From Rhizophagus irregularis (Eukaryota; Glomeromycota; Glomeromycetes; Glomerales; Glomeraceae): a stretch of DNA of 64,000 bases. The notes under the pieces are model-generated. The model saw only the letters and a program-made list of their open reading frames with translations, made no database searches and was not told the DNA's origin. The translations under genes were made by a program, and so were the position numbers. The stretch lies in assembly GCF_026210795.1 (NCBI RefSeq), contig NC_089433.1:2443001-2507000 (forward strand), read 5' to 3'. Below are positions 1 through 64,000 of this stretch, in pieces (the first letter of the stretch is position 1; each line of letters starts with the position of its first letter).

Positions 1-19
1 ACAAATACGGTTTGCCATA

Positions 20-1469
20 CTAATGATGGATATTCTTTAATTCTTCAAATCCACCAACAAAAAAGGTGAGACCTTTAACGGTATCTTCAATTGAATCAGA
101 ATCAATTTTGAGATGGTCAGAGATTATTTTATGTATAGATAAAGAACCATCGCTTTCTTGACTTAAGCAAATTTCGGTAGCATCGCTTTCAAGAGCATTT
201 AATTTAAGACATCTAATTATCATTTCACGATCTTCAGCAGAAACTTGAACTGTAATCTTAATAACATGAATAATTTCCATTTGTTTATCTTCATTGGTAC
301 AAGTCGTTATGGCGAATTTAGAATTGAAATATTTAACAGTATTAGATGACCATTTAAAATCATGACCGGAACTTGAGTATTCCGACGTTTCACTAAAGTC
401 TTTTGTTTCAACTATTCAAAAACACTATTAAGGGATTTACTTTGATGTTCATTTTCGTTGTAGGAAAAATATATTTCACTTTTGGCAAATTCATCCTTAT
501 ATGAATTCCATGATACAAGGTCCTAAATAGATATATTAAGTAATCAGTAATTGAATAAATATAATTAATTTTTATGAAAATGTATATCTGATATACAAAC
601 CTTTGTAGTTGCTACTTTCCAAACCGATGAATTTGCTTCTTTTTCGGATAAGTAACATTCTTCTTGCTAACTTCAACATTAGCAGTAAAATACAATCCAT
701 TAAATGCCTAACAAACGTAAATGTTAAAACCTCAATTCCTCAATTGTATAAAAAAAAAAATCTCAAAAAATAAATTTATATTTACGTCATCAGATTTCTT
801 AAATCGAAATTGAATCAATGATTTGGGATATACTTCAATCAATGTTCTAACCAAAGCATCTATAAATGTTGATTTTGTTCGTCGTCTTCACTAGGTTCAA
901 AAGTGATTGGCAAATAATGTCGCAAGTCCAAAAACGATTGAAATCTTTCCATTTTATTTATACCAAAATCATTTCTTTTATTAGTGATGAACACAAATTG
1001 GGGGGATAAAGAGCTATTAAGTGGATTTATACGATGTTTTCTGATACGTTGAACAAAATTTCCTAAATTTGAAAGATCGCTCAAAGAAAGATCAAGTGGT
1101 TTCGGGTCATATTCCTAATACAAAGATTTTTCAATTTAATAATCAATATAAATTCAACTCTGGAAAGGCAAGAAAGTGGATAATAGAATTAGGATAATGA
1201 TTTTACCTCTGTTTTATTATGAATACCATTACCATTAAATGTATATTTAGTCTTTTTTTCCATAGTTATTGGTTTATGATTTTTATGATTCCGTTGATAG
1301 TTTGCCGTATCTTCGTCATTTGATGAGAAACCAGAACCTTAAAGAATATCACGATTTTAGTTCGCTTCCAACACTTAATTACAATTAAAAAAAAACAAAT
1401 ACCCGTATACTGCTGCGTGTAACTTTTATTTTCATAGTGTGATGATGATTTCATTGAAGCAGTAGCCAT
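20..1469 (-). pseudogene. Five-exon gene of unknown function with three apparent frameshifts
   Basis: Not recognised. Reading the minus strand, exons fit 1469-1403, 1337-1207, 1114-786, 707-601 and 522-20, with GT-AG introns of 65-92 nt and a start context ending in MATASMKSSS. The protein would be roughly 350 residues, Ser/Asp/Glu-rich at the N-terminus, with no membrane segment or motif I can name. The frame breaks three times, near 870, near 660 and near 405; each break is repaired by adding one base, after which plausible protein continues (for instance ECYLSEKEANSSVWKVATTK). Regular introns and conserved-looking sequence say a real gene or recent copy; the breaks say decay or consensus error. 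It is the leftmost gene and nothing beside it hints at function. Confidence 0.5.
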
Positions 1470-2006
1470 GATAATTAATTGTTAAAGCAAAATTAAACGT
1501 GAAGAAGAAAAAGCGAAAGAAAAAGGTTTATTTATCAAAAGAAAAAAAAATATATTTTTCTTTAACAATTGTAAGAAAATAAGCGAAGAAAAAAGGTGTA
1601 TTTATCAAAAAAAAAAAATTTTTTCGCGTAACGCATTTCAGCATTTCGACGTCGCTATTCTTCCCAAAATGTAAATCGAGACATTTTTTTTTCCCTTAAT
1701 ATAGATAACGAAATCATTTTTTATAATACTATTTAGTGCTTTTAACATCTGAACGAGAACTATTTTTTTATTCTTGTACTAAAAATAAAATTATTATGAC
1801 ATTGTCGTGCATGAAAGAGTCTTTGTTTTTTTCTATCAATCTGATAAAAATTTGCATTAAAGATTATCATTATAGAAAAAATAATGCCGATAAATGACAA
1901 GAATTGTCCTCTGTCCTGTTTTTTCAGAGACAAAATTAGCTAAATAACCGAGATATAGGTTTCAGTCATAAAATCTAATTATTCCTGAATTATTGGATTA
2001 AGACCA
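1470..2006. other. AT-rich upstream region, no gene seen
   Basis: Poly-A and poly-T rich stretch directly upstream of the minus-strand unknown gene, presumably including its promoter. A roughly 45-base segment near 1500-1545 is partly repeated at 1563-1610 (GAAAAAGCGAAAGAAAAAGG-like). No coding potential seen. Confidence 0.4.
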
Positions 2007-2535
2007 ATATTTACCACTCTTCGCCTTTTCGGCGCTTAATCAACCGACAAAAATTTCGCGATCACGTGACAAAATTTGTCGATCATTTCCAAAAATGGTA
2101 AGCAGATTTAACGAAAAAATTATTATTATTATTTTTTTTTTGAATAAAACTTACTACAGACATTTTCTAATTTTAAAATTAATACACTATATCTAAATTT
2201 GCTTGCTCTGCAAGTTTACTTAGGCAATAAAGGTAGGTTTTGAATACAGATTTTTGTAAAATTAATTATTTACATAAAAAGTCAAAATTTATATTTAAAA
2301 TGTATTTTTCTCATCTAGGTAAATTTGTAGAGCGTTCAAAAATACACATACCATGTAAGTTTAAAAAATGTGTGGTATTTATATTGTGTTTTATTCTTAT
2401 TTTTTATTTTTTTGTTAAATCTACTTGCCATTTTTGGAAATGATCAACAAAATCAGTTATGTGATCGCAAAATTTTTGTCAGTGCCACTGGGGTAGTTCC
2501 TTTAATCAATGCTGTTGCGCCACAAAATTTGGGAG
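2007..2535. repeat. MITE-like element with long internal inverted repeats
   Basis: About 54 bases at 2046-2098 recur inverted at 2427-2486 with few changes; both arms contain a GATCAYRTRAC-like core and GATCATTTCCAAAAATGG. The pair lies between perfect 9-bp direct repeats TTAAGACCA at 1998-2006 and 2536-2544, which may be a TSD. The extreme ends do not match well as terminal inverted repeats, so the exact borders are uncertain. No credible ORF inside. Confidence 0.45.
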
Positions 2536-2599
2536 TTAAGACCACAAAGACCAAAATCTGAGTGATCATTTATTTATTGTTATGTGTTTTGACAATAAT

Positions 2600-3290
2600 A
2601 AACACAAATAAGGGTGAGAAAATGATCTTTCATTACACAATTTAAAGTTCCTTTGTAACTTACTTTTTTGTATATTAATTTGTAAATCTTTTTAAGTTAC
2701 ACAATTAGTACATTTTTTCTTATTAGTTTAAGTTTAAGAAAGGTGAAAATATTACATTAAATGAATTAAGAAACAGTAAATCAAATGAAAAAAAAATTAT
2801 TGTTCACTGAAATCTTTATTGACACAATTAGTGTGATGTTCTGGAATACAATCTAATTTTCCGTTCTGAATTACTTTTTGTAAATGCATTTGCAACAACA
2901 AACTATTTTTATTCAAGAAATTTCTGTCAAAATAAAAATTATTTTGCAAAGCGGAAATTAAAATAAAGGTGAGAAAATATTACATTAAATGAATCAAGAA
3001 ATGGTAAAATCAAATTAAAAAAGAATATATCAGTTGTCGTGATCTTTAATTACGCAAGTAGTGCATCATTCTTTAGAATTTGATTTTATCAATCTGAAAT
3101 TAAGTTTAAAGAAGAGGTTGAGAAAGTATAATGAATCAAAAAAAGTAAGTTTAAGAAAGTAAATAAATCAAGAAATGGTAAAATCAAATGAAAAAAAATA
3201 TTATTGTTCGTTGAAAACTATGTAAGTCTTTTATTGACACAGTTTGTTTTGTATGACATTCTGGAGTATAAGTTAATTTCTGTTTGTAAA
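2600..3290. repeat. Diverged tandem repeat, period roughly 170-220 bp
   Basis: Three to four imperfect copies of a unit containing AAGGTGAGAAAATATTACATT, then ATGAATCAAGAAATGGTAAA, a TATTGTTC box and GACACAGTTTGT-like sequence. Clear copies begin near 2738, 2960 and 3104, with a partial one near 2605. Spacing varies through indels. No coding sequence. Confidence 0.5.
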
Positions 3291-3698
3291 CCTTCTCAAT
3301 ATGGTTTGATAACAAAATTCTTTGTTTTTAAATCATGAAAAAATGATGAAAGTAAGTTTGATGATTTTTTCTTATTAAAGTTATATTTACTTATAAATAA
3401 TTTGATTCAATATATTTTAGTTGTAAAATATAAATACAAAAAAAATTTTTGTTTTTAAAAGAATTTTACCAGATTTATGATGTTAGACAAAAATATTCGT
3501 GTGGTCGTTACTATAGGATTTTTTTTTGTTTTTTTTTTTGTTTATTATTAATTTTTGTAATAACAATGATATTTATTTTGGATTTTTTTTTAAAAAAAAT
3601 TTTAATAGATTTTGGGACAACTTATTCTGTAAATTATTAATGTTATTTACAAAATTTAAAGTGTTTAAATAAATGGTAATTTTTTATTAATATATAAA

Positions 3699-4207
3699 CA
3701 GTGAAATTCAATAATCCGGATCTATCAGTTTCACTAAAAATATTCAGTTTATCAGGATATCCGGTATAGCAAATATATTAAAAATCTATTATACTAAATT
3801 TTTTTAAAAAATTCATGCTAATAAAATTAATATACATTATATTTTAATTTTTTATCTTAGTTTTAAGTTATAGAAATCATGAAAATGAATATAAAATATT
3901 TTAATTGAATATATAAGTAATATATAACTTTGGCTGGAATTAAGATTTTTATAATTCTGGCCAAAATTAAGATTTACCGCATCACGTTACTTAAATTTTA
4001 TTGGTTAATGATCACGTGATCCAGTTTATTAAACCATTTTTACTATAGCTGGTTAAAAAATTGATCTATTTTATCAAATATCAAACTTTTACTAATAAAC
4101 TCCAGTATATCAAAACTATTTTAATATACATGATTTGGTTCCAGCAAAAAAGTCTGGTTTAAGTCCAAATCTGGTTTATTAAAGATCCGGTTTATCGAAT
4201 TTCACTG
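3699..4207. mobile_element. pogo/Tc1-mariner-like MITE, about 510 bp
   Basis: The left end CAGTGAAATTCAATAATCC matches, inverted, the right end ending TTTATCGAATTTCACTG, giving TIRs of about 25 bp with a shared GGATC. TA-rich sequence flanks both ends (TATATAAA before, TGTATATA after), consistent with the TA target of Tc1/mariner-type elements. The interior holds repeated CCGGTWTATCA-like motifs and no transposase. Typed from end sequence and target only. Confidence 0.6.
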
Positions 4208-6662
4208 TGTATATATATAGGGATTTGCTTATACTCATAAATCAAATCCAAGTGAAATAACGGCACATAATGAGAACCCCAGAAAATGCTTATATATGTA
4301 AGGTACCAAGGTACTTAGCCAATATAGAAAAATTTTATGATGTAAGAATTTTATAATGCTTAATTTTGAGAAAATTTTATACTATATAAGATAATTAAAT
4401 TGCATATTTTTAGTATTATTTTAAAATATTAAGAGTTTTTAGTTGTTTATTTTTCATATTTATAGAACTTTTTAAAATATTATATATTAAATTTATAATT
4501 AATTTTTATTTTATTTTCACTAACGGTAAGTGTTAATTTTGTACAATTTTATATAAATACATAAACAAAAAATTTTTTTTTTCAATGTTTTATTAATTAT
4601 CTTTCAATAGTATCTTTTTAATTTTATAAATTCAGTGTATTATTTTTAAGTTAAATAAAATTACTGTAAATATGTTTTACTTTAAAATATAATTTCACTA
4701 CTTACCATTTTGGTTATATCAAATTATCTATTATGCTTAAGTAAGGTTGTTCAGCAAGTTAAATCTACTTGTATTTTAATTTTCATAAGGCTAAATATGA
4801 TATTTATATAGAAAAGCATATTTTTTATAACAATAATAACTTTTAAATTTTCACTTTTTCGTTTACAACTTCAGAGCATAATTATACCACTTCGGTCAAA
4901 TAAAATCGACTTTCTAAATTAATTGAAAGTTGTTTAGCAAGGTCAAAACTACTTATCTATTAATTTTCATAAATGCGAGTATAACAATCAGTACGCATGT
5001 AACACCCTAATTTTTATTATTATAATCGATATAATAAAAATTGTGGCATAGCTTACTTATTGAATATATAGTATATATATATATATTAAAATCGGTTAAA
5101 TTAATTTTAATTGGTTAAAATTGATGATTTTTAAATTGTAATTCCGGCCAAAATTTTCTTAATTCTGGCTGAATCCCTAATTCTGGCCTAAATTTAATTA
5201 AATTTAGAAAAATACATGTCAAATGTAACATTATATTTAAAAAGCAAAATAAACTTATTGATCATTTCTACAAATTTATTAAAAAAAATTCATTACTCAA
5301 ACTGAGTTTTCATGTTGGATCTTCATTTGAAATTAATGTTTTTTTTATATTACAAATAAAAAAAAATAAAGTTTCAAAAATCTATACCATTATGTAAAAC
5401 ATCAATAGCTTCACGAATATTAAACGAAAATTAACAAAATTCAATATACAATTAGTTTCGACCTCACTAAACAATTCTCACTTAATACACAAAGGCGATT
5501 CTCTTATAACCAAAGTACCTAAATTACGCTCTAAATGTATTAAATGAATAGATAAAATATGAACGTTAATATTTCCATATGTACTAATTAAAAACTTATG
5601 AAAATTGAAATACATATGGAATCGACCTCAATGAACAATTATCACTTAATATATGAAGGTGATTATCTTATGATCAAAGTGTCTAAATTACGTTCTGAAG
5701 TAACTAATTGTTTGCAAAAAATTGAAATTAATTGTGTTATGAATAACATCAGTAGCTTCATAAATATTGGCTAACATTTCGTATAAATTGAAATTCAAAT
5801 AGTTTCGACCTCGCTGAACAATATTCACTTAATAAACAAAGGCGATTTACTTATGAACAAAGTGCCTAAATACGCTCTGAAATTACTAAACAGAAAAAAT
5901 AACAAATTTAAAGTTAGCATTGTTATAAAAATACACACAAACTATTAAATGAAATTTAATGAAAATTGAGTTGCAAGTAGTTTTAATATAGCTGAACAAT
6001 TTTTACTAAATATATAAAGGTGATATGTTTATGTCAAAATTGCTAAAACTACTACTTTAAAAAAATTTATGTACTTAAGAAATAATATAAAATTTTGATT
6101 TTTTAAAGTTTATGCAAAATCTGTCTGAATAACCAATATTTAAAGCTTAGAAAAACATTCTTTTCTCGCAAAATTACATATATTTCTGTTGTTAAAACTA
6201 CATTTTTCTTCTTACCTTTAAAGGGATCTTAAAAAAAGTGTGTTTTTTAAAATAAACTTCATGTATATGTAAGAAAAAAAAAATTATTAGTAAAATGAAA
6301 AACTAATTTAAGAAACTGATAGAGCACATGATAATCTGTTAAATTACTTTATTTGGTATGATGTTGTATATTTTAATTGATGATTAATTGTTAAATGATG
6401 TAATTCAATTATAGTTACACACAATTTTATTATTATAAAATTGATCTACATGTTACATGTGCGGTGACTGATAATACTTATGGAGAAAAGTGCATTTTTC
6501 ATAACGGTACTAACTTTTGAATTTTTTATTTCTCCGTTTACAACTTCAGAGCGTAATTATACCCCTTGAAAATTGTTCAGCAAGGTCGAAATTACCTACA
6601 TATTAATTTTTATAGGTGTAAGTATAATATTTATAGAGAAATTTACATTTTTTGTAATCATA

Positions 6663-7852
6663 TGGGCTGATTTGTCTACTCTGCATTAAAAAGAGTTATT
6701 GATTGATTTTCACAATTTTTGTTACTTAAAATTGTTTTGTAATACCAAAAAATCATCTGATTGATGATCACTTAACTAAATAATAAGTTGAACAAAAATT
6801 TACATTTGCTAAACTTAAATTATTAAAATAAAAAACCCATTTCTCATATATATGGAATTTTTAACATATATTATTAAAAAGTAAGTATATTTTAATAAAA
6901 TATAAAGTAAAATAAAAATTTATATAGCTTTAGTAGCTATAAATGTTTATAAAAGTATAATAAAAATATCATATAAAAGATGGTATCATAATAAATATTT
7001 TCAAACAATAAAAATAATTATTTTATGTTGGAGTTTATATTACTATCTTTAAACGCAAATATATCAAGATTCACTGATTTGTTTTAAGCCCTTGTTCTGG
7101 ATTTTATAGGCGAAAAAAGAGCTCGCCGATTGAATCATTAGATCCAGAGATATTTACATTTAAAGTTGAGGTACGAACTTTTTAACATACTTAAATGCAA
7201 ATATCTTGGGATTCACTGATCCATTTTTTATAAATTTAGGCTCTTTGGAAAGCCTTTGATCTGGTCTATATGAACGAAAAAAGAGCTTGCCAATTGGATC
7301 ACTGGATCTGGAGATATTTACGTTTTAAGTTGAAATACAAATTTTTAACATACAGTATATAGTAAATGTTAAGAATTATATTAATTTAAAAGAAGGAAAT
7401 AAAATTTGTGCGCACCCGCGCATGTGCGCATCCCTCCATTTTTGGTAATTTTTATATAGTAAATTTGTCGATCATCAATTATCATGTGACTTTAGTAAAA
7501 TCCTGATTTTTTTAAATATTCATACTGCAACTCTTACGCACATATTATAGAGCCTTAAAATTTTATTTACTATGCGTATTTTTGCCCATTCTACAACTTT
7601 ACTTAATGAGCCATGAAGGGTTTAGAATGTCATTTTTGACTTTTATATATAATATATCCATGGGGTGCGTACATGCGTAGGTGCACACAAATTTTAAACC
7701 CTTAAAAGAAATATTTACCAAATTATAGTATAATAACATTAAATAAAAATTTTTTAATACTCATTTCCAATTTACTGTATATTATATAGTATTTTGTATA
7801 ATAAAAATGTAATAAAATTAATATTTTAATTAAAGGTAGACAAATCAGCCCA
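6663..7852. mobile_element. Element A, copy 1: TA-flanked, TGGGCTGATTTGTCTAC ends
   Basis: TIRs are TGGGCTGATTTGTCTAC at both ends, with TA directly outside each (6661-6662, 7853-7854), as for Tc1/mariner-type elements. The sequence is nearly collinear with the split copy at 50282-57345 and a third copy starting near 45388. The interior has two tandem blocks of about 130 bp (7080-7180 and 7195-7340) with GCGAAAAAAGAGCT and GATCCAGAGATATTTAC-like motifs. No ORF. It sits inside family-D sequence; 27062-27395 shows a related site without it. Net length without the internal MITE is about 0.88 kb. Confidence 0.75.
7395..7701. mobile_element. 307-bp MITE with 9-bp TSD
   Basis: Flanked by perfect direct repeats TTAAAAGAA (7386-7394 and 7702-7710). 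The ends are inverted repeats of about 35 bp with a shared core TAAAATTTGTG followed by CGCATGT-like sequence. The two other copies of the surrounding element A lack this block exactly here, so they serve as empty sites. A 9-bp TSD is typical of Mutator-like elements, but no transposase is present. Confidence 0.7.
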
Positions 7853-8109
7853 TATGTAGTATTAATTTTGAATTTTTTTTTACTGTTTATTAACTTTATT
7901 AATTGAATATTTTTAATCTACTTATATATTATGTTTAGTTTAGCTTCACAATGTATTGATCATATTTAAAATTGGATTTAATAAAATATATTTAATTAAT
8001 AAATATATCAACAATGATGCTTAGCGATCATAGTAAAAACCTATGCTTAGAGCCACTAATAAAAAATATTTTTGGGACCTTACATATATAAGTATTTTCT
8101 AGGATCCTG

Positions 8110-8700
8110 ATAAAGAGAACCAAATGCCAAGAAAATGGAAAGAAGTTCCAAGGACCAAGGCAGAGAGGGTGAGCGAACAGTCAGATACCAGCCAAATGGA
8201 AAGTAATTGGAGAAGAAGGTTGAGAAGAAGGTTGAGAAGAGGAAAGAAGAATGTATTTTGCAGAATATTATTCAAAGTATAGAATTCAGCAGTAATGGAT
8301 AAGCAATCTTCTATTTAAGAATGTTGTTTAAATGAAAGAAAAATTTTAACACAAAAGGATCACATGCTTCTTGATTCAACACCATAAGCAAAGGATCTAA
8401 ATAGATAACCTAAAGAAGAGGTGAAATGATTACTCCTTGATCAATACCAACATGTACTTGATAAAAAAAAGAATCACCATGATAAGTCAAAATCTTGTTA
8501 TTTTGCCTAATGAAAAGATTTAAAATAAATTGCACCAAAAGTGCGGGCTAATTTAAGCATATTAAGATCCATAGAATCAAATGCTTTAGAAATATCCTGA
8601 GAGACAATCCAAAGTTCCTGATCATCAGAAGAGTCATACTTATGTTAATGGATAATCGCATTAAGCATTTTTATAAGAACATCAGTAGAACCACCAGTAG
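8110..8700 (-). pseudogene. LINE ORF2 fragment (reverse transcriptase and downstream)
   Basis: Read on the minus strand, 8700-8340 gives RT protein close to the complete LINE in this window, including ELWIVSQDISKAF and DSMDLNMLKLA, i.e. RT motif A with its aspartate. Stops and shifts interrupt it. The part toward 8110 is more degraded and resembles LINE sequence downstream of the RT. The fragment is split at its N-terminal side by the element at 8701-9388; about 40 bases of LINE (KCVVKVVT-like) resume at 9389-9430. Confidence 0.65.
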
Positions 8701-9388
8701 GGTTGATAAAGTCCTTATTTCAGACCTAAAGACTCAGACCTAGGACTGAGTATGTAACTCTTTAAGTCCGATTTTTTGGACTTATAAGGAGATAGTCTTA
8801 AACGAGTCTTAAATGAGTCTTAACCAATAAAAAGGGTTTTTACATTTGGTATATATATTACACGGTATTTTAATTTTTATTGTACAAACTTACACAATGA
8901 ATTTAGATGATGCGTTCGATTTTGTTGACTTGGAGAGTAATGACATTTTGGATAACATATTACGTACTGAAGGAAGTTCTCAAAAAACTTCACCTCTATG
9001 GAATTATGTAGATTGCAAAAGCCCAGCTCACCCAGGAGTACCTGTATGCAAAAGGTGCAATTACATATTTTCTATTAAGTTAAGTAATACTACCATATGA
9101 TCAATTGATCATCATTTATACAAATAAAACTTTTAGTATATTTTTTTGAGTTTTTTGAGTTTTTTTTTTTATTTTTATAATGTTTTTATATTAATTTTAA
9201 GGAAAATGATAGAAAAAAAAGAAGAATTTATAATAAATGATATACGTTAAACTGGTTTAAGAGAGTCTTAGGATCTAGTTCAGAACTGGACTTGGTCAGA
9301 CACAAGTCCTGGACTAATCATATATGGACTTAGTTTGTAGGATATAAGTCTTAGGACTAAAACTGGACTAGGATCAACTTTACCAACC
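8701..9388 (+). mobile_element. Non-autonomous DNA transposon carrying only a BED-finger ORF
   Basis: The ends GGTTGATAAAGT and inverted GGTTGGTAAAGT form 12-bp TIRs, and TAG lies immediately outside both ends, a possible 3-bp TSD. A longer 8-bp TSD, as hAT elements make, is not evident. Both subterminal regions are packed with AGTCC/GGACT and GAGTCTTA motifs, probably transposase-binding repeats. The element interrupts a LINE RT fragment. The only coding sequence is the short ORF at 8897-9100. Confidence 0.6.
8897..9100 (+). CDS. Truncated BED-type zinc-finger protein
   Basis: A 67-residue ORF starting MNLDDAFDFVDLES. An acidic N-terminus leads into SPLWNYVD and CKRCNYIF, the aromatic entry and first Cys-x2-Cys pair of a BED finger, as found at the N-terminus of hAT-type transposases. 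The His/Cys half of the finger and all catalytic sequence are missing; the ORF stops after SIKLSNTTI. I chose the ATG at 8897 because upstream in-frame sequence has no ATG. It may be only the remnant of an exon. Confidence 0.45.
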   Translation: MNLDDAFDFVDLESNDILDNILRTEGSSQKTSPLWNYVDCKSPAHPGVPVCKRCNYIFSIKLSNTTI

Positions 9389-9429
9389 TAGAGTCAGCAA
9401 GGATATTAGAGAGACGATGGTGACAACCT

Positions 9430-10150
9430 TGACCACACACTTTTAAACAGTTGTATCTGAAGCTGAACCAAAAGAGCATATTTATAAATGGGATGCACAA
9501 CTAAGAAAAAGGTTTCTAGATTTAGGATTAGAAGATCCTGGTTTTCTTAGTAGTAAAAGGCAATGTGAGTTAAAGTACCATGATTTTCTTCAGTATGACC
9601 CTGATTCGGTGAGACCTTTAATTGAACTGGAAAAAGAGGTTGAAAAAATGCATAAAGTACCAGCAATTAAGACACCAGCAACTACTTCCATATCAATTGA
9701 TAAACTAGCAAACTGGCTAGCAGGACCTGGAGTTAAAAGTAAATCTCTACAGACTAATGCTGAATGGTTTGTCTATATGGAAAATTTGCCTCCCCCTAGG
9801 ACCTCATTTTCTCATCCAAGAGTTGAAATAGGAAAAGCAGGTTCAGGTCCAGCAACTCAAGAAAAAAGAGGAGAAGTACAATTTATAAAAAGACCACATG
9901 TTCACATAGATCACTAAAACATATGACAGTATGGAAATTTCCTAAATATTTATCAACAAATAACAGAAATTCTTGAACGTGAACTTGATGCAAGAGGGCA
10001 AATCAAATCAACATTTTTATTTGCGAATTTTTATCATCATTATAGTGTAATTCTATTTTCAATGATTATTGGTATTTTAAAATCTGGCTATAACAGTTTT
10101 AGTTATGTATGTCTGGTGTTTAACCAACAGCTTGATAGTATTACCATAGT
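9430..10150 (+). pseudogene. Decayed coding fragment of unknown family
   Basis: Plus-strand sequence reads as protein across 9450-10140 with a few stops. It includes WDAQLRKRFLDLGLEDPGF, then an open stretch 9609-9917 with LANWLAGPGVKSKSLQTNAE and WFVYMENLPPPRTSFSHP, then TEILERELDARGQIKSTF. Composition and continuity say it was once coding. I cannot assign the family; a mobile-element accessory ORF is possible given the neighbours. Confidence 0.4.
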
Positions 10151-10154
10151 TTTA

Positions 10155-10520
10155 ACTCTGCTAAAATTTTTGGCAAGTCTCAGGTATACGGGATATCATA
10201 GATTATAATGTCTCAGATTCACTCTTGCTCCTTTTTGACAACTTCGTATCCTGTCAGTATTTGAGTAATCTCAGGTTCTGGTGATTTCTTATCATTTTGT
10301 GACTTTTTGGCACATTAGGTTTTGCTTGTTTATCAGCTGTAACACGTGCTTTTGATTTTTGTTTATCCTTCCAAAATGTTTCGGGTATCACAGTTTGATC
10401 AGCAGAGGCCATTTTCACATAAGTCAGTATTGGAGGCGTATCATCTACTAGATTTTGTGTTTGTAATCCTAATTTTATTGATCCTTATCAAATCATCATC
10501 ATCATCAAACTCATCCTATT
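10155..10520 (-). pseudogene. Minus-strand fragment of the ORF1-only retroposon
   Basis: Collinear with 34660-35050 of the full-length ORF1-only element, in the same orientation: it includes the reverse complement of coding for ERIRDIIVYDIPYTW-like sequence and the Lys-rich linker before it, and ends in the CATCATCATC run that encodes the acidic stretch. Stops and frameshifts are numerous. Confidence 0.65.
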
Positions 10521-10524
10521 TTGA

Positions 10525-11040
10525 AAAAAATCTTGTCTCATGTGAGGTAGTTGAGGCAGAGTGCCAGTCCACCTTAGTTGAACTTGAAAAATGTTATACT
10601 TATCTAGAGTTAAAGAAAGAGGCACTTGTTATCTAGGATGAACGTATTATTCAACTTGAAGACAGTAGACAAACTCAAAAAACACATTCAAGAAGTATCT
10701 GTATGTAAAAAAAGCAAGTGAATGGATCCTTTTAATCCTATCAATGAAATTCTAACCTGTTGGCAAACTGTATCTGATTGTCTTGCTGTAATACAATTAT
10801 TTTTTGATCAGTATAGGATACCAATTCCACAAGATATAGATTATATCTTTGATGCAGCAACTCGAAACCTTGATGAAATCATTTAAAATGAATTGCAATC
10901 CATTGGTGTGGATCAAATAAATCAAAATAATGGGTTACAGAGACTACTTGACAAGTCTTTAGGACATAGACATTGGGAAAATGAGTACTATAGAGATGAG
11001 TGGTGTAGGGTCAAGGAGATGTGTAGTGTATGGTCCCCTA
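10525..11040 (+). pseudogene. Decayed coding fragment, unknown
   Basis: Short open stretches in changing frames include CQSTLVELEKCYTYLELKKE (coiled-coil-like), INEILTCWQTVSDCLAVIQL and LDKSLGHRHWENEYYRDEWC. This looks like old coding sequence with a helical, charged character. I do not recognise it. Confidence 0.3.
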
Positions 11041-11079
11041 TATGACAGTTTACACTGGTGATAAATAACACAACATGCA

Positions 11080-12125
11080 GAGTTCATTTCAGAATATAAC
11101 CTTATTTTTTACCAAACTATAATACAACACTTAAGTTCGTTTATAGAGGACAGTTTCCTCAAGAACTTATTTGAAAAAAACCCATCGGTAGCTAAGGATA
11201 AAGCCCAGTTACTGATAGATAAGTTTGGCAATGCTGCCAACCCTGCAAACTTCACTTTACACTCAAGCTATGAATATACAACTTACCACCCTCTCACTGA
11301 TATTTTCTATAGCATTATATGTTTCGTCCAGGTCTTAAGAAGAGCTTGATGATGATGAATTAGATTGATTAATCGACAATTTAGAATCATATACACCAAA
11401 TTCAGTACTTGAAATGCCTCCAATACTGCCTGATGTGGAAATGACTCCTGTTGATCAAACTGTAATACCAGAAGAAAGATAAACAAAAGGCACATGTTAC
11501 AGATGATAAACAAGTCAAGCACCAATCAACAATGGCGCAAAAACATTAGCCAAAAATTTTCAAAAGGAAAAGAAATCATCTGAACCTGAGGCTACTCAAA
11601 TACTGACTGGATACAAAGCTGTCAGAGAGGAGCAGGAGCGAATCTGAGACATTATAGTTTACGATATCCTGTATTTAGCAGACTTTTAGAGTCAAGATAG
11701 CACTATCCTCATTTGCCCTTTTCCAGTTTAATAAATATTGGATGACAGATTTGGGAGATCTGGGAGGTATACCTGTGAGATGGTTTCCCGCAAGTTGGAC
11801 TTAAGAGAAAGAAAACAACATGAAAAGTTCCAAGCCAACATTCCAGAGGAAATGACAATGGCTACCTTGTGGACTAACCGTAAACAGTGCTAGCACATTT
11901 AAAATAATTCAGACAAGCAAAGGAAGGAGACCACACTCAAGGCCTTAGATATGCCACCAGTTACCTCGCTGTCAGGTAAGGAGTTGAAATGGTGTCAACA
12001 CTCCATCCCTACATCCCTAACTTGAAGAAAGCACATTTGAAACCAAAGGCTAAAAATACCTCAGACAAGAAGAAATCTGGTAAAGCAGGTAAAGCTCGGT
12101 AAGTAATAACAATCCCCAATCCCCA
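11080..12125 (+). pseudogene. Degenerate ORF1-only retroposon copy
   Basis: Plus-strand homologue of the gene at 33930-35435. Recognisable pieces in order: FLKNLFEKNPSVAKDKAQLL, ANPANFTL, an acidic region, the TEPEATQILTGYKAVREEQE-like block, LGGIPVRWFPASWT, then ELKWCQHSIP and the Lys-rich tail. Many stops, shifts and small deletions. No endonuclease or RT follows it, as with every copy in this window. Confidence 0.65.
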
Positions 12126-12160
12126 ATGAAAGCTTTTAAGAATAATAACCATGACCTATA

Positions 12161-12290
12161 GGTGCTATCAGAATTATTTTTATGGTTATGGCACATGATA
12201 TAATGACATAATGAAAAGCTGTAAATTGTAAATGTTGTAGCACCATAACGCCATAATTTATAACGTAAATTTATATCTGTAAGTGTTACT
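12161..12290. repeat. Fragment related to the GCCGTAAT-rich MITE family
   Basis: TATAGGTGCTATCAGAATTA resembles the TATAGGTGCCGTCGAAATT end of the 435-bp MITE at 27935-28369, and is followed by ATGGTTATGGCACATG and CATAACGCCATAATTTATAA repeats like that element's interior. No second end found. Confidence 0.35.
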
Positions 12291-12329
12291 TGTGTAACTT
12301 TTTTTTTTATAATAAAAAATTTTTTTTTT

Positions 12330-12965
12330 CTGACAGACTTTCTGAAAATTTCTGGTAAGTGGTGGAAAGGATTTCTTTAGTATTTATTTGGACCTCTAGA
12401 ACTTTTTGGTAAGTGAAAAAAAGGTTTTCATTGGTATTTAAGAAATGACAGTAACATCATTTTTTTTTTTAAGAACCATCCTGATGGCTAGTGGTTCAGA
12501 ATTTTCTGGTAATTATAGGAAGGAATTTCTTAACATATATTATTAAGAAATAAGAAATAACATTGACTTCATCTTTCTTTTTTAGGAATGGTCAGTGGAT
12601 TTCCTGGACTTTTTGGTAATGGGAGAAGGGTTTTCTTTGACACTTATTTCTAAGAAATGATAGTAACTTCATTTCTTTTTTCTTCTTTTTTAGGAATGAT
12701 TCTGGCGAACTTTTTGGATTTTCTGGTAAGTGGGAGAGCTTTCTTAGATGTTTATTTTTAAGAAATGATATTAAATTTGTTACTTCTTTCTTTTTTTTTT
12801 AGAAACGGTCCTGGCAGATTTTTTAGACTTTCTGGTAAGTGGAAGAGGGTTTTTGTGAATATTTATTTTTAAGGAATGATATTAACTTCATTTTTTTTTA
12901 CCTTTCTTTTTTTTAGGAACGTTTTTAACAGATTTTCTGGACTTTTAGTAAGTGGGAGGGTTTTC
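12330..12965 (+). repeat. Tandem array of exon-like units (array 1)
   Basis: Six or seven units of about 60-115 bp. Most contain, in order, a pyrimidine tract ending in AG, a 32-40 nt body like GAATGGTCCTGGCAGATTTT then CTGGACTTTCTG, and GTAAGTGGGAG. Body ends with a donor-like GTAAG/GTAAT occur near 12354, 12409, 12510, 12618, 12734, 12833 and 12949. So each unit resembles acceptor, mini-exon, donor. The bodies do not share one uninterrupted reading phase. The array lies just downstream of an ORF1-only retroposon copy. Function unknown; repeated spliced exons, a TE regulatory repeat, or coincidence are all possible. Confidence 0.6.
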
Positions 12966-13300
12966 TTTACATTTGTTTATAAGAAGGAGGAAGTTATTTG
13001 ATATTTATATTCAAGAAATGTCATTAATTAATTTTACTTCTATCATTTATCAAATATTGACAACAAGTAATATTTTATCTTCGTGATAATAGATTATTGA
13101 TAAATAAAAATTTTACTTTTTTTATTTTAATCAACAGTAAATTGTTAATTTTGTAAAAAAATTTTCGAAAATAAAATATTTTTATGTTACATAAATTTTT
13201 ACAATAAATAGAGGTAACATGACTTTTGATTTTGATTTCTGATAATCTTTTTTTTAAGAATTAATCCTATTTTTTTTACATAATCTCTGTAGCTGTAAAA

Positions 13301-14260
13301 ATGAGTTCAACAGTTTCAGAAGTCAAAAGAGGTTGTAAAGAATCACATATTTGGAACCATTATATTAAAGAACCATTGGGTAGTGGTCATTATACAGCTA
13401 AATGCCATTACTGCACACAAACATGGTCTAGAAGAAGACCAGAAATTTTAAAATCACATTTAGCATTATATTGTAAGGAAGTGCCACTAGCTATTAAATC
13501 AGAATATATGGAGATGTTAGCAATTGGATCTACATCTACAAATAGAAAACAAAAATTAGATACAGATTCATCAGCTGAAATTGATGCAGATAAAAAGGAT
13601 AGAATTAATCAAGCATTAATAGAATCCCATTCTCAACTGTTAATCATCCTTATTTTATAGATTTTGTCTAGAGTCTTTGTTTTGCCTATAATCCTTTTAA
13701 AAGATTGTTACTTTCAACAACTATTTTGAATAAAGAAACTGCTTTATAATAATTACTCCAGGTAAAAGGCAATATATTCATACTTTAAAAGATATATCAG
13801 TTGATTCTCATACTGGATCTTTTAATGCTACTGAAATTGAAAATATTTTGACTACAATTGGACCAAAAAAATTTGCAGCTGTGGTATTTATATTTTATTA
13901 ATACGCTGTATGGCACATCATATTGTCAAATTGGATTTTGCAAAAAACACATTTAAAAAATGTCAAACAATTATAACTTTCTAAAAGAAGGTGGTTTAAG
14001 AACATCTATAAAAACAAAATGGTCTACTGTATAAGATTTTAAAAATGTAAGTTAATATTAAACATTTAAAATAAAAACTATAATTAATATTTATATCATA
14101 ATTTAAATTCTTAAAAGGCATCAATATTTATGGAATTAATTAAGATAGCAGTTGCAATTAAGCAAATTTCAAATTATTTGGATTTAGATTTTAACAATTT
14201 GAAAGATAGAAAAATAATTATAAATTATAGTGCTTGTAGCGATTAATATTACAATTATTA
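13301..14260 (+). pseudogene. Decayed hAT transposase with BED finger
   Basis: The first 119 codons are open and hold a BED-type finger: HIWNHYIKEPLGSGHYTAKC, then C-x2-C (CHYC), TWSRRRPEILKSHLALYC with the later His/Cys ligands. Beyond about 13650 the frame breaks, but hAT-like pieces persist: ILTTIGPKKFAAV (normally leading to a catalytic Asp block), CMAHHIVKLDF and AVAIKQISNYLDLDF. No intact catalytic core or C-terminal dimerisation domain. Confidence 0.7.
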
Positions 14261-14372
14261 ACTAATGCTAGCAGATGATTGGTAAGGATTTGGCCACGTA
14301 GTGGCCAAATCTGTCCAATTAGAATGCAGCATTGGTTAATAATTGTATATTTATCAACGCAAGCACAATAAT
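14228..14372. repeat. Foldback (hairpin) repeat of about 140 bp
   Basis: The arms TGCTTGTAGCGATTAATATT... and, inverted, TGCTTGCGTTGATAAATAT... continue through ACAATTATTAACYAATGCT on both sides. A small internal palindrome, GGCCACGTAGTGGCC, lies at the centre. It could be a short foldback MITE between the hAT relic and the recombinase gene; no clear TSD. Confidence 0.5.
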
Positions 14373-14500
14373 GATATTATCATGTGATATTATGATGTTT
14401 TATTTAAACTTTTATTAAACTCGAATTAAACTCATAAATTAAGCTTTTATCATTTTTTTTCTTTATCCAATTTCATTTCTCTCCTATTAATATTTTAAAG

Positions 14501-16083
14501 ATGCAAGATAACAAAGATAAACGACCTTGTAAGAAATTAAAGGTGAACTTTACTTATAAAAAGCCTACTGATGATGAGCTTCGCAATCTTATTGATAGTA
14601 GCCGATGTAAAAATACTGATTATTCAACTTCAAATTGGATACGAGCTTTGGAAAAATTTAGAACAGATGTTAATTATCAAGGATTGATTGAGGAAGTTGA
14701 TACAAAAGAAGAATTAGAGGATCAGCTTTGTAGATTTGTTCATGCAATGAGAAAAAAAGATGGTTCTGAATATCATGTTTCTTCAGTTAATAGTTGCATG
14801 TTTGCAATAAATAGACATTTGAATAATAAGTCTGTCCTTTCAAAACCTATCAACATTATGGATAAAGATCAATATTACAAATTATGGCAGATTTTGAATG
14901 GTAAAGTTAAGAGTCTTGTGAGTCAAGGTCGTGGGGAGCGTAACGGTGCTGATGGATTTACTGAAGATGATCTTCTTCAGATTCTTGATCATCCAGCAAT
15001 GTCTGGCAATGATCCTGCCAGTTTATTATATAGGATCTTTTTTTTTAATGCTATTTTTTTAGGGTTAAAAGGAGGAGAACATTTCAATTTGCAGCTTCAA
15101 AATTTTATACGAAGAAAAGACAAATATGGTGGATTTGATATTATCATTTACAAATCAAAAACTAATCAACGCGGTGCCAATAATATTGAATCTCAAGGTG
15201 ATAAGTTATACATTCCCGAAATACCTAGTATCATTGAAATGTATGAAAATTATTTTACCAAACGTCCAACCCAAGCTGATCCACATTTTTATTTAAAGCC
15301 ATGCAATATTAGTGAAGGTAAATATTAAAAATTTTTTTTTTTTGACAAATCTAATGTCAAAATTTTTATTATTTTTTATTTCATATTATACAGTTGAATT
15401 TAATGGACAATGGTATCATAAGCAACATGTGTCTGAAAAAGAAATTAAATCCTTTATGAAAAAAATTGTTACCTTAACCGGAATTAACGTGGATGATCGC
15501 AAAATTAGTAACCATTCAGGTCGGAAAACGCTAGTACAAATATTAAAGCGACGAGGATTTTCAAATTCTGAATGTATGGCAAGTACACGACATAAGTCTG
15601 AGCAAATGCTTGCTAGATATGAGCGTCCAGAAACTGAAATTCAACGAAATAATGCTTTTAACCTTGTTGAAGCATTTGGTTTTAATAAAAATAATATTCG
15701 ATCAGGTAAAAATTTGAAATTTTTAATCATTAATAAATGACCTGCATTCTAATTTTCTTCTATAGAAGAATCAATGGAACAATCAACTTTATCAACAGAC
15801 AATTTCGTTGTTGCAAAATCATTGCTTAATGGTAATATTCTAAAATTTTATTCTATTTTTTGATAATCAATTTAACAAAATTGAACTTTTTCTAGATAAT
15901 CGTGAAGTTATTAATTTGGCAAACAGTAATATTAAAGTTACAAGAAGGCCATTAAAAGATTTAAATGAAATTCAAGAAAATAAAAGTCAAAATTTGGAAG
16001 AATTAGTTTCGAAATTAACAGCTGATAAAGTTTTTATCAATTCTGTTATTATTTTCAATAATAATCCTAATAGCCATAATTAA
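14501..16083 (+). CDS. Crypton-type tyrosine recombinase, four exons
   Basis: Exons 14501-15317, 15394-15705, 15766-15831 and 15896-16083 join in frame through GT-AG introns of 60-76 nt to give 460 residues and a TAA stop. The catalytic half has GLKGGEH (residues 188-194), a box II HxxR at His313/Arg316 (NHSGRKT), then His339 and a candidate nucleophile Tyr348 (RHKSEQMLARYERP). This is the tyrosine recombinase pattern that Cryptons use for cut-and-paste of circular DNA. The first catalytic position, normally Arg in GLRGGEH-type motifs, is Lys190. N-terminal ~110 residues resemble a helical core-binding domain; the C-terminal ~80 are unassigned. Cryptons lack TIRs, so element ends are not defined here. 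It is the most intact mobile-element gene in the window. The substitution suggests loss of activity or domestication; I cannot tell which. Confidence 0.8.
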
Positions 16084-16462
16084 TAATTATAACACATGTA
16101 TTGTTTATAGCTTAAATATAGTTTATTGTAATTATTAAACTTACGCATAAAAAACAATTAAATTACAAATCATCAATATCATACAGCGGAGCACGATAAT
16201 TTCATTTATTAAATAATTTAATAAATGTTGGGTACAATTTGTTATCTTATTACTTTTTTTTTCATCCAAAATATCGAGGTAAACTTAATTATTTTATTGT
16301 TTTTATTTTATTTAATATATTCATTTATTTAAATTTATTTAGATAATATAAAAGGGAGTATGGAAAAAACTCTTTCCTGAAAAACATTTTTACAAAAATT
16401 TCTGCATAATAATTTTTTTAAAAAATAACCCCTTTATTAAATTTTATTACAAATAATTAAAA

Positions 16463-18480
16463 ATGAATCTATACAAGAGTAGAAAACAGTTTGAACAAAT
16501 TCTAGAATATGTTTCTGGATATAATGAACTATTCCATTACAACGTAACTGAACTCTTAGGTTCTTTTATACAGGACGGTTTCCTAAAGGACTTATTTAAT
16601 AAAAATCCATCACAGCCAGTGGATAAAGGCCAGCTGTTGATAAGGAAGTTTGGCGAAGCTGCCAACCCCGAGAACTTCACTTTACAAGCTCAAGTTACAA
16701 ATATACAACATACCACCCTCTCACTAATATTTTCCATAGTGCTATATGTGTCGTCCAGGTCTTAAAATACTTTTGCGACTAAGTACTACATGATGTTTGG
16801 TGACATGGGTGAAATCGCAATAGACGATAGTGTTACAGATGATGGAATATATGAGTCATCTGAAGATGGGCTTGATGAAAATGAAATACATTGAATAATC
16901 GATTACAAAAAAGGATTACAAACACCAAATCCAGTAGATGAAACGCCTCCAATACTGCCTGATGTAGAAATGACCCCTGTCGATTAAACTGTGACACCCG
17001 AAACTTTCTGAAAGAAAGATAAATAAAAGGCACATGTTACAGATAAGGTTGCTTGTCTAAATCTCTTCAAAATCCTACGATTAGTTTTGTCAAAATTTTA
17101 CTATAGATTTATTATAGTTTCGGCAGAGTTTCGGCAGTTTCGGCATTTATAATAAGTTTCAGCAGTTTCGCCTTTCTCTAAAGTTTCGCCAGTTTTTTAA
17201 TATAACTTTAATATAGTTTTGGCAGAATTTCGCTTTTCGGCGAAACGCCATCTTGCCTAAACCCCTAGGTTTCGGCAAGTAACCTTAGTTACAGATGATA
17301 AACAAGTTAAGGACCAATCAACAACAGCAAATCCTGGTACAAAAACATTAGCCAAAAATTCCTAAAAGGAAAAGAATTCATCTATACTCAAATACTGACA
17401 GGATACGAAGCTATCAGAAATGAGTAAGAGCGAATCTGAGACATAATAGTTTATGATATTCTGTATATCTGGGACCTGCAGAAAATTATAGCAGAGTTAA
17501 AATTTTGGAGTAATACTATCAAGTGTTCCGTTAAACGACAAAACAAGTATCAGACTCTTAGAGTCAAGATAGCACTATCCTCATTTGCCCTTTCCCAATT
17601 CACTAACTATTGGATGAAGTATACCTGTAAGATGGTTCCCTGCAAGTTGGACTTTACGAGAAAGAAAACAATGTGAAAAGTTTCAAGCCATTATTCATGA
17701 CATTCTGGAGGATATGACAATAGCTACCTTGTGGGCTGACCGTAAACCATGTGAATTTTTAATGAAAATAATTCAAGCAAGAGAAAACTGGTTGCATATT
17801 TTAAGAATTGGGAGACTACACTCAAGGCCTTAGATAAACTGCCAGTTACCTCACAAGTTGAAATGGTGTTGACACTCTATTCCTAACTTGAAGAAGAAAG
17901 CACAAATCAAACCGAAGATTAAAAATACCCTGAACAAGAAGAAATCTGGTAAAACAGGTAATGATATGGTAAGTAATCAGAGGATAAACAACAATCCTCG
18001 ACCAAAGCTTCTAAAAATAATAATGAATTGAAGAACCTGACCATTCAGAAGAAGGCAAAGAAATCCCCAAAGAATGGTGGAAGTGGTATTAAAGATAACA
18101 AGGAGGTTTTAGCAGAAATTTTGTCTTTATTACGGAAACTAGTGTAGGGTCATAGTGTACCTGATAGTTTAGATTATTTTTTTAAGCAGAATTATTTTAT
18201 TATTTTACTTCTACTCTAGCTTTAGAGGGGTTTATCCCAGTTGATTCCCTTTTTTTTTATTACCCAGTGCGTATCAGCAAACCTACATGGTGGAATTTCA
18301 TCTAGGGTGCTCCACTCTTTAACGGAGGGCAAGGTTTTGTACAAATTTGTACAAATTTGCTTACCACAGTACTCACAATTGTGTAGATTCTTTTCAATGT
18401 GTTGGTTTCTTCTTTTGTGCACTCATCATTGGTTCCCCGGACAATTATAATTAAGGTCATATCTTCTATGCTAAAAATTT
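16463..18480 (+). pseudogene. Degenerate ORF1-only retroposon copy with 3' region
   Basis: Opens with MNLYKSRKQFEQILEYVSGY and FIQDGFLKDLFNKNPSQPVD, the N-terminal domain of the family, open to 16765. It then continues with many breaks through the acidic region, RRM-like blocks (LQKIIAELKFWSNTIKCSV-like) and a Lys-rich tail to about 18145. The following region to 18480 shares short blocks with the full element's 3' end, for example TTTATTACCCAGTGCGT. Split by the MITE at 17044-17287. Confidence 0.65.
17044..17287. mobile_element. 244-bp hAT-like MITE, perfect 8-bp TSD
   Basis: TSD GTTACAGA at 17036-17043 and 17288-17295. The ends are TAAGGTTGCTTG and inverted TAAGGTTACTTG. The interior is packed with degenerate GTTTCGGCAG/CTGCCGAAAC repeats. 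A second member, 245 bp with its own 8-bp TSD, lies at 47323-47567. An 8-bp TSD and short TIRs suit hAT mobilisation. Confidence 0.8.
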
Positions 18481-18890
18481 ACCCTTGTCATCCTGAACTT
18501 ACTTTTAAAGCTATAGATACAAAACTTTGTAATAATAATTGCCCTCCTATTATCTATAATTTTGTTACTTAAAAAGTAATATTTAATAATAGTAATTTTT
18601 ATTTTTTTTGTATATTTCTATGTATACCAATAGTGAAAAAGCATATATTTTTTTGCCTGTGTAATGATACTTATCTCAAATTCTAATCAGTAGATTTACA
18701 AGATTTTGGTATCAAAAGATTCTTCTCTTCAAAAGAAACATTTTTTTCTATGGTAAAAAATAATATTAACTTAATAAAATTACATGTTAAAAGAAAAATA
18801 AAGTTTAAAATATAGTAAGATATGACCTCAATTATAATTATCCGGGTTCTATTACAGCATTATGGCATTATGGTATTTATGATTTATGGC
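18481..18890. other. No gene seen
   Basis: AT-rich, no convincing ORF. Near 18836-18895 there are short GCATTATGGCATT repeats like the interior of the GCCGTAAT-rich MITE family. Confidence 0.4.
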
Positions 18891-18894
18891 ATTT

Positions 18895-19125
18895 TATTAC
18901 AGTTTATACAGGATAATAAGGAGATTTTAGCAGAAATTTTATCTTTATTACGGAAACTAGTGTAGTCATTGCACCTATATAGTTTAGATTATTTTTTTAA
19001 GCAGAATAGTTATATTTTATTTCTACTCTATAGGCCTAACGCATATGGGCAAACCTACATATTTAGGGTGCTCCACTCTTTATCAGAGGGTGAGGTTTTG
19101 TACCAATGTGTACAGAATTAATAAC
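18895..19125 (+). pseudogene. 3' end of another ORF1-only copy
   Basis: Starts within coding for the conserved end of the ORF1-like protein (ILSLLRKL-like before TAG at about 18964) and runs through the same 3' region as the copy ending at 18480, including TTTAAGCAGAAT and GGGTGCTCCACTCTTTA. It runs straight into exon-like array 2. Confidence 0.55.
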
Positions 19126-19925
19126 CATCACCATACCTCTTTCTTTTTATTAGGAACAGCCTTGGACCTGGACTTTGAGAATTTTTTTCGTGGGGTTTTG
19201 TTTCTTTTTTTTGTTTGGGAACGTTACTAACGTTCTCTCTTTCTTTTTTTTATTTGGGAATGTTACTAACATCCCTCTCTTTCTTTTTTTTTAGTAACAG
19301 CCTTGAACCTGAATTTTGACATTGCAAGGAGAGTTTTTTTTGTGATTTTTCATTTCTTTTTCTGGTTTAGGAACATTACTAACTTTCTTTCTTTCTTTTT
19401 TTTAGGAATGGCCTTGGATTTCAACCTGGATTTTGACATTGCAAGGTGAGTGGTGGGTTGATTTTTTTTGTGGGGTTTCCTTTTTTTTTTGGTTGGAAGC
19501 GTTACTAATGTCCCTCTCTTTCTTTTTTTTTTAGGAATGGATTTGAACTTCGAACTGGACTTTGACATTGCAATGTGAGTGGGTGGGTTGATTTTTTTTT
19601 GTGGATTTCCTTTTTTCTTTTTGATTGGGAACGTTACTAAAGTCCCTTTCTTTCTTTTTTTTTTAGGAACGGCCTTGAACTTTGACCTGGACTTTGACAT
19701 AGGTAAGTGGGTGGTTTGATCTTTTTCATGGAGTTTTATTTCTTTTTTTGGTTTGGAAATGTTACTAACATTCCCTTTCTTTTTTTTTAGAAACAGCTTG
19801 GACTTTGGCCTGGAGGACTTTGAATTGTAAAATGGGTGGGTGTTTTGTTTTATTGTTCATCTTTTTTTAATTTGGGAATGTCTCTAACGTTCTCTTTTTT
19901 TTTTTAAGAATGACTTTAAACTGAA
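19126..19925 (+). repeat. Tandem array of exon-like units (array 2)
   Basis: About six units of 110-130 bp, each with a long pyrimidine tract ending AG, a 36-40 nt body such as GAACGGCCTTGAACTTTGAC then CTGGACTTTGACAT, and usually a donor-like GTGAGTGGG or GTAAGTGGG. In the phase starting at ACG/ATG the bodies read as repeated TALNFDLDFDI. Body length varies (36 or 40 nt), so frame would not be kept through all of them. Most of the opposite strand (19350-19700) is open for 116 codons with three 41-44 residue Lys-rich repeats beginning MSKSRSKFKAVPKKK. Which strand matters, if either, is unknown. Confidence 0.6.
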
Positions 19926-20189
19926 CTTTAAAATTGTCTTATTTATTTTTGTTAATCTTAGTGTAGTGGTTTTATTTGGTTCTCCTTTTTTTTTCTTAAC
20001 TCTTGGTAAGATGGCTTCGTTTGGAATGTAATTGCCCTTGATCTTTTATCTTTTCATTAATTATTCTTGATGGCTTTTGTTATCAGTCAGTGGAAATGTT
20101 CCCAAAAATTAGAGGGAGATTTTTTGTACTATGATATCTCAATATAAATTATTGGGACAGTATATGGCATATAGTATATATGTAAACTT

Positions 20190-21290
20190 AAGGTTGGCCA
20201 AAATTGGTACAAATGGCTAAAATCGACAATTTTCAGATCTTAATTCTGGCAGAAATTTTCTTAATTCTGGCCAAATTCGTAATGCCGGCCCAAATTACAT
20301 TAAAATCGAAATTTTCAGGTCAAATTTTTCCAACAATAGTAAACATGTTCGTTCAAGATTTGAAAAATATTTTTAAACCTTTTAAAAGTTAAAAACTTCA
20401 CTTTATTTGGTTGCATCTAGCCAAAGAAAGTAGTCAATTATATAGTTATTTTAATACAACAAACTAATAAAAATTAAGAAAATTTATTTAACCTTATTCT
20501 TTTGCTTATTTTTTTTAAATATTCAATAAATATCTTTAATTTTAACGCTATTTTAGATACTTTTTATATATATAAAAAAATATTTTACTTATTCATATTA
20601 TACTATTTGTATTTATGACTTAATAAAGTAAATAGACCTAATAGTCAATAAGAATTTTTCTATGAATAAATAATTTTTGTTTTATTTTCTTGTTAAACGA
20701 ACTAAAATTAAAAATTTTAAAGTTTTTTTTAATGTTATAATAATTTACATGATTAAAGAATTAAGCATTAAATATCTAATTTAAATAAACAAATAAAAAC
20801 ATAATATTTAACTATTTTTAAATTTATAAATAACAAGTTCATTTCACCAAATTATACTTAAAAATGAAATAATTGCTGGTTAAGAAAGCTTTTGTTAAGA
20901 GTTTTATTAGTTTTATTGAAATCAAGAAAATTTTTTTTTATTATAAAAATTGGTTTTTTGCGGTTTACACAAAATCTCTCTAAATAACTGCCTTTTTTAA
21001 CTTAATAAATCTTTTTCTTCTCGTAAAATTACATATATTTGTATTATTTAAATTGTATTTTATACCTACCTTTAAGTTAAAACTTCATTTTGAGACGAAC
21101 TTTCTTGTAATATGTAAAGAAAAAAAAAATATTACTAAAGAGGAAATGATGACGAATATTTATAGTACATAATGAACTATTAATTTACTTAATTTGTATA
21201 AGCATTGTATTAAAAATTTCTTTTTTTAGCTACGTGGTGATATATTCAATTATGGTTACACAAAATTATTTTAATTAATGATCAGCAAGA
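20190..21290. repeat. Diverged relic of the family-D element
   Basis: 20200-20320 aligns with 5110-5230 of the family-D element (shared TTAATTCTGGC repeats), and 20870-21270 aligns with 6060-6440 (TCTCGTAAAATTACATATAT and the following AT-rich block). The motif array between those two points in family D is absent here. No ends recognised, no ORF. Confidence 0.5.
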
Positions 21291-21299
21291 GAAATAACA

Positions 21300-21700
21300 T
21301 TTCCACTGACTGTTATAGATATAATTACTCATGGTTCTTCTAACTTTTTATATAACAGCTTTATTTGGAACTTTTTATCTTTGATTTTGCCTTTTATCTT
21401 TGATTCTTTTATTTGCATTTTATTATTTTATTACTTCATTTTATACCTTGTGAAGCAAATTAAAAAAAAAGTTCGTAGTAACTATAAATCAAATATATTA
21501 TTACAGAATGTGACTAAATAACTAAATATTACATAAATCAATTTTGATTATTTTTATTTAGTTAAATTAGAAAAGAGAACTATTATAAATTCAAAGTGAA
21601 AGATTTTGATTTTTCGCATCATCATTTAACAAAAATGTTAGCCAATAAAAAGTTTTTTTGTGAATCACATGATGTAATGTTGAACACCACTGGTGTGATT
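21300..21700. other. No gene seen
   Basis: AT-rich sequence between a family-D relic and an ORF1-only copy; nothing recognised apart from a GAATCACATGATGTAAT-like segment near 21660. Confidence 0.35.
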
Positions 21701-21704
21701 TAGT

Positions 21705-22560
21705 AGAGTTGAAATTTTATTACACTTTAGACAAATTATATTTTAAGGGACAGTCACCTATCACCTATAATAAATATGGAGATAAAGGTAGTACTGATGC
21801 CGATGATAATGATTCAGATTCAGAAGATCCTGATGATGATAATCCTGGCATAATTCCAGATAAAGCTTTTATGGATTTAAAATTGAAAAAAATACCAATA
21901 CCAGAAATAACTTCTGTTAATCATACATGTTACAGCTGATAAACTAATCAATAATGGCATAATTTATTTGAAGTAACTCAAATACTGACTGACTTTTAAA
22001 GTTAAGATAGCACTATCCTCATTTGCCCTTCTCCAGTTTAAAAACTTTTGGATGGAAGAAAATAACATGAAAAGTTCCAAGCTGTTATTTATGATATTCC
22101 AGTAGAAATGATGATAGCAACTTTGTGGGCTGACTGATATGCAGTGCTAGCTCATTTAAAATTATTCAAACAAGTAATGGAAGGAGGAAGCTCATGGCCT
22201 ATTTCAAGAATTGGAAGATCACACCTAGGGTCCTAGGTTTACTTGCCTACAGATAAGGAGTTGAAATGGTGTAAACACTCTCTTCCTAACTTAAAGAAAA
22301 TACACATCAAACCAAAAACTAAAAATACTCCTAACAAGAAGCCCGGCAATGTTGGACAAATTAAAGATAGTAATAAGCCTAAGAAGAAGGATAAGAAATC
22401 CTTGAATAAGACCACTAAAAGTGATGACCAGTTGACTCAGAAAGTTCTTGAAAAACAAGGGTAGTAATAAAGCCAACAAGAAGATTTTAGCAAAGATTTT
22501 GACTTTATGATTAGGTTTTCTATTAGATCATTTTTAGGTTACTTTATATATTTAGGCAGA
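21705..22560 (+). pseudogene. Degenerate ORF1-only retroposon copy
   Basis: An acidic segment (DADDNDSDSEDPDDDNPG) as in the family, then scattered blocks of the RRM-like region, then an open Lys-rich tail at 22243-22464 (ELKWCKHSLPNLKKIHIKPK). The 3' region to about 22640 contains TTGCTCCAGTTGATTCTTTA, matching the copy near 18235. Internally deleted relative to the full element. Confidence 0.6.
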
Positions 22561-22756
22561 AATTTTATATTTTTTATTTCTACTCTAGACCCTTTTGCTT
22601 TAGAAGAGGCTTGCTCCAGTTGATTCTTTATTTCTTACTCAGCGTGTTTGGATTATCTTAGGTGGCATAGTTTCTCCTAGGTATAGCTCTTTTTTTTATC
22701 AAAAAGTAAGGATGATAATTTGAAATCTGTGCTCACATATTTGTTTTCTGTACTTA

Positions 22757-24080
22757 CAGTTCATGACATAAATGTCCGGAATTTTATCACAATATGTAAA
22801 AACATAATAAATTTTATTTTTTTTATTTCAAATTTATACCATTAATAACTTAAGATGTGCAGATAAACATACTTTAAAAGTTAGTAATTTATCATATAAC
22901 CATTATTTTCTATGACCATGTTAATCCGATTTGACATGCTATTTGCTAAACTAAAGAAGAGATTTTTATCAATATTATCACATTCTTGCTGAATTATGCC
23001 TTGAAAATCATTAGCACCAAGTGATTTTTTTTTCATAACCCAATTATTAACCCTTCTTTCAACATTTCCTTTAAGAATCGCCCATAAATTTTCGATGGGG
23101 TTCAAGTCAGGTGAGTTTGCAGGCTAATCAATAACCGGAACATCATTAATCACAAAAAATTGATGAGTAAGCTTCGCGGTATGCATTGGTGCATTGTCCT
23201 GCTGAAAATTCCATCCATAACCAGCATGATAAGCATTAGGAAGTAGTTGAGATTGAAGGATTTCACGGTATTTAGCAGAATTCATGTTTTCTGTAAATAA
23301 TGCAACTCCAATTGGCCTTTGGCGGCAAAATGCATCCCAAACATGAACCTTATATGGATGTTTTACCATAGGATGTACTGGATGTGGGTTTCCAGCCTTG
23401 TAATGTACAATTTGAGTATTACGAAACGTCTGAAATGTACTTTCATCTGAAAAAATTGTGTGAGTCCAGTCATCTTTGATGTGATTTAAGGCCCATTGAA
23501 GATGAACTTCAACATGACTTTCTTTAAGAAGAGGAACAGACCATGGTCTACAAACAATATAATAATTAAGTTTATTTTTAAGAGTACGTTATACAGTTCG
23601 GGTTGATATATTAAGATCTGGATACAAATTATTTAGCTTTGTTGTCATTAAAGCTGAAGTTGTTGCATTATCATTTTTAAGAAGATGGCCAAGATATCGA
23701 CGTTTTTTTGGTGTCAGAACAAGAGGATGACCAGAAATGGGTAAGTGTTCAACACTTCCTGTTTTTTTTAGACGATTGATAATGTCATATACTGTAGACT
23801 TTGGAAAACCAGTCATTTTAATTATTTCAGAGGGTTTTTGTATATTATTATCCCATAACTCCTTAACAGTCAACCTTTGCATTTCAAATACCGAAGTGGA
23901 TGCCATGATGTTATTTTGCTGCTGATAAACAATCAGGTGAGAATTTTTCACGCTATATTTATGTTTAAAAAAGGCTGATCAACTTCCATTTTAATTATTA
24001 TTTTAGTTGCACAAGACTTGGTGTGACAGCACTTCTTTATGCATAAAAATAAAAATTCTGAATATTTATGTCGTAAACTA
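22757..24080 (-). mobile_element. Complete Tc1-like element, 1324 bp
   Basis: TIRs begin CAGTTCATGACATAAAT on the left and, inverted, TAGTTTACGACATAAAT on the right, with shared GAATTTT further in. TA lies outside both ends (22755-22756, 24081-24082), the Tc1/mariner target. Length and single-ORF layout match the family. It lies immediately beside a LINE ORF2 relic. Confidence 0.85.
22881..23951 (-). pseudogene. Tc1 transposase with two in-frame stops
   Basis: One reading frame of 356 codons, broken only by TAA at 23589-23591 and TAG at 23124-23126. The N-terminal half has a helix-turn-helix region (SEIIKMTGFPKSTVYDIINR) and a second DNA-binding stretch. The catalytic part has FSDEST (first Asp), WNFQQDNAPMHTA (second Asp) and SPDLNPIENLW (third acidic residue), giving a DD34E-type core. 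The second stop replaces the Trp expected before PANSPDLNP. Translation may start at the internal ATG of MASTSVFEM. All catalytic residues survive, so decay is recent. Confidence 0.85.
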
Positions 24081-24099
24081 TATATACTGAGTTACTTTT

Positions 24100-24535
24100 A
24101 TTAGTTATATATTTACATTAATGCAAATAAAGAGAAACCTCAATGGTAGGAAGCATTGAAAATAAGAGATTGCAAAATTGGCAAAGTCTTTATAAAATGG
24201 ATGAGTGAAAAGCTTGCTGGATAGAGAAAGGAAGTTTCAAAAAAAGTAAGGCCAGAGGAGTAGTAAAAGCAAGGTCAACTTTTCAATGAATAAGTAAGAG
24301 CATAGGGGAGACCATCGATTGAATAGTCTTTTTAGAGAAAGGGAAGTTTAAAGACAGAATTCTAATTGTAGAAGAAGCATAACATTATAAAGATATGCTA
24401 CATATGGAAGTTGAAAGGGAGAACCAAACATCAAGTAAAAAAAGCAAAATGAAGTGTCGGTAGCCAAAGAAGAAAGAGTAATAGAACTATATGAACTGAA
24501 GGTTCAAACATATTTTGCTGAATTTACTTGTACAT
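24100..24535 (-). pseudogene. LINE ORF2 fragment, region after the RT
   Basis: Minus-strand reading starts QVNSAKYV, as in the LINE segment after RT motif C, then VAYLYNVMLLLQLEFCL (compare VAYLYNIVLLLRLEFRL of the complete LINE) and LFTHPFYKDFANF. Heavily broken. Same orientation as the fragment at 25400-26850, from which it is separated by non-coding sequence. Confidence 0.6.
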
Positions 24536-24589
24536 TGTTTAAAATTTTGAAGATGCATAAAGATATTAGCCATAACTGTAATATTAAAA

Positions 24590-25395
24590 CACAGTGTCGT
24601 ATGTAATAGGTTGCAACCTATCTACATTAAAAAGCAAAAGTTGTAATGCTGTAATTAGGTTGTAATGCCAGTAATACTGTAATTAGGTCTTAATGCCGTA
24701 ACAAGTAATCTGTAATGCCGTAATTCTGAAATTAAGTATATAATTTCGGCCAGAATTATTCACTTAATTTTAGCAGAAATTAACAAATATCCTAAAAAGG
24801 ACTCGTTCCCACTAAAATCAATTTTTGTGGAACGGCTATCGCCAAAAAAGGAAAGATCTGCATTCCGTTTTGGCTGAATTATGATTTTCGGCTGAAATTA
24901 CATGTTTAAGTGAAATTACGTTAATTTTCAAATATCATCTAAATAAGAAATTATTACTAATGGCATAATTTCGTTAATTTCGGCCGGAATTATATTTCGG
25001 ATTTCGGATTTCGGATTTTAGGAAATATGTGACCGTGTAATTTCAATTTTAAGTATCAAAAAAAAAATAATAATAATTTTTTTTTTGTAAAAAAGTTTAT
25101 ATGTAAATTATGCATAAAATCATCTATAAATTTTTTTGAAAAAAACTTAATATTTCCCACCTTCCACCCTGACCACTCACCCCTAGGGATTTTAGTTTAT
25201 TATATAATTTTTTTCTTTACATGAACGTGTATACAACTAAAATACAAAAAAAAACACGATGCATCTTATGTACCCCTAAAAATTAAATTACACGACATAT
25301 AAACTATTGTAATTTTACTTTTATAATTCATTATTTTTATTTTAAATTATTATGCCATTAAAAATTATGACATTACAGCCTAATTATAGCATTGC
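24590..25395. other. Non-coding insert rich in TAATGCCGTAAT and CGGCCGAAATT motifs
   Basis: Interrupts the LINE ORF2 relic. Both margins carry GTAATGCTGTAATTAGG-like repeats (24630-24720 and inverted near 25375-25410), suggesting element ends, but I could not fix TIRs or a TSD. The middle has repeated AATTTCGGCCGGAATTA palindromes. Confidence 0.4.
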
Positions 25396-25399
25396 TGTA

Positions 25400-26850
25400 A
25401 TATTACAGTATCGACCAATCAATTACAGCTAACATCTTTACAAAGGGATTATGTGCTTCTTGATTGAGAACTGTAAGCAAAGAATTCAAATAAATAAATA
25501 ATCCAAAGAAGAGGTGAAATAATTTCTTCTTGATCAATACCAATATGAACATAATAAGAAGGAGAATCGTCATAATAAGTAAGGATATGATTGTTACATC
25601 TAGTAAAAAAATTAACAACAAATTGAATTAAGATAAGAGTTCAGGGATGTAAAGTCACTTTAAAATCAATCTAAGCATATTCAAATCCATAAAGTCAGAA
25701 ACAATCCGTCATGTTTATTTTGGTGGATGATAATATCAAGCATCTTAATAGGAACATTAGTGGAACCACTAGGTATTCCAGTGAAGTTTCAGCAAGGATT
25801 TGGAAAAGATGATTGGTAACAACCTTAACAATACAGTTTTGAGTAAAGTAATTGGTTGAGAATAGGGTAGACTATAGCTTCATGCCAGTCAGAAATATCA
25901 TCTCAAGTAAAGCACGAATTGGTGAAATATTTATTTCATGATATTTTAGAGGGACCAGAAGCTTTATTGTTAAGAATATAAGAAATAATTTCAGGTGCCA
26001 AAACAGGATCATAAAGATAAGCAGACACATTGGAGAAGAGAGTATATACTTGTTGCCATTGAGAGGGAAAAGATGTTATAGAAGTGTAGCATACTGAAGG
26101 ATCCATGAGTAAAGTGGATTTAGAGTCTAAAATAACTAAAACATGATTCAAAACAATCATATACCAATCAACTAACAAAGCAGAATTGATATAAGTGCCC
26201 AACAACAAGGATAAATGTTCATCAAGTCGTATAATATTCCATTAAGTCCATTAGGTACTGAGTGTAAGAAAAATTTGAAGGCAGACAGATTAGTAATATA
26301 GGTAGGGATTATATAATCAGGAAGCAAGAGAAAACCTAAATAAAAATCAATCCAAAAACTTGTTGATAGTGATAAGTTTAGTAAGTTCAGAAAAGTAAGA
26401 GTGACAAGTGTTATATTCATGTTGGAAAAGTAATAAGTCAATAGCAGTACCAAAGATGGGATTTTCTTAACCAAGTATGTTATAATATGAGAGAAAAGAC
26501 CAGGGCAGGAAATTCAAGACCAAATATAATCCAGGTGTGAAGAACCATTATCATGGTAAAAGGTAGGATCAAGACAAGTTAAAAAGGAAGAATAAGCTTG
26601 ATGGTCCATAAAATAATAAGAAGAGAGTAAACAAAGTAGTCTAAAATTTTGTTGCGAGTAAGAATTCATTAGTGTTGAAGTCTCCAAAAATAAGTACATG
26701 ATAATTCTGGAAGTTAGCATAATCTAACCAAAAAAGGAGTTTAAAAAATAGTTCATCACAAATATTTTGATAAACAGAACAATATGAAGGGAAATAAAGA
26801 GAAATGATTAAAATTTTGGTTTGGTGAAAAAAAAAAGATCTAATTTTATA
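25400..26850 (-). pseudogene. LINE ORF2 fragment, endonuclease to RT
   Basis: Minus-strand pieces match the full LINE in order: endonuclease (ILIISLYFPSYCSVYQNICD, then HVLIFGDFNTNEF), a linker, then RT entry (NNKASGPSKIS) and weak motif B/C region near 25600. Stops, shifts and deletions are frequent. The 5' side ends abruptly at a MITE near 26855. Confidence 0.65.
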
Positions 26851-26854
26851 TAGC

Positions 26855-27062
26855 TGATTGCAAAATTGTAAGACCACCCTATGATTTTTTAATTTGAAAA
26901 TTTGATATTTTGAATTTTTCAAAAACCAGTAAATTTAATCAAGTTAAAAACCTATTTATTTAACTCCTTAAATAAAAATAGAAATATATCATATGATTCA
27001 ATATAAATAAATTACTTTAAAATCTTTATTAATTTTAAAGAGTTAAAGTTATTACCAAAATA
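26855..27062. mobile_element. Truncated copy of the CAGCAG-ended MITE
   Basis: Matches the left two thirds of the complete MITE at 48606-48915 (GATTGCAAAATTGTAAGACC and ACTCCTTAAATAAAAATAG blocks). The right TIR is missing; the sequence passes into a family-D fragment. Confidence 0.6.
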
Positions 27063-27395
27063 GTATTATTTACTTGTGTTTTAATTTTCATAAGACTAAG
27101 TATGATGGTAATAACTTTTAAATTTTTCACTTTTTCGTTTACAACTTCAAAGCATAATTAAACTACCTATATATTAATTTTTATGGGTGTAAGTATAATA
27201 CTTATGGAGAAATTTACATTTTTTGTAATAGTATTAATTTCAAATTTTTCTTTACTGTTTATTAACTTTATTAATTGAATATTGTTAATCTACTTGTATA
27301 TTATGTTTAGTTTAGCTTTACAATGTATTAATCATATTTAAAATTGGATTTAATAAAATATATTTGATTAATAAATATACTTTATAATAGAGATT
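27062..27395. repeat. Family-D fragment showing the empty site of element A1
   Basis: Aligns with 6490-6660 and then directly with 7853-8015 of the element at 4273-8108, without the 1190-bp element A1 between. It therefore represents a related pre-insertion site near 27218. Confidence 0.6.
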
Positions 27396-27648
27396 GGAAT
27401 CAATTTTACAATAATCGAATTTATCAAAAATCGATAAGAATCGATTTTAAATTGATTATCGAACAAAATCGAAATTATTTATTGTAGCGCAGTATTGATA
27501 ATAAAAGTAGTTTATTAAATGATTATCATCAAATTTATCTGTTACACCAAAAAATAAGTTTTAATCAGGTTATAATGCCGATCATTTATCTTTTATTTTT
27601 GCCAATACCATAAAAATTCCCACACCATAAAACTTTTTTTTAAAAAAA

Positions 27649-29362
27649 ATGGCAACTACTACACGAAGTAAACATAAACAAATGGAACAGATGGCCAAAG
27701 AAGCAGTAGTAGAGAAAGAAAATTTAGCACAGGATGTTATAGAAGAGAGTGAAGATGACTCTGATTATGAAGCTAAAGACAGTCATGTGTTACTGCTGAT
27801 ATTTCTAATATAACTATTGATAATATTTAGAAATTAGCAAACAATCAAAACAGCAAAAAGCATCAACTAAAATTGGAAGACCAAAACAAGCTGGGTATGG
27901 AGTTTTTTGAGCTCAATAAAGATAATACCAAGGCTATAGTTGCCGCCGAAATTATTATTACGGTTACGGCACGTGCCGTAATCACCGTAATTAAAAACCG
28001 TAAACCGTAATTGCCGTAATGCCGTAATGCTGTAATTTAACTTGACGCCGTAATGCCGTAGTGTAATATGCTGTAAATAAATAAGACTAAACTTAATTTC
28101 AGCCGTCCGGTCAACTTTTTTAGCGTTATATCACGTGACGTTACACCAATTTCCAAAAAAGGAAATTTTGTCCCTCAATAAATCAAAGAAATGGGTTACA
28201 CAAGGTTACACAAGGTTCTAAAAAAGGAGATCTTTTTGCCGATCATTTGGTATTATTTAAGTCACGTGGTCATAATTAATTACGGCATTTTATTACGGTT
28301 ACGGCATTATTTACGACATATGCCGTAATGCCGTAATGCCGTAATTAGTGAATTTCGACGGCACCTATAACCAAGGCTGTATGTCAAATTAGTGGTTGTG
28401 AAAAAATGCTCACATGGTGCGGTTCTCCAAGCTCATTAGCAACACATTTGTCAGGTGCACATGGTATTACCAAAGAGATTGCTATGAAACATAATGAAGA
28501 AGAATTAAAAAATCCTCCTGAATCTTCTATTAAACCATATAAACATTCTAAACAAGAATCTCTAACTCAAAATGTCATAGGATTTGTTATTGGAATAGTA
28601 CAACCCTTAAATGTTGTAGAAGATCCAGATTTTATTAAAATGATAAATGGATTTGATAAGCGTTATAAAGTTCCTTGCACTAAAAATAGGATCTCAAAAA
28701 CATTTGAAATAGGAAAAGTTACACTTAAAAATCAAGATGCCTGGAGTTCACCAGCACATTTGCATTGGAAAACATCTGATTTTGAGCCAAATGAAGTACT
28801 TCTCAGTATGGATATATTGATTTGTTTTATGAATGGGAGATTGAATCAAAGATAATTGCACTAGTAACTGATAATGGTTCAAATGTAAAAAAAGCATGTA
28901 ATGAAATAGGTATTGGTGAAAGAATTCCTTGTGCTGCTCACACACTCCAACTGAGCATTGGAAAGGGGTTAGATAAGATAAGACAATTAGTTGATAAATG
29001 TAAGTGCCTCATTACTTTTTTTGCAGGAGATAAGAAAAAACAACAGTTAAAGGAAGCACAAATGTATTTACATCGACAGTAAGAAGTTTTACAGGATAAT
29101 AATGAGTTGGAAAAAGAAGTTGAAAATCTTATTTATCTTGATGTTATAAAAGTAAACAATACATGATGGAATTCAACTCTGTATGCTTTTCAAAGACTCA
29201 TTATTTTAAAACCAGCAATTGCAATATTAAAGGCTTCCCTAATAAGTAATGTAAGTTTAAATATTCATAAAGAAGGTGAAAAGTTAGAAGAACTGTATCC
29301 AACAGTTCATGAATGGAAAGTAATCAAAGAAATAGTGCATCGGAGATTGCGAGAGTAATTTT
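27649..29362 (+). pseudogene. Decayed hAT transposase with BED finger, split by a MITE
   Basis: Starts MATTTRSKHKQMEQMAKEAV with an acidic N-terminus, and reaches a BED finger (ISGCEKMLTWCGSPSSLATH, then LSGAHGI) at 28390. The finger entry is cut by the MITE at 27935-28369. Downstream pieces are typical of hAT: ALVTDNGSNVKKACNEIGIG with the catalytic Asp, IPCAAHTLQLSIGKGLDKIR, then WNSTLYAFQRLIILKPAI around 29165-29215. Frameshift near 28825, stops near 29080 and 29163. Ends around 29362 where a LINE ORF1 relic begins; the C-terminal dimerisation domain is absent. ATAGAGATTGGAATCAATTT near 27386 may be the element's left end. Confidence 0.75.
27935..28369. mobile_element. 435-bp MITE with perfect 8-bp TSD, GCCGTAAT repeats
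   Basis: TSD ACCAAGGC at 27927-27934 and 28370-28377. TIRs are TATAGTTGCCGCCGAAATT and inverted TATAGGTGCCGTCGAAATT. More than ten GCCGTAAT/ATTACGGC units lie in both subterminal regions. Removing the element and one TSD copy rejoins the hAT reading frame at the zinc finger. The 8-bp TSD points to hAT-type or similar mobilisation. Confidence 0.85.
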
Positions 29363-29364
29363 GG

Positions 29365-29660
29365 GACTTTTGCCTTTATCATTATTACCATTAGGAGCAT
29401 GAACAGAGGTGTTCAGGGAAGAAGTATCAGGTTAAAAAGATTTCTCAACAGAAGTTGTTTCAACAGGACCAGAAGGCGTGAAGGGTTTATCAGGTACGTT
29501 TATTAGCAGGGTTGGTTGAAGGTGTAGTGTTCGAAGGGCCAGATGAAGAGGAACCTTGATCAGAAACGTTGCCAGTTGAAAAGCTTGAGGCAGAATGTTT
29601 AACAGTAGTATCATTTCCAGACTTGTTGTTTTTCTTATTTTGTTTTCCAATTTACTAAAA
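29365..29660 (-). pseudogene. LINE ORF1 N-terminal relic
   Basis: Minus-strand reading includes SSSSGPSNTTPSTNPANKR, then SGPVETTSVEKSF and SVHAPNGNNDKGKSPK. This parallels the N-terminal Pro/Ser/Thr region of the complete LINE ORF1 (TTPVETVDASIHAP, SGKGKAV). Only this part remains. Confidence 0.5.
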
Positions 29661-29770
29661 TAAAGTAAAATAAAAGAAAAAGTAATAAAAAACTTTGAAA
29701 AAATTTTTTATTTTTTTTCGTAAATATTGTCAAATGAGCAGAATGGGAGAGTTTAGTTTTATCCTTTTAC

Positions 29771-30497
29771 TTTGCTAGTGTTTACGGCCAAGCCTTTTTC
29801 TACCTCTTTTGAGACATCCTTGAACTAGTACCCAAGGGGTAACCATTATACTGAGTACTTATTTCCTCAGGTAACAGCATTGTATATGAGAACATCCCCA
29901 TCGGGCCACTTTTAAGACTACCGTCTACTCAATCTTATACCTATTGCATGATACTGGTACTCAATTTATTTTACAATTTTTAGAGAGTACCTACTTTCAT
30001 AGAGGACTTTCAACAGGTAACATCAACCATCTAGTACCCTTCCATACCACCATTTTAGGTACTAAGTCTCACTCAAAGGCATGATAGTACAATCGTGAAC
30101 CCTAAGTGGTATACTTTGTAGACAGAAAGTAGCAGGTATCTGTCCAGGATCACTCCTTATGGTGGGTATCAAACTACTACTAAGACATTGCACCCTCTGC
30201 TTTACCATCTAGGATGACCATTGGAAGTCTGAACTGTGCACATGCCAACGGCCTCATAGGAAACGTTAGAAGGACACCATGACCCTTAGTTGAAATGTAC
30301 GCCTAACTGTACACACTAATTCACCATGATGCAGTCCAACTACACTAATCCCTATACCTTCACGCTATTGGTGATAGCATCCACAGTAAAATTCGTTTTA
30401 TTTCCGTGATCAGTAGAATTGAACCTGCGACCTCACCATACTCAGGCTATATGAGAGAGTGCCGCCTTATTAATGACTGCACTAGGGTGATCAGCCC
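29771..30497 (-). mobile_element. tRNA-like SINE, 727 bp, 18-bp TSD
   Basis: Perfect TSD TTAGTTTTATCCTTTTAC at 29753-29770 and 30498-30515. On the minus strand the 5' end GGGCTGATCACCC is followed by an A-box-like TAGTGCAGTCATTA and, about 50 nt on, a B box GGTTCAATTC (minus strand of 30416-30425), as in a tRNA gene. The body is far less AT-rich than the surroundings and non-coding. Such SINEs are transcribed by Pol III and copied by LINE machinery. It is long for a SINE; the 3' end has no long poly-A. Confidence 0.8.
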
Positions 30498-30599
30498 TTA
30501 GTTTTATCCTTTTACGATCACTGTCTGATGAGTTATTCGTCTTTATTTATGTTTACTGCGCCATTTAACATTTTGCTAAATTTCTTGGTATCTAGTGAT

Positions 30600-30860
30600 T
30601 ATAAAAAGACGTTTAATAGCTCGTTAGAATCGCCTCATCAAGACGAATCGAATGGTGATAAGCTCATCTCTCTGTGATCAATATTGACGGAATTACTAGT
30701 ACTTAAAAACCATTTAATATTTTTTAATTTTGAAAATTAAACTAATAATTGGATTTTGATGTATTTTATACCATTAGAACCGTCTCATCAAGACGAATCA
30801 AATGGTAGTAAGATTATCTCTTTACGATTAATATTGGCGGAGTTATAATACAATAAAGTT
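30600..30860. repeat. 71-bp direct repeat, two copies 152 bp apart
   Basis: 30624-30695 and 30776-30846 share CATCAAGACGAATC, AATGGT, TCTCT and GATYAATATTGRCGGA. Part of the sequence into which the LINE inserted. No coding potential. Confidence 0.6.
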
Positions 30861-30967
30861 TTAAGTATAATTTTAGTCAAAATTATGTTAATTTTTAGTT
30901 GAAATTATGATATACGAATATAATAAATTTTTTATATAGTTATATCTCTTTATAATCACTAAATATG
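30860..30967. mobile_element. Left part of a pogo-like MITE split by the LINE
   Basis: TCTCTTTATAATCACTAAATAT just before the LINE pairs as an inverted repeat with sequence at 45350-45387 just after it (AAATGTGTGACTATAAAGAG), the arms separated by GGACTGTCCC. The right end reads GTTGACTG followed by TA, i.e. CAGTCAAC ends with a TA target. The far left end was not found. Confidence 0.4.
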
Positions 30968-31107
30968 AGGATCATCGCAACTCTTTCCTGAATTTTTGAA
31001 AATACTAATAAAATTTTATTTTTGAAATTTTCGTTCGAAAATTTCTAAGTGCTCGTATAAATACTAACAATTCCCCAGTTGCTTTCCTCTTTACTGAGCT
31101 TTATACT

Positions 31108-33172
31108 ATGACTTCACCTCCAGCTCCTTCTGTTATTAACCCGGATATTCTGTTGCCACCGCGTCCTGTTACTTCTGCTCCCTCTGGAGACCGACCCTTG
31201 TCTCCCACTAATACCGCTGGCGCACCAAACAAACGTTCGCGTATTGTCACCCTCTGCTCCTGCTCCCAACCTTATTCCTGCCGTTCCTTCTGGTCTTCCT
31301 GTCAACAAAGTCCATGTGATTACCTCTCCTCATCATACTACTACTCCTGTTGAAACTGTTGACGCTTCTATCCATGCTCCCTTTAACACCAGTGGAAAAG
31401 GTAAAGCTGTTGCCTTTGAAGTCCCGGAACGTCAACCATCTCCTGATGGTAATGCTGCCGCTATTAAATCCACACCTTCTCGCTATCATGCTGCGGCCTA
31501 TTTACGTGATACGCCTGACGCGTTCAAAGTTAAATTCACCACCAATCGTTCCATGTGTGATGAAGTGGATTGTTTGCTCTCCCGTTATTCTTCCTATGGC
31601 GCCCGCGCACGCTGTGATGGATCAGGCGATAACAAAAAAATCCTTATCTTCTTCAATAACCAAGATGATTTTACCGATTGTGTCAACTCCCCACGTGCCG
31701 ATCTCCTTGATTTGGCCTTCACCCATTATTCCCCTGCAGATGCCAAACTCAGTGATGAAGCGAAGTCTTTGTTTGTCACCAACATTCCGCTTTTCCTAAA
31801 TGAGACGCAAGTCCGTCAGGAATTTTCCTGTTATGGCACTGTAATTAAGTGTAAACTTACCCCTAAGAAACATTATTATAATGGACATATCCAATTTTCC
31901 TTCGCGGATGCAGTTACCCAATTTAACGATATCTGGGCGATTATTTGTCTAGGTAATTCTTTACGTGTCTGTCCGGCATCTTTTTCGAAATCCCAATGCG
32001 ATAGCCGTAGAGAACATGTCGCTATCCTTGCCAGCATTCCAAAAAATATTAAGGAAGCTGACCTTTTAGAAATTGCTACTCAAGTCAATGCTAAGGCTCT
32101 TAACGTCCCTTTATCTATCAGTTCTTACAAGCCTAAACCCTATGTGTATTTGAATTTCTCTTCGTTTGATACTTTTGAGGCTGCTAAAGAGATGACCGTA
32201 GCTTTCCGCGGCAAAGGGTTGACATGGCACCCTCCTAATGAAGCTCACACTTTATGCCACGTCTGTGGGTGTTCTGGTTGTTCCCCTTCTATATGTAATC
32301 CTCGTCCCACATGTAAAGTGGATGATCGCCTTAACAAACTATATTCACGCTTTAATGCTGGTCCTCGACGTGGTCGCCAGGATTCACGCCAATCACGTAA
32401 CCAATCCAATTCCCATTCCAGATCACGATCCAACTCAAGATCCCGCAATAATTCTTCTTCATCCCGATCCAACAACAGCAATAACAATGTTATTAACACT
32501 TCTCGTCCTGATACTTCTCATAGTAACAACCGGACCAACAATCATAATGTTAACAATCCCAGGAACAACGCAAATTCTTCCGGTTCTACTCAACCTCCAA
32601 ACAACTCTCACCCTAATAGTTCTACACCTACTTCTCCATCCAGCAATCCTACCTATACGCTTCCTCAACATATCATTGATGATTTAAAGGCGCAGATCAA
32701 AAAGATTGCTAACACCCTCAATGCTCTTGATGAAACTGTCTCTTGGATGCAAGATACTATCACGACCCATGAATATAGGCTATCTGAGCTTGAATCAATG
32801 ATGAATTACGATAACCCTGGAGACTCTGATTTATACCCGCCTCGTGATGATAATGAAAATCATTCTTATGGTAATAACTGGGATGATGAACCGATCCAAG
32901 ATACGAATTCACGATCCAATCTTCCTCCTTACACTCCCTCTTCTCTCATGGACACTTCTCCTGATGCTTCCTTCTCAACTTTGGACCCTTGCTCTGTCTT
33001 ATCTAGTAGACATGTCCCCTTGCCAAACTCCCGTCCTAATATTATCACCCCTAATGTTTCTGCTTCCCGTCTGCTATCGGAAATTTCTAATGTTACTAGT
33101 GTACAGAAGAATCTCTCTGCCCAATTAGGTTTGATTATGGAAAAGTTGGACTCCTTCTCCTCCTCCTTCTAA
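31108..33172 (+). pseudogene. LINE ORF1 protein, RNA-binding, one N-terminal frameshift
   Basis: Starts MTSPPAPSVINPD at 31108; a one-base shift near 31240 moves the frame, which is then open to 33172, about 688 residues in all. After a Pro/Ser/Thr-rich N-terminus, an RRM-like domain begins at SLFVTNIPLFLNETQVRQEF and a second at HVAILASIPKNIKEADLLEI. A Cys-rich segment follows (CHVCGCSGCSPSIC), then an Arg/Ser-Asn low-complexity region (SRSRSNSRSRNNSSSSRSNN) and a helical, coiled-coil-like stretch (LKAQIKKIANTLNALDETV). Such ORF1 proteins bind LINE RNA and form the retrotransposition RNP. The stop overlaps the start region of ORF2 (TAATG). Apart from the early shift it is in good condition. 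Confidence 0.8.
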
Positions 33173-33612
33173 TGATTGAACACCAAATTATATCGGGTGC
33201 ATCACAGGGATTTCATTCCCTAATAGTGCGATACTTAATAATAACAATCATTATAATCATTCCCCTTCTCTTTCCCCTCTTATTAATTTTGGACAAATCA
33301 ATGTTAATGGTTTGTGACTTTGTGCTCCCTGTTCGACAGCTGCATTTATTAAATTATTTCCTTCATTCCTCTTTTGGCTAAATGATACTCGTCTTACCCC
33401 TTCTAGTGCTAAATTTATTTATCATAATGAACACTCCCAATATAGTTTTAAGTCCTATTGGGCTCCTTTCCCTTCTATTTCACGACCTCATGATGGTGTT
33501 GGTCTTTTACTTCGCCATCCATTACACAAACATGTTCAGAAGATTGATCCTTGGAAAGGTCGTCTTTTAAAATTAGATCTTTTTTTTCATCAAACAAAAA
33601 TTTCTATTATTT
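33173..33612 (+). pseudogene. LINE ORF2, start of AP endonuclease
   Basis: The frame gives NFGQINVNGL, then a nonsense TGA at 33315-33317, then LCAPCSTAAFIKLFPSFLFW, RPHDGVGLLLRHPLHKHV and KGRLLKLDLFFHQTKISII. This is the first half of an exonuclease-endonuclease-phosphatase fold, with the N-V/N-x-x-G entry and buried beta strand. It is cut at 33612 by the ORF1-only retroposon and resumes at 35568. Confidence 0.7.
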
Positions 33613-35552
33613 ATTTTTATTTATTTATTTTATGTGAAGCCGGCAGGGGATACAAAAGTGGGCATGATTCCGAAGTAATACAACCCAACAAAAATCCTAC
33701 CATCGATTTCCAGAGGAGCCGGAAGCCAACCCGAACTACTTGAAAAAAAAAGACCTGCACTACTACCACGTCCGATAAAAGTCCAGGCAAACACACTGGG
33801 AAAAATAAAAAAAAAAGTGGAGAGGACAAGTCCCCTTTCCAAGAAATTGTGGTGCATACACATAAACTTATTCTATCCTAAAAAATAATACAATTCTGAA
33901 ATTTGTAAAACCGCTAATTAAAGCGTAGGCTAAACTAGTTTCTGTAATAAAGTTAAAATCTCTGCTAAAACCGCCTTGTTATCTTTATTACCACCCTTAA
34001 TCTTCGAGGTATTCTTTGCCTTCTTCTGACTCTTCAAGTGTTTCTCCTCCTGGTTATTATTTTTCGGGACTTTCTTCGAGGATGTAGGTTTATCCTTCTT
34101 CTTAGGCTGTTTACATTCCAAATTTTTATCAGACTTACCTGACTTTTTCGTATTCGGTGTATTTTTAGCCTTAGGTTTGTTTTGTGCTTTCTTCAAGGTA
34201 GGAATGGAGTGTCGACACCATTTCAACTCCTTACCATCAGGTACGAAAAACTGTGGCGTATCTAAGGCCCTTAGTGTGGTCTCCCAATTCTCGAAATAGG
34301 CCACAAGTTTCCTCCTTCTTTTACTTGTTTGAATAACTTTAAATGAGCTAGCACCGCACTTCATTAAAAATTCACATGGTTTACAGTCCATCCACAAGGT
34401 AACCATCGTCATATCCTCCGGAATGTCATGAATAACGGCTTGGAACTTTTCACGTTGTTTTCTTTCTCGTAAAGTCCAACTTGCAGGGAACCATCTAACG
34501 GGTATACCTCCCAGGTCTGTCGTCCAATATTTGTTAAACTGGGGAAGGGCAAATGAGGAAAGAGCTATTTTGACTCGAAGAGTCTGATACTTATGTTGCC
34601 GTTTAACGGAACATTTAATAGCGTTCCCCCAAAATTTTAACTCTGCTATTATTTTCTGCAGGTTCCAGGTATACGGGATATCGTAAACTATTATGTCTCG
34701 GATTCGCTCTTGCTCCTCTCCGACAGCTTCGTATCCTGTCAGTATCTGTGTAGCCTCCGGTTCAGATGATTTCTTTCCCTTATGGGAATTTTTGGCTGAT
34801 GTTTTCGCATCAGGTTTTGCCTTTGTTGATTGGTTCGCGACTTGTTTATCATCTATAACACGCGCCTTTTGTTTATCTTTCTTCTGGGAATTTTCGGGTA
34901 TTACAGTTTGATCAACAGAGAGCGTTACTATATTGGGCATTGATGGAAGCTTGATAGGTACTGGATTTGGTGGTTTTTGGAATCCTTGGCGTATAAGATC
35001 ATCTTCATCAAAATCAAGCGGATATGACTCATCCATTAGATAATCGTCAGTATTCTGAGATCCATCATCGTCATCGTCATCATCATCACCCGTATCGCCA
35101 AAATTGCAATAGAATTGGGTAGAAAAATTATCCCAAGACTTGGACGCAGCATATAGCGCTATAGAAAATATTAGCGAAAGAGTGGTGGGTTGTATATTCG
35201 TAACTTGAGCTTGTGAAGTGAAGTTCGTGGGGTTGGCTGAGTCGCCAAACCTTTCTATCAGTATCCGGGCTTTATCCTTAGGTACTGAAGGGTTTTTTTC
35301 AAATAAGTCCTTGAGGAAACCGTCCTGTACAAAAGAACTTAAGTGGTGTGTAAAAGTCTGAAAATAAATTTCGTTAAACTTGGAAACGAAGTCTAAAGCT
35401 TCTTCGTTTGGTGTTCAGCTCTTATCCATAGACATTTTTATATTTATATAATAAAATTTAATAAAGGGGATTATTTTTTAAAAAAAAATTATTACGCAGA
35501 AATTTTCATAAAAAATGTATTCGGGAAAAAGTTTTTTTAGTGTTGGAGATTC
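33613..35552 (-). mobile_element. ORF1-only retroposon, 1940 bp, 15-bp TSD
   Basis: TSD AAATTTCTATTATTT at 33598-33612 and 35553-35567, inside the LINE endonuclease. Minus orientation: 5' UTR, one ORF (33930-35435), 3' UTR of about 300 bp, ending in an A-rich ATAAAATAAATAAATAAAAA tail at 33613-33635. No endonuclease or RT, so it must be copied in trans, presumably by LINE enzymes. Relics at 10155, 11080, 16463, 18895 and 21705 likewise carry only this ORF. The organisation is like the ORF1-only HAL1 elements of mammals. Confidence 0.8.
33930..35435 (-). pseudogene. ORF1-like RNA-binding protein of the ORF1-only retroposon
   Basis: A frame of 501 codons from ATG at 35433-35435, with a single nonsense TGA at 35415-35417 (codon 7). 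Otherwise open, and fully open from the ATG at 35034-35036. Layout: N-terminal helical domain (SSFVQDGFLKDLFEKNPSVP), Asp-rich run, Lys-rich linker, an RRM-like unit (RIRDIIVYDIPYTWNLQKII ... NAIKCSVKRQHKYQTLRVKI), a second unit (KFQAVIHDIPEDMTM ... SSFKVIQTSKRRRKLVAYFE), and a very Lys-rich tail. The two-RRM order parallels the LINE ORF1, though sequence identity looks low. Presumed role: binding its own RNA and recruiting LINE machinery. No catalytic domain. Confidence 0.75.
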
Positions 35553-35567
35553 AAATTTCTATTATTT

Positions 35568-38500
35568 CTGTCTATATTCCTCCTTATCATTCTATTCATT
35601 ATAAAGAACGTGATGCTATTTTTGCACAACTTAATTTATGGCTTGATAAAGCCCACTCTAATAATTATCATGTCGTCATCCTTGGTGACTTTAATGCAGA
35701 TGAACTTTCACATTCACATCTTCCTCAACATCATTTGAAACTTTTGCGATCACTTCCCGATATTTTACAGATCATCAATCCCATATTTCTCCGACTTCAG
35801 GTCCCAGTTCTACCTTCTATCATCAAAATGGTTCTTCAAGACTTGATTATATTTGGTCATCCCCTGGATTTCCTGCTCCCGGCCTTTTCTCTCATGTTGA
35901 AACTTGTCCTAAGTTGAATGATAAACAATTTACTGATCACCATGTACTTATAACGGCATTTGACTTCAGCTCTTGTTTCGCTACTCTAGCTAAAGTTAGA
36001 TTAAAACAAAAAAGCGAACAACGCACCATTTTTCTTTACAAAAATTTAAAGGATAACATTTGGGAAGCCTTTTCCAATGAAGTTAATTCACGTCTTGAGC
36101 TTTATTTAGCCACACACCATCCTTCCATATCTTCACTTTCCGTTCTTCCTTTGGACAAACTTTGGCACGCTCTTAAATGTTCTATTCTTGGCGGTGCCAT
36201 TGATTCTCTTCCGTTTCGACATGTATCCAATACTCATCATCATAAATATTCTCCCGAGCTTACAATGCTTATTGCTATCAACAAATTCTTGGATAGATTA
36301 TTGTTTAAATTGACTACATCTTGGACTAGTCGCCCGGCTCAAATTTCACAAATGATTAACTCTTTACCCGCACAATTGAGTCTTTTAAAATCTCTTTTAA
36401 CAGATTATACTATACCTATTTATAGTACATCACCACTTCCTGTTTTTGTCAAATTTTTGCGTTCACAAAAGCTTTGGTCTCTGCTTATCTTTCCACGCAA
36501 TTTTATCAACATCGTGTGGATTCCATTGAATTTTATACTGCTCTTAGAGATGAACATTTCTCTATGTCACCGGGTTCTTTTATTTCTTCAGCCCTGTCAG
36601 TGGACCATCGCTCTATCGTTCTTGATAGAGTTTTGGTTGTAATTGACTCCAAACCCACATTACTTACTGATCCTTCAGATATCAAACAAGCTGCCATCAA
36701 ACATTTCCAATCAGTTACTCCTCCTTTGGTTCAGCATTCTTCCACAGATGAATTTCCTCCACGTTGGCAAAGAGCATATGCTCCTATTTCTAACATTGAC
36801 TTGTCTTTATATAATTTGGTCATGTCCCCTATTCTGGAAGACGAATGGAAAAACACTATCCAGTCTATGCCCAATAACAAAGCCTCTGGTCCTTCTAAGA
36901 TCTCTTATGAGATGCTCAAACATTTAACTGGAGAAGCTTTTAATCTGTCCCTTGTATTAGCTAATGCCTGCCTTATTCATGGCGATATTCCTGCTGATTG
37001 GCGTGAAGCGCTTGTCTATCCCATCCCGAAGCCTCATGAATTTGACGCCCAATTAAAGAATACACGACCTATTACCTTGTTAGAAACTGTACGAAAATGT
37101 GTGGTTAAGGTCGTTACAACTCGACTTTCAAAAATCCTCGCTGATAACCAAGTGCTTTACCAGGCGGTTCCACTGACATTCCTATTAAAATGCTTGATGC
37201 TATTATCCATCAACGCCGCTTTGACAAAACTGATGACCAAGAGTTATGGATTGTTTCCCAAGACATTTCTAAGGCCTTTGACTCGATTGACCTAAATATG
37301 CTTAAATTGGCTTTAATCCGTTTGCATATCCCGCCTTTGTTGATCAAATTTATCATTAATCTTTTCACTAGACGTAATAATAAAATTATTACTCATTATG
37401 GTGATACTTCTGGATATAGAGTTAGAATCGGTATTGACCAGGGTGAAATTATTTCTCCGTTATTATGGGTGATTTATTTAGATCCTTTGCTTACAACACT
37501 TAATCGAGAAGCTTGTGATCCGTTTATTTTGAAATCCTCTGCATTATTGGATTACTCTCCGATTGATTATGAACAATATAATTTGCCTGTTTCTCATATT
37601 ACATTTATGGATGACTCTACTTTGATTGCTTCATCTAAACGAGGAATTGAAGATCGCCTTTCCATTACTGCTGAATTTTATACTTTAAATAATACTCAAG
37701 CAAATTCAGCAAAATATATCCTTCTTTCTTCTGAACAATTTTCTCAAACTGTAATGTTTGATCTTTCTCCCTCCCCCTTAATTTCAAGTCCTACTCTTAC
37801 TTTAAAAGCGTTAGCTTTATCTACATCTTTCCGTTTTTTAGGTGTTTGGTTTTGTCTTTCGGCTTCTTCTCGCTTTGTTCACAACCAAACCACTTCCATG
37901 GTTAAGGATATGGCCGCTCTACTCAGTCCTAAGAAACTCTTGGCACAACACGTGGCTTATCTTTATAATATTGTATTACTTCTGAGATTGGAATTTCGCC
38001 TACAAACCACACTTTTTGCTGAATCTACCATTAATCGCATGGTCTCTCCAATGCTTTCCCTTATTCGACAGAAGGCTGGTTTTGTCTCAGTCACACCTCT
38101 TTCCGCACTTTTTACATTGTTGCCGTTCTCTATTCAACAAGCATTTGGTCGATTTTTATCATCTCATGTGGCTTCATGGCAGAAAATTTTTTCTCACCCT
38201 TCATATAAACTTTTTGCCAATTATATGATTACTTATCTCCAAGGCTTCCTGGATTGTGACGCCTGTCCTTCTACTATTGATTTGGAATCATGGTCTCATA
38301 CCTTTTCCCTTCGAACACATTCTTTATTCAATTCTTTATTGTTCTCTTCTCGATTGAATTTCACGTGGTCATTATTGTTCCGACCTCCGAGGAAAGATCT
38401 ACATCCAGCGATTCCACTCCGGTCTATTTTACCAAAAGAATTATTTACTTCTATGAAAAATGTTCGAAAAAATTTTGGCACTCATTTTCTTGCTCAATTG

Positions 38501-38783
38501 GTTACTCCGTGTAGCTCGCGACTGTTGTCATGGAAAGACTTACGCTTTCTTAAACGAGTTTCGAACAAAGGATCTGTGCCTGCTTGGTTTAATTATTTAT
38601 TTAATTTTGTTGTTATTTCTAATTCTTCTTTTTTTGTTTTACCGCAATTTAGAATACCTAATTCCCATACTGTAGCTTCTATCTCTTTTATAGATATTAG
38701 TCGAAATTATTTGTTTAATCCTCAATGGGCTATTTCTTTTAATCGCAATACTAACTCTTTCCTTGTTGGCCGTGTGATTATTA
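35568..38783 (+). pseudogene. LINE ORF2: rest of endonuclease and reverse transcriptase
   Basis: Resumes with SVYIPPYHSIHYKERDA and HVVILGDFNADELSHSH (endonuclease Asp/Asn), then NGSSRLDYIWSSPGFPAPGL and TDHHVLITAF with the catalytic His. The RT follows: NNKASGPSKISYEMLKH, motif A DISKAFDSIDLNMLK, motif B GIDQGEIISPLLWVIYLDPL, motif C FMDDST (all catalytic Asp present). Then the thumb/connection region to GRVII at the DNA transposon border. Frameshifts near 35765, 36470 and 37175 split it. Frame continues beyond the transposon at 43287. Confidence 0.8.
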
Positions 38784-41700
38784 AGGACCCCGGAAACTCT
38801 ATATAAAGGTTGGTCTAAATTTTGAGAAATTTACTATTATCTTTACCCAGTTTAAGCCGAAAATTTACTAGTATCATTACCCAATTTAGAAATAACCTGA
38901 AATATTTTTCTAATATATATTACCCAAAATAAAAACAACCTATTATAATTTTATATAAGTAATTTATTAATAAAATGCGATATATCATACAAATAACGTG
39001 TTTTTTTTAATCCAGAATTGATACCAAAATATTAACTATATGTTTTTGTGAAAAAAATCAAAAATTTCCCAAGAATTTCCTATTAAACATAAACGACCAA
39101 TTAGATTAACAACTGTTGAATTAGTGTAAATTACATCCGAGCTATTATCAAAGTGATAAATAACTTGTTTTGGAGTTATATGTGCAAATAAATTGCCTCC
39201 CGTTTTACTTGCTGGAGAAAATAAATTGCCATCAATATTAATATATGTGGCAACTGAAATATAAGATAAAGAATCTATATCTTTTGAAAAAGAAATATAA
39301 GCATGTCGCTTAGATACTAATTTATATATTGACAATACTTTTCCTAGTAATATCTCTTCTTTTGATATATATAAAATAAAATTATTTTCTTGTAATGGAT
39401 TATTATCGGTTACATTTGCATAGGAAATATTTGAAGCTATTATTTAGAATAATAAATAAATATAATAAATAAAAATTAAAAAATTAAAATAATGCCTTTA
39501 CCTTTAACATGTTGGGGTAATCCAATATTCTCAAGTTTTTTTCTTCCCATCCATCTTTCTTTTCGTGATCTATTTATTAATTCAAAAGTACTATCATTTC
39601 GGAAAAATTCTGAAACTAATAAATTTGCTGAATTTTGTTTTAATTTTGCCTGATTATTGGATGATCGAATTGCATTTAATTGACGATTTTGGCAAGGTCG
39701 TTCAGATCGTGAAAATGCATTATGAGATGCACGAATTTGAATTATTTGTGATATATTCATTGAACCATCTATATAAAACAATTCATTTTGTTCTAATTCA
39801 ATCACCGGAAAATATTTTTTTGAAGTATTTAGAATATAATCCAATTCTATTTTTGATAAATCTGAAAGCTTATGCTCTTGTTCTGGTTCATTTGTTTGTT
39901 GCTCTAAATCTGCTAATTGTGATAATTGTGCTACTTCTAAAGCTGCATTAGTTAAAGAATAATCTTCATTTAAATCAGATTCATCATTATTGAAATCAAA
40001 TCCACTGATATCATTTATATCATCTGAATTATCAGAACTAATATTTAAATAATTAGAAATTGCCATTGATTGATGTGATGTTGAACCATAAAAGCGTGGA
40101 ATTGACTTATCATTTAATAGTTTAATTCCTAATACTTTAATAAATTTAGCCGCATCTTCATATGCTATTTTGATTGCATCATGAATAGCATTATCATTTG
40201 GCCATGTTCGTAAAATATCAATATTTTCATTGATTTAAAATTTGGATCAAAATCAAATATATATCCTAATAAATAATTAATAAACCAAATAAGTTAATTA
40301 TATTTATATAAAAATTTGAAATACAATGTTTATTAATTTACCTGATGCTGATGTTTTTTCCTTTTGAATTTGCATATTTTGTCTAATAATTTTGTCCCGG
40401 TATGCAACACATTGTTGAATTTTAAAAAATTCATAAAAGGAAAAATCATTTGTTATTTGACGAGATATACCAAACACATGTTCTATAGCCTCTGTACCAT
40501 GTTCCCAAGGATATAAAGGGTATGATGAGTAAAATTCACGATGAGATATAATTAAAAGTATTAAGGATTTTGCTAAATTGGTAAAAATTTTAAAACTTTG
40601 TGGAGAAATAAAGTTTTTGGCAATAGAAAACATTGAATTATATAATTTACTAGAATCTTCTATATATTCAATCCACATATTTAAAAAAAAATATCCACGC
40701 ATGGCCATTATAATTCGTTCCTTATGAGAAATATTACAATTTAGGTATGAATCAAAAAGATCTCCTATTTAAAAAATAAAAAATCTATTATACACAAATA
40801 TAATAATTATATAATAAACATTAATTATTTATTACCTAACACAAATAGATAAACAAATAAAGATTGCATTTCATTATTTTCTAAACCAGTTTGATATATT
40901 TGTGCTAATATGTCTGAATGAAATACTCTATATGCGGCCCCATCATCCTGTTTATCAACATTAACAACATCCCACATATAAAGCGCATGATCTGGAGATT
41001 GAGCAAGAGTTAAGAGATGTCGGTAAAGTATTACATTATTCCCAAGTACAAGTAGTCTTGTGCCTGAATGAAGTTGATTACGAGCTGTTTTCTTAGCATG
41101 TTTGAGATCTTGTACAGTTATGATAGGTAAATTTCGATAAATTGGCATCTATACATATTAATTTATTTAATAAAAATTTCTTTTAAAATCATACTTTTAT
41201 TATAATATAATCACCTGGAAATGTACATTATAATAATTATCATGAAATTCAAAAAAAGTTTCAGCTTTTTCACTATTCATTATTAATTGTTGCGCATTAT
41301 ATTCAACAGGAGCACCATCTGATCCCAAACTAACTAAATTAACACCTGCATCTTGGGACATGGTTATTACATTCATTAGAAGGTCATAAATTTCTGCAGT
41401 ATTAGATCCCCCATTTGTTGGTAACATAGAAATTACAAGAGGCGGAATTTTTTCAATTGGAATCTAAAAAAATACTTAAAATGTAAATAATTTTTTAATT
41501 AATTTTTATATTATATTTAATTCATACCTTTAATACTATTACTTTAACTTGAGTTGCAATAGCTTTTTTTTGTTTTATATAATTTATAACATTATGAATA
41601 TCATCATATGTTTGAACCGAAGTCTCTGATAATTTTAAAGTAGATCCAACAATACCACCTAGTTCATCTGAATAAGTAAGTTTAGGTCGAATTTTTGTAC

Positions 41701-43278
41701 AATCTGTCATTCCAACAACAGGTCCATTCCAATTAAGTGCTTTAATTAACTGAGAAAATTTTAGTATATTTTCATATATTAATTCTGGATTAGTCACAAC
41801 ATCAACTTCTTTTGCTCGCAGGTATCTTATAGATCGAACGCTCATTCCCGCAAACATTTGTCTAAAAATCTCATATTCACGACTGCTCTCTGATAATAAA
41901 CTAAAAAATTGTTTTAAGTGTTCAGAATAACGGAGACCTGTAGTTTTTTTGTTTCTTAATTTTTTTTCCTGTATTTGTATCATTAGTGATACTAATTCTT
42001 GAAATGTTTTTTCTCCTTTAAAAAATCCATCTTTTCCGAATTGAGCTAATTTAGTCCAAATTGCCGTATTGTCATTATCTTCATCAGCTAATGCCCATAA
42101 TGATTTGAGATTCGTATTAAGAAGTAATTTGCTTAAAGGATGTTCAAGATAGCATTTTGGAATAAAGCGAATATTTTTTCCAGTTGCTCGCCGCTATAAA
42201 TACAAAAAAAACAGATGATTAAATTTATAAACATAATAAATACATAATATGGTTGAACTCGTACCTTATTAATTGCTTTAATTAGGCGATTATCCCTTCT
42301 TAATTGGTCACAGTTATCACAAATACCTGATTCTCGGATTGTAAAATTTTCACATGCTTTGCTTCTGATGGATATAGTAGTTTTATCTAATATCCATGTA
42401 GCACATGCACGTAGATAATTTTTGAGATCATCACGGTTTGCTGTACTGATCCCCAAATTCAGCAGGACTATTAAGTACATACTCTCAATACTTTTCTTCA
42501 TATAATCCTTTACACGCAACTTTTTGGACAATTGTGTTTTCCTCTTCATATCTAATCTTTTTAAGTTTAAAAAAAACTTTAATACTTTGTTGACCTTCTC
42601 CACTATATTTACAATTACTTAATTCGCCATGTGTTGTAAGATTTTTATCTCTAAAATCTCGATCTAAACGAATTTCTTTACCACACTTACAACAAACTAA
42701 TTTTGGTGTTATTTCTTCCATAAAATATTTATTAGCATGCAATTTATTCTGTAACTCATCTATTTCTGTTTGTAAAAAAATTTTTTTTCTACGTTTTCTC
42801 TTTCTCTTTTGTAAATTATTTTCATCTATTATTACTTCATTTTTCTCCACGTTTATCTCATCCAACATTTCAACTAAATCATACCCGAGAAAATCAAGAG
42901 TTTCTTCAGAATCATATTCATTATCATCGGGTAGAAAAAACTTTATAAAAGGAAAATTTTTAGGACTTTCGGTTTGCATCTTTTGAATAGACGAAAAAAA
43001 TTTTTTTATCATGATTTTACAAGGTATATTTATATATATATATATTACCCCTATAAAAAATACATATGTTTGTTACCCATTATAGTAACAACCTCGAAAG
43101 TGATTATAGGACGATTACCCATTTTATGTAACAACAATATTATTCTTACCCAATTTAATAACTACCCTAAAATTTTTTTATAGCAAAATTACCCGACTTA
43201 ACGAGCAACAATTTTGGATTTTATATAACAACTTTACCCATTTTAACGGCAACCTATATATAGAGTTTCCGGGGTCCT
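38784..43278 (-). mobile_element. Autonomous AGGACCCC-type DNA transposon, 4495 bp, 8-bp TSD
   Basis: TSD GATTATTA at 38776-38783 and 43279-43286. TIRs are AGGACCCCGGAAACTCTATA followed by TAAAGGTTG or TATAGGTTG. Removing the element and one TSD copy restores the LINE ORF2 frame exactly (GRVII then TYPAPRNEALISHW). Both subterminal regions (38830-38950 and 43040-43260) hold many TTACCCA/TTTACCC repeats, about 4 on the left and 6 on the right. It encodes the seven-exon gene at 39036-43012. I cannot assign a named superfamily; the 8-bp TSD is shared with hAT, P and KDZ/Zisupton. Confidence 0.85.
39036..43012 (-). pseudogene. Seven-exon putative DDE transposase of unnamed class
   Basis: Exons 43012-42265, 42193-41528, 41463-41215, 41148-40836, 40764-40342, 40265-39502, 39436-39036; introns of 64-77 nt; about 1190 residues. 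Zinc-finger-like CCKCGKEIRLDRDF with later H and C lies at residues ~110-135, after a Lys/Arg-rich stretch. A second Cys pair (CDNC) ends exon 1. Candidate catalytic acids: VVGMTDCTKIRPKL (exon 2), VNLVSLGSDGAPVEYNAQQL (exon 3), PWEHGTEAIEHVFGISRQI (exon 5). Other strong blocks: DLKHAKKTARNQLHSGTRLL and VVNVDKQDDGAAYRVFHSDI. From memory, similar blocks (DGA-E, DPKHA-KTARN, STE-CEHVFGE) occur in uncharacterised basidiomycete proteins. Breaks: TGA near 42483, one-base losses near 42440 and 40234. Confidence 0.7.
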
Positions 43279-43286
43279 GATTATTA

Positions 43287-45066
43287 CCTATCCTGCTCCG
43301 CGAAATGAAGCTCTTATTTCACATTGGTTTGCGTCATCTATTGATGACTTATTGTCCAAATTCACTGCATGTCAAGGTTGTGCTTCTGCTATTCCGCGAT
43401 CCTTTACCTCCAAAACGTTGATTAAACGATGTCCCTCTGAAGAGTGTTTCTCTTATGTGCCTTTATCAAATCTTATCCATTACCCTACGAAGCCTCGTAC
43501 TTATATACATGTGGACACTCGTTCAGTTTTACTTTCCGCCTCGTTAGGCTATGCCAAATCTCTTTTATTATTTCATCTTTTTGCCCTGATCCGGTCACTT
43601 CCTAAGAATAATCAAGTGTCTAGGATCTCTAATATTCAACTTCCTTCTTCGGTGTCTACACTTTATGTTGATGGTTCTTTCCTTCCTCTCTCTAGTTGTT
43701 CGACACCTTCAATGACTTATGCATGTACTGCTATCGATTCTGATGGGTTTATTCTTGAATCTCATTATAATACCATTCCTTCTCTTTTTCCTTCTGCATT
43801 GCGTTCAGAAGTTTTTGCTTTATTACATGAACTGGACTCCCTTCCTCAGAATGCCAAGATTACTGTCACCACTGATTGTGCTCTATTGCTTTCTTTGTGG
43901 TCTTTATATGTGGAAGCTCCTTTTATTCCTCGAATGCTTAATGAATCCAACCACCTTTTGTGGTCTTCCTTGAGATATCTTGTCTCACAAAAAAATTTGG
44001 ATGTTACTTTGATCAAGGTTCCTGCTCATGCTGACGATGCCTTGAATAACCATGTGGATGCATTAGCTAAAGCTGCTCATACGGACTCGTCACTTTCCTT
44101 TCAATTGTTGTCCGAACCAATAGCCCCTTGCATTTTACAATTTAACTCTTTATCTGTGGATATGAATATCCGAAAATTTATTAGAGATATCTTTGACGCT
44201 AAGAGTCTTTTAACTCTTGTTATATTACCAAGATTTAATTCTAACTCTTCTATTTTTGATATCGATTGGGCTTGTACCAAATTTTGTCTTAGCAACAATA
44301 AACAAATTTTCTCCCATCGGAATGGCCGTTCTGCATTTTGTGCATTCCGTATCAAATTACTATTAGATATGCTTCCGACACTTACAACTCTTCAAAGACG
44401 AAGGCCTCATCTTTATGATCCGAGTTGGCTTTGTCCTCAGTGCAACTCCTTTCCAGAAACTCTAGACCACTTGTGGACTTGTCCTTATATTTTACCTGAT
44501 TTTAGTCTTTTTAATACTTTCAAAACACTTTTACTGGATCTTCGGTCTAAATACCTTGATAACCTTCTTTCTGCGACTCCTTTAATATCTTTACCAGATT
44601 CTTTTGTTGATGAATTTACGGCTATTGACTGTTGGAAATGTGATCCTCCTTCGATTTCCTGCCTGCGACTCGCACGTGAACTTATACCGATGTCCCTTAC
44701 TGGTTTCCTTAGAACTTATTTTTCACCATCCACTATTTGGTCTATTTTAGATACACCTTTGTACAACTTTCATTTTGACCTTTATGTTCAAATCTGGTTG
44801 TGCCGTTCCATTTTTTTTCATCATTGGGAATTAGCTCAAGGCATCACTAATAAAGTGAAATCGTCTGCCTTTGGACCTTCTCCTATCTCTCACCCTTCCT
44901 CTATAAATTCTCCTGATTCTTCGGCACCTTCCCTGGCGACAGTTTCCTTGGATTCCTGGGTTTCTTGGGTTTACTCTTATATAATCCGTGGTGGATCTTG
45001 GATCTCGCACTTGGATTTTTGGCGCCGCTTAACAGTTCAGCCTCTACTTAGGATTTCTTTTGAGTA
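43287..45066 (+). pseudogene. LINE ORF2 C-terminal part: RNase H and CCHC motif
   Basis: Continues ORF2 after the transposon and is open to a TAA/TGA region at 45066. RNase H: STLYVDGSFLPLSS (first Asp), ALRSEVFALLHELDSLP (Glu), KITVTTDCALLLSLW (Asp), then NNHVDALAKAAH (last acidic residue). Downstream a zinc-binding motif WLCPQCNSFPETLDHLWTCP. RNase H removes the RNA strand during target-primed synthesis. Listed as pseudogene because the upstream ORF2 is broken, though this portion itself is intact. Confidence 0.8.
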
Positions 45067-45349
45067 ACAGATTGGATCTTAGGGCATGCTGGATAGTTGA
45101 CTCACACTGGCCTTCGGGTAAAGTTGGGGTATGCGTTTCTGTAATAGTTTAGTTTTTCTTTACTTAATTTTATTTTGTTTAGATTTCTTTACTTGTATGA
45201 ATCGTGAAGCTAGTTCTTTTTATTTTTTATGTTTATTTTTATATATTTTTTGTTTGTAATATTGTTTGATTTGATTATTGTACTTTTCGTTTAAAAATTA
45301 TAATAAAAGATAAAGTCATAAGACTGTTTACTCATAATCACTAAATATG

Positions 45350-45387
45350 GACTGTCCCAAATGTGTGACTATAAAGAGAGTTGACTG
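45350..45387. mobile_element. Right end of the pogo-like MITE split by the LINE
   Basis: GACTGTCCC, then AAATGTGTGACTATAAAGAG and GTTGACTG followed by TA. It completes the palindrome begun at 30945-30967 and inserts into element A3 at a TA. Confidence 0.45.
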
Positions 45388-45762
45388 TATACAGTAAATT
45401 GGAGATGAGTATTAAAAAATTTTTATTTAATATTATTATACTATAATTTGGTAAATATTTCTTTTAAATTAATATAATTCTTAGCACTTACTATATATGT
45501 TAAAAATTTGTATCTCAACTTTAAACATAAATATCTCCAGATCCAGTGATCCAATCGGCAAGCTCTTTTTTTGTTCATATAGACCAGATCAAGGGCTTTT
45601 CAAAAAGCCTAAATTTATACAAAATAGATCAGTAGATCCCAAAATATTTGCATTTAAGCATGTTAAAAAGTTAATAATTATTTTTATTGTTTGAAAATAT
45701 CTATTATGAACCATCTTTTATATAATATTTTTATTATACTTTTATAATATTTTATTACAGCA

Positions 45763-46035
45763 GATTGCAAAATTGTAAACCATTCTATGATTTTTTAATT
45801 AGAAAATTTGATATTTTGAATTTTTCAAAAACCAGTAAAAAATCAAGTTAAAAACCTGTTTATTCAACTCCTTAAATAAAAATATAAATATATCATATGA
45901 TTCAATATAAATAAATTACTTTAAAATCTATATTAATTTTATGGAGTTAAAGTTATTAAATTATTACCAAAATAGGTATTTAAACTTGCTTTTTTACTAA
46001 TTCTTGAAAAATTCAAAATATCAAATTTTTAAAAT
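45763..46035. mobile_element. CAGCAG-ended MITE lacking its right end
   Basis: Starts TTACAGCAGATTGCAAAATT and follows the complete copy at 48606-48915 up to ATTCAAAATATCAAATTTT, where it passes into element A3. The last ~45 bp and about 60 bp of A3 are missing, so a deletion followed insertion. Confidence 0.65.
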
Positions 46036-46297
46036 ATACTTACTTTTTAATAATATATGTTAAAATTCCATATATATGAGAAATGGATTTTTTATTAGTG
46101 AAATAGGTTTTTTTACAACTCTTTTACATTTAATAATTTAAGTTTCGCAAATGTAAATTTTTGTTCAACTTATTATTTAGTCAAATGATCATCAATCAGA
46201 TGATTTTTTGGTATTACAAAACAATTTTGAATAACAAAAATTATGAAAATCAATTCAATAGCTCTTTAATGCAGAGTAAAAACAAATCAATCCATAT

Positions 46298-46691
46298 CAC
46301 TAGGCGGGTACCGGATGGCAGCTTGTACTATCTCATGTTCTCTCTATCTCAATGGTCACTACTATACCATTGAGGGATTCACAACTGTACCTTGGGGCTA
46401 AGGAATCGTGAGGCTGTAGTGACCTTGAGTGAGCCTTAGTTCAGTTCTGAAGTGTGAATGTTGGTACAGAAGGATATAAGAATAAGTAGGGGGTTATAGC
46501 TAGCCAGTTAGTATTCCATTGATGGATAAAGACTATCCTGAGTTCAAATTAAAATGGCAGTTGTAGTGATTCTAGGTTTGACTGCTGACACCAGTTGGAT
46601 GGTAGTCATCAGTCATCATCACCTGTGGATTACCAAGCTATATATGGGTTCTTAAATGTGAACTCCACCCTAAGTCAAATACAAAAACAAT
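46298..46691 (+). mobile_element. SINE-like retroposon, 394 bp, 20-bp TSD
   Basis: Flanked by AAAAACAAATCARTCCATAT at 46278-46297 and 46692-46711 (one mismatch), which is the TIR of element A3. Markedly less AT-rich than the flanks, no ORF, A-rich right end (AAATACAAAAACAA). I found no convincing A/B box pair, so the promoter class is open. Confidence 0.6.
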
Positions 46692-46711
46692 AAAAACAAA
46701 TCAGTCCATAT

Positions 46712-47106
46712 GCTTTTTCCCATTTATTATATTTTATGTTGATTTATTCCAGTCAAATATTAACTTTCAGAAAAACAAAATGCAAAAGTATATTAGCTGT
46801 TAATCTTATCAATAGAAAATATAAAATACATTAATGTTTTCTTTAAAATTAGATGGTTTAATTCGTGTGCGTATATGAAGCCTAGATAATAAACATATAA
46901 AAAAATAGGTCTAACCTGAATCCACTTTTTTTTATACTCAAATATTTTTTTTAAGACGTGTAAATTACGACCAAACGCATAAGTCAAACCAAAAGTTATA
47001 ATACAACTTTCCTTACTACCAGAAAAATTATTCCAGAAATACATTATGGACATTTTTCTCGGGAATGGTGGATAGCAACTGAAAATAATATAAATGATCA
47101 GGCAAT
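46712..47106. other. No gene seen
   Basis: AT-rich; a minus-strand open stretch (46793-47053) lacks recognisable features and is probably chance, though a FGLTYAFGRN segment looks protein-like. Confidence 0.3.
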
Positions 47107-47322
47107 GTGATTAGTTCCAATAATTATGAGTTTATTATTGTTTTAGGTGCAGATATAGAAATTTCACCTGGTCCAAAATATCAAGCAAATTGTTATTTTA
47201 TAAATAACAAGTTAATAAATAGTAATATATGTACAAACTCTTCATTTGCTATTACATCATTATATAAACATCATTTTGGAACAAAAACAAAATTTTCTGG
47301 GCCACTTGTTATGGGTTTTGAC

Positions 47323-47567
47323 TAAAGTTGCTGGAGAAACTAGGGGGTTTTGGCAAGTTGGCAAAATGCTAAAATGGCGAAACTTTGCCGAAACTATATG
47401 AAAGTCTTATTAAAAAGTTGGCAAAATTCTGGAAAAAAGCGAAACCTGACGAAACCTATTATAAATGCCAAAACTGCCGAAACCTTACCAAAACTATAAT
47501 AAAACTATAGTAAAATTTTGGAGAAACTAATCATAGAATTTTGGAAAGGTTTAGGCAGGCAACCTTA
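47323..47567. mobile_element. 245-bp hAT-like MITE, perfect 8-bp TSD
   Basis: TSD GTTTTGAC at 47315-47322 and 47568-47575. The ends TAAAGTTGCTGG and inverted TAAGGTTGCCTG match the member at 17044-17287, with the same GCCGAAAC repeats. It interrupts the transposase-like gene after VMGFD. Confidence 0.8.
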
Positions 47568-48605
47568 GTTTTGACCAAGAGATTATCGTAGAATAATTAC
47601 TAAAAGATGTTCAATTTCAGCCTTTTGAATTTTTCGTGGAATGACTTCAGATAGTAGTTTTTGGAATTGGAATTTCAAATAATCAAGAATGGAACTATGC
47701 TGGGGAAATCTTTTATTGATAATGTTAATAAAAAACTATTTTTATATGTTCAAACTTTTGCTGCTAAGAAATGTATTCTTACTGTTTACAAAGATAATAA
47801 ACTTAGAAAAATTATTTGTGGAAAAACTCCAGCAGATGTGTAGTCTCAAGTAGATTATAAACCAAAATTTAATGCAAACAAATTATTTGGAGTTGATAAT
47901 GAATATACACAAACATTAATCAGTGTCTATCATATACACCAGAAGAATGAAATAATTTACCTTTATTACAGCAAATCTTTGAATATCATCTAAAAAAACA
48001 AATAATTTCTGATGTTAACTGGATGGGATTTATTGAAAATTGGAAAAATCAACAGAGTGAAATTATTGAATTGCAAATATCTTTGATACAACTATATAGA
48101 TCTGAATATCATATGAATTCACATGAATTTTGTGCCTAGAAATTAATGCTTAAGCATATGGGTTGTGTAGAAATTACACCTTATAATAAAGATCAAAGTG
48201 AAATAAGAAATGGACATGTTAATTAATATTAAGCAATAATACCAAAAAAATATTTATCTAATTTGAATTATTTATATTTACAGTTTGAATTTTGGACAAG
48301 ATCGGTAAATTCAGAAAAAGATCGTGAGACATTACAAATTTTACATGATCTTGATTTTCTTTATCCTACACCGAGAAAATTTTGTGATCAAACAGAAACT
48401 CTATGGAATTGTATTCATGAATCATTGAATGCAAATAAAAAAGGTCAAGATGGAAAAAGGCACATTTTGTCTATTATTGCAGAACAATTTCCATATTGTG
48501 AATTAAAAAGATTTGAATGTTAGTAATATTTTCATATAAAAATTTAGTAATTCAGTTTGACTAAGATTATTTTTTTTTATTAGATCTATTCATCAAATAT
48601 GATTA

Positions 48606-48915
48606 CAGCAGATTGCAAAATTGTAAGACCACCCTATGATTTTTTAATTTGAAAATTTGATATTTTGAATTTTTCAAAAACCAGTAAAAAATCAAGTTAA
48701 AAATCTGTTTATTCAACTCCTTAAATAAAAATAGAAATATATCATATGATTCAATATAAATAAATTACTTTAAAATCTTTATTAATTTTAAGGAGTTAAA
48801 GTTATTACCAAAATAGGTATTTAAACTTGCTTTTTTACTAATTCTTGAAAAATTCAAAATATCAAATTTTCAAATTGAAAATCATAGGGTGGTCTTACAA
48901 TTTTACAATCTGCTG
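48606..48915. mobile_element. 310-bp MITE with ~70-bp TIRs and TA target
   Basis: TIRs begin CAGCAGATTGCAAAATTGTA at both ends and extend about 70 bp with one small gap. TA lies outside both (48604-48605, 48916-48917). Partial copies at 26855 and 45763. A Tc1/mariner-type target; no ORF. Confidence 0.8.
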
Positions 48916-51170
48916 TAATGAAGCTAAATGTGTCAAAAAACCTATTTTTACACGAATTACAATTCCGCATAAAAAACTTGATCAGTTACAACAATTTTTG
49001 GATGATAAAAACAATGTAATAATGAGTAGCTATAAAACAGAAACTAAAACTGGGCTTCCAGTAAAATATCTCAAATATACAAAAGAATCTTTGTGGGAAA
49101 AATTCAGCTACCAATTTCCAGATGGTGTTAAAAGAACATCTTTTATGACGTTCTTGCAAAAAAAACAATATATTTATCAAGAAAATCTTGGTGGTCTTTG
49201 TTCAATTTGAATATGAGATTTTGTAGAAATGAAAAATTTTATTGAAAAAAATATTCAAAACAATAATCTTCAAGTAAAAATTTTTTCAATTTATTTTATT
49301 TATATATTACAAGTTGGTTTATTTGTTTTGATTTATTTTACAAATGGTAATCTAGAAAGACTATATAAATAAACTTGAGCACCTGCGCTGATATCTTAAA
49401 AAGTCTTATGAACAAAAGCTTGAAATTGTTATGAATGGAACTGTTGCCCATAATGCATGCATTAGCCACTGTCTCCTATACGCCTTTGGTACCTGCACAG
49501 AATCACACAGTCACAAATGTATTGAATGTGGATAATTATTTGCAATTTTTTATCAATTGAAAAATGATACTCCAATTACATTGCATAATGAATTAGATGA
49601 ATATCAGAAACACCTCCTATACTATCTTGCTTATCAAACACGAAAAGTATACCTGAACACACAATTATTGTCGTGAATTATAAAATGAAGGTATTACCTA
49701 AAAGTGCACGAGAGATAAAAGAACAGTTTTTTGGAAAAAAAGGCTGGACTCTTCATTCAGTATTAGTATATACTCGCAAGGAAAATTCTCTTGAACTTGA
49801 TATCCAAGCACACAACCTCACTGCTTCTAATCCTCATGCTGTTATTGAATCTATGAAAAAGAAACCAGAATGGGTTATGATTATTTTAAACAATGGAGGT
49901 TATTATCATAATGCAGATTTGATGATGACTTTGAGATATTGGCAAGATTGGTATGGTATTTGGCCAAAAAAATGGATATTTCTTGAGCCGGAAGAGGTGA
50001 AAATAACCATTAATAGTCATCATGCTCAGATTTGTTTATACCTTTCCATTTGATAAATAATATCTATTAGCAAGAATTAACTACATGATATTAGCTTACT
50101 TTATGTTTGAAATAGATTGCACATTCCATCAATCGATATGTAAGACATTGAAAATGCAATATCTGGAATTTGCGGAATATCAGTATCTCACCTAAAACCA
50201 GTTAGAACAAAAGGTTGTAAATTAGAAGTTGAATTATTATACAACTAGGTTTATTAGAAATTATTAGAAATTCTCAACATATGGGCTGATTTGTCTATGG
50301 TGTGCGTCACCTATAAACCACAAAGTTCAAAATTTTAAATGTAGATTTTCACGTGACATGATACTATTTGCACGTGACTTCAGTGACAAAAAAAATTGCG
50401 CACGCGCATTTTTTAATTTTATTCAAATTTATTTAACTCGTCTAATACATATTCAGGAATACAGCGATGGGATTTATATTTTTTGGCTGCATATTCTACC
50501 AACTTACCCGTAATTCCATTTCTATATAAATCCATATAACGCCACATTTTCCTTGCAAATTTTCTTATCATTTTTATATCAATAGATTCTAAAGCTGCAG
50601 GAACAACACGTTGCAAGCTTGACCATGAATAATCACAATTCTCACGAGTATATCTTTTTGCTGCCCCCCAATATCTTTCAATAAAGTTAAGTTCACAATG
50701 GAACTTTGGATAAAAAATGCATTTATGCCCAGCTTCTAATATTGCTTCCTCTAATGCACTTTTTTGTTCTATAAAATCAGGTTGTAATGAAATAATTCGG
50801 CGGGCACAACAATCAATTCGGGTTACATTATCCACTTTATCTTTACACAACTGACAATCAGCATTTAGACCATTTCTCCATAAGCCTCATTCAATTAAAA
50901 CTTGTTTCATTCCCTTAGACTCTCCATTTTCATTTACCATCGATTGGTGCTGATTGTTTAATCCAAAAACTGTATCCCTCATTTTTGGTTGCTTGCCATC
51001 GGGTTTTAAGTTCATTTATTTGCCACAAGAGCATCAGGTTTAAATGCTGCATGGTTTGAGTTATTATCAAATGCAAATAATGCAATACAATTGGAAAAAA
51101 GGGTTTTTTTATTTGATTAATTAGGTGTTCACTTGTCCAATACCCTTCACGATCTTTGCCTGGTTGGAGC

Positions 51171-52268
51171 AGGACCCCGAACAATATATATATAGGTCAG
51201 ATAAAAAATTCAAAATTTACTAAGGTCAATAAGCAAATATTTTTCATGTCTGCTAAGCAAACTTTTATCTAACCCATAAATTTTTTACACTGCTAAGCAA
51301 TTTATTTTATGACATATATATATTTATATATAATTTTTTTTATAAAATATGTATATAAAAAAAACTAAAAAAACAAAAATTTTTGAAATAAAGTATGGAT
51401 AAAGCTATTATTATTTTTTTGTAATATTACAACTTATAAATGTTTCTTATTAATATTTCGTATATCTGTTCTGTGACTTCAGGGCGTAATTTAGGCACTT
51501 TAGTCAAAGGAAACATCCAAAACCTTCTTAAGTAATGTTGTTCAGCAGGTTCGAATCTACTTACATATAAATTTTTATCACGATTGAATAGATATTTATG
51601 GATTTATTCATGTTTTTTGTAACGCCACCAATACGCGGAATTTTTATTTTTAAAATTTACTGTAAAATTTGTCAAAAAAAATATTTTTAAAAAATTTTCT
51701 AAGTAAAAATGAAATAACTTTTACTGATTATTACAAAAATTATAGTGTAAAATTATAAAAAAACAGAAAAACACTTATTTTTCCCTTCCTACCCACCCGT
51801 TGCTCTCATTTTTAATATATATTTTTTTACTGTTACATGGATGCGTATATGATTTATAATTTTAATATTATGCGGACGCGTATTTGTTTTATCAAAAACA
51901 CGTTACACAATCACATCTAAAAATGATTCCTGTATTACGTATACAATTAACTTATTCTTTGTATTAAAAATAGTAAATTTTTTTTACACAAACATGTTTA
52001 TAACTTTGTTTACATATTTTATTAAATTTTTTTAATGTGAAAAATGTAAATATATATTATATTATATATATATATTAAAAAAATCTATCCTGCTACGCAA
52101 ATATATATCTGACTATTAATAATTTAATACTCTGCTACGCATAATTATATCTGACTATTTAAAAATTATGGTATCAAATAAGCAATAATAAATCTCACAT
52201 AGGAAAAATTTTTATATGTTGGTTAAGCAAACTCAAAACCTACCTTTATATATATTGTTCGGGGTCCT
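51171..52268. mobile_element. Non-autonomous AGGACCCC element, 1098 bp
   Basis: TIRs AGGACCCCGAACAATATATA at both ends; TSD GTTGGAGC / GTTGAAGC (51163-51170, 52269-52276; 7 of 8 match). Subterminal repeats are CTGCTAAGCAA on the left and CTGCTACGCAA/ATAAGCAA on the right. The interior at 51470-51640 carries the GCGTAATTTAGGCACTTTAG and TTGTTCAGCAGGTTCGAATC motif of family D. No ORF. It splits the element T transposase gene. Confidence 0.8.
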
Positions 52269-53228
52269 GTTGAAGCTTCTTCAGGTATAAAAAGATTTTC
52301 TTAATGCTGTTGTATATTTAATTTAAGTCGTCCACATTTCTCTAACAAAAATTTACTAACCATTATCGAACGTCCATTTCCTTTTTTGTGTAATGGCAAT
52401 TCTTCCGATTTCGCCCATACACCCCCGTTTTCCATCATTAGAGTAAAAAATATATTCATCAAGAATTATCTCTTTATTATCAGATTCAAGTATTGGTGGT
52501 ATTCGTTCCATAGTTTACCTTCATATTTCACCATATACTTCTCATAACTATAGATTTCATCTAGAAAGGATTTTCGATATTCAACAACATCAGGGCGTTC
52601 ATGACCATCATAATAAATACCACCTTAATATTTAAATAATAAGGTTATTTTTTTGTATAACAATATGTTAATTAATCTTCTTACCTTACTTTTATGATTA
52701 AAAAGTATAATTAAGAACATTTAACCATCGTGCCGCAGTTTTCATGCTGATGGTTTTTTTTTTGTTATTCCAGAATTTGCAAGCAATTTTTGTTCAACGA
52801 ATTCCTTAAACTTCAATGGAGTGGTTGTTCTACCTTGAGATCAAATCCATATATGGCATTCTTCTGCTATATCTTTATCATCTATCAATCGTATTGTTTT
52901 TTGATGCTTTCCTTGATGGCTTACTGGAAGACGATTATACTGAAGCCAAAAATTTGCCCAGTATTAAATTAATCTTGCTCTATATGGTGCACAATCAATA
53001 AAAATCAACTGTGCAGCTTCTTTGCTGGCTTTCATCTCTTTTTAAGATCAGTCTTTAAATTTTCGATTCTTTCACCTACATCAAGTTGATTTCGTTCTTC
53101 CTCATCCATATCATCAAGAACGTCTTCAAAATCATCCGGTATTGGTTTATTATTCATGAAAGTTGATATTTTTATGGTTTCTTTTGCAGCTTTTGTAAAG
53201 GAGCCATTTAGTCCATATTTATCAAAAT

Positions 53229-55884
53229 AGGACCCCAGACATCACATATATAACTCATAACTGATCTGCATGAATTTAAGTACTTTTTGCTCCTGCTAAA
53301 ATAGACCTAATTTGCTAAAAATCAAATTAATGATCATCGTACTTTCTCCCCCGTTGGGCTCTGCCCATTTTTTCCTATGAAGTTATGAATAAAAAATATG
53401 AGGATTTTTTGCCTTGAGTGATAGTAAAAAGACTTTTTGACGTTATATGAAGTTATTACCGAGGTCTTTAGTTTCACCCGAACTCCTTACGGCTTATATT
53501 GAGTTAGAACCGTTATCATGAGTCTTGGAGTTACCAATAATACTGTAAGATGGCAGTTCTATACAAACGTTCCCCTGGGCTTTCTGAAAGGTTGAAAAGT
53601 AGTGCGTCTTGGTTCCTACGCCTTTAAAGTCTAACTGGCTAAGTGGTTCGCAGGCCGGACCGGTATTTCTTGGAAGGAGCTCCTGACTAACGTATTTCTT
53701 GCTAGTTGATGTTGTTAACTGGGGAGTTAGTCTTCTAAAATAAGGAGACGGAGTTGAGGTGTATGTTTGGTGTTTTTTACTCAGGTTTTTCTCATTGCAC
53801 TTCGAGTTTTCCTGAGGTTTATGTTTTTATTTTTTGCTTTTTGTTTTTCTTGGTCATTTTTTTGGTGTAACCTTATTTTCTTTGGGGGTGGAGGGATACT
53901 GGAAAATTTGATCGTCATGGTGGCTTGGTGTTACAATTTCAAAATCAATGATCATTCGGGTGATAAGGGGTGACAGGTTGGGTACCGCAGTTTTTGTAGT
54001 ATGCCGATCATGGTGGTCACATGTTGGACTATCATTGGATTGACTTATCTAGGTAGATCTTAGGTCGAAGAATCATTTGCAATGAGGTGGGTGTCCTCTG
54101 TTTGGGATCATTCGTAATGAGGTGGGTGTCCCTTCGGGGATTGCACGACACTAAAAAGTTCCCCATCGGCTGGACTGCACGACACTAAAAAGTTCCCGGA
54201 GGTCTTTGTGAAATAGGTTTGTTATCTATAGTATGTAGTCAAATAGGGGAAATTGAATTTTATGCGTTTCTGATAGTGCTAATGGTAGCTCGGAGGTTCT
54301 TTACCGATTCTAGGAGTGGGTACGGCGCTGGATGGGTTACGTATAGCATAGTCGACTTTACCCATTTTGAGATATATTTGGGGGAGTAGCCGTAGTTATT
54401 TATATAGAGAGGGTGGGGTTTTTAATCTTAGCTTTTCTTATATGTAATTTTGGAAGATTATTTGTTCTTTGTTTTTCTATTAGTTCTGCACTTGTTGCGG
54501 TGCTTTTTAGATCACTCTGTGTTTCTCTAAAGTCACTTCGGCATTAATTAATAAAATTCAAGCTCAAGCTATGTTTACCTAAAAATCAAATTATCACATT
54601 TCAAATCTATACTAATTTGCTAAAACTCAAAATATAAGTTAATTGCCGATCCACGAATGAATCGGACCTAGTGATCGGCAAAATCAAATCTCCACTTCCA
54701 AAAAAAGTAAAGTCGGTCAATTTTTAGCCAAACCAATTAAATTTTTTTTAAAAAAAAACTTAGAGATTAAATCTATTTTGTAAAAATATAAATTTAAGTA
54801 TTTCAAAACTCAAAATTTTGCAAATTGCTTTTAAATATCATCAATTAGCGAAATTTTAGTAAAAATTATTTATCATTTTTTTTTCTAATAAAAGTACTAG
54901 CAAGAAGTCTCAAAATTCACACATATATACTTTGGACATATATTAATAGAATATTAAAAAAAAATGATATAATAAATGTAAAAATATTTCCTATTTTAAG
55001 GTTAACTAACAATAATCCATTTTCCCATTTTTAATGCCTATATGAAACTTTTATAAATCAATCTTTAGGAATTTAAAAATGGTAATTTTATCTTAAAATA
55101 TTAGTTCTAAACATATTTAAAGCATTTATTTTCAAATTATTAAGTGAAAAAAATTTTCGGTTTTGTGTCGATGGTTACACAAATTACGATTTGAAGAAAT
55201 TTAAAGTTTATTGGTGAAAGTTTGACTTTTTTAAGAGTTATTTTTGATACTTTAATAAAATAAAGCAAATGTCAAAGTTTTTTCATTAAAAATTTCAATT
55301 TATTTGATTAAAAATTGGTGGATATTCCTATATTGGAAATGCAGATTTAAGGGGTGGTCCGATTGGTACATGGATTACGAATTAATAATCTTTTTTTTTA
55401 TTATCAATAAAAAAATAAATAATTAATATAAATTAAACTGCCAATTTTTATAATTAAAATATGTAGATTATAAATTTATAAATAAAATAATAATTAATAA
55501 AAATAATAAATTAAATAAATAATTATTAAAAAATAAAATGTTGCGAAACTAAACGGACGGTTTTTGGCCCGCATTATGCTTAATTATGGCCGGAATTATA
55601 CTTAATTTTGGCCAAAATATGACCCGGACCCCGAAACTAATATTTTTAAAAATATTATTTATAAAGTTAAAAACAAAGGATAAGTTAAATTTAAAAAAAA
55701 GTACCAATTTGCTCAAATATAAAATATGACTTTGTAAAATCAATACAATTTGCTAAAACTCATAATTATGACTATTAATTAATTTTCAATCAATTTGCTC
55801 TATCTAAAATTATGAGTTTAACCTAATTTTGATTGAATTTGCTAAAACTCAAATGTGAGTTATATATGTGATGTCCGGGGTCCT
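53229..55884. mobile_element. Non-autonomous AGGACCCC element, 2656 bp
   Basis: Perfect TSD ATCAAAAT at 53221-53228 and 55885-55892. TIRs AGGACCCCAGACATCACATA and inverted AGGACCCCGGACATCACATA, continuing TATAACTCA. Subterminal repeats AATTTGCTAAAACTCA occur on both sides (near 53280-53330, 54610-54630, and inverted-phase copies 55720-55860). No transposase. Without the retroposon at 53330-54578 it is about 1.4 kb. Confidence 0.85.
53330..54578 (+). mobile_element. 1.25-kb non-coding retroposon, 15-bp TSD
   Basis: TSD CTAAAAATCAAATTA at 53315-53329 and 54579-54593; here the TSD is itself a subterminal repeat of the host element. Richer in G+C than the surroundings. Contains an internal duplication near 54070-54200 (GAGGTGGGTGTCC and GCACGACACTAAAAAGTTCC twice each). 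AATAAA lies near the right end. No ORF above noise. A long TSD implies target-primed insertion, so a SINE-like or LINE-derived sequence; a solo LTR is less likely because LTR TSDs are short. Confidence 0.6.
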
Positions 55885-57419
55885 ATCAAAATATGTTGAT
55901 TTTTTTATTTTTCCAGTAAGATATGGTCCATGTTTTTTTTTCCAAGTGGGTGTTATCTGACCAGGTTAACTCAAAAGATTTATCTTCAAAAGCTTCTTTT
56001 TTGTTTAATAAACTAAACTCTTCATCCCATCCACTGTTATTTTCATTACCCCATTCATCACCTAATTCATCACATCCATCAGATAGCTTTGGTCATTTTG
56101 TAAACTTCCCGTTATTGTCTCATATCTGCTCTTTTCCTCTAGTTTTTCTTTTAGATAGACGAGTCATTGTTGTTGCGTGAGAAAATTAATCAAAAAAATG
56201 CCATTTTTATATGAAATTCACGTAACACTTATCCTGATCACCAGTCCGAAATTTTCCATTTTTCCATATAGATTATATGATTTATTCTCAAACTTTCAGA
56301 CTTAATAAAATTAAATTTTTATATTAATTCTTAAAAAGTAAACTGATAGAAATGTTTAGCATATGCTATTCTATTAATTTATCAGTTTAAATTTGTATTT
56401 TACTGCTTAATTCTTAATGTATAAAATTTTAAAGTCACATGATATTTTTGTGGTTTATAGGTGACGCATACCATACCTTTAATTAAAATATTAATTTTAT
56501 TACATTTTTATTGTACAAAATACTATATAATATACAGTAAATTGGAAATGAGTATTAAAAAATTTTTATTTAATGTTATTATACTATAATTTGGTAAATA
56601 TTTCTTTTAAATTAATATAATTCTTAGCACTTACTATATATGTTAAAAATTGGTATCTTAACTTAAAACGTAAATATCTCCAGATCCAGTGATCCAATCA
56701 GCAAGCTCTTTTTTTGTTCATATAGACCAGATCAAGGGCTTTCCGATGAGCCTAAATTTATAAAAAATGGATCAGTAGATCCTAAGATATTTGCATTTAA
56801 GTATGTTAAAAAGTTTGTACCTCAACTTTAAATGTAAATATCTCTGGATCTAATGATTCAATCGGTGAGCTCTTTTTTCGCCTATAAAATCCAGAACAAG
56901 GGCTTTCCAACGAGCCTAAAATTATAGAAAACAAATCAGTGAATCTTGATATATTTGCGTTTAAAGATGGTAATACAAACTCTGACATAAAATAATTATT
57001 TTTATTGAATATCTATTATGATACCATCTTTTATATGATATTTTTATTATACTTTTATAAACATTTATAGCTATTAAGGCTATATAAATTTTTATTTTAC
57101 TTTATATTTTATTAAAATATACTTACTTTTTAATAATATATGTTAAAAATTCCATATATATGAGAAATGGGTTTTTTATTTTAATAATTTAAGTTTCGCA
57201 AATGTAAATTTTTGTTCAACTTATTATTTAGTCAAGTGATCATCAATCAGATGATTTTTTGGTATTACAAAACAATTTTGAGTAATGAAAATTATGAAAA
57301 TCAATTCAATAACTCTTTTTAATGCAGAGTAGACAAATCAGCCAATATGTATATTTAATATTAAAATACTTTTTTTAGTAATAATTTTAATATACCTCTT
57401 TGGATTATATAATACAAAT

Positions 57420-57665
57420 ACAATAAATAAATATTTTGCATATCAGTACCTGATATGTGTAAGATTAATTCAGTGTTACATATCAGTGACTAATCATTTA
57501 GATATCGGGAATCTGATTTTTAGGCATATTTGATATGTTACATATCAGGTACCCGATATGTAATAAATGTCCGATATGTATCTGATTAGTCCCTGATATA
57601 TAGGTACTCAATATGTACCCGATAGTATCAATTTTGACTAGTGCTATATATCAGTTATATAACTT
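57420..57665. repeat. Palindrome-rich GATATGTA repeats
   Basis: At least eight copies of CCGATATGTA/TACATATCAG, in both orientations, including the palindrome GATATGTTACATATC near 57530. Probably the subterminal part of a MITE; borders not resolved. Confidence 0.45.
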
Positions 57666-58363
57666 ATACTTATCAGCGAAATTGAATTTTTGAATTATGT
57701 ATGATAGACATAATTAAAATGCCGTAATTCACCATAATTATATGTTTTATTAGTAAACATTTGTACTGACGTAATTGTTTTTGGCTATGCCATAATATTT
57801 TGACATTGACTTTTTAATTCTACTGAGAAGTATAATATGACTAATTGCAGTTTAACAATCAGTAAATAATCAGCCATCTGCCAATTAGATATTATTAATT
57901 ATCAGTCATTAATCAGTTATCAGCAGGTCAAATTATTGTCAATCAGATACCAATCAATTATGAAAATTATAATAACAATGTATACTTATATTATTTTATA
58001 TTACATAAGCTAACAAAGGATTTATTCTAAATAATAAACAATTTTATTATCAATTATTGTATTAAAACATTTAATAATTCTTCTAATTACCCATTAAAAT
58101 AATTACTAATTACTAATAATTGATATATTATACAATTTGATATGATTTAATAGAACGATATATATAAACTCTGAAAATTTATCATTAACTATATATAATG
58201 ATATATAACTGTATGTACTAATTAATATATGTAAAATTTACAAAAGTAAAGGAAGGGAAAGTTTAGTAACTTGATTATTAGTGAGAAATAAATAAATAGA
58301 TAAATAAATTACTAGAATTATAAATTTAAAAATCATTAATAAAATTAAAGACCTTATTTTTTA
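57666..58363. other. No gene seen
   Basis: AT-rich with short ATCAGTTATCAG-like repeats at 57840-57960 and TATATA runs. Nothing coding. Confidence 0.4.
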
Positions 58364-58378
58364 AAAAAAAACTTTGCA

Positions 58379-58623
58379 TTACTGACTGTTTTTTTATTCT
58401 TCACATCTGTATTTTTGTTGTTATTTTTGTACATACATGGGGCTCTTTTTGTTTTTTTTTCTCATGTCTATTTTCTTTGATATGAAGATATATTTATATC
58501 AAGTTTATTAATGCACTCTCATTACACTGCAGAGTGGGTGATCTATTTCTATATTTTATGATGTTGTACATTTATTTTGTATAGAGCTTATTATACCACA
58601 ATTAATAAACTTTAAAATAAAAT
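58379..58623 (+). mobile_element. Short retroposed sequence, about 245 bp
   Basis: Lies between AAAAAAAACTTTGCA copies at 58364-58378 and 58624-58638, and ends AATAAACTTTAAAATAAAAT, an A-rich 3' end. Non-coding. The TSD is partly poly-A, so this is weaker evidence than for the other retroposons. Confidence 0.4.
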
Positions 58624-58904
58624 AAAAAAAACTTTGCAAATGTATTATATATTTAAAAAAAATGCTGCAACTAAAATTTTATTATATTAATTATAATAAA
58701 AAAAAATTGTTTTTTGATTTTGTTACATATGCAGTAATTGTTATATAAAAAGAATTTTTCTATTACTAGATAATAATTATTGGTAACTGAAATTATGACA
58801 ATCAGTATTAAAAAAATATAGTGACAATAAAAATTGATAATCCATTTTTTGTATATTTTCTTTATATTTAATTCTCGCGATTTTATCACATCTACCGCAT
58901 GTTA

Positions 58905-59345
58905 AGCACCGGATAATTGGACGTTTTGGACATTTCATTCAAAACCTGTCCAAAATCGTTCCCAAAACCAAAACCTTTTTTTCATTGGACAGGTTTTGGA
59001 CAGATCACATGACAAAAAATTTAATTTTGGCCAGAATTATGACTAATTTTGGCTAATTTTAATTTTAGTTCAATTATTAAATTACTTCAAAAATCTTTAA
59101 ATGTTAATTTTTAATATTATTTTAATTTTACATTAATTTTTATTATTTAATTATATTAAATATTTACTTTTTTAACATTTTAACATTATATTTTCATTTT
59201 ATTTTTAGTTTCAGTTAATAAATATTAGGACTCTTGAGCAGTTTTAAACTGTCCAAAACTATGTCAAAAACTATGTCCAAAACTGGTTTTGGACGATCCA
59301 AAATTAATTCAATTAAAAAAACCAATTAGGCAAGTCCAAAATAAC
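58905..59345. repeat. MITE-like sequence with TTTTGGACAG repeats
   Basis: Both ends are dense in TGGACAGGTTTTGGAC and inverted GTCCAAAACT motifs (58915-59005 and 59240-59335), around an AT-rich centre. The pattern is that of subterminal repeats of a DNA transposon. Exact TIRs and TSD not established. Confidence 0.45.
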
Positions 59346-60587
59346 AATAAGATATTCTTATAAATTATAAATGAAATTCCATAATTTTTAATTACTGCTT
59401 TTTTTTTTTTGTTAAAATTTTCGTTATACACTCCTCTTATTGTTTCTCATATTTCTTTCTCTTAGAACTATTAAAAGGTGCTTATGAAATCAAAATTATA
59501 ATTTTGTAAAATTTTGACTTCATCATGTAAATCATTATCTTTTAATTGTTTTTCAAATCTGTATATTGATTCTTATTTCTTATGCAATTTATCAATTATT
59601 CAATTGTTGATTCGTTATCTTCATATAGCCAAAGATGTTTTCAGGTTTCTTTTTCATTTCTTTCATTATCAATGAACTATTTTTCTGAAATAATGAAATA
59701 TAATCAATTTTTATTTTAAATTATTTTTTGAAAAACAGGATTGACCATTTGAAATTATTTTAATAAACAAAAAAAGAGAGAAAATCTATTTTTTTAAATA
59801 TTTTAAATGAAATATTAATGTACTACATATCCAGATTTTCAGAAAATTCATTATATTTTTTTTTAAAGCTAAATATTATTTATTTTAACAAAAGTCCTTA
59901 ATTCATCTTTTACAAATTTCAATTCATATTTTGAGTGTTGTAAGTTGGCAGTTCTTTAAGTAAATTTTTTATTCAATATGATCTCTCTTTCGTATCTTTT
60001 TGATTACATTGCCTTTAATTAAACTACCAATTAGATTTTCATAAAAATATCTATATTTGATATTATATTAAATATATTATTACTTCTATTTAGAATTACT
60101 TCAAACAATTTAAAAAAAAAAGAAATAAAATATAATTAAAATTATTTTATTTTATTTTTAAAAATTATGGGAATTATACAAATTATAATCAAAATTATTA
60201 TAATTTTAGCCAGAATTATAAGTTACAATAAATGTCATGTGATTTGTAATTTTTATTTATAATTCTGACCAAAATTTATAATTCTGGCCTAAATTATATG
60301 TATTTTTTTCTTTCATTTTTCTAAAAGTTAGGGTGAATATTTGAATTGGAATGGTATTACTGGTTAATAAAATACTATATCTTAATAATTTTTGCTAATT
60401 AATATTAAAATATTTGAGAAGCTATAGTTTAATTGCAATATTTACCAGGTAATATCTGACATTTAACAAGCCATTAATTCATTTTATCTTTGCAAATCTT
60501 GTCAACTCTTGCACTATCTAAATCACAAACAAATTAAGCCAATATCACATTATTTTTAAGAAAAAAAAAATCAAAAAATTTTCATTA
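59346..60587. other. No gene seen
   Basis: AT-rich downstream region of POP5. AATTCTGGCCAAAATT palindromes occur at 60190-60300, as at several other places in the window. Confidence 0.4.
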
Positions 60588-61315
60588 TTATTCTATAGCC
60601 ATAATTTGATTTTTAGACTGTTCAAATAATTCATTGATGTCAACAATCTCAGTATCACCTAAAATTAAAATTATTTAGATCAATATCAAATCATAATAAT
60701 AATATAAAAAATATTATGTATTTTTACCACGTAATTCAGCCTGTCTTCTTAGCAACAATATTTGATCTCTATCATAATTAATGGCAGATAATTGGCATTG
60801 TTTTATTGTTCCTATTTTAAAAATTAATTTAATTAATTAATTATTTATTTATTTTGTTTTTTTTTCATAAAAAAAAATGCCTTTACAGATCTCAATAATA
60901 CCTCCTAAATGTAACACACGTATAAGACACTTTCTCGTCTTTATTTGTGTAATAAAAGTCATTGCACCCCAAACGATATGATAATGATCTCTTGATATTC
61001 TAAGTACACCAATATTTGTGAATGGAGAAAAATATTTTACTAGAAATTATGACGAATAAAATTTATTAAATTCAGTATATTGCTAAAGTTACCAAAAAAA
61101 AAAATTCGAATACCACTAATGGAAGCTGCAATACATCCAACACCATAATCGCCAAAATTTATTTGTACTGAATTTTTTATAGCAGAATAAACATCACGAG
61201 TAGATAAAGCTTCTAGTTTTTGTGAAGGAGGAGAAGATGAGGAAGAAGAGGAAACGTGAAAAGTATCTTCAAATATGACTTCGAATAGGAGCCAACGATT
61301 CTTTAATCGAACCAT
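60588..61315 (-). CDS. POP5: RNase P/MRP protein subunit POP5, four exons
   Basis: Exons 61315-61114, 61039-60902, 60811-60728 and 60658-60588 join in frame (introns 74, 90 and 69 nt, GT-AG) to give 164 residues and a TAA stop, the usual size for Pop5. Diagnostic segments: the start MVRLKNRWLLFEV, then INFGDYGVG, VKYFSPFTNIGVLRISRDHY, WGAMTFIT, RVLHLGG, TIKQCQLSAINYDRDQI. Pop5 is a core protein of RNase P, which trims the 5' leader of tRNA precursors, and of RNase MRP, which acts in rRNA processing; it works in nucleus and nucleolus. A Ser-run insertion (residues ~22-29) follows the first strand. All splice junctions preserve frame and no break is seen, in contrast to nearly every other gene here. 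Confidence 0.93.
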
Positions 61316-62016
61316 ATTAGCAACGTAATCTGTAATGAAATTGTAGATTTATTGATTATCACCTGATAAAGTGAATCATACCGATTGTGTTATCCTAAAT
61401 CGCTACAATTACCTTCTTTAGTTAAAATTATTACTATTTTCCGGGTTTCTGAAAAAAGTATGAGAAGTTAACGTATCTTTTTTTTTAATGCACACGTGAC
61501 GCTGTTTATTAATTATAATTACAAAAAAACATAATTAAATCTGAAGACCAACTGCAGATGTGAACATTAAAGAAATAACAAATTTGAACTAGCGTTAGGA
61601 ATTTAAATTATGCAGTGTAAATAATTTATGCCAAGATATCATAGCTGCCAAATTTGTGATATGCGGTATCGACTGATAATAAATGACCCGTATTAAAATA
61701 CTATAAAGAAGTTTGATGGATCTTCTCCGTTCCGGAAAATCGAGGATTTTCTCTGAGAGTGCGCATGTGTGTTCAGTAAGTTGTTTCAAACTAAAAATCA
61801 ACAGACTATCAACAAGATAAGCGATCGACATTTAGACAAATAATATCACAATATTATTACATATTCAACTTTAATCCGTTCTCTAATAATAATAGTACAT
61901 AACAAATAAAGTAAGCGGACATAAGCGAAGTGTCATTACCTAAAAATATAACACAAACCGAATAGCCGAGGAAGCGAACGTATGGTTTGATTTTACAATC
62001 AAAAGATGACGTGATT
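61316..62016. promoter_or_regulatory. Intergenic region between POP5 and a possible divergent small gene
   Basis: About 700 bp, less AT-biased than the TE regions, presumably holding the POP5 promoter and, if the small gene is real, its promoter too. A minus-strand open stretch at 61595-61831 has no recognisable feature and is more likely chance. No specific binding site identified. Confidence 0.35.
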
Positions 62017-62375
62017 ATGAGTACACCGCAGTATTATTATACGGTAAGGACCGAAATTTACCCATGATTGATTCTTTTAATTTTACCACATGGATTTGAT
62101 CTACAATTTATTTATTAATAGAAACAAGCGCAGCAATTAAAAGAAAAACACATGCACAATATTATTAATCGGAAAAATAATATATTCAGAGGTACATAGT
62201 GTATAAAATAAGAAGGGATCTGATGAATTCAACTTTCGGAGATTCATACATATAAATTTATTATCGGAAATACTAAAACTTTGCTAAAGAAAAATTGCTT
62301 AACTAAAAATATAAAATACATTTTTTTTTTACAGATGACTCATTTATTAAAAAAAAAACCTTTTCCCCTGACTAG
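62017..62375 (+). CDS. Possible 45-residue protein, three exons
   Basis: Exon 1 62017-62043 (MSTPQYYYT) has donor GTAAGG; exon 2 62122-62191 (KQAQQLKEKHMHNI...) has acceptor TTATTAATAG and donor GTACAT; exon 3 62335-62375 (DDSFIKKKTFSPD, TAG) has acceptor TTTTTTTTTTACAG. Introns are 78 and 143 nt. The three exons join in one frame, giving a basic, hydrophilic 45-residue protein without a signal or membrane segment. I do not recognise it. Divergent to POP5. Good splice sites and frame continuity support it; the small size means chance is possible, and exon 3 contains a run of ten A. Confidence 0.35.
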
Positions 62376-62539
62376 GAAATAATTCACCGTAACATGAGGT
62401 TACAATTAAATAATTTTCCGAAAACCAAAAAAAAGAAAAAATTTAACAAATTTTCATTGTTAATAAAAAATTTTCTATATATAAAAAATTGTTTATATTA
62501 TATTTACATATTTTAAAACGTAAATAGAGTAATAATTTG

Positions 62540-62660
62540 TACAAAATAGATATATATACTGTATATATATATATATGTATGTATGTATGTGTGCATGTAA
62601 TGTATGCATATATATAATATATATACTGTAATATATTATATATATATATTTTTTATACAG
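62540..62660. repeat. TA/TATG microsatellite
   Basis: Runs of TATATA with an interior TATGTATGTATG and TGCATG segment, partly palindromic. Non-coding. Confidence 0.8.
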
Positions 62661-62819
62661 TATATAAAAGAGTACATCAAATTTATTAATTATTATTATT
62701 ATTTACTTACATGGAATTGGATGACGCAACATTACAAAGATGAATTTCATACACATAATTTTAACACGGAGTTAATCCATCAAATTCCTTTCATTAGTGA
62801 TTCTCATTGCATATAACTC

Positions 62820-64000
62820 AAAATAACACGCATTATCTTTCTATATAAGGAAGAAAGTTAAGAAAATTTTAACCCAAATAGATCATCACAATGTGTTTTC
62901 GGTTGGTCATCTCTTTTAAAAATCCTCAGACACTTAGGGTTATGTGTTGTTTAATTATGCGTTGGAAATACCAAACCCAAACAATGTGTCTTAAAAATGT
63001 ACCAATCAAATTTAATTATCGGACTATTTATTGTCCAATAATGGAATTTTAGTTATTGATCACATGGCTTTATTATATGTGTATGATCGGTATATATAAA
63101 AACATATAACAAACATTTGAAACAATATTTATTATTACTGCGCCGATTTGATTTGATTTCGTATGGAAATGTTTCCTTTTCATTGATTGGTTCTCAATTT
63201 TGAAACAATTATTTCTGTAGAAGAAGTCCGCCGGAGAAATTTTTTCTATTTAACGAATATTCTTTATTACCGTATTTGGTTTGAATTTTGATAATTAAAT
63301 GGTCTTTTTTAAGATACCAATCGATTTGTTTGAAACTTTTTTTAAATAATAAATTTTTTTTTTTTCTTTTTTTATTTTTAAGAAGCGAATGATCGAATGC
63401 ATATAATGATTTAAGCAATTATTACATTCATTGTTTACTTTGAAAGAATAATGTTAACTGCGGGAAGGTAAAACTGTTTCATTTTTTCTTTTTCGAAATT
63501 TCTTATTGTGTGTTTATAATTTGTTTGTGTTTAATTTTGTGCGAAACTTACGAAACTTGCGAAACTCTACGTGTATTGTATTGTTTTGTTACTTTAAAAA
63601 AGTCTTTCTTTTTAATCACCTGTTTAATCACCAAGCGGATTTGGATCCGCGTAAAAATAAGAAAGAAAAAATAAAACGCGTTACGCTTTTTCTAAAATCA
63701 AATGTAAATTCCGAAGATAATCTCCAAAGAATGACGGATGCATGATTATGATTGTATGATTGTATTATAAGTATTTTTATTTATTCTTCCATTTATGGTT
63801 AAAAAAGTAAGTTACTCAAAAAAATTTACCGAATATCTTTTCATAATCATCATACGTTGTTGTTTCAATTTTATTAACCAATACTCCCAACTTGAAATTC
63901 TTTGTAATTGGTTATTTTTAGTTTATTTGAGAAATCAAAAGATTTTCACTAAACCCGTATTTGGTACGGTACGTAATTCAATTTTCTTTTTTTGATTCCG
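62820..64000 (+). promoter_or_regulatory. Probable promoter/5' region of a gene starting near the right edge
   Basis: TATATATAAAAAC at about 63092-63104 resembles a TATA box, followed by lower-AT sequence. ATGTTAACTGCGGGAAG at 63451 is followed by GTAAAA, and ATGGTTAAAAAA at 63795 by GTAAGT, so either could be a short first exon. I could not join exons confidently, and open stretches in this interval are short and without motifs. Low confidence. Confidence 0.25.

What the first reader, a model, noticed from the sequence alone, without database searches (positions are those of the whole stretch)
38784..43278. Autonomous DNA transposon with AGGACCCC ends, 8-bp TSD and an unnamed DDE-like transposase
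Seen: perfect 8-bp TSD (GATTATTA), long TIRs, TTACCCA subterminal repeats at both ends, and a seven-exon gene of about 1190 codons. Excision in silico restores the LINE frame. Candidate catalytic residues sit in VVGMTDCTK, SLGSDGAPVEY and HGTEAIEHVFG. Hallmarks I know for hAT (C-terminal dimerisation block), P/THAP and KDZ (DANFRL-type core) are not evident. Inference: a distinct or poorly described fungal DDE superfamily, also present, from memory, as hypothetical proteins in basidiomycetes.
Basis: partly seen in the sequence, partly recalled or inferred. Interest (0 to 1): 0.85.

Follow-up and report, generated by a model that had tools for sequence, protein, structure and literature searches.

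The report
Divergent P-like transposon in mycorrhizal fungus
This is a real cut-and-paste jumping gene, inserted in another jumping gene of a fungal genome, and its enzyme looks like a far-removed, restyled cousin of the fruit-fly P element rather than a wholly unknown kind.

Summary
The observation largely holds. A 4,495-bp element (38784-43278) with AGGACCCC... inverted ends and a perfect 8-bp duplication (GATTATTA) interrupts a LINE; 40 of 40 scored LINE paralogues align across the joined site. The gene is on the minus strand, with eight exons (not seven) and about 1,172 codons, and a one-base deletion breaks its frame. The genome (size and contig number fit Rhizophagus irregularis) holds many diverged relatives; several have the same ends and 8-bp TSDs, and short non-autonomous copies exist.

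No Pfam or PDB match passes threshold, but the protein keeps a P-element order: HTH-like region, D1, D2, D(2)H, insertion, E. Profile comparison scores 40.6 against P elements (E 4e-4; 0 of 300 shuffles reach it), while hAT and KDZ stay at background. It lacks a THAP finger, and a basic GTP-contacting position is replaced by near-invariant Asp. Best reading: a highly divergent, THAP-less P-superfamily lineage; a sister superfamily remains possible. Structure prediction was uninformative.

The parts
38776..38783 (.). 8-bp target site duplication, left copy (GATTATTA)
43279..43286 (.). 8-bp target site duplication, right copy (GATTATTA)
38784..43278 (-). whole transposon, 4,495 bp, gene on minus strand
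   Evidence: empty site in 40 of 40 scored LINE paralogues
38784..38813 (+). terminal inverted repeat, 3' end of gene
43249..43278 (-). terminal inverted repeat, 5' end of gene
38843..38925 (+). subterminal TTACCC repeats (3), directly oriented with those at the other end
43045..43239 (+). subterminal TTACCC repeats (6)
42514..43012 (-). exon 1 (start codon at 43012)
42611..42691 (-). N-terminal C-x-C-G...H...C finger (not a THAP pattern)
   Evidence: found by pattern in 7 of 9 full-length models
42265..42467 (-). exon 2
41528..42193 (-). exon 3; holds HTH-like region and D1
41840..41998 (-). region matching Tnp_P_element HTH (PF12017) below threshold (approximate placement)
   Evidence: E 0.033 with part of the family consensus, 0.13 with the whole
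41702..41704 (-). D398, first catalytic Asp candidate
   Evidence: 25 of 25
41215..41463 (-). exon 4; holds D2
41317..41319 (-). D505, second catalytic Asp candidate
   Evidence: 24 of 25
40836..41148 (-). exon 5; D(2)H motif and start of insertion domain
41107..41109 (-). D553 of the D-x2-H motif (D339 in Drosophila P transposase)
   Evidence: 24 of 25; alignment
40342..40764 (-). exon 6; rest of insertion domain and catalytic Glu
40481..40483 (-). E738, catalytic Glu candidate (E531 in Drosophila P transposase)
   Evidence: 24 of 24; alignments
39502..40265 (-). exon 7; one-base deletion near its start breaks the frame
39036..39436 (-). exon 8, C-terminal domain of unknown fold
   Evidence: no Pfam match

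Best explanation
A class II cut-and-paste transposon of a large family whose transposase is a very divergent, THAP-less member, or nearest relative, of the P-element superfamily. Inferred mechanism: the N-terminal finger and HTH-like region bind subterminal repeats and ends. An RNase H-like core (D398, D505, E738) interrupted between the D(2)H motif and the Glu by an insertion domain cuts at AGGACCCC...GGGGTCCT and joins the ends 8 bp apart, giving 8-bp duplications. Internally deleted copies sharing the ends look mobilised in trans. Shown here: ends, TSDs, empty site, many copies, purifying selection on the exons tested, conserved residues, P-specific profile similarity. Inferred: fold, chemistry, DNA binding. 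The window copy itself carries a frameshift.
For: TSD and ends. Empty site in 40/40 scored LINE paralogues. Of 15 loci examined (window plus the 14), 7 have AGGACC at both ends; of these 4 have a perfect 8-bp TSD, 1 matches over the 6 bases visible, 2 show none. Non-autonomous copies of 233 and 1,218 bp have perfect 8-bp TSDs, and one of 1,103 bp has 7/8. End 15-mer 22 times in the genome, reversed-pattern control 0. dN/dS 0.14-0.43 in 8 computed pairs. Profile-profile with P-like plus a Drosophila P fragment 40.6, E 3.8e-4; 300 shuffles at most 26.0. Drosophila fragment alone 27.2 against at most 26.6 in 300 shuffles. hAT plus Hermes 18.9, KDZ 20.8. HTH model PF12017 E 0.033 at the expected place with part of the consensus. 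Numbering of D339/H342 and D528/E531 checked on the 6p5a fragment.
Against: No profile passes its curated cut-off and no PDB chain is hit, whereas a hAT of the same genome finds Hermes at 1.8e-20. Without the Drosophila fragment the P comparisons are weak: E 0.031 and 0.049 with the 7-sequence alignment; 26.9, E 0.025 with 25 sequences, which 2 of 150 shuffles reach. HHalign probability is only 36% at best. The D1 stretch scores only 18, within background. THAP finger absent. Positions K400 and V401 of the GTP site are Asp here. The recognisable P-like elements of the same genome have different ends and 7-bp TSDs. The fold could not be tested. Each of the 15 full-length models shows at least one frameshift or stop (some may be artefacts of splicing), so no intact copy is established.
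Confidence: 0.72

Rival explanations
1. A separate DDE superfamily, sister to P within a broader group with 8-bp TSDs and insertion domains; the P similarity reflects deep common ancestry.
For: No profile above cut-off; distinct ends, no THAP match, altered GTP-site positions, about 430 residues after E738; the Pfam-positive P-like elements in the same genome differ in ends and TSD length.
Against: Similarity is P-specific among the three comparators tested; insertion length close to P (185 versus 192 residues between D(2)H and E).
Confidence: 0.23
2. A divergent hAT or KDZ element.
For: 8-bp TSDs also occur in Zisupton and Dileera (PMC12730594, passages) and in hAT (recalled).
Against: Profile scores at background with KDZ loci of the same genome and with hAT plus Hermes fragments; no hAT or KDZ Pfam match, including no C-terminal hAT dimerisation match.
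Confidence: 0.03
3. Not a transposase lineage: a repeat or host gene family with chance inverted ends.
For: Window copy is frameshifted; many copies have stops or frameshifts.
Against: Empty sites, TSDs at unrelated loci, non-autonomous copies, purifying selection, a 99.4% identical pair at two loci.
Confidence: 0.02

Closest known systems
P-element / THAP9 superfamily (Drosophila P transposase, PDB 6p5a)
   Same: Order HTH-like, D1, D2, D-x2-H, insertion domain, E; DPKHAKKTARN resembles SDTPHLIKLVRN and EAIEHVFG resembles DIVEHFFG; D444 may correspond to conserved D648 by reading; 8-bp TSD.
   Different: No THAP match; ends AGGACCCC; D1-D2 spacing 107 versus 73; P positions K400 and V401 align, through the local P-like proteins, with Asp607 and Asp608; sequence match below all single-profile cut-offs.
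Pfam-positive P-like elements of the same genome (e.g. L030, L028)
   Same: Motif order; DPTHVFKKLRNNL and LEGLFGTIRELGGD resemble this family.
   Different: Above Pfam cut-off; ends CTAGGGGATAGG; 7-bp TSDs CTAATAT and GTATTCT, read by eye.
hAT (Hermes)
   Same: DDE with a large insertion; 8-bp TSD (recalled).
   Different: Profile similarity at background; no hAT dimerisation match.
KDZ (Zisupton, Dileera, Kyakuja)
   Same: 8-bp TSD in Zisupton and Dileera (PMC12730594, passages); found in fungi.
   Different: Profile similarity at background; no PF18758 match.

Membership tests
P superfamily | DDE triad D230, D303, E531 equivalents | tested here: inconclusive
   E738 aligns with E531. D398 and D505 are conserved 25/25 and 24/25, but their P equivalence rests on a background-level local alignment for D1 (score 18) and on reading.
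P superfamily | [C/D](2)H motif after D2 (PMC8230255, passages) | tested here: met
   VQDPKH, D553 24/25, H556 invariant; aligned with DPTH. Recalled: other superfamilies share this motif, so it is not exclusive.
P superfamily | Profile match above curated cut-off (PF12017, PF21787, PF21788) | tested here: not met
   PF12017 E 0.033 (15 bits, cut-off 23); PF21787 E 0.1 (13.3, cut-off 24.6) on one exon; PF21788 none.
P superfamily | Specific profile-profile similarity | tested here: met
   40.6 against at most 26.0 in 300 shuffles; hAT and KDZ at background. Probability 36%; weaker without the Drosophila fragment.
P superfamily | N-terminal THAP domain | tested here: not met
   A C-x-C-G...H...C finger instead in 7 of 9 models; no THAP match. 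The local P-like elements were not examined for THAP.
P superfamily | GTP-binding insertion domain (K385, K400, V401, S409, F443, D444, N447, D528; PMC7776569, passages) | tested here: inconclusive
   K400 and V401 align with D607 and D608 via the local P-like proteins; D528 with E735; D444/N447 may match D648/N652 by reading.
P superfamily | 8-bp TSD | tested here: met
P superfamily | RNase H fold with clustered acids | tested here: inconclusive
   Only exon 3 alone was folded; mean pLDDT 36.
hAT | hAT RNase H or C-terminal dimerisation similarity | tested here: not met
KDZ | KDZ profile PF18758 | tested here: not met
   no match; profile score background
CMC / Plavaka / Transib | C(2)C and H(3-4)H between D2 and E (PMC12730594, passages) | tested here: not met
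   C(2)C absent by reading the window protein and family consensus; no match to such a model

The most novel reading that the evidence does not exclude
An undescribed DDE superfamily, sister to P, that has another zinc finger in place of THAP and whose insertion domain replaces a GTP-contacting basic residue by near-invariant Asp, so that it may work without GTP or with another cofactor, and that has diversified into many subfamilies in one arbuscular mycorrhizal fungus.
Probability: 0.25. Interest if true: 0.6.

Novelty: new variant of a known kind. Interest (0 to 1): 0.42.

Why it matters
About 30% of R. irregularis genomes is reported as unclassified TE sequence (PMC11075540, section 10). 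This family, with clear ends, TSDs, full-length and short copies, could classify part of it (whether published libraries already hold it was not checked), and it extends P-like transposases to a form without a recognisable THAP finger. Its changed insertion domain is a natural test of whether GTP is required across P-like transposases.

Tried and rejected
Rejected: hAT, KDZ, CMC/Plavaka (see tests). Other sub-threshold Pfam and NCBIfam matches (DisA-linker, MtrF, OSCP, YlmH, GerE, PRK06019 and others) were taken as chance. Scans of viral and prokaryotic contigs, each with two peptide patterns, found no relative; a P-like scan of viral contigs found none. A PDB search with the N-terminal half of a P-like protein gave only an antibody chain, so the D1-D2 half of Drosophila P could not be added. 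AlphaFold on exon 3 alone: mean pLDDT 36, not used. Five of the six dN/dS values were read in a wrong frame and are discarded; one search replaces them (its ninth pair failed for lack of synonymous differences). The secondary-structure estimate uses recalled Chou-Fasman values and is not used as evidence. The regular expression for D1 failed and is not used. The automatic TSD search for the P-like elements found nothing because its start points were a few bases off; their 7-bp TSDs were read by eye from the same output.

Dropped rows: the 25-sequence family alignment holds 8 of the 15 gene models and 17 of the 22 models (L015, L019, L056, L059, L065 dropped); L020 is broken by a Gypsy-like insertion. 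Alignment A1 holds 7 sequences picked. P-like alignment: 9 of 13 loci. KDZ: 4 of 6 loci as concatenated ORFs, without splicing. hAT: first 5 of 6 loci as concatenated ORFs, then 5 of 6 gene models plus two Hermes fragments.
Full report
What is there. The element spans 38784-43278 and is flanked by GATTATTA on both sides. Its ends are inverted repeats starting AGGACCCCGGAAACTCTATATA; the repeat finder's arms are 59 nt at 75% complementarity and include 5 nt of each TSD. In the 350 bases at each end, three TTACCC repeats lie near the left end and six near the right, against 0.05 and 0.09 expected from shuffles. All point the same way. L012 has 1 and 2, L014 and L021 have one at one end only, and L018 has none, so they are not shared by every relative tested. 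The flanking ORFs are a LINE with reverse transcriptase and RNase H matches. Joining the two flanks with one TSD copy gives a 600-base query that all 40 scored paralogues match across the junction (152 candidates in the first look, 40 scored), the best at 94% identity over 2-599. The insertion and its target duplication are therefore shown.

The gene. It lies on the minus strand, 43012 to 39036, with seven introns of 46-76 nt with GT-AG ends, hence eight exons. Homology-guided splicing with the window's own protein recovers the same model with about 1,172 residues and one frameshift at residue 797. The frameshift is one missing base in a short A run; the base is present in both close copies L009 and L010. 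The window copy is thus probably defective, unless the assembly dropped a base. All 15 models show at least one frameshift or stop, some perhaps artefacts of splicing, so no intact copy is established. Over residues 457-643 (two exons in the window, one in most relatives used), dN/dS is 0.14-0.43 in the 8 pairs that could be computed; several have near-saturated synonymous sites. This indicates past purifying selection.

The family. One exon finds 139 exon-level matches in the 146.7-Mb, 32-contig genome. Of 15 loci examined (the window and the 14), 7 have AGGACC at both ends; 4 of these have perfect 8-bp TSDs, 1 (L014) matches over the 6 bases in the stretch, and 2 (L011, L017) show none. The other 8 lack one or both ends by this exact search. 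L011 and L012 are 99.4% identical over 4,984 bp at two places. The 15-mer AGGACCCCGGAAACT occurs 22 times in the genome, against 0 for the reversed control pattern. Three close inverted pairs are short non-autonomous copies: 233 bp with GTGGAAAT, 1,218 bp with ACTGTACT, and 1,103 bp with TTTGTACA/CTTGTACA.

What the protein is. Single-profile searches do not classify it. Pfam gives only sub-threshold hits, but two of them are P-element models: PF21787 at E 0.1 on the exon with D2, and PF12017 at 0.029 in 1 of 7 members and at 0.033 with part of the family consensus (0.13 with the whole), just upstream of D1. These have little weight alone, since an unrelated model (DisA-linker) reached 0.0023 in the same search. 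PDB searches find nothing, although a hAT of the same genome finds Hermes at 1.8e-20. The genome also holds elements above the Pfam P cut-off, and a profile of three of them finds Drosophila P transposase (6p5a) at 3.2e-6. Comparing a 25-sequence profile of this family (24 used) with nine of those P-like proteins gives 26.9, E 0.025, which 2 of 150 column shuffles reach; with the smaller 7-sequence alignment E is 0.031 and 0.049. After adding the Drosophila fragment 335-561 the score is 40.6, E 3.8e-4, probability 36%; 300 shuffles reach at most 26.0. The Drosophila fragment alone scores 27.2 at the catalytic Glu motif, against at most 26.6 in 300 shuffles. KDZ (20.8), hAT (20.2 and 21.2 in two versions) and hAT plus Hermes fragments (18.9) stay at background. 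The P signal is specific but moderate.

Residues. Numbering of the 6p5a fragment was checked against published residues. The alignment places QDxKH on the DPTH of the local P-like proteins, which corresponds to D339-TP-H342, and EAIEHVFG on the E531 motif. Conservation, gaps and X left out: D398 25/25, D505 24/25, D553 24/25, D607 24/25, D608 25/25, D648 22/23, E735 24/24, E738 24/24. By reading, D1 (TDCTKIRPKLTYSDELGGIVG) resembles the local P-like HDSFKIQKGLLWSQRENCYVGY; the profile alignment finds this pairing only at background level (score 18). Spacing D1-D2, D2-D(2)H, D(2)H-E is 107, 48, 185 here against 73, 36, 192 in Drosophila P, from the published positions (PMC8230255, passages). 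Drosophila K400 and V401, which contact GTP (PMC7776569, passages), align through the local P-like proteins with Asp607 and Asp608 here. GTP binding in the same manner is therefore doubtful. There is no THAP match; a C-x-C-G...H...C finger stands near the N-terminus in 7 of 9 models.

Contrast within the genome. Two Pfam-positive P-like copies (98.7% identical over 5,573 bp) have ends CTAGGGGATAGG and, read by eye, 7-bp duplications CTAATAT and GTATTCT. The present family is thus distinct from the recognisable P elements of its host.

Fold. Exon 3 alone, without an alignment, gave pLDDT 36.

Literature. Searches of the open library returned no listing that I recognised as describing this family. 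I saw passages of PMC12730594, PMC11075540 (also section 10), PMC8647823, PMC8230255 and PMC7776569, and the outline of PMC10234402. PMC11075540 reports about 30% of R. irregularis genomes as unclassified TE sequence and lists P among its search profiles; whether its library contains this family was not checked. Subscription papers and Repbase were not searched.

Verdict. A real and sizeable transposon family, best filed as a highly divergent, THAP-less relative of the P superfamily, with membership probable rather than proven.

Noticed in passing
L030 (G000:C2) and L028 (G000:C12): Pfam-positive P-like elements of about 5.5 kb with CTAGGGGATAGG ends and 7-bp TSDs; 98.7% identical over the shared stretch, so apparently recent.
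   Followed up: partly
window 37148-38806 and 43247-45067: The host LINE of the insertion belongs to a numerous family; the 40 paralogues scored match at 88-94% identity.
   Followed up: partly
L020 (G000:C19:1391500-1397700): A relative of the transposon is interrupted by a sequence that reads like a Gypsy reverse transcriptase and integrase, a nested insertion (named by reading).
   Followed up: no
window 42468-42513: Intron 1 would be only 46 nt; its boundaries are the least certain of the model.
   Followed up: no
L009 (G000:C18): The closest copy (about 98% over its main part) lacks recognisable AGGACC ends and carries an extra stretch of about 345 bp.
   Followed up: no
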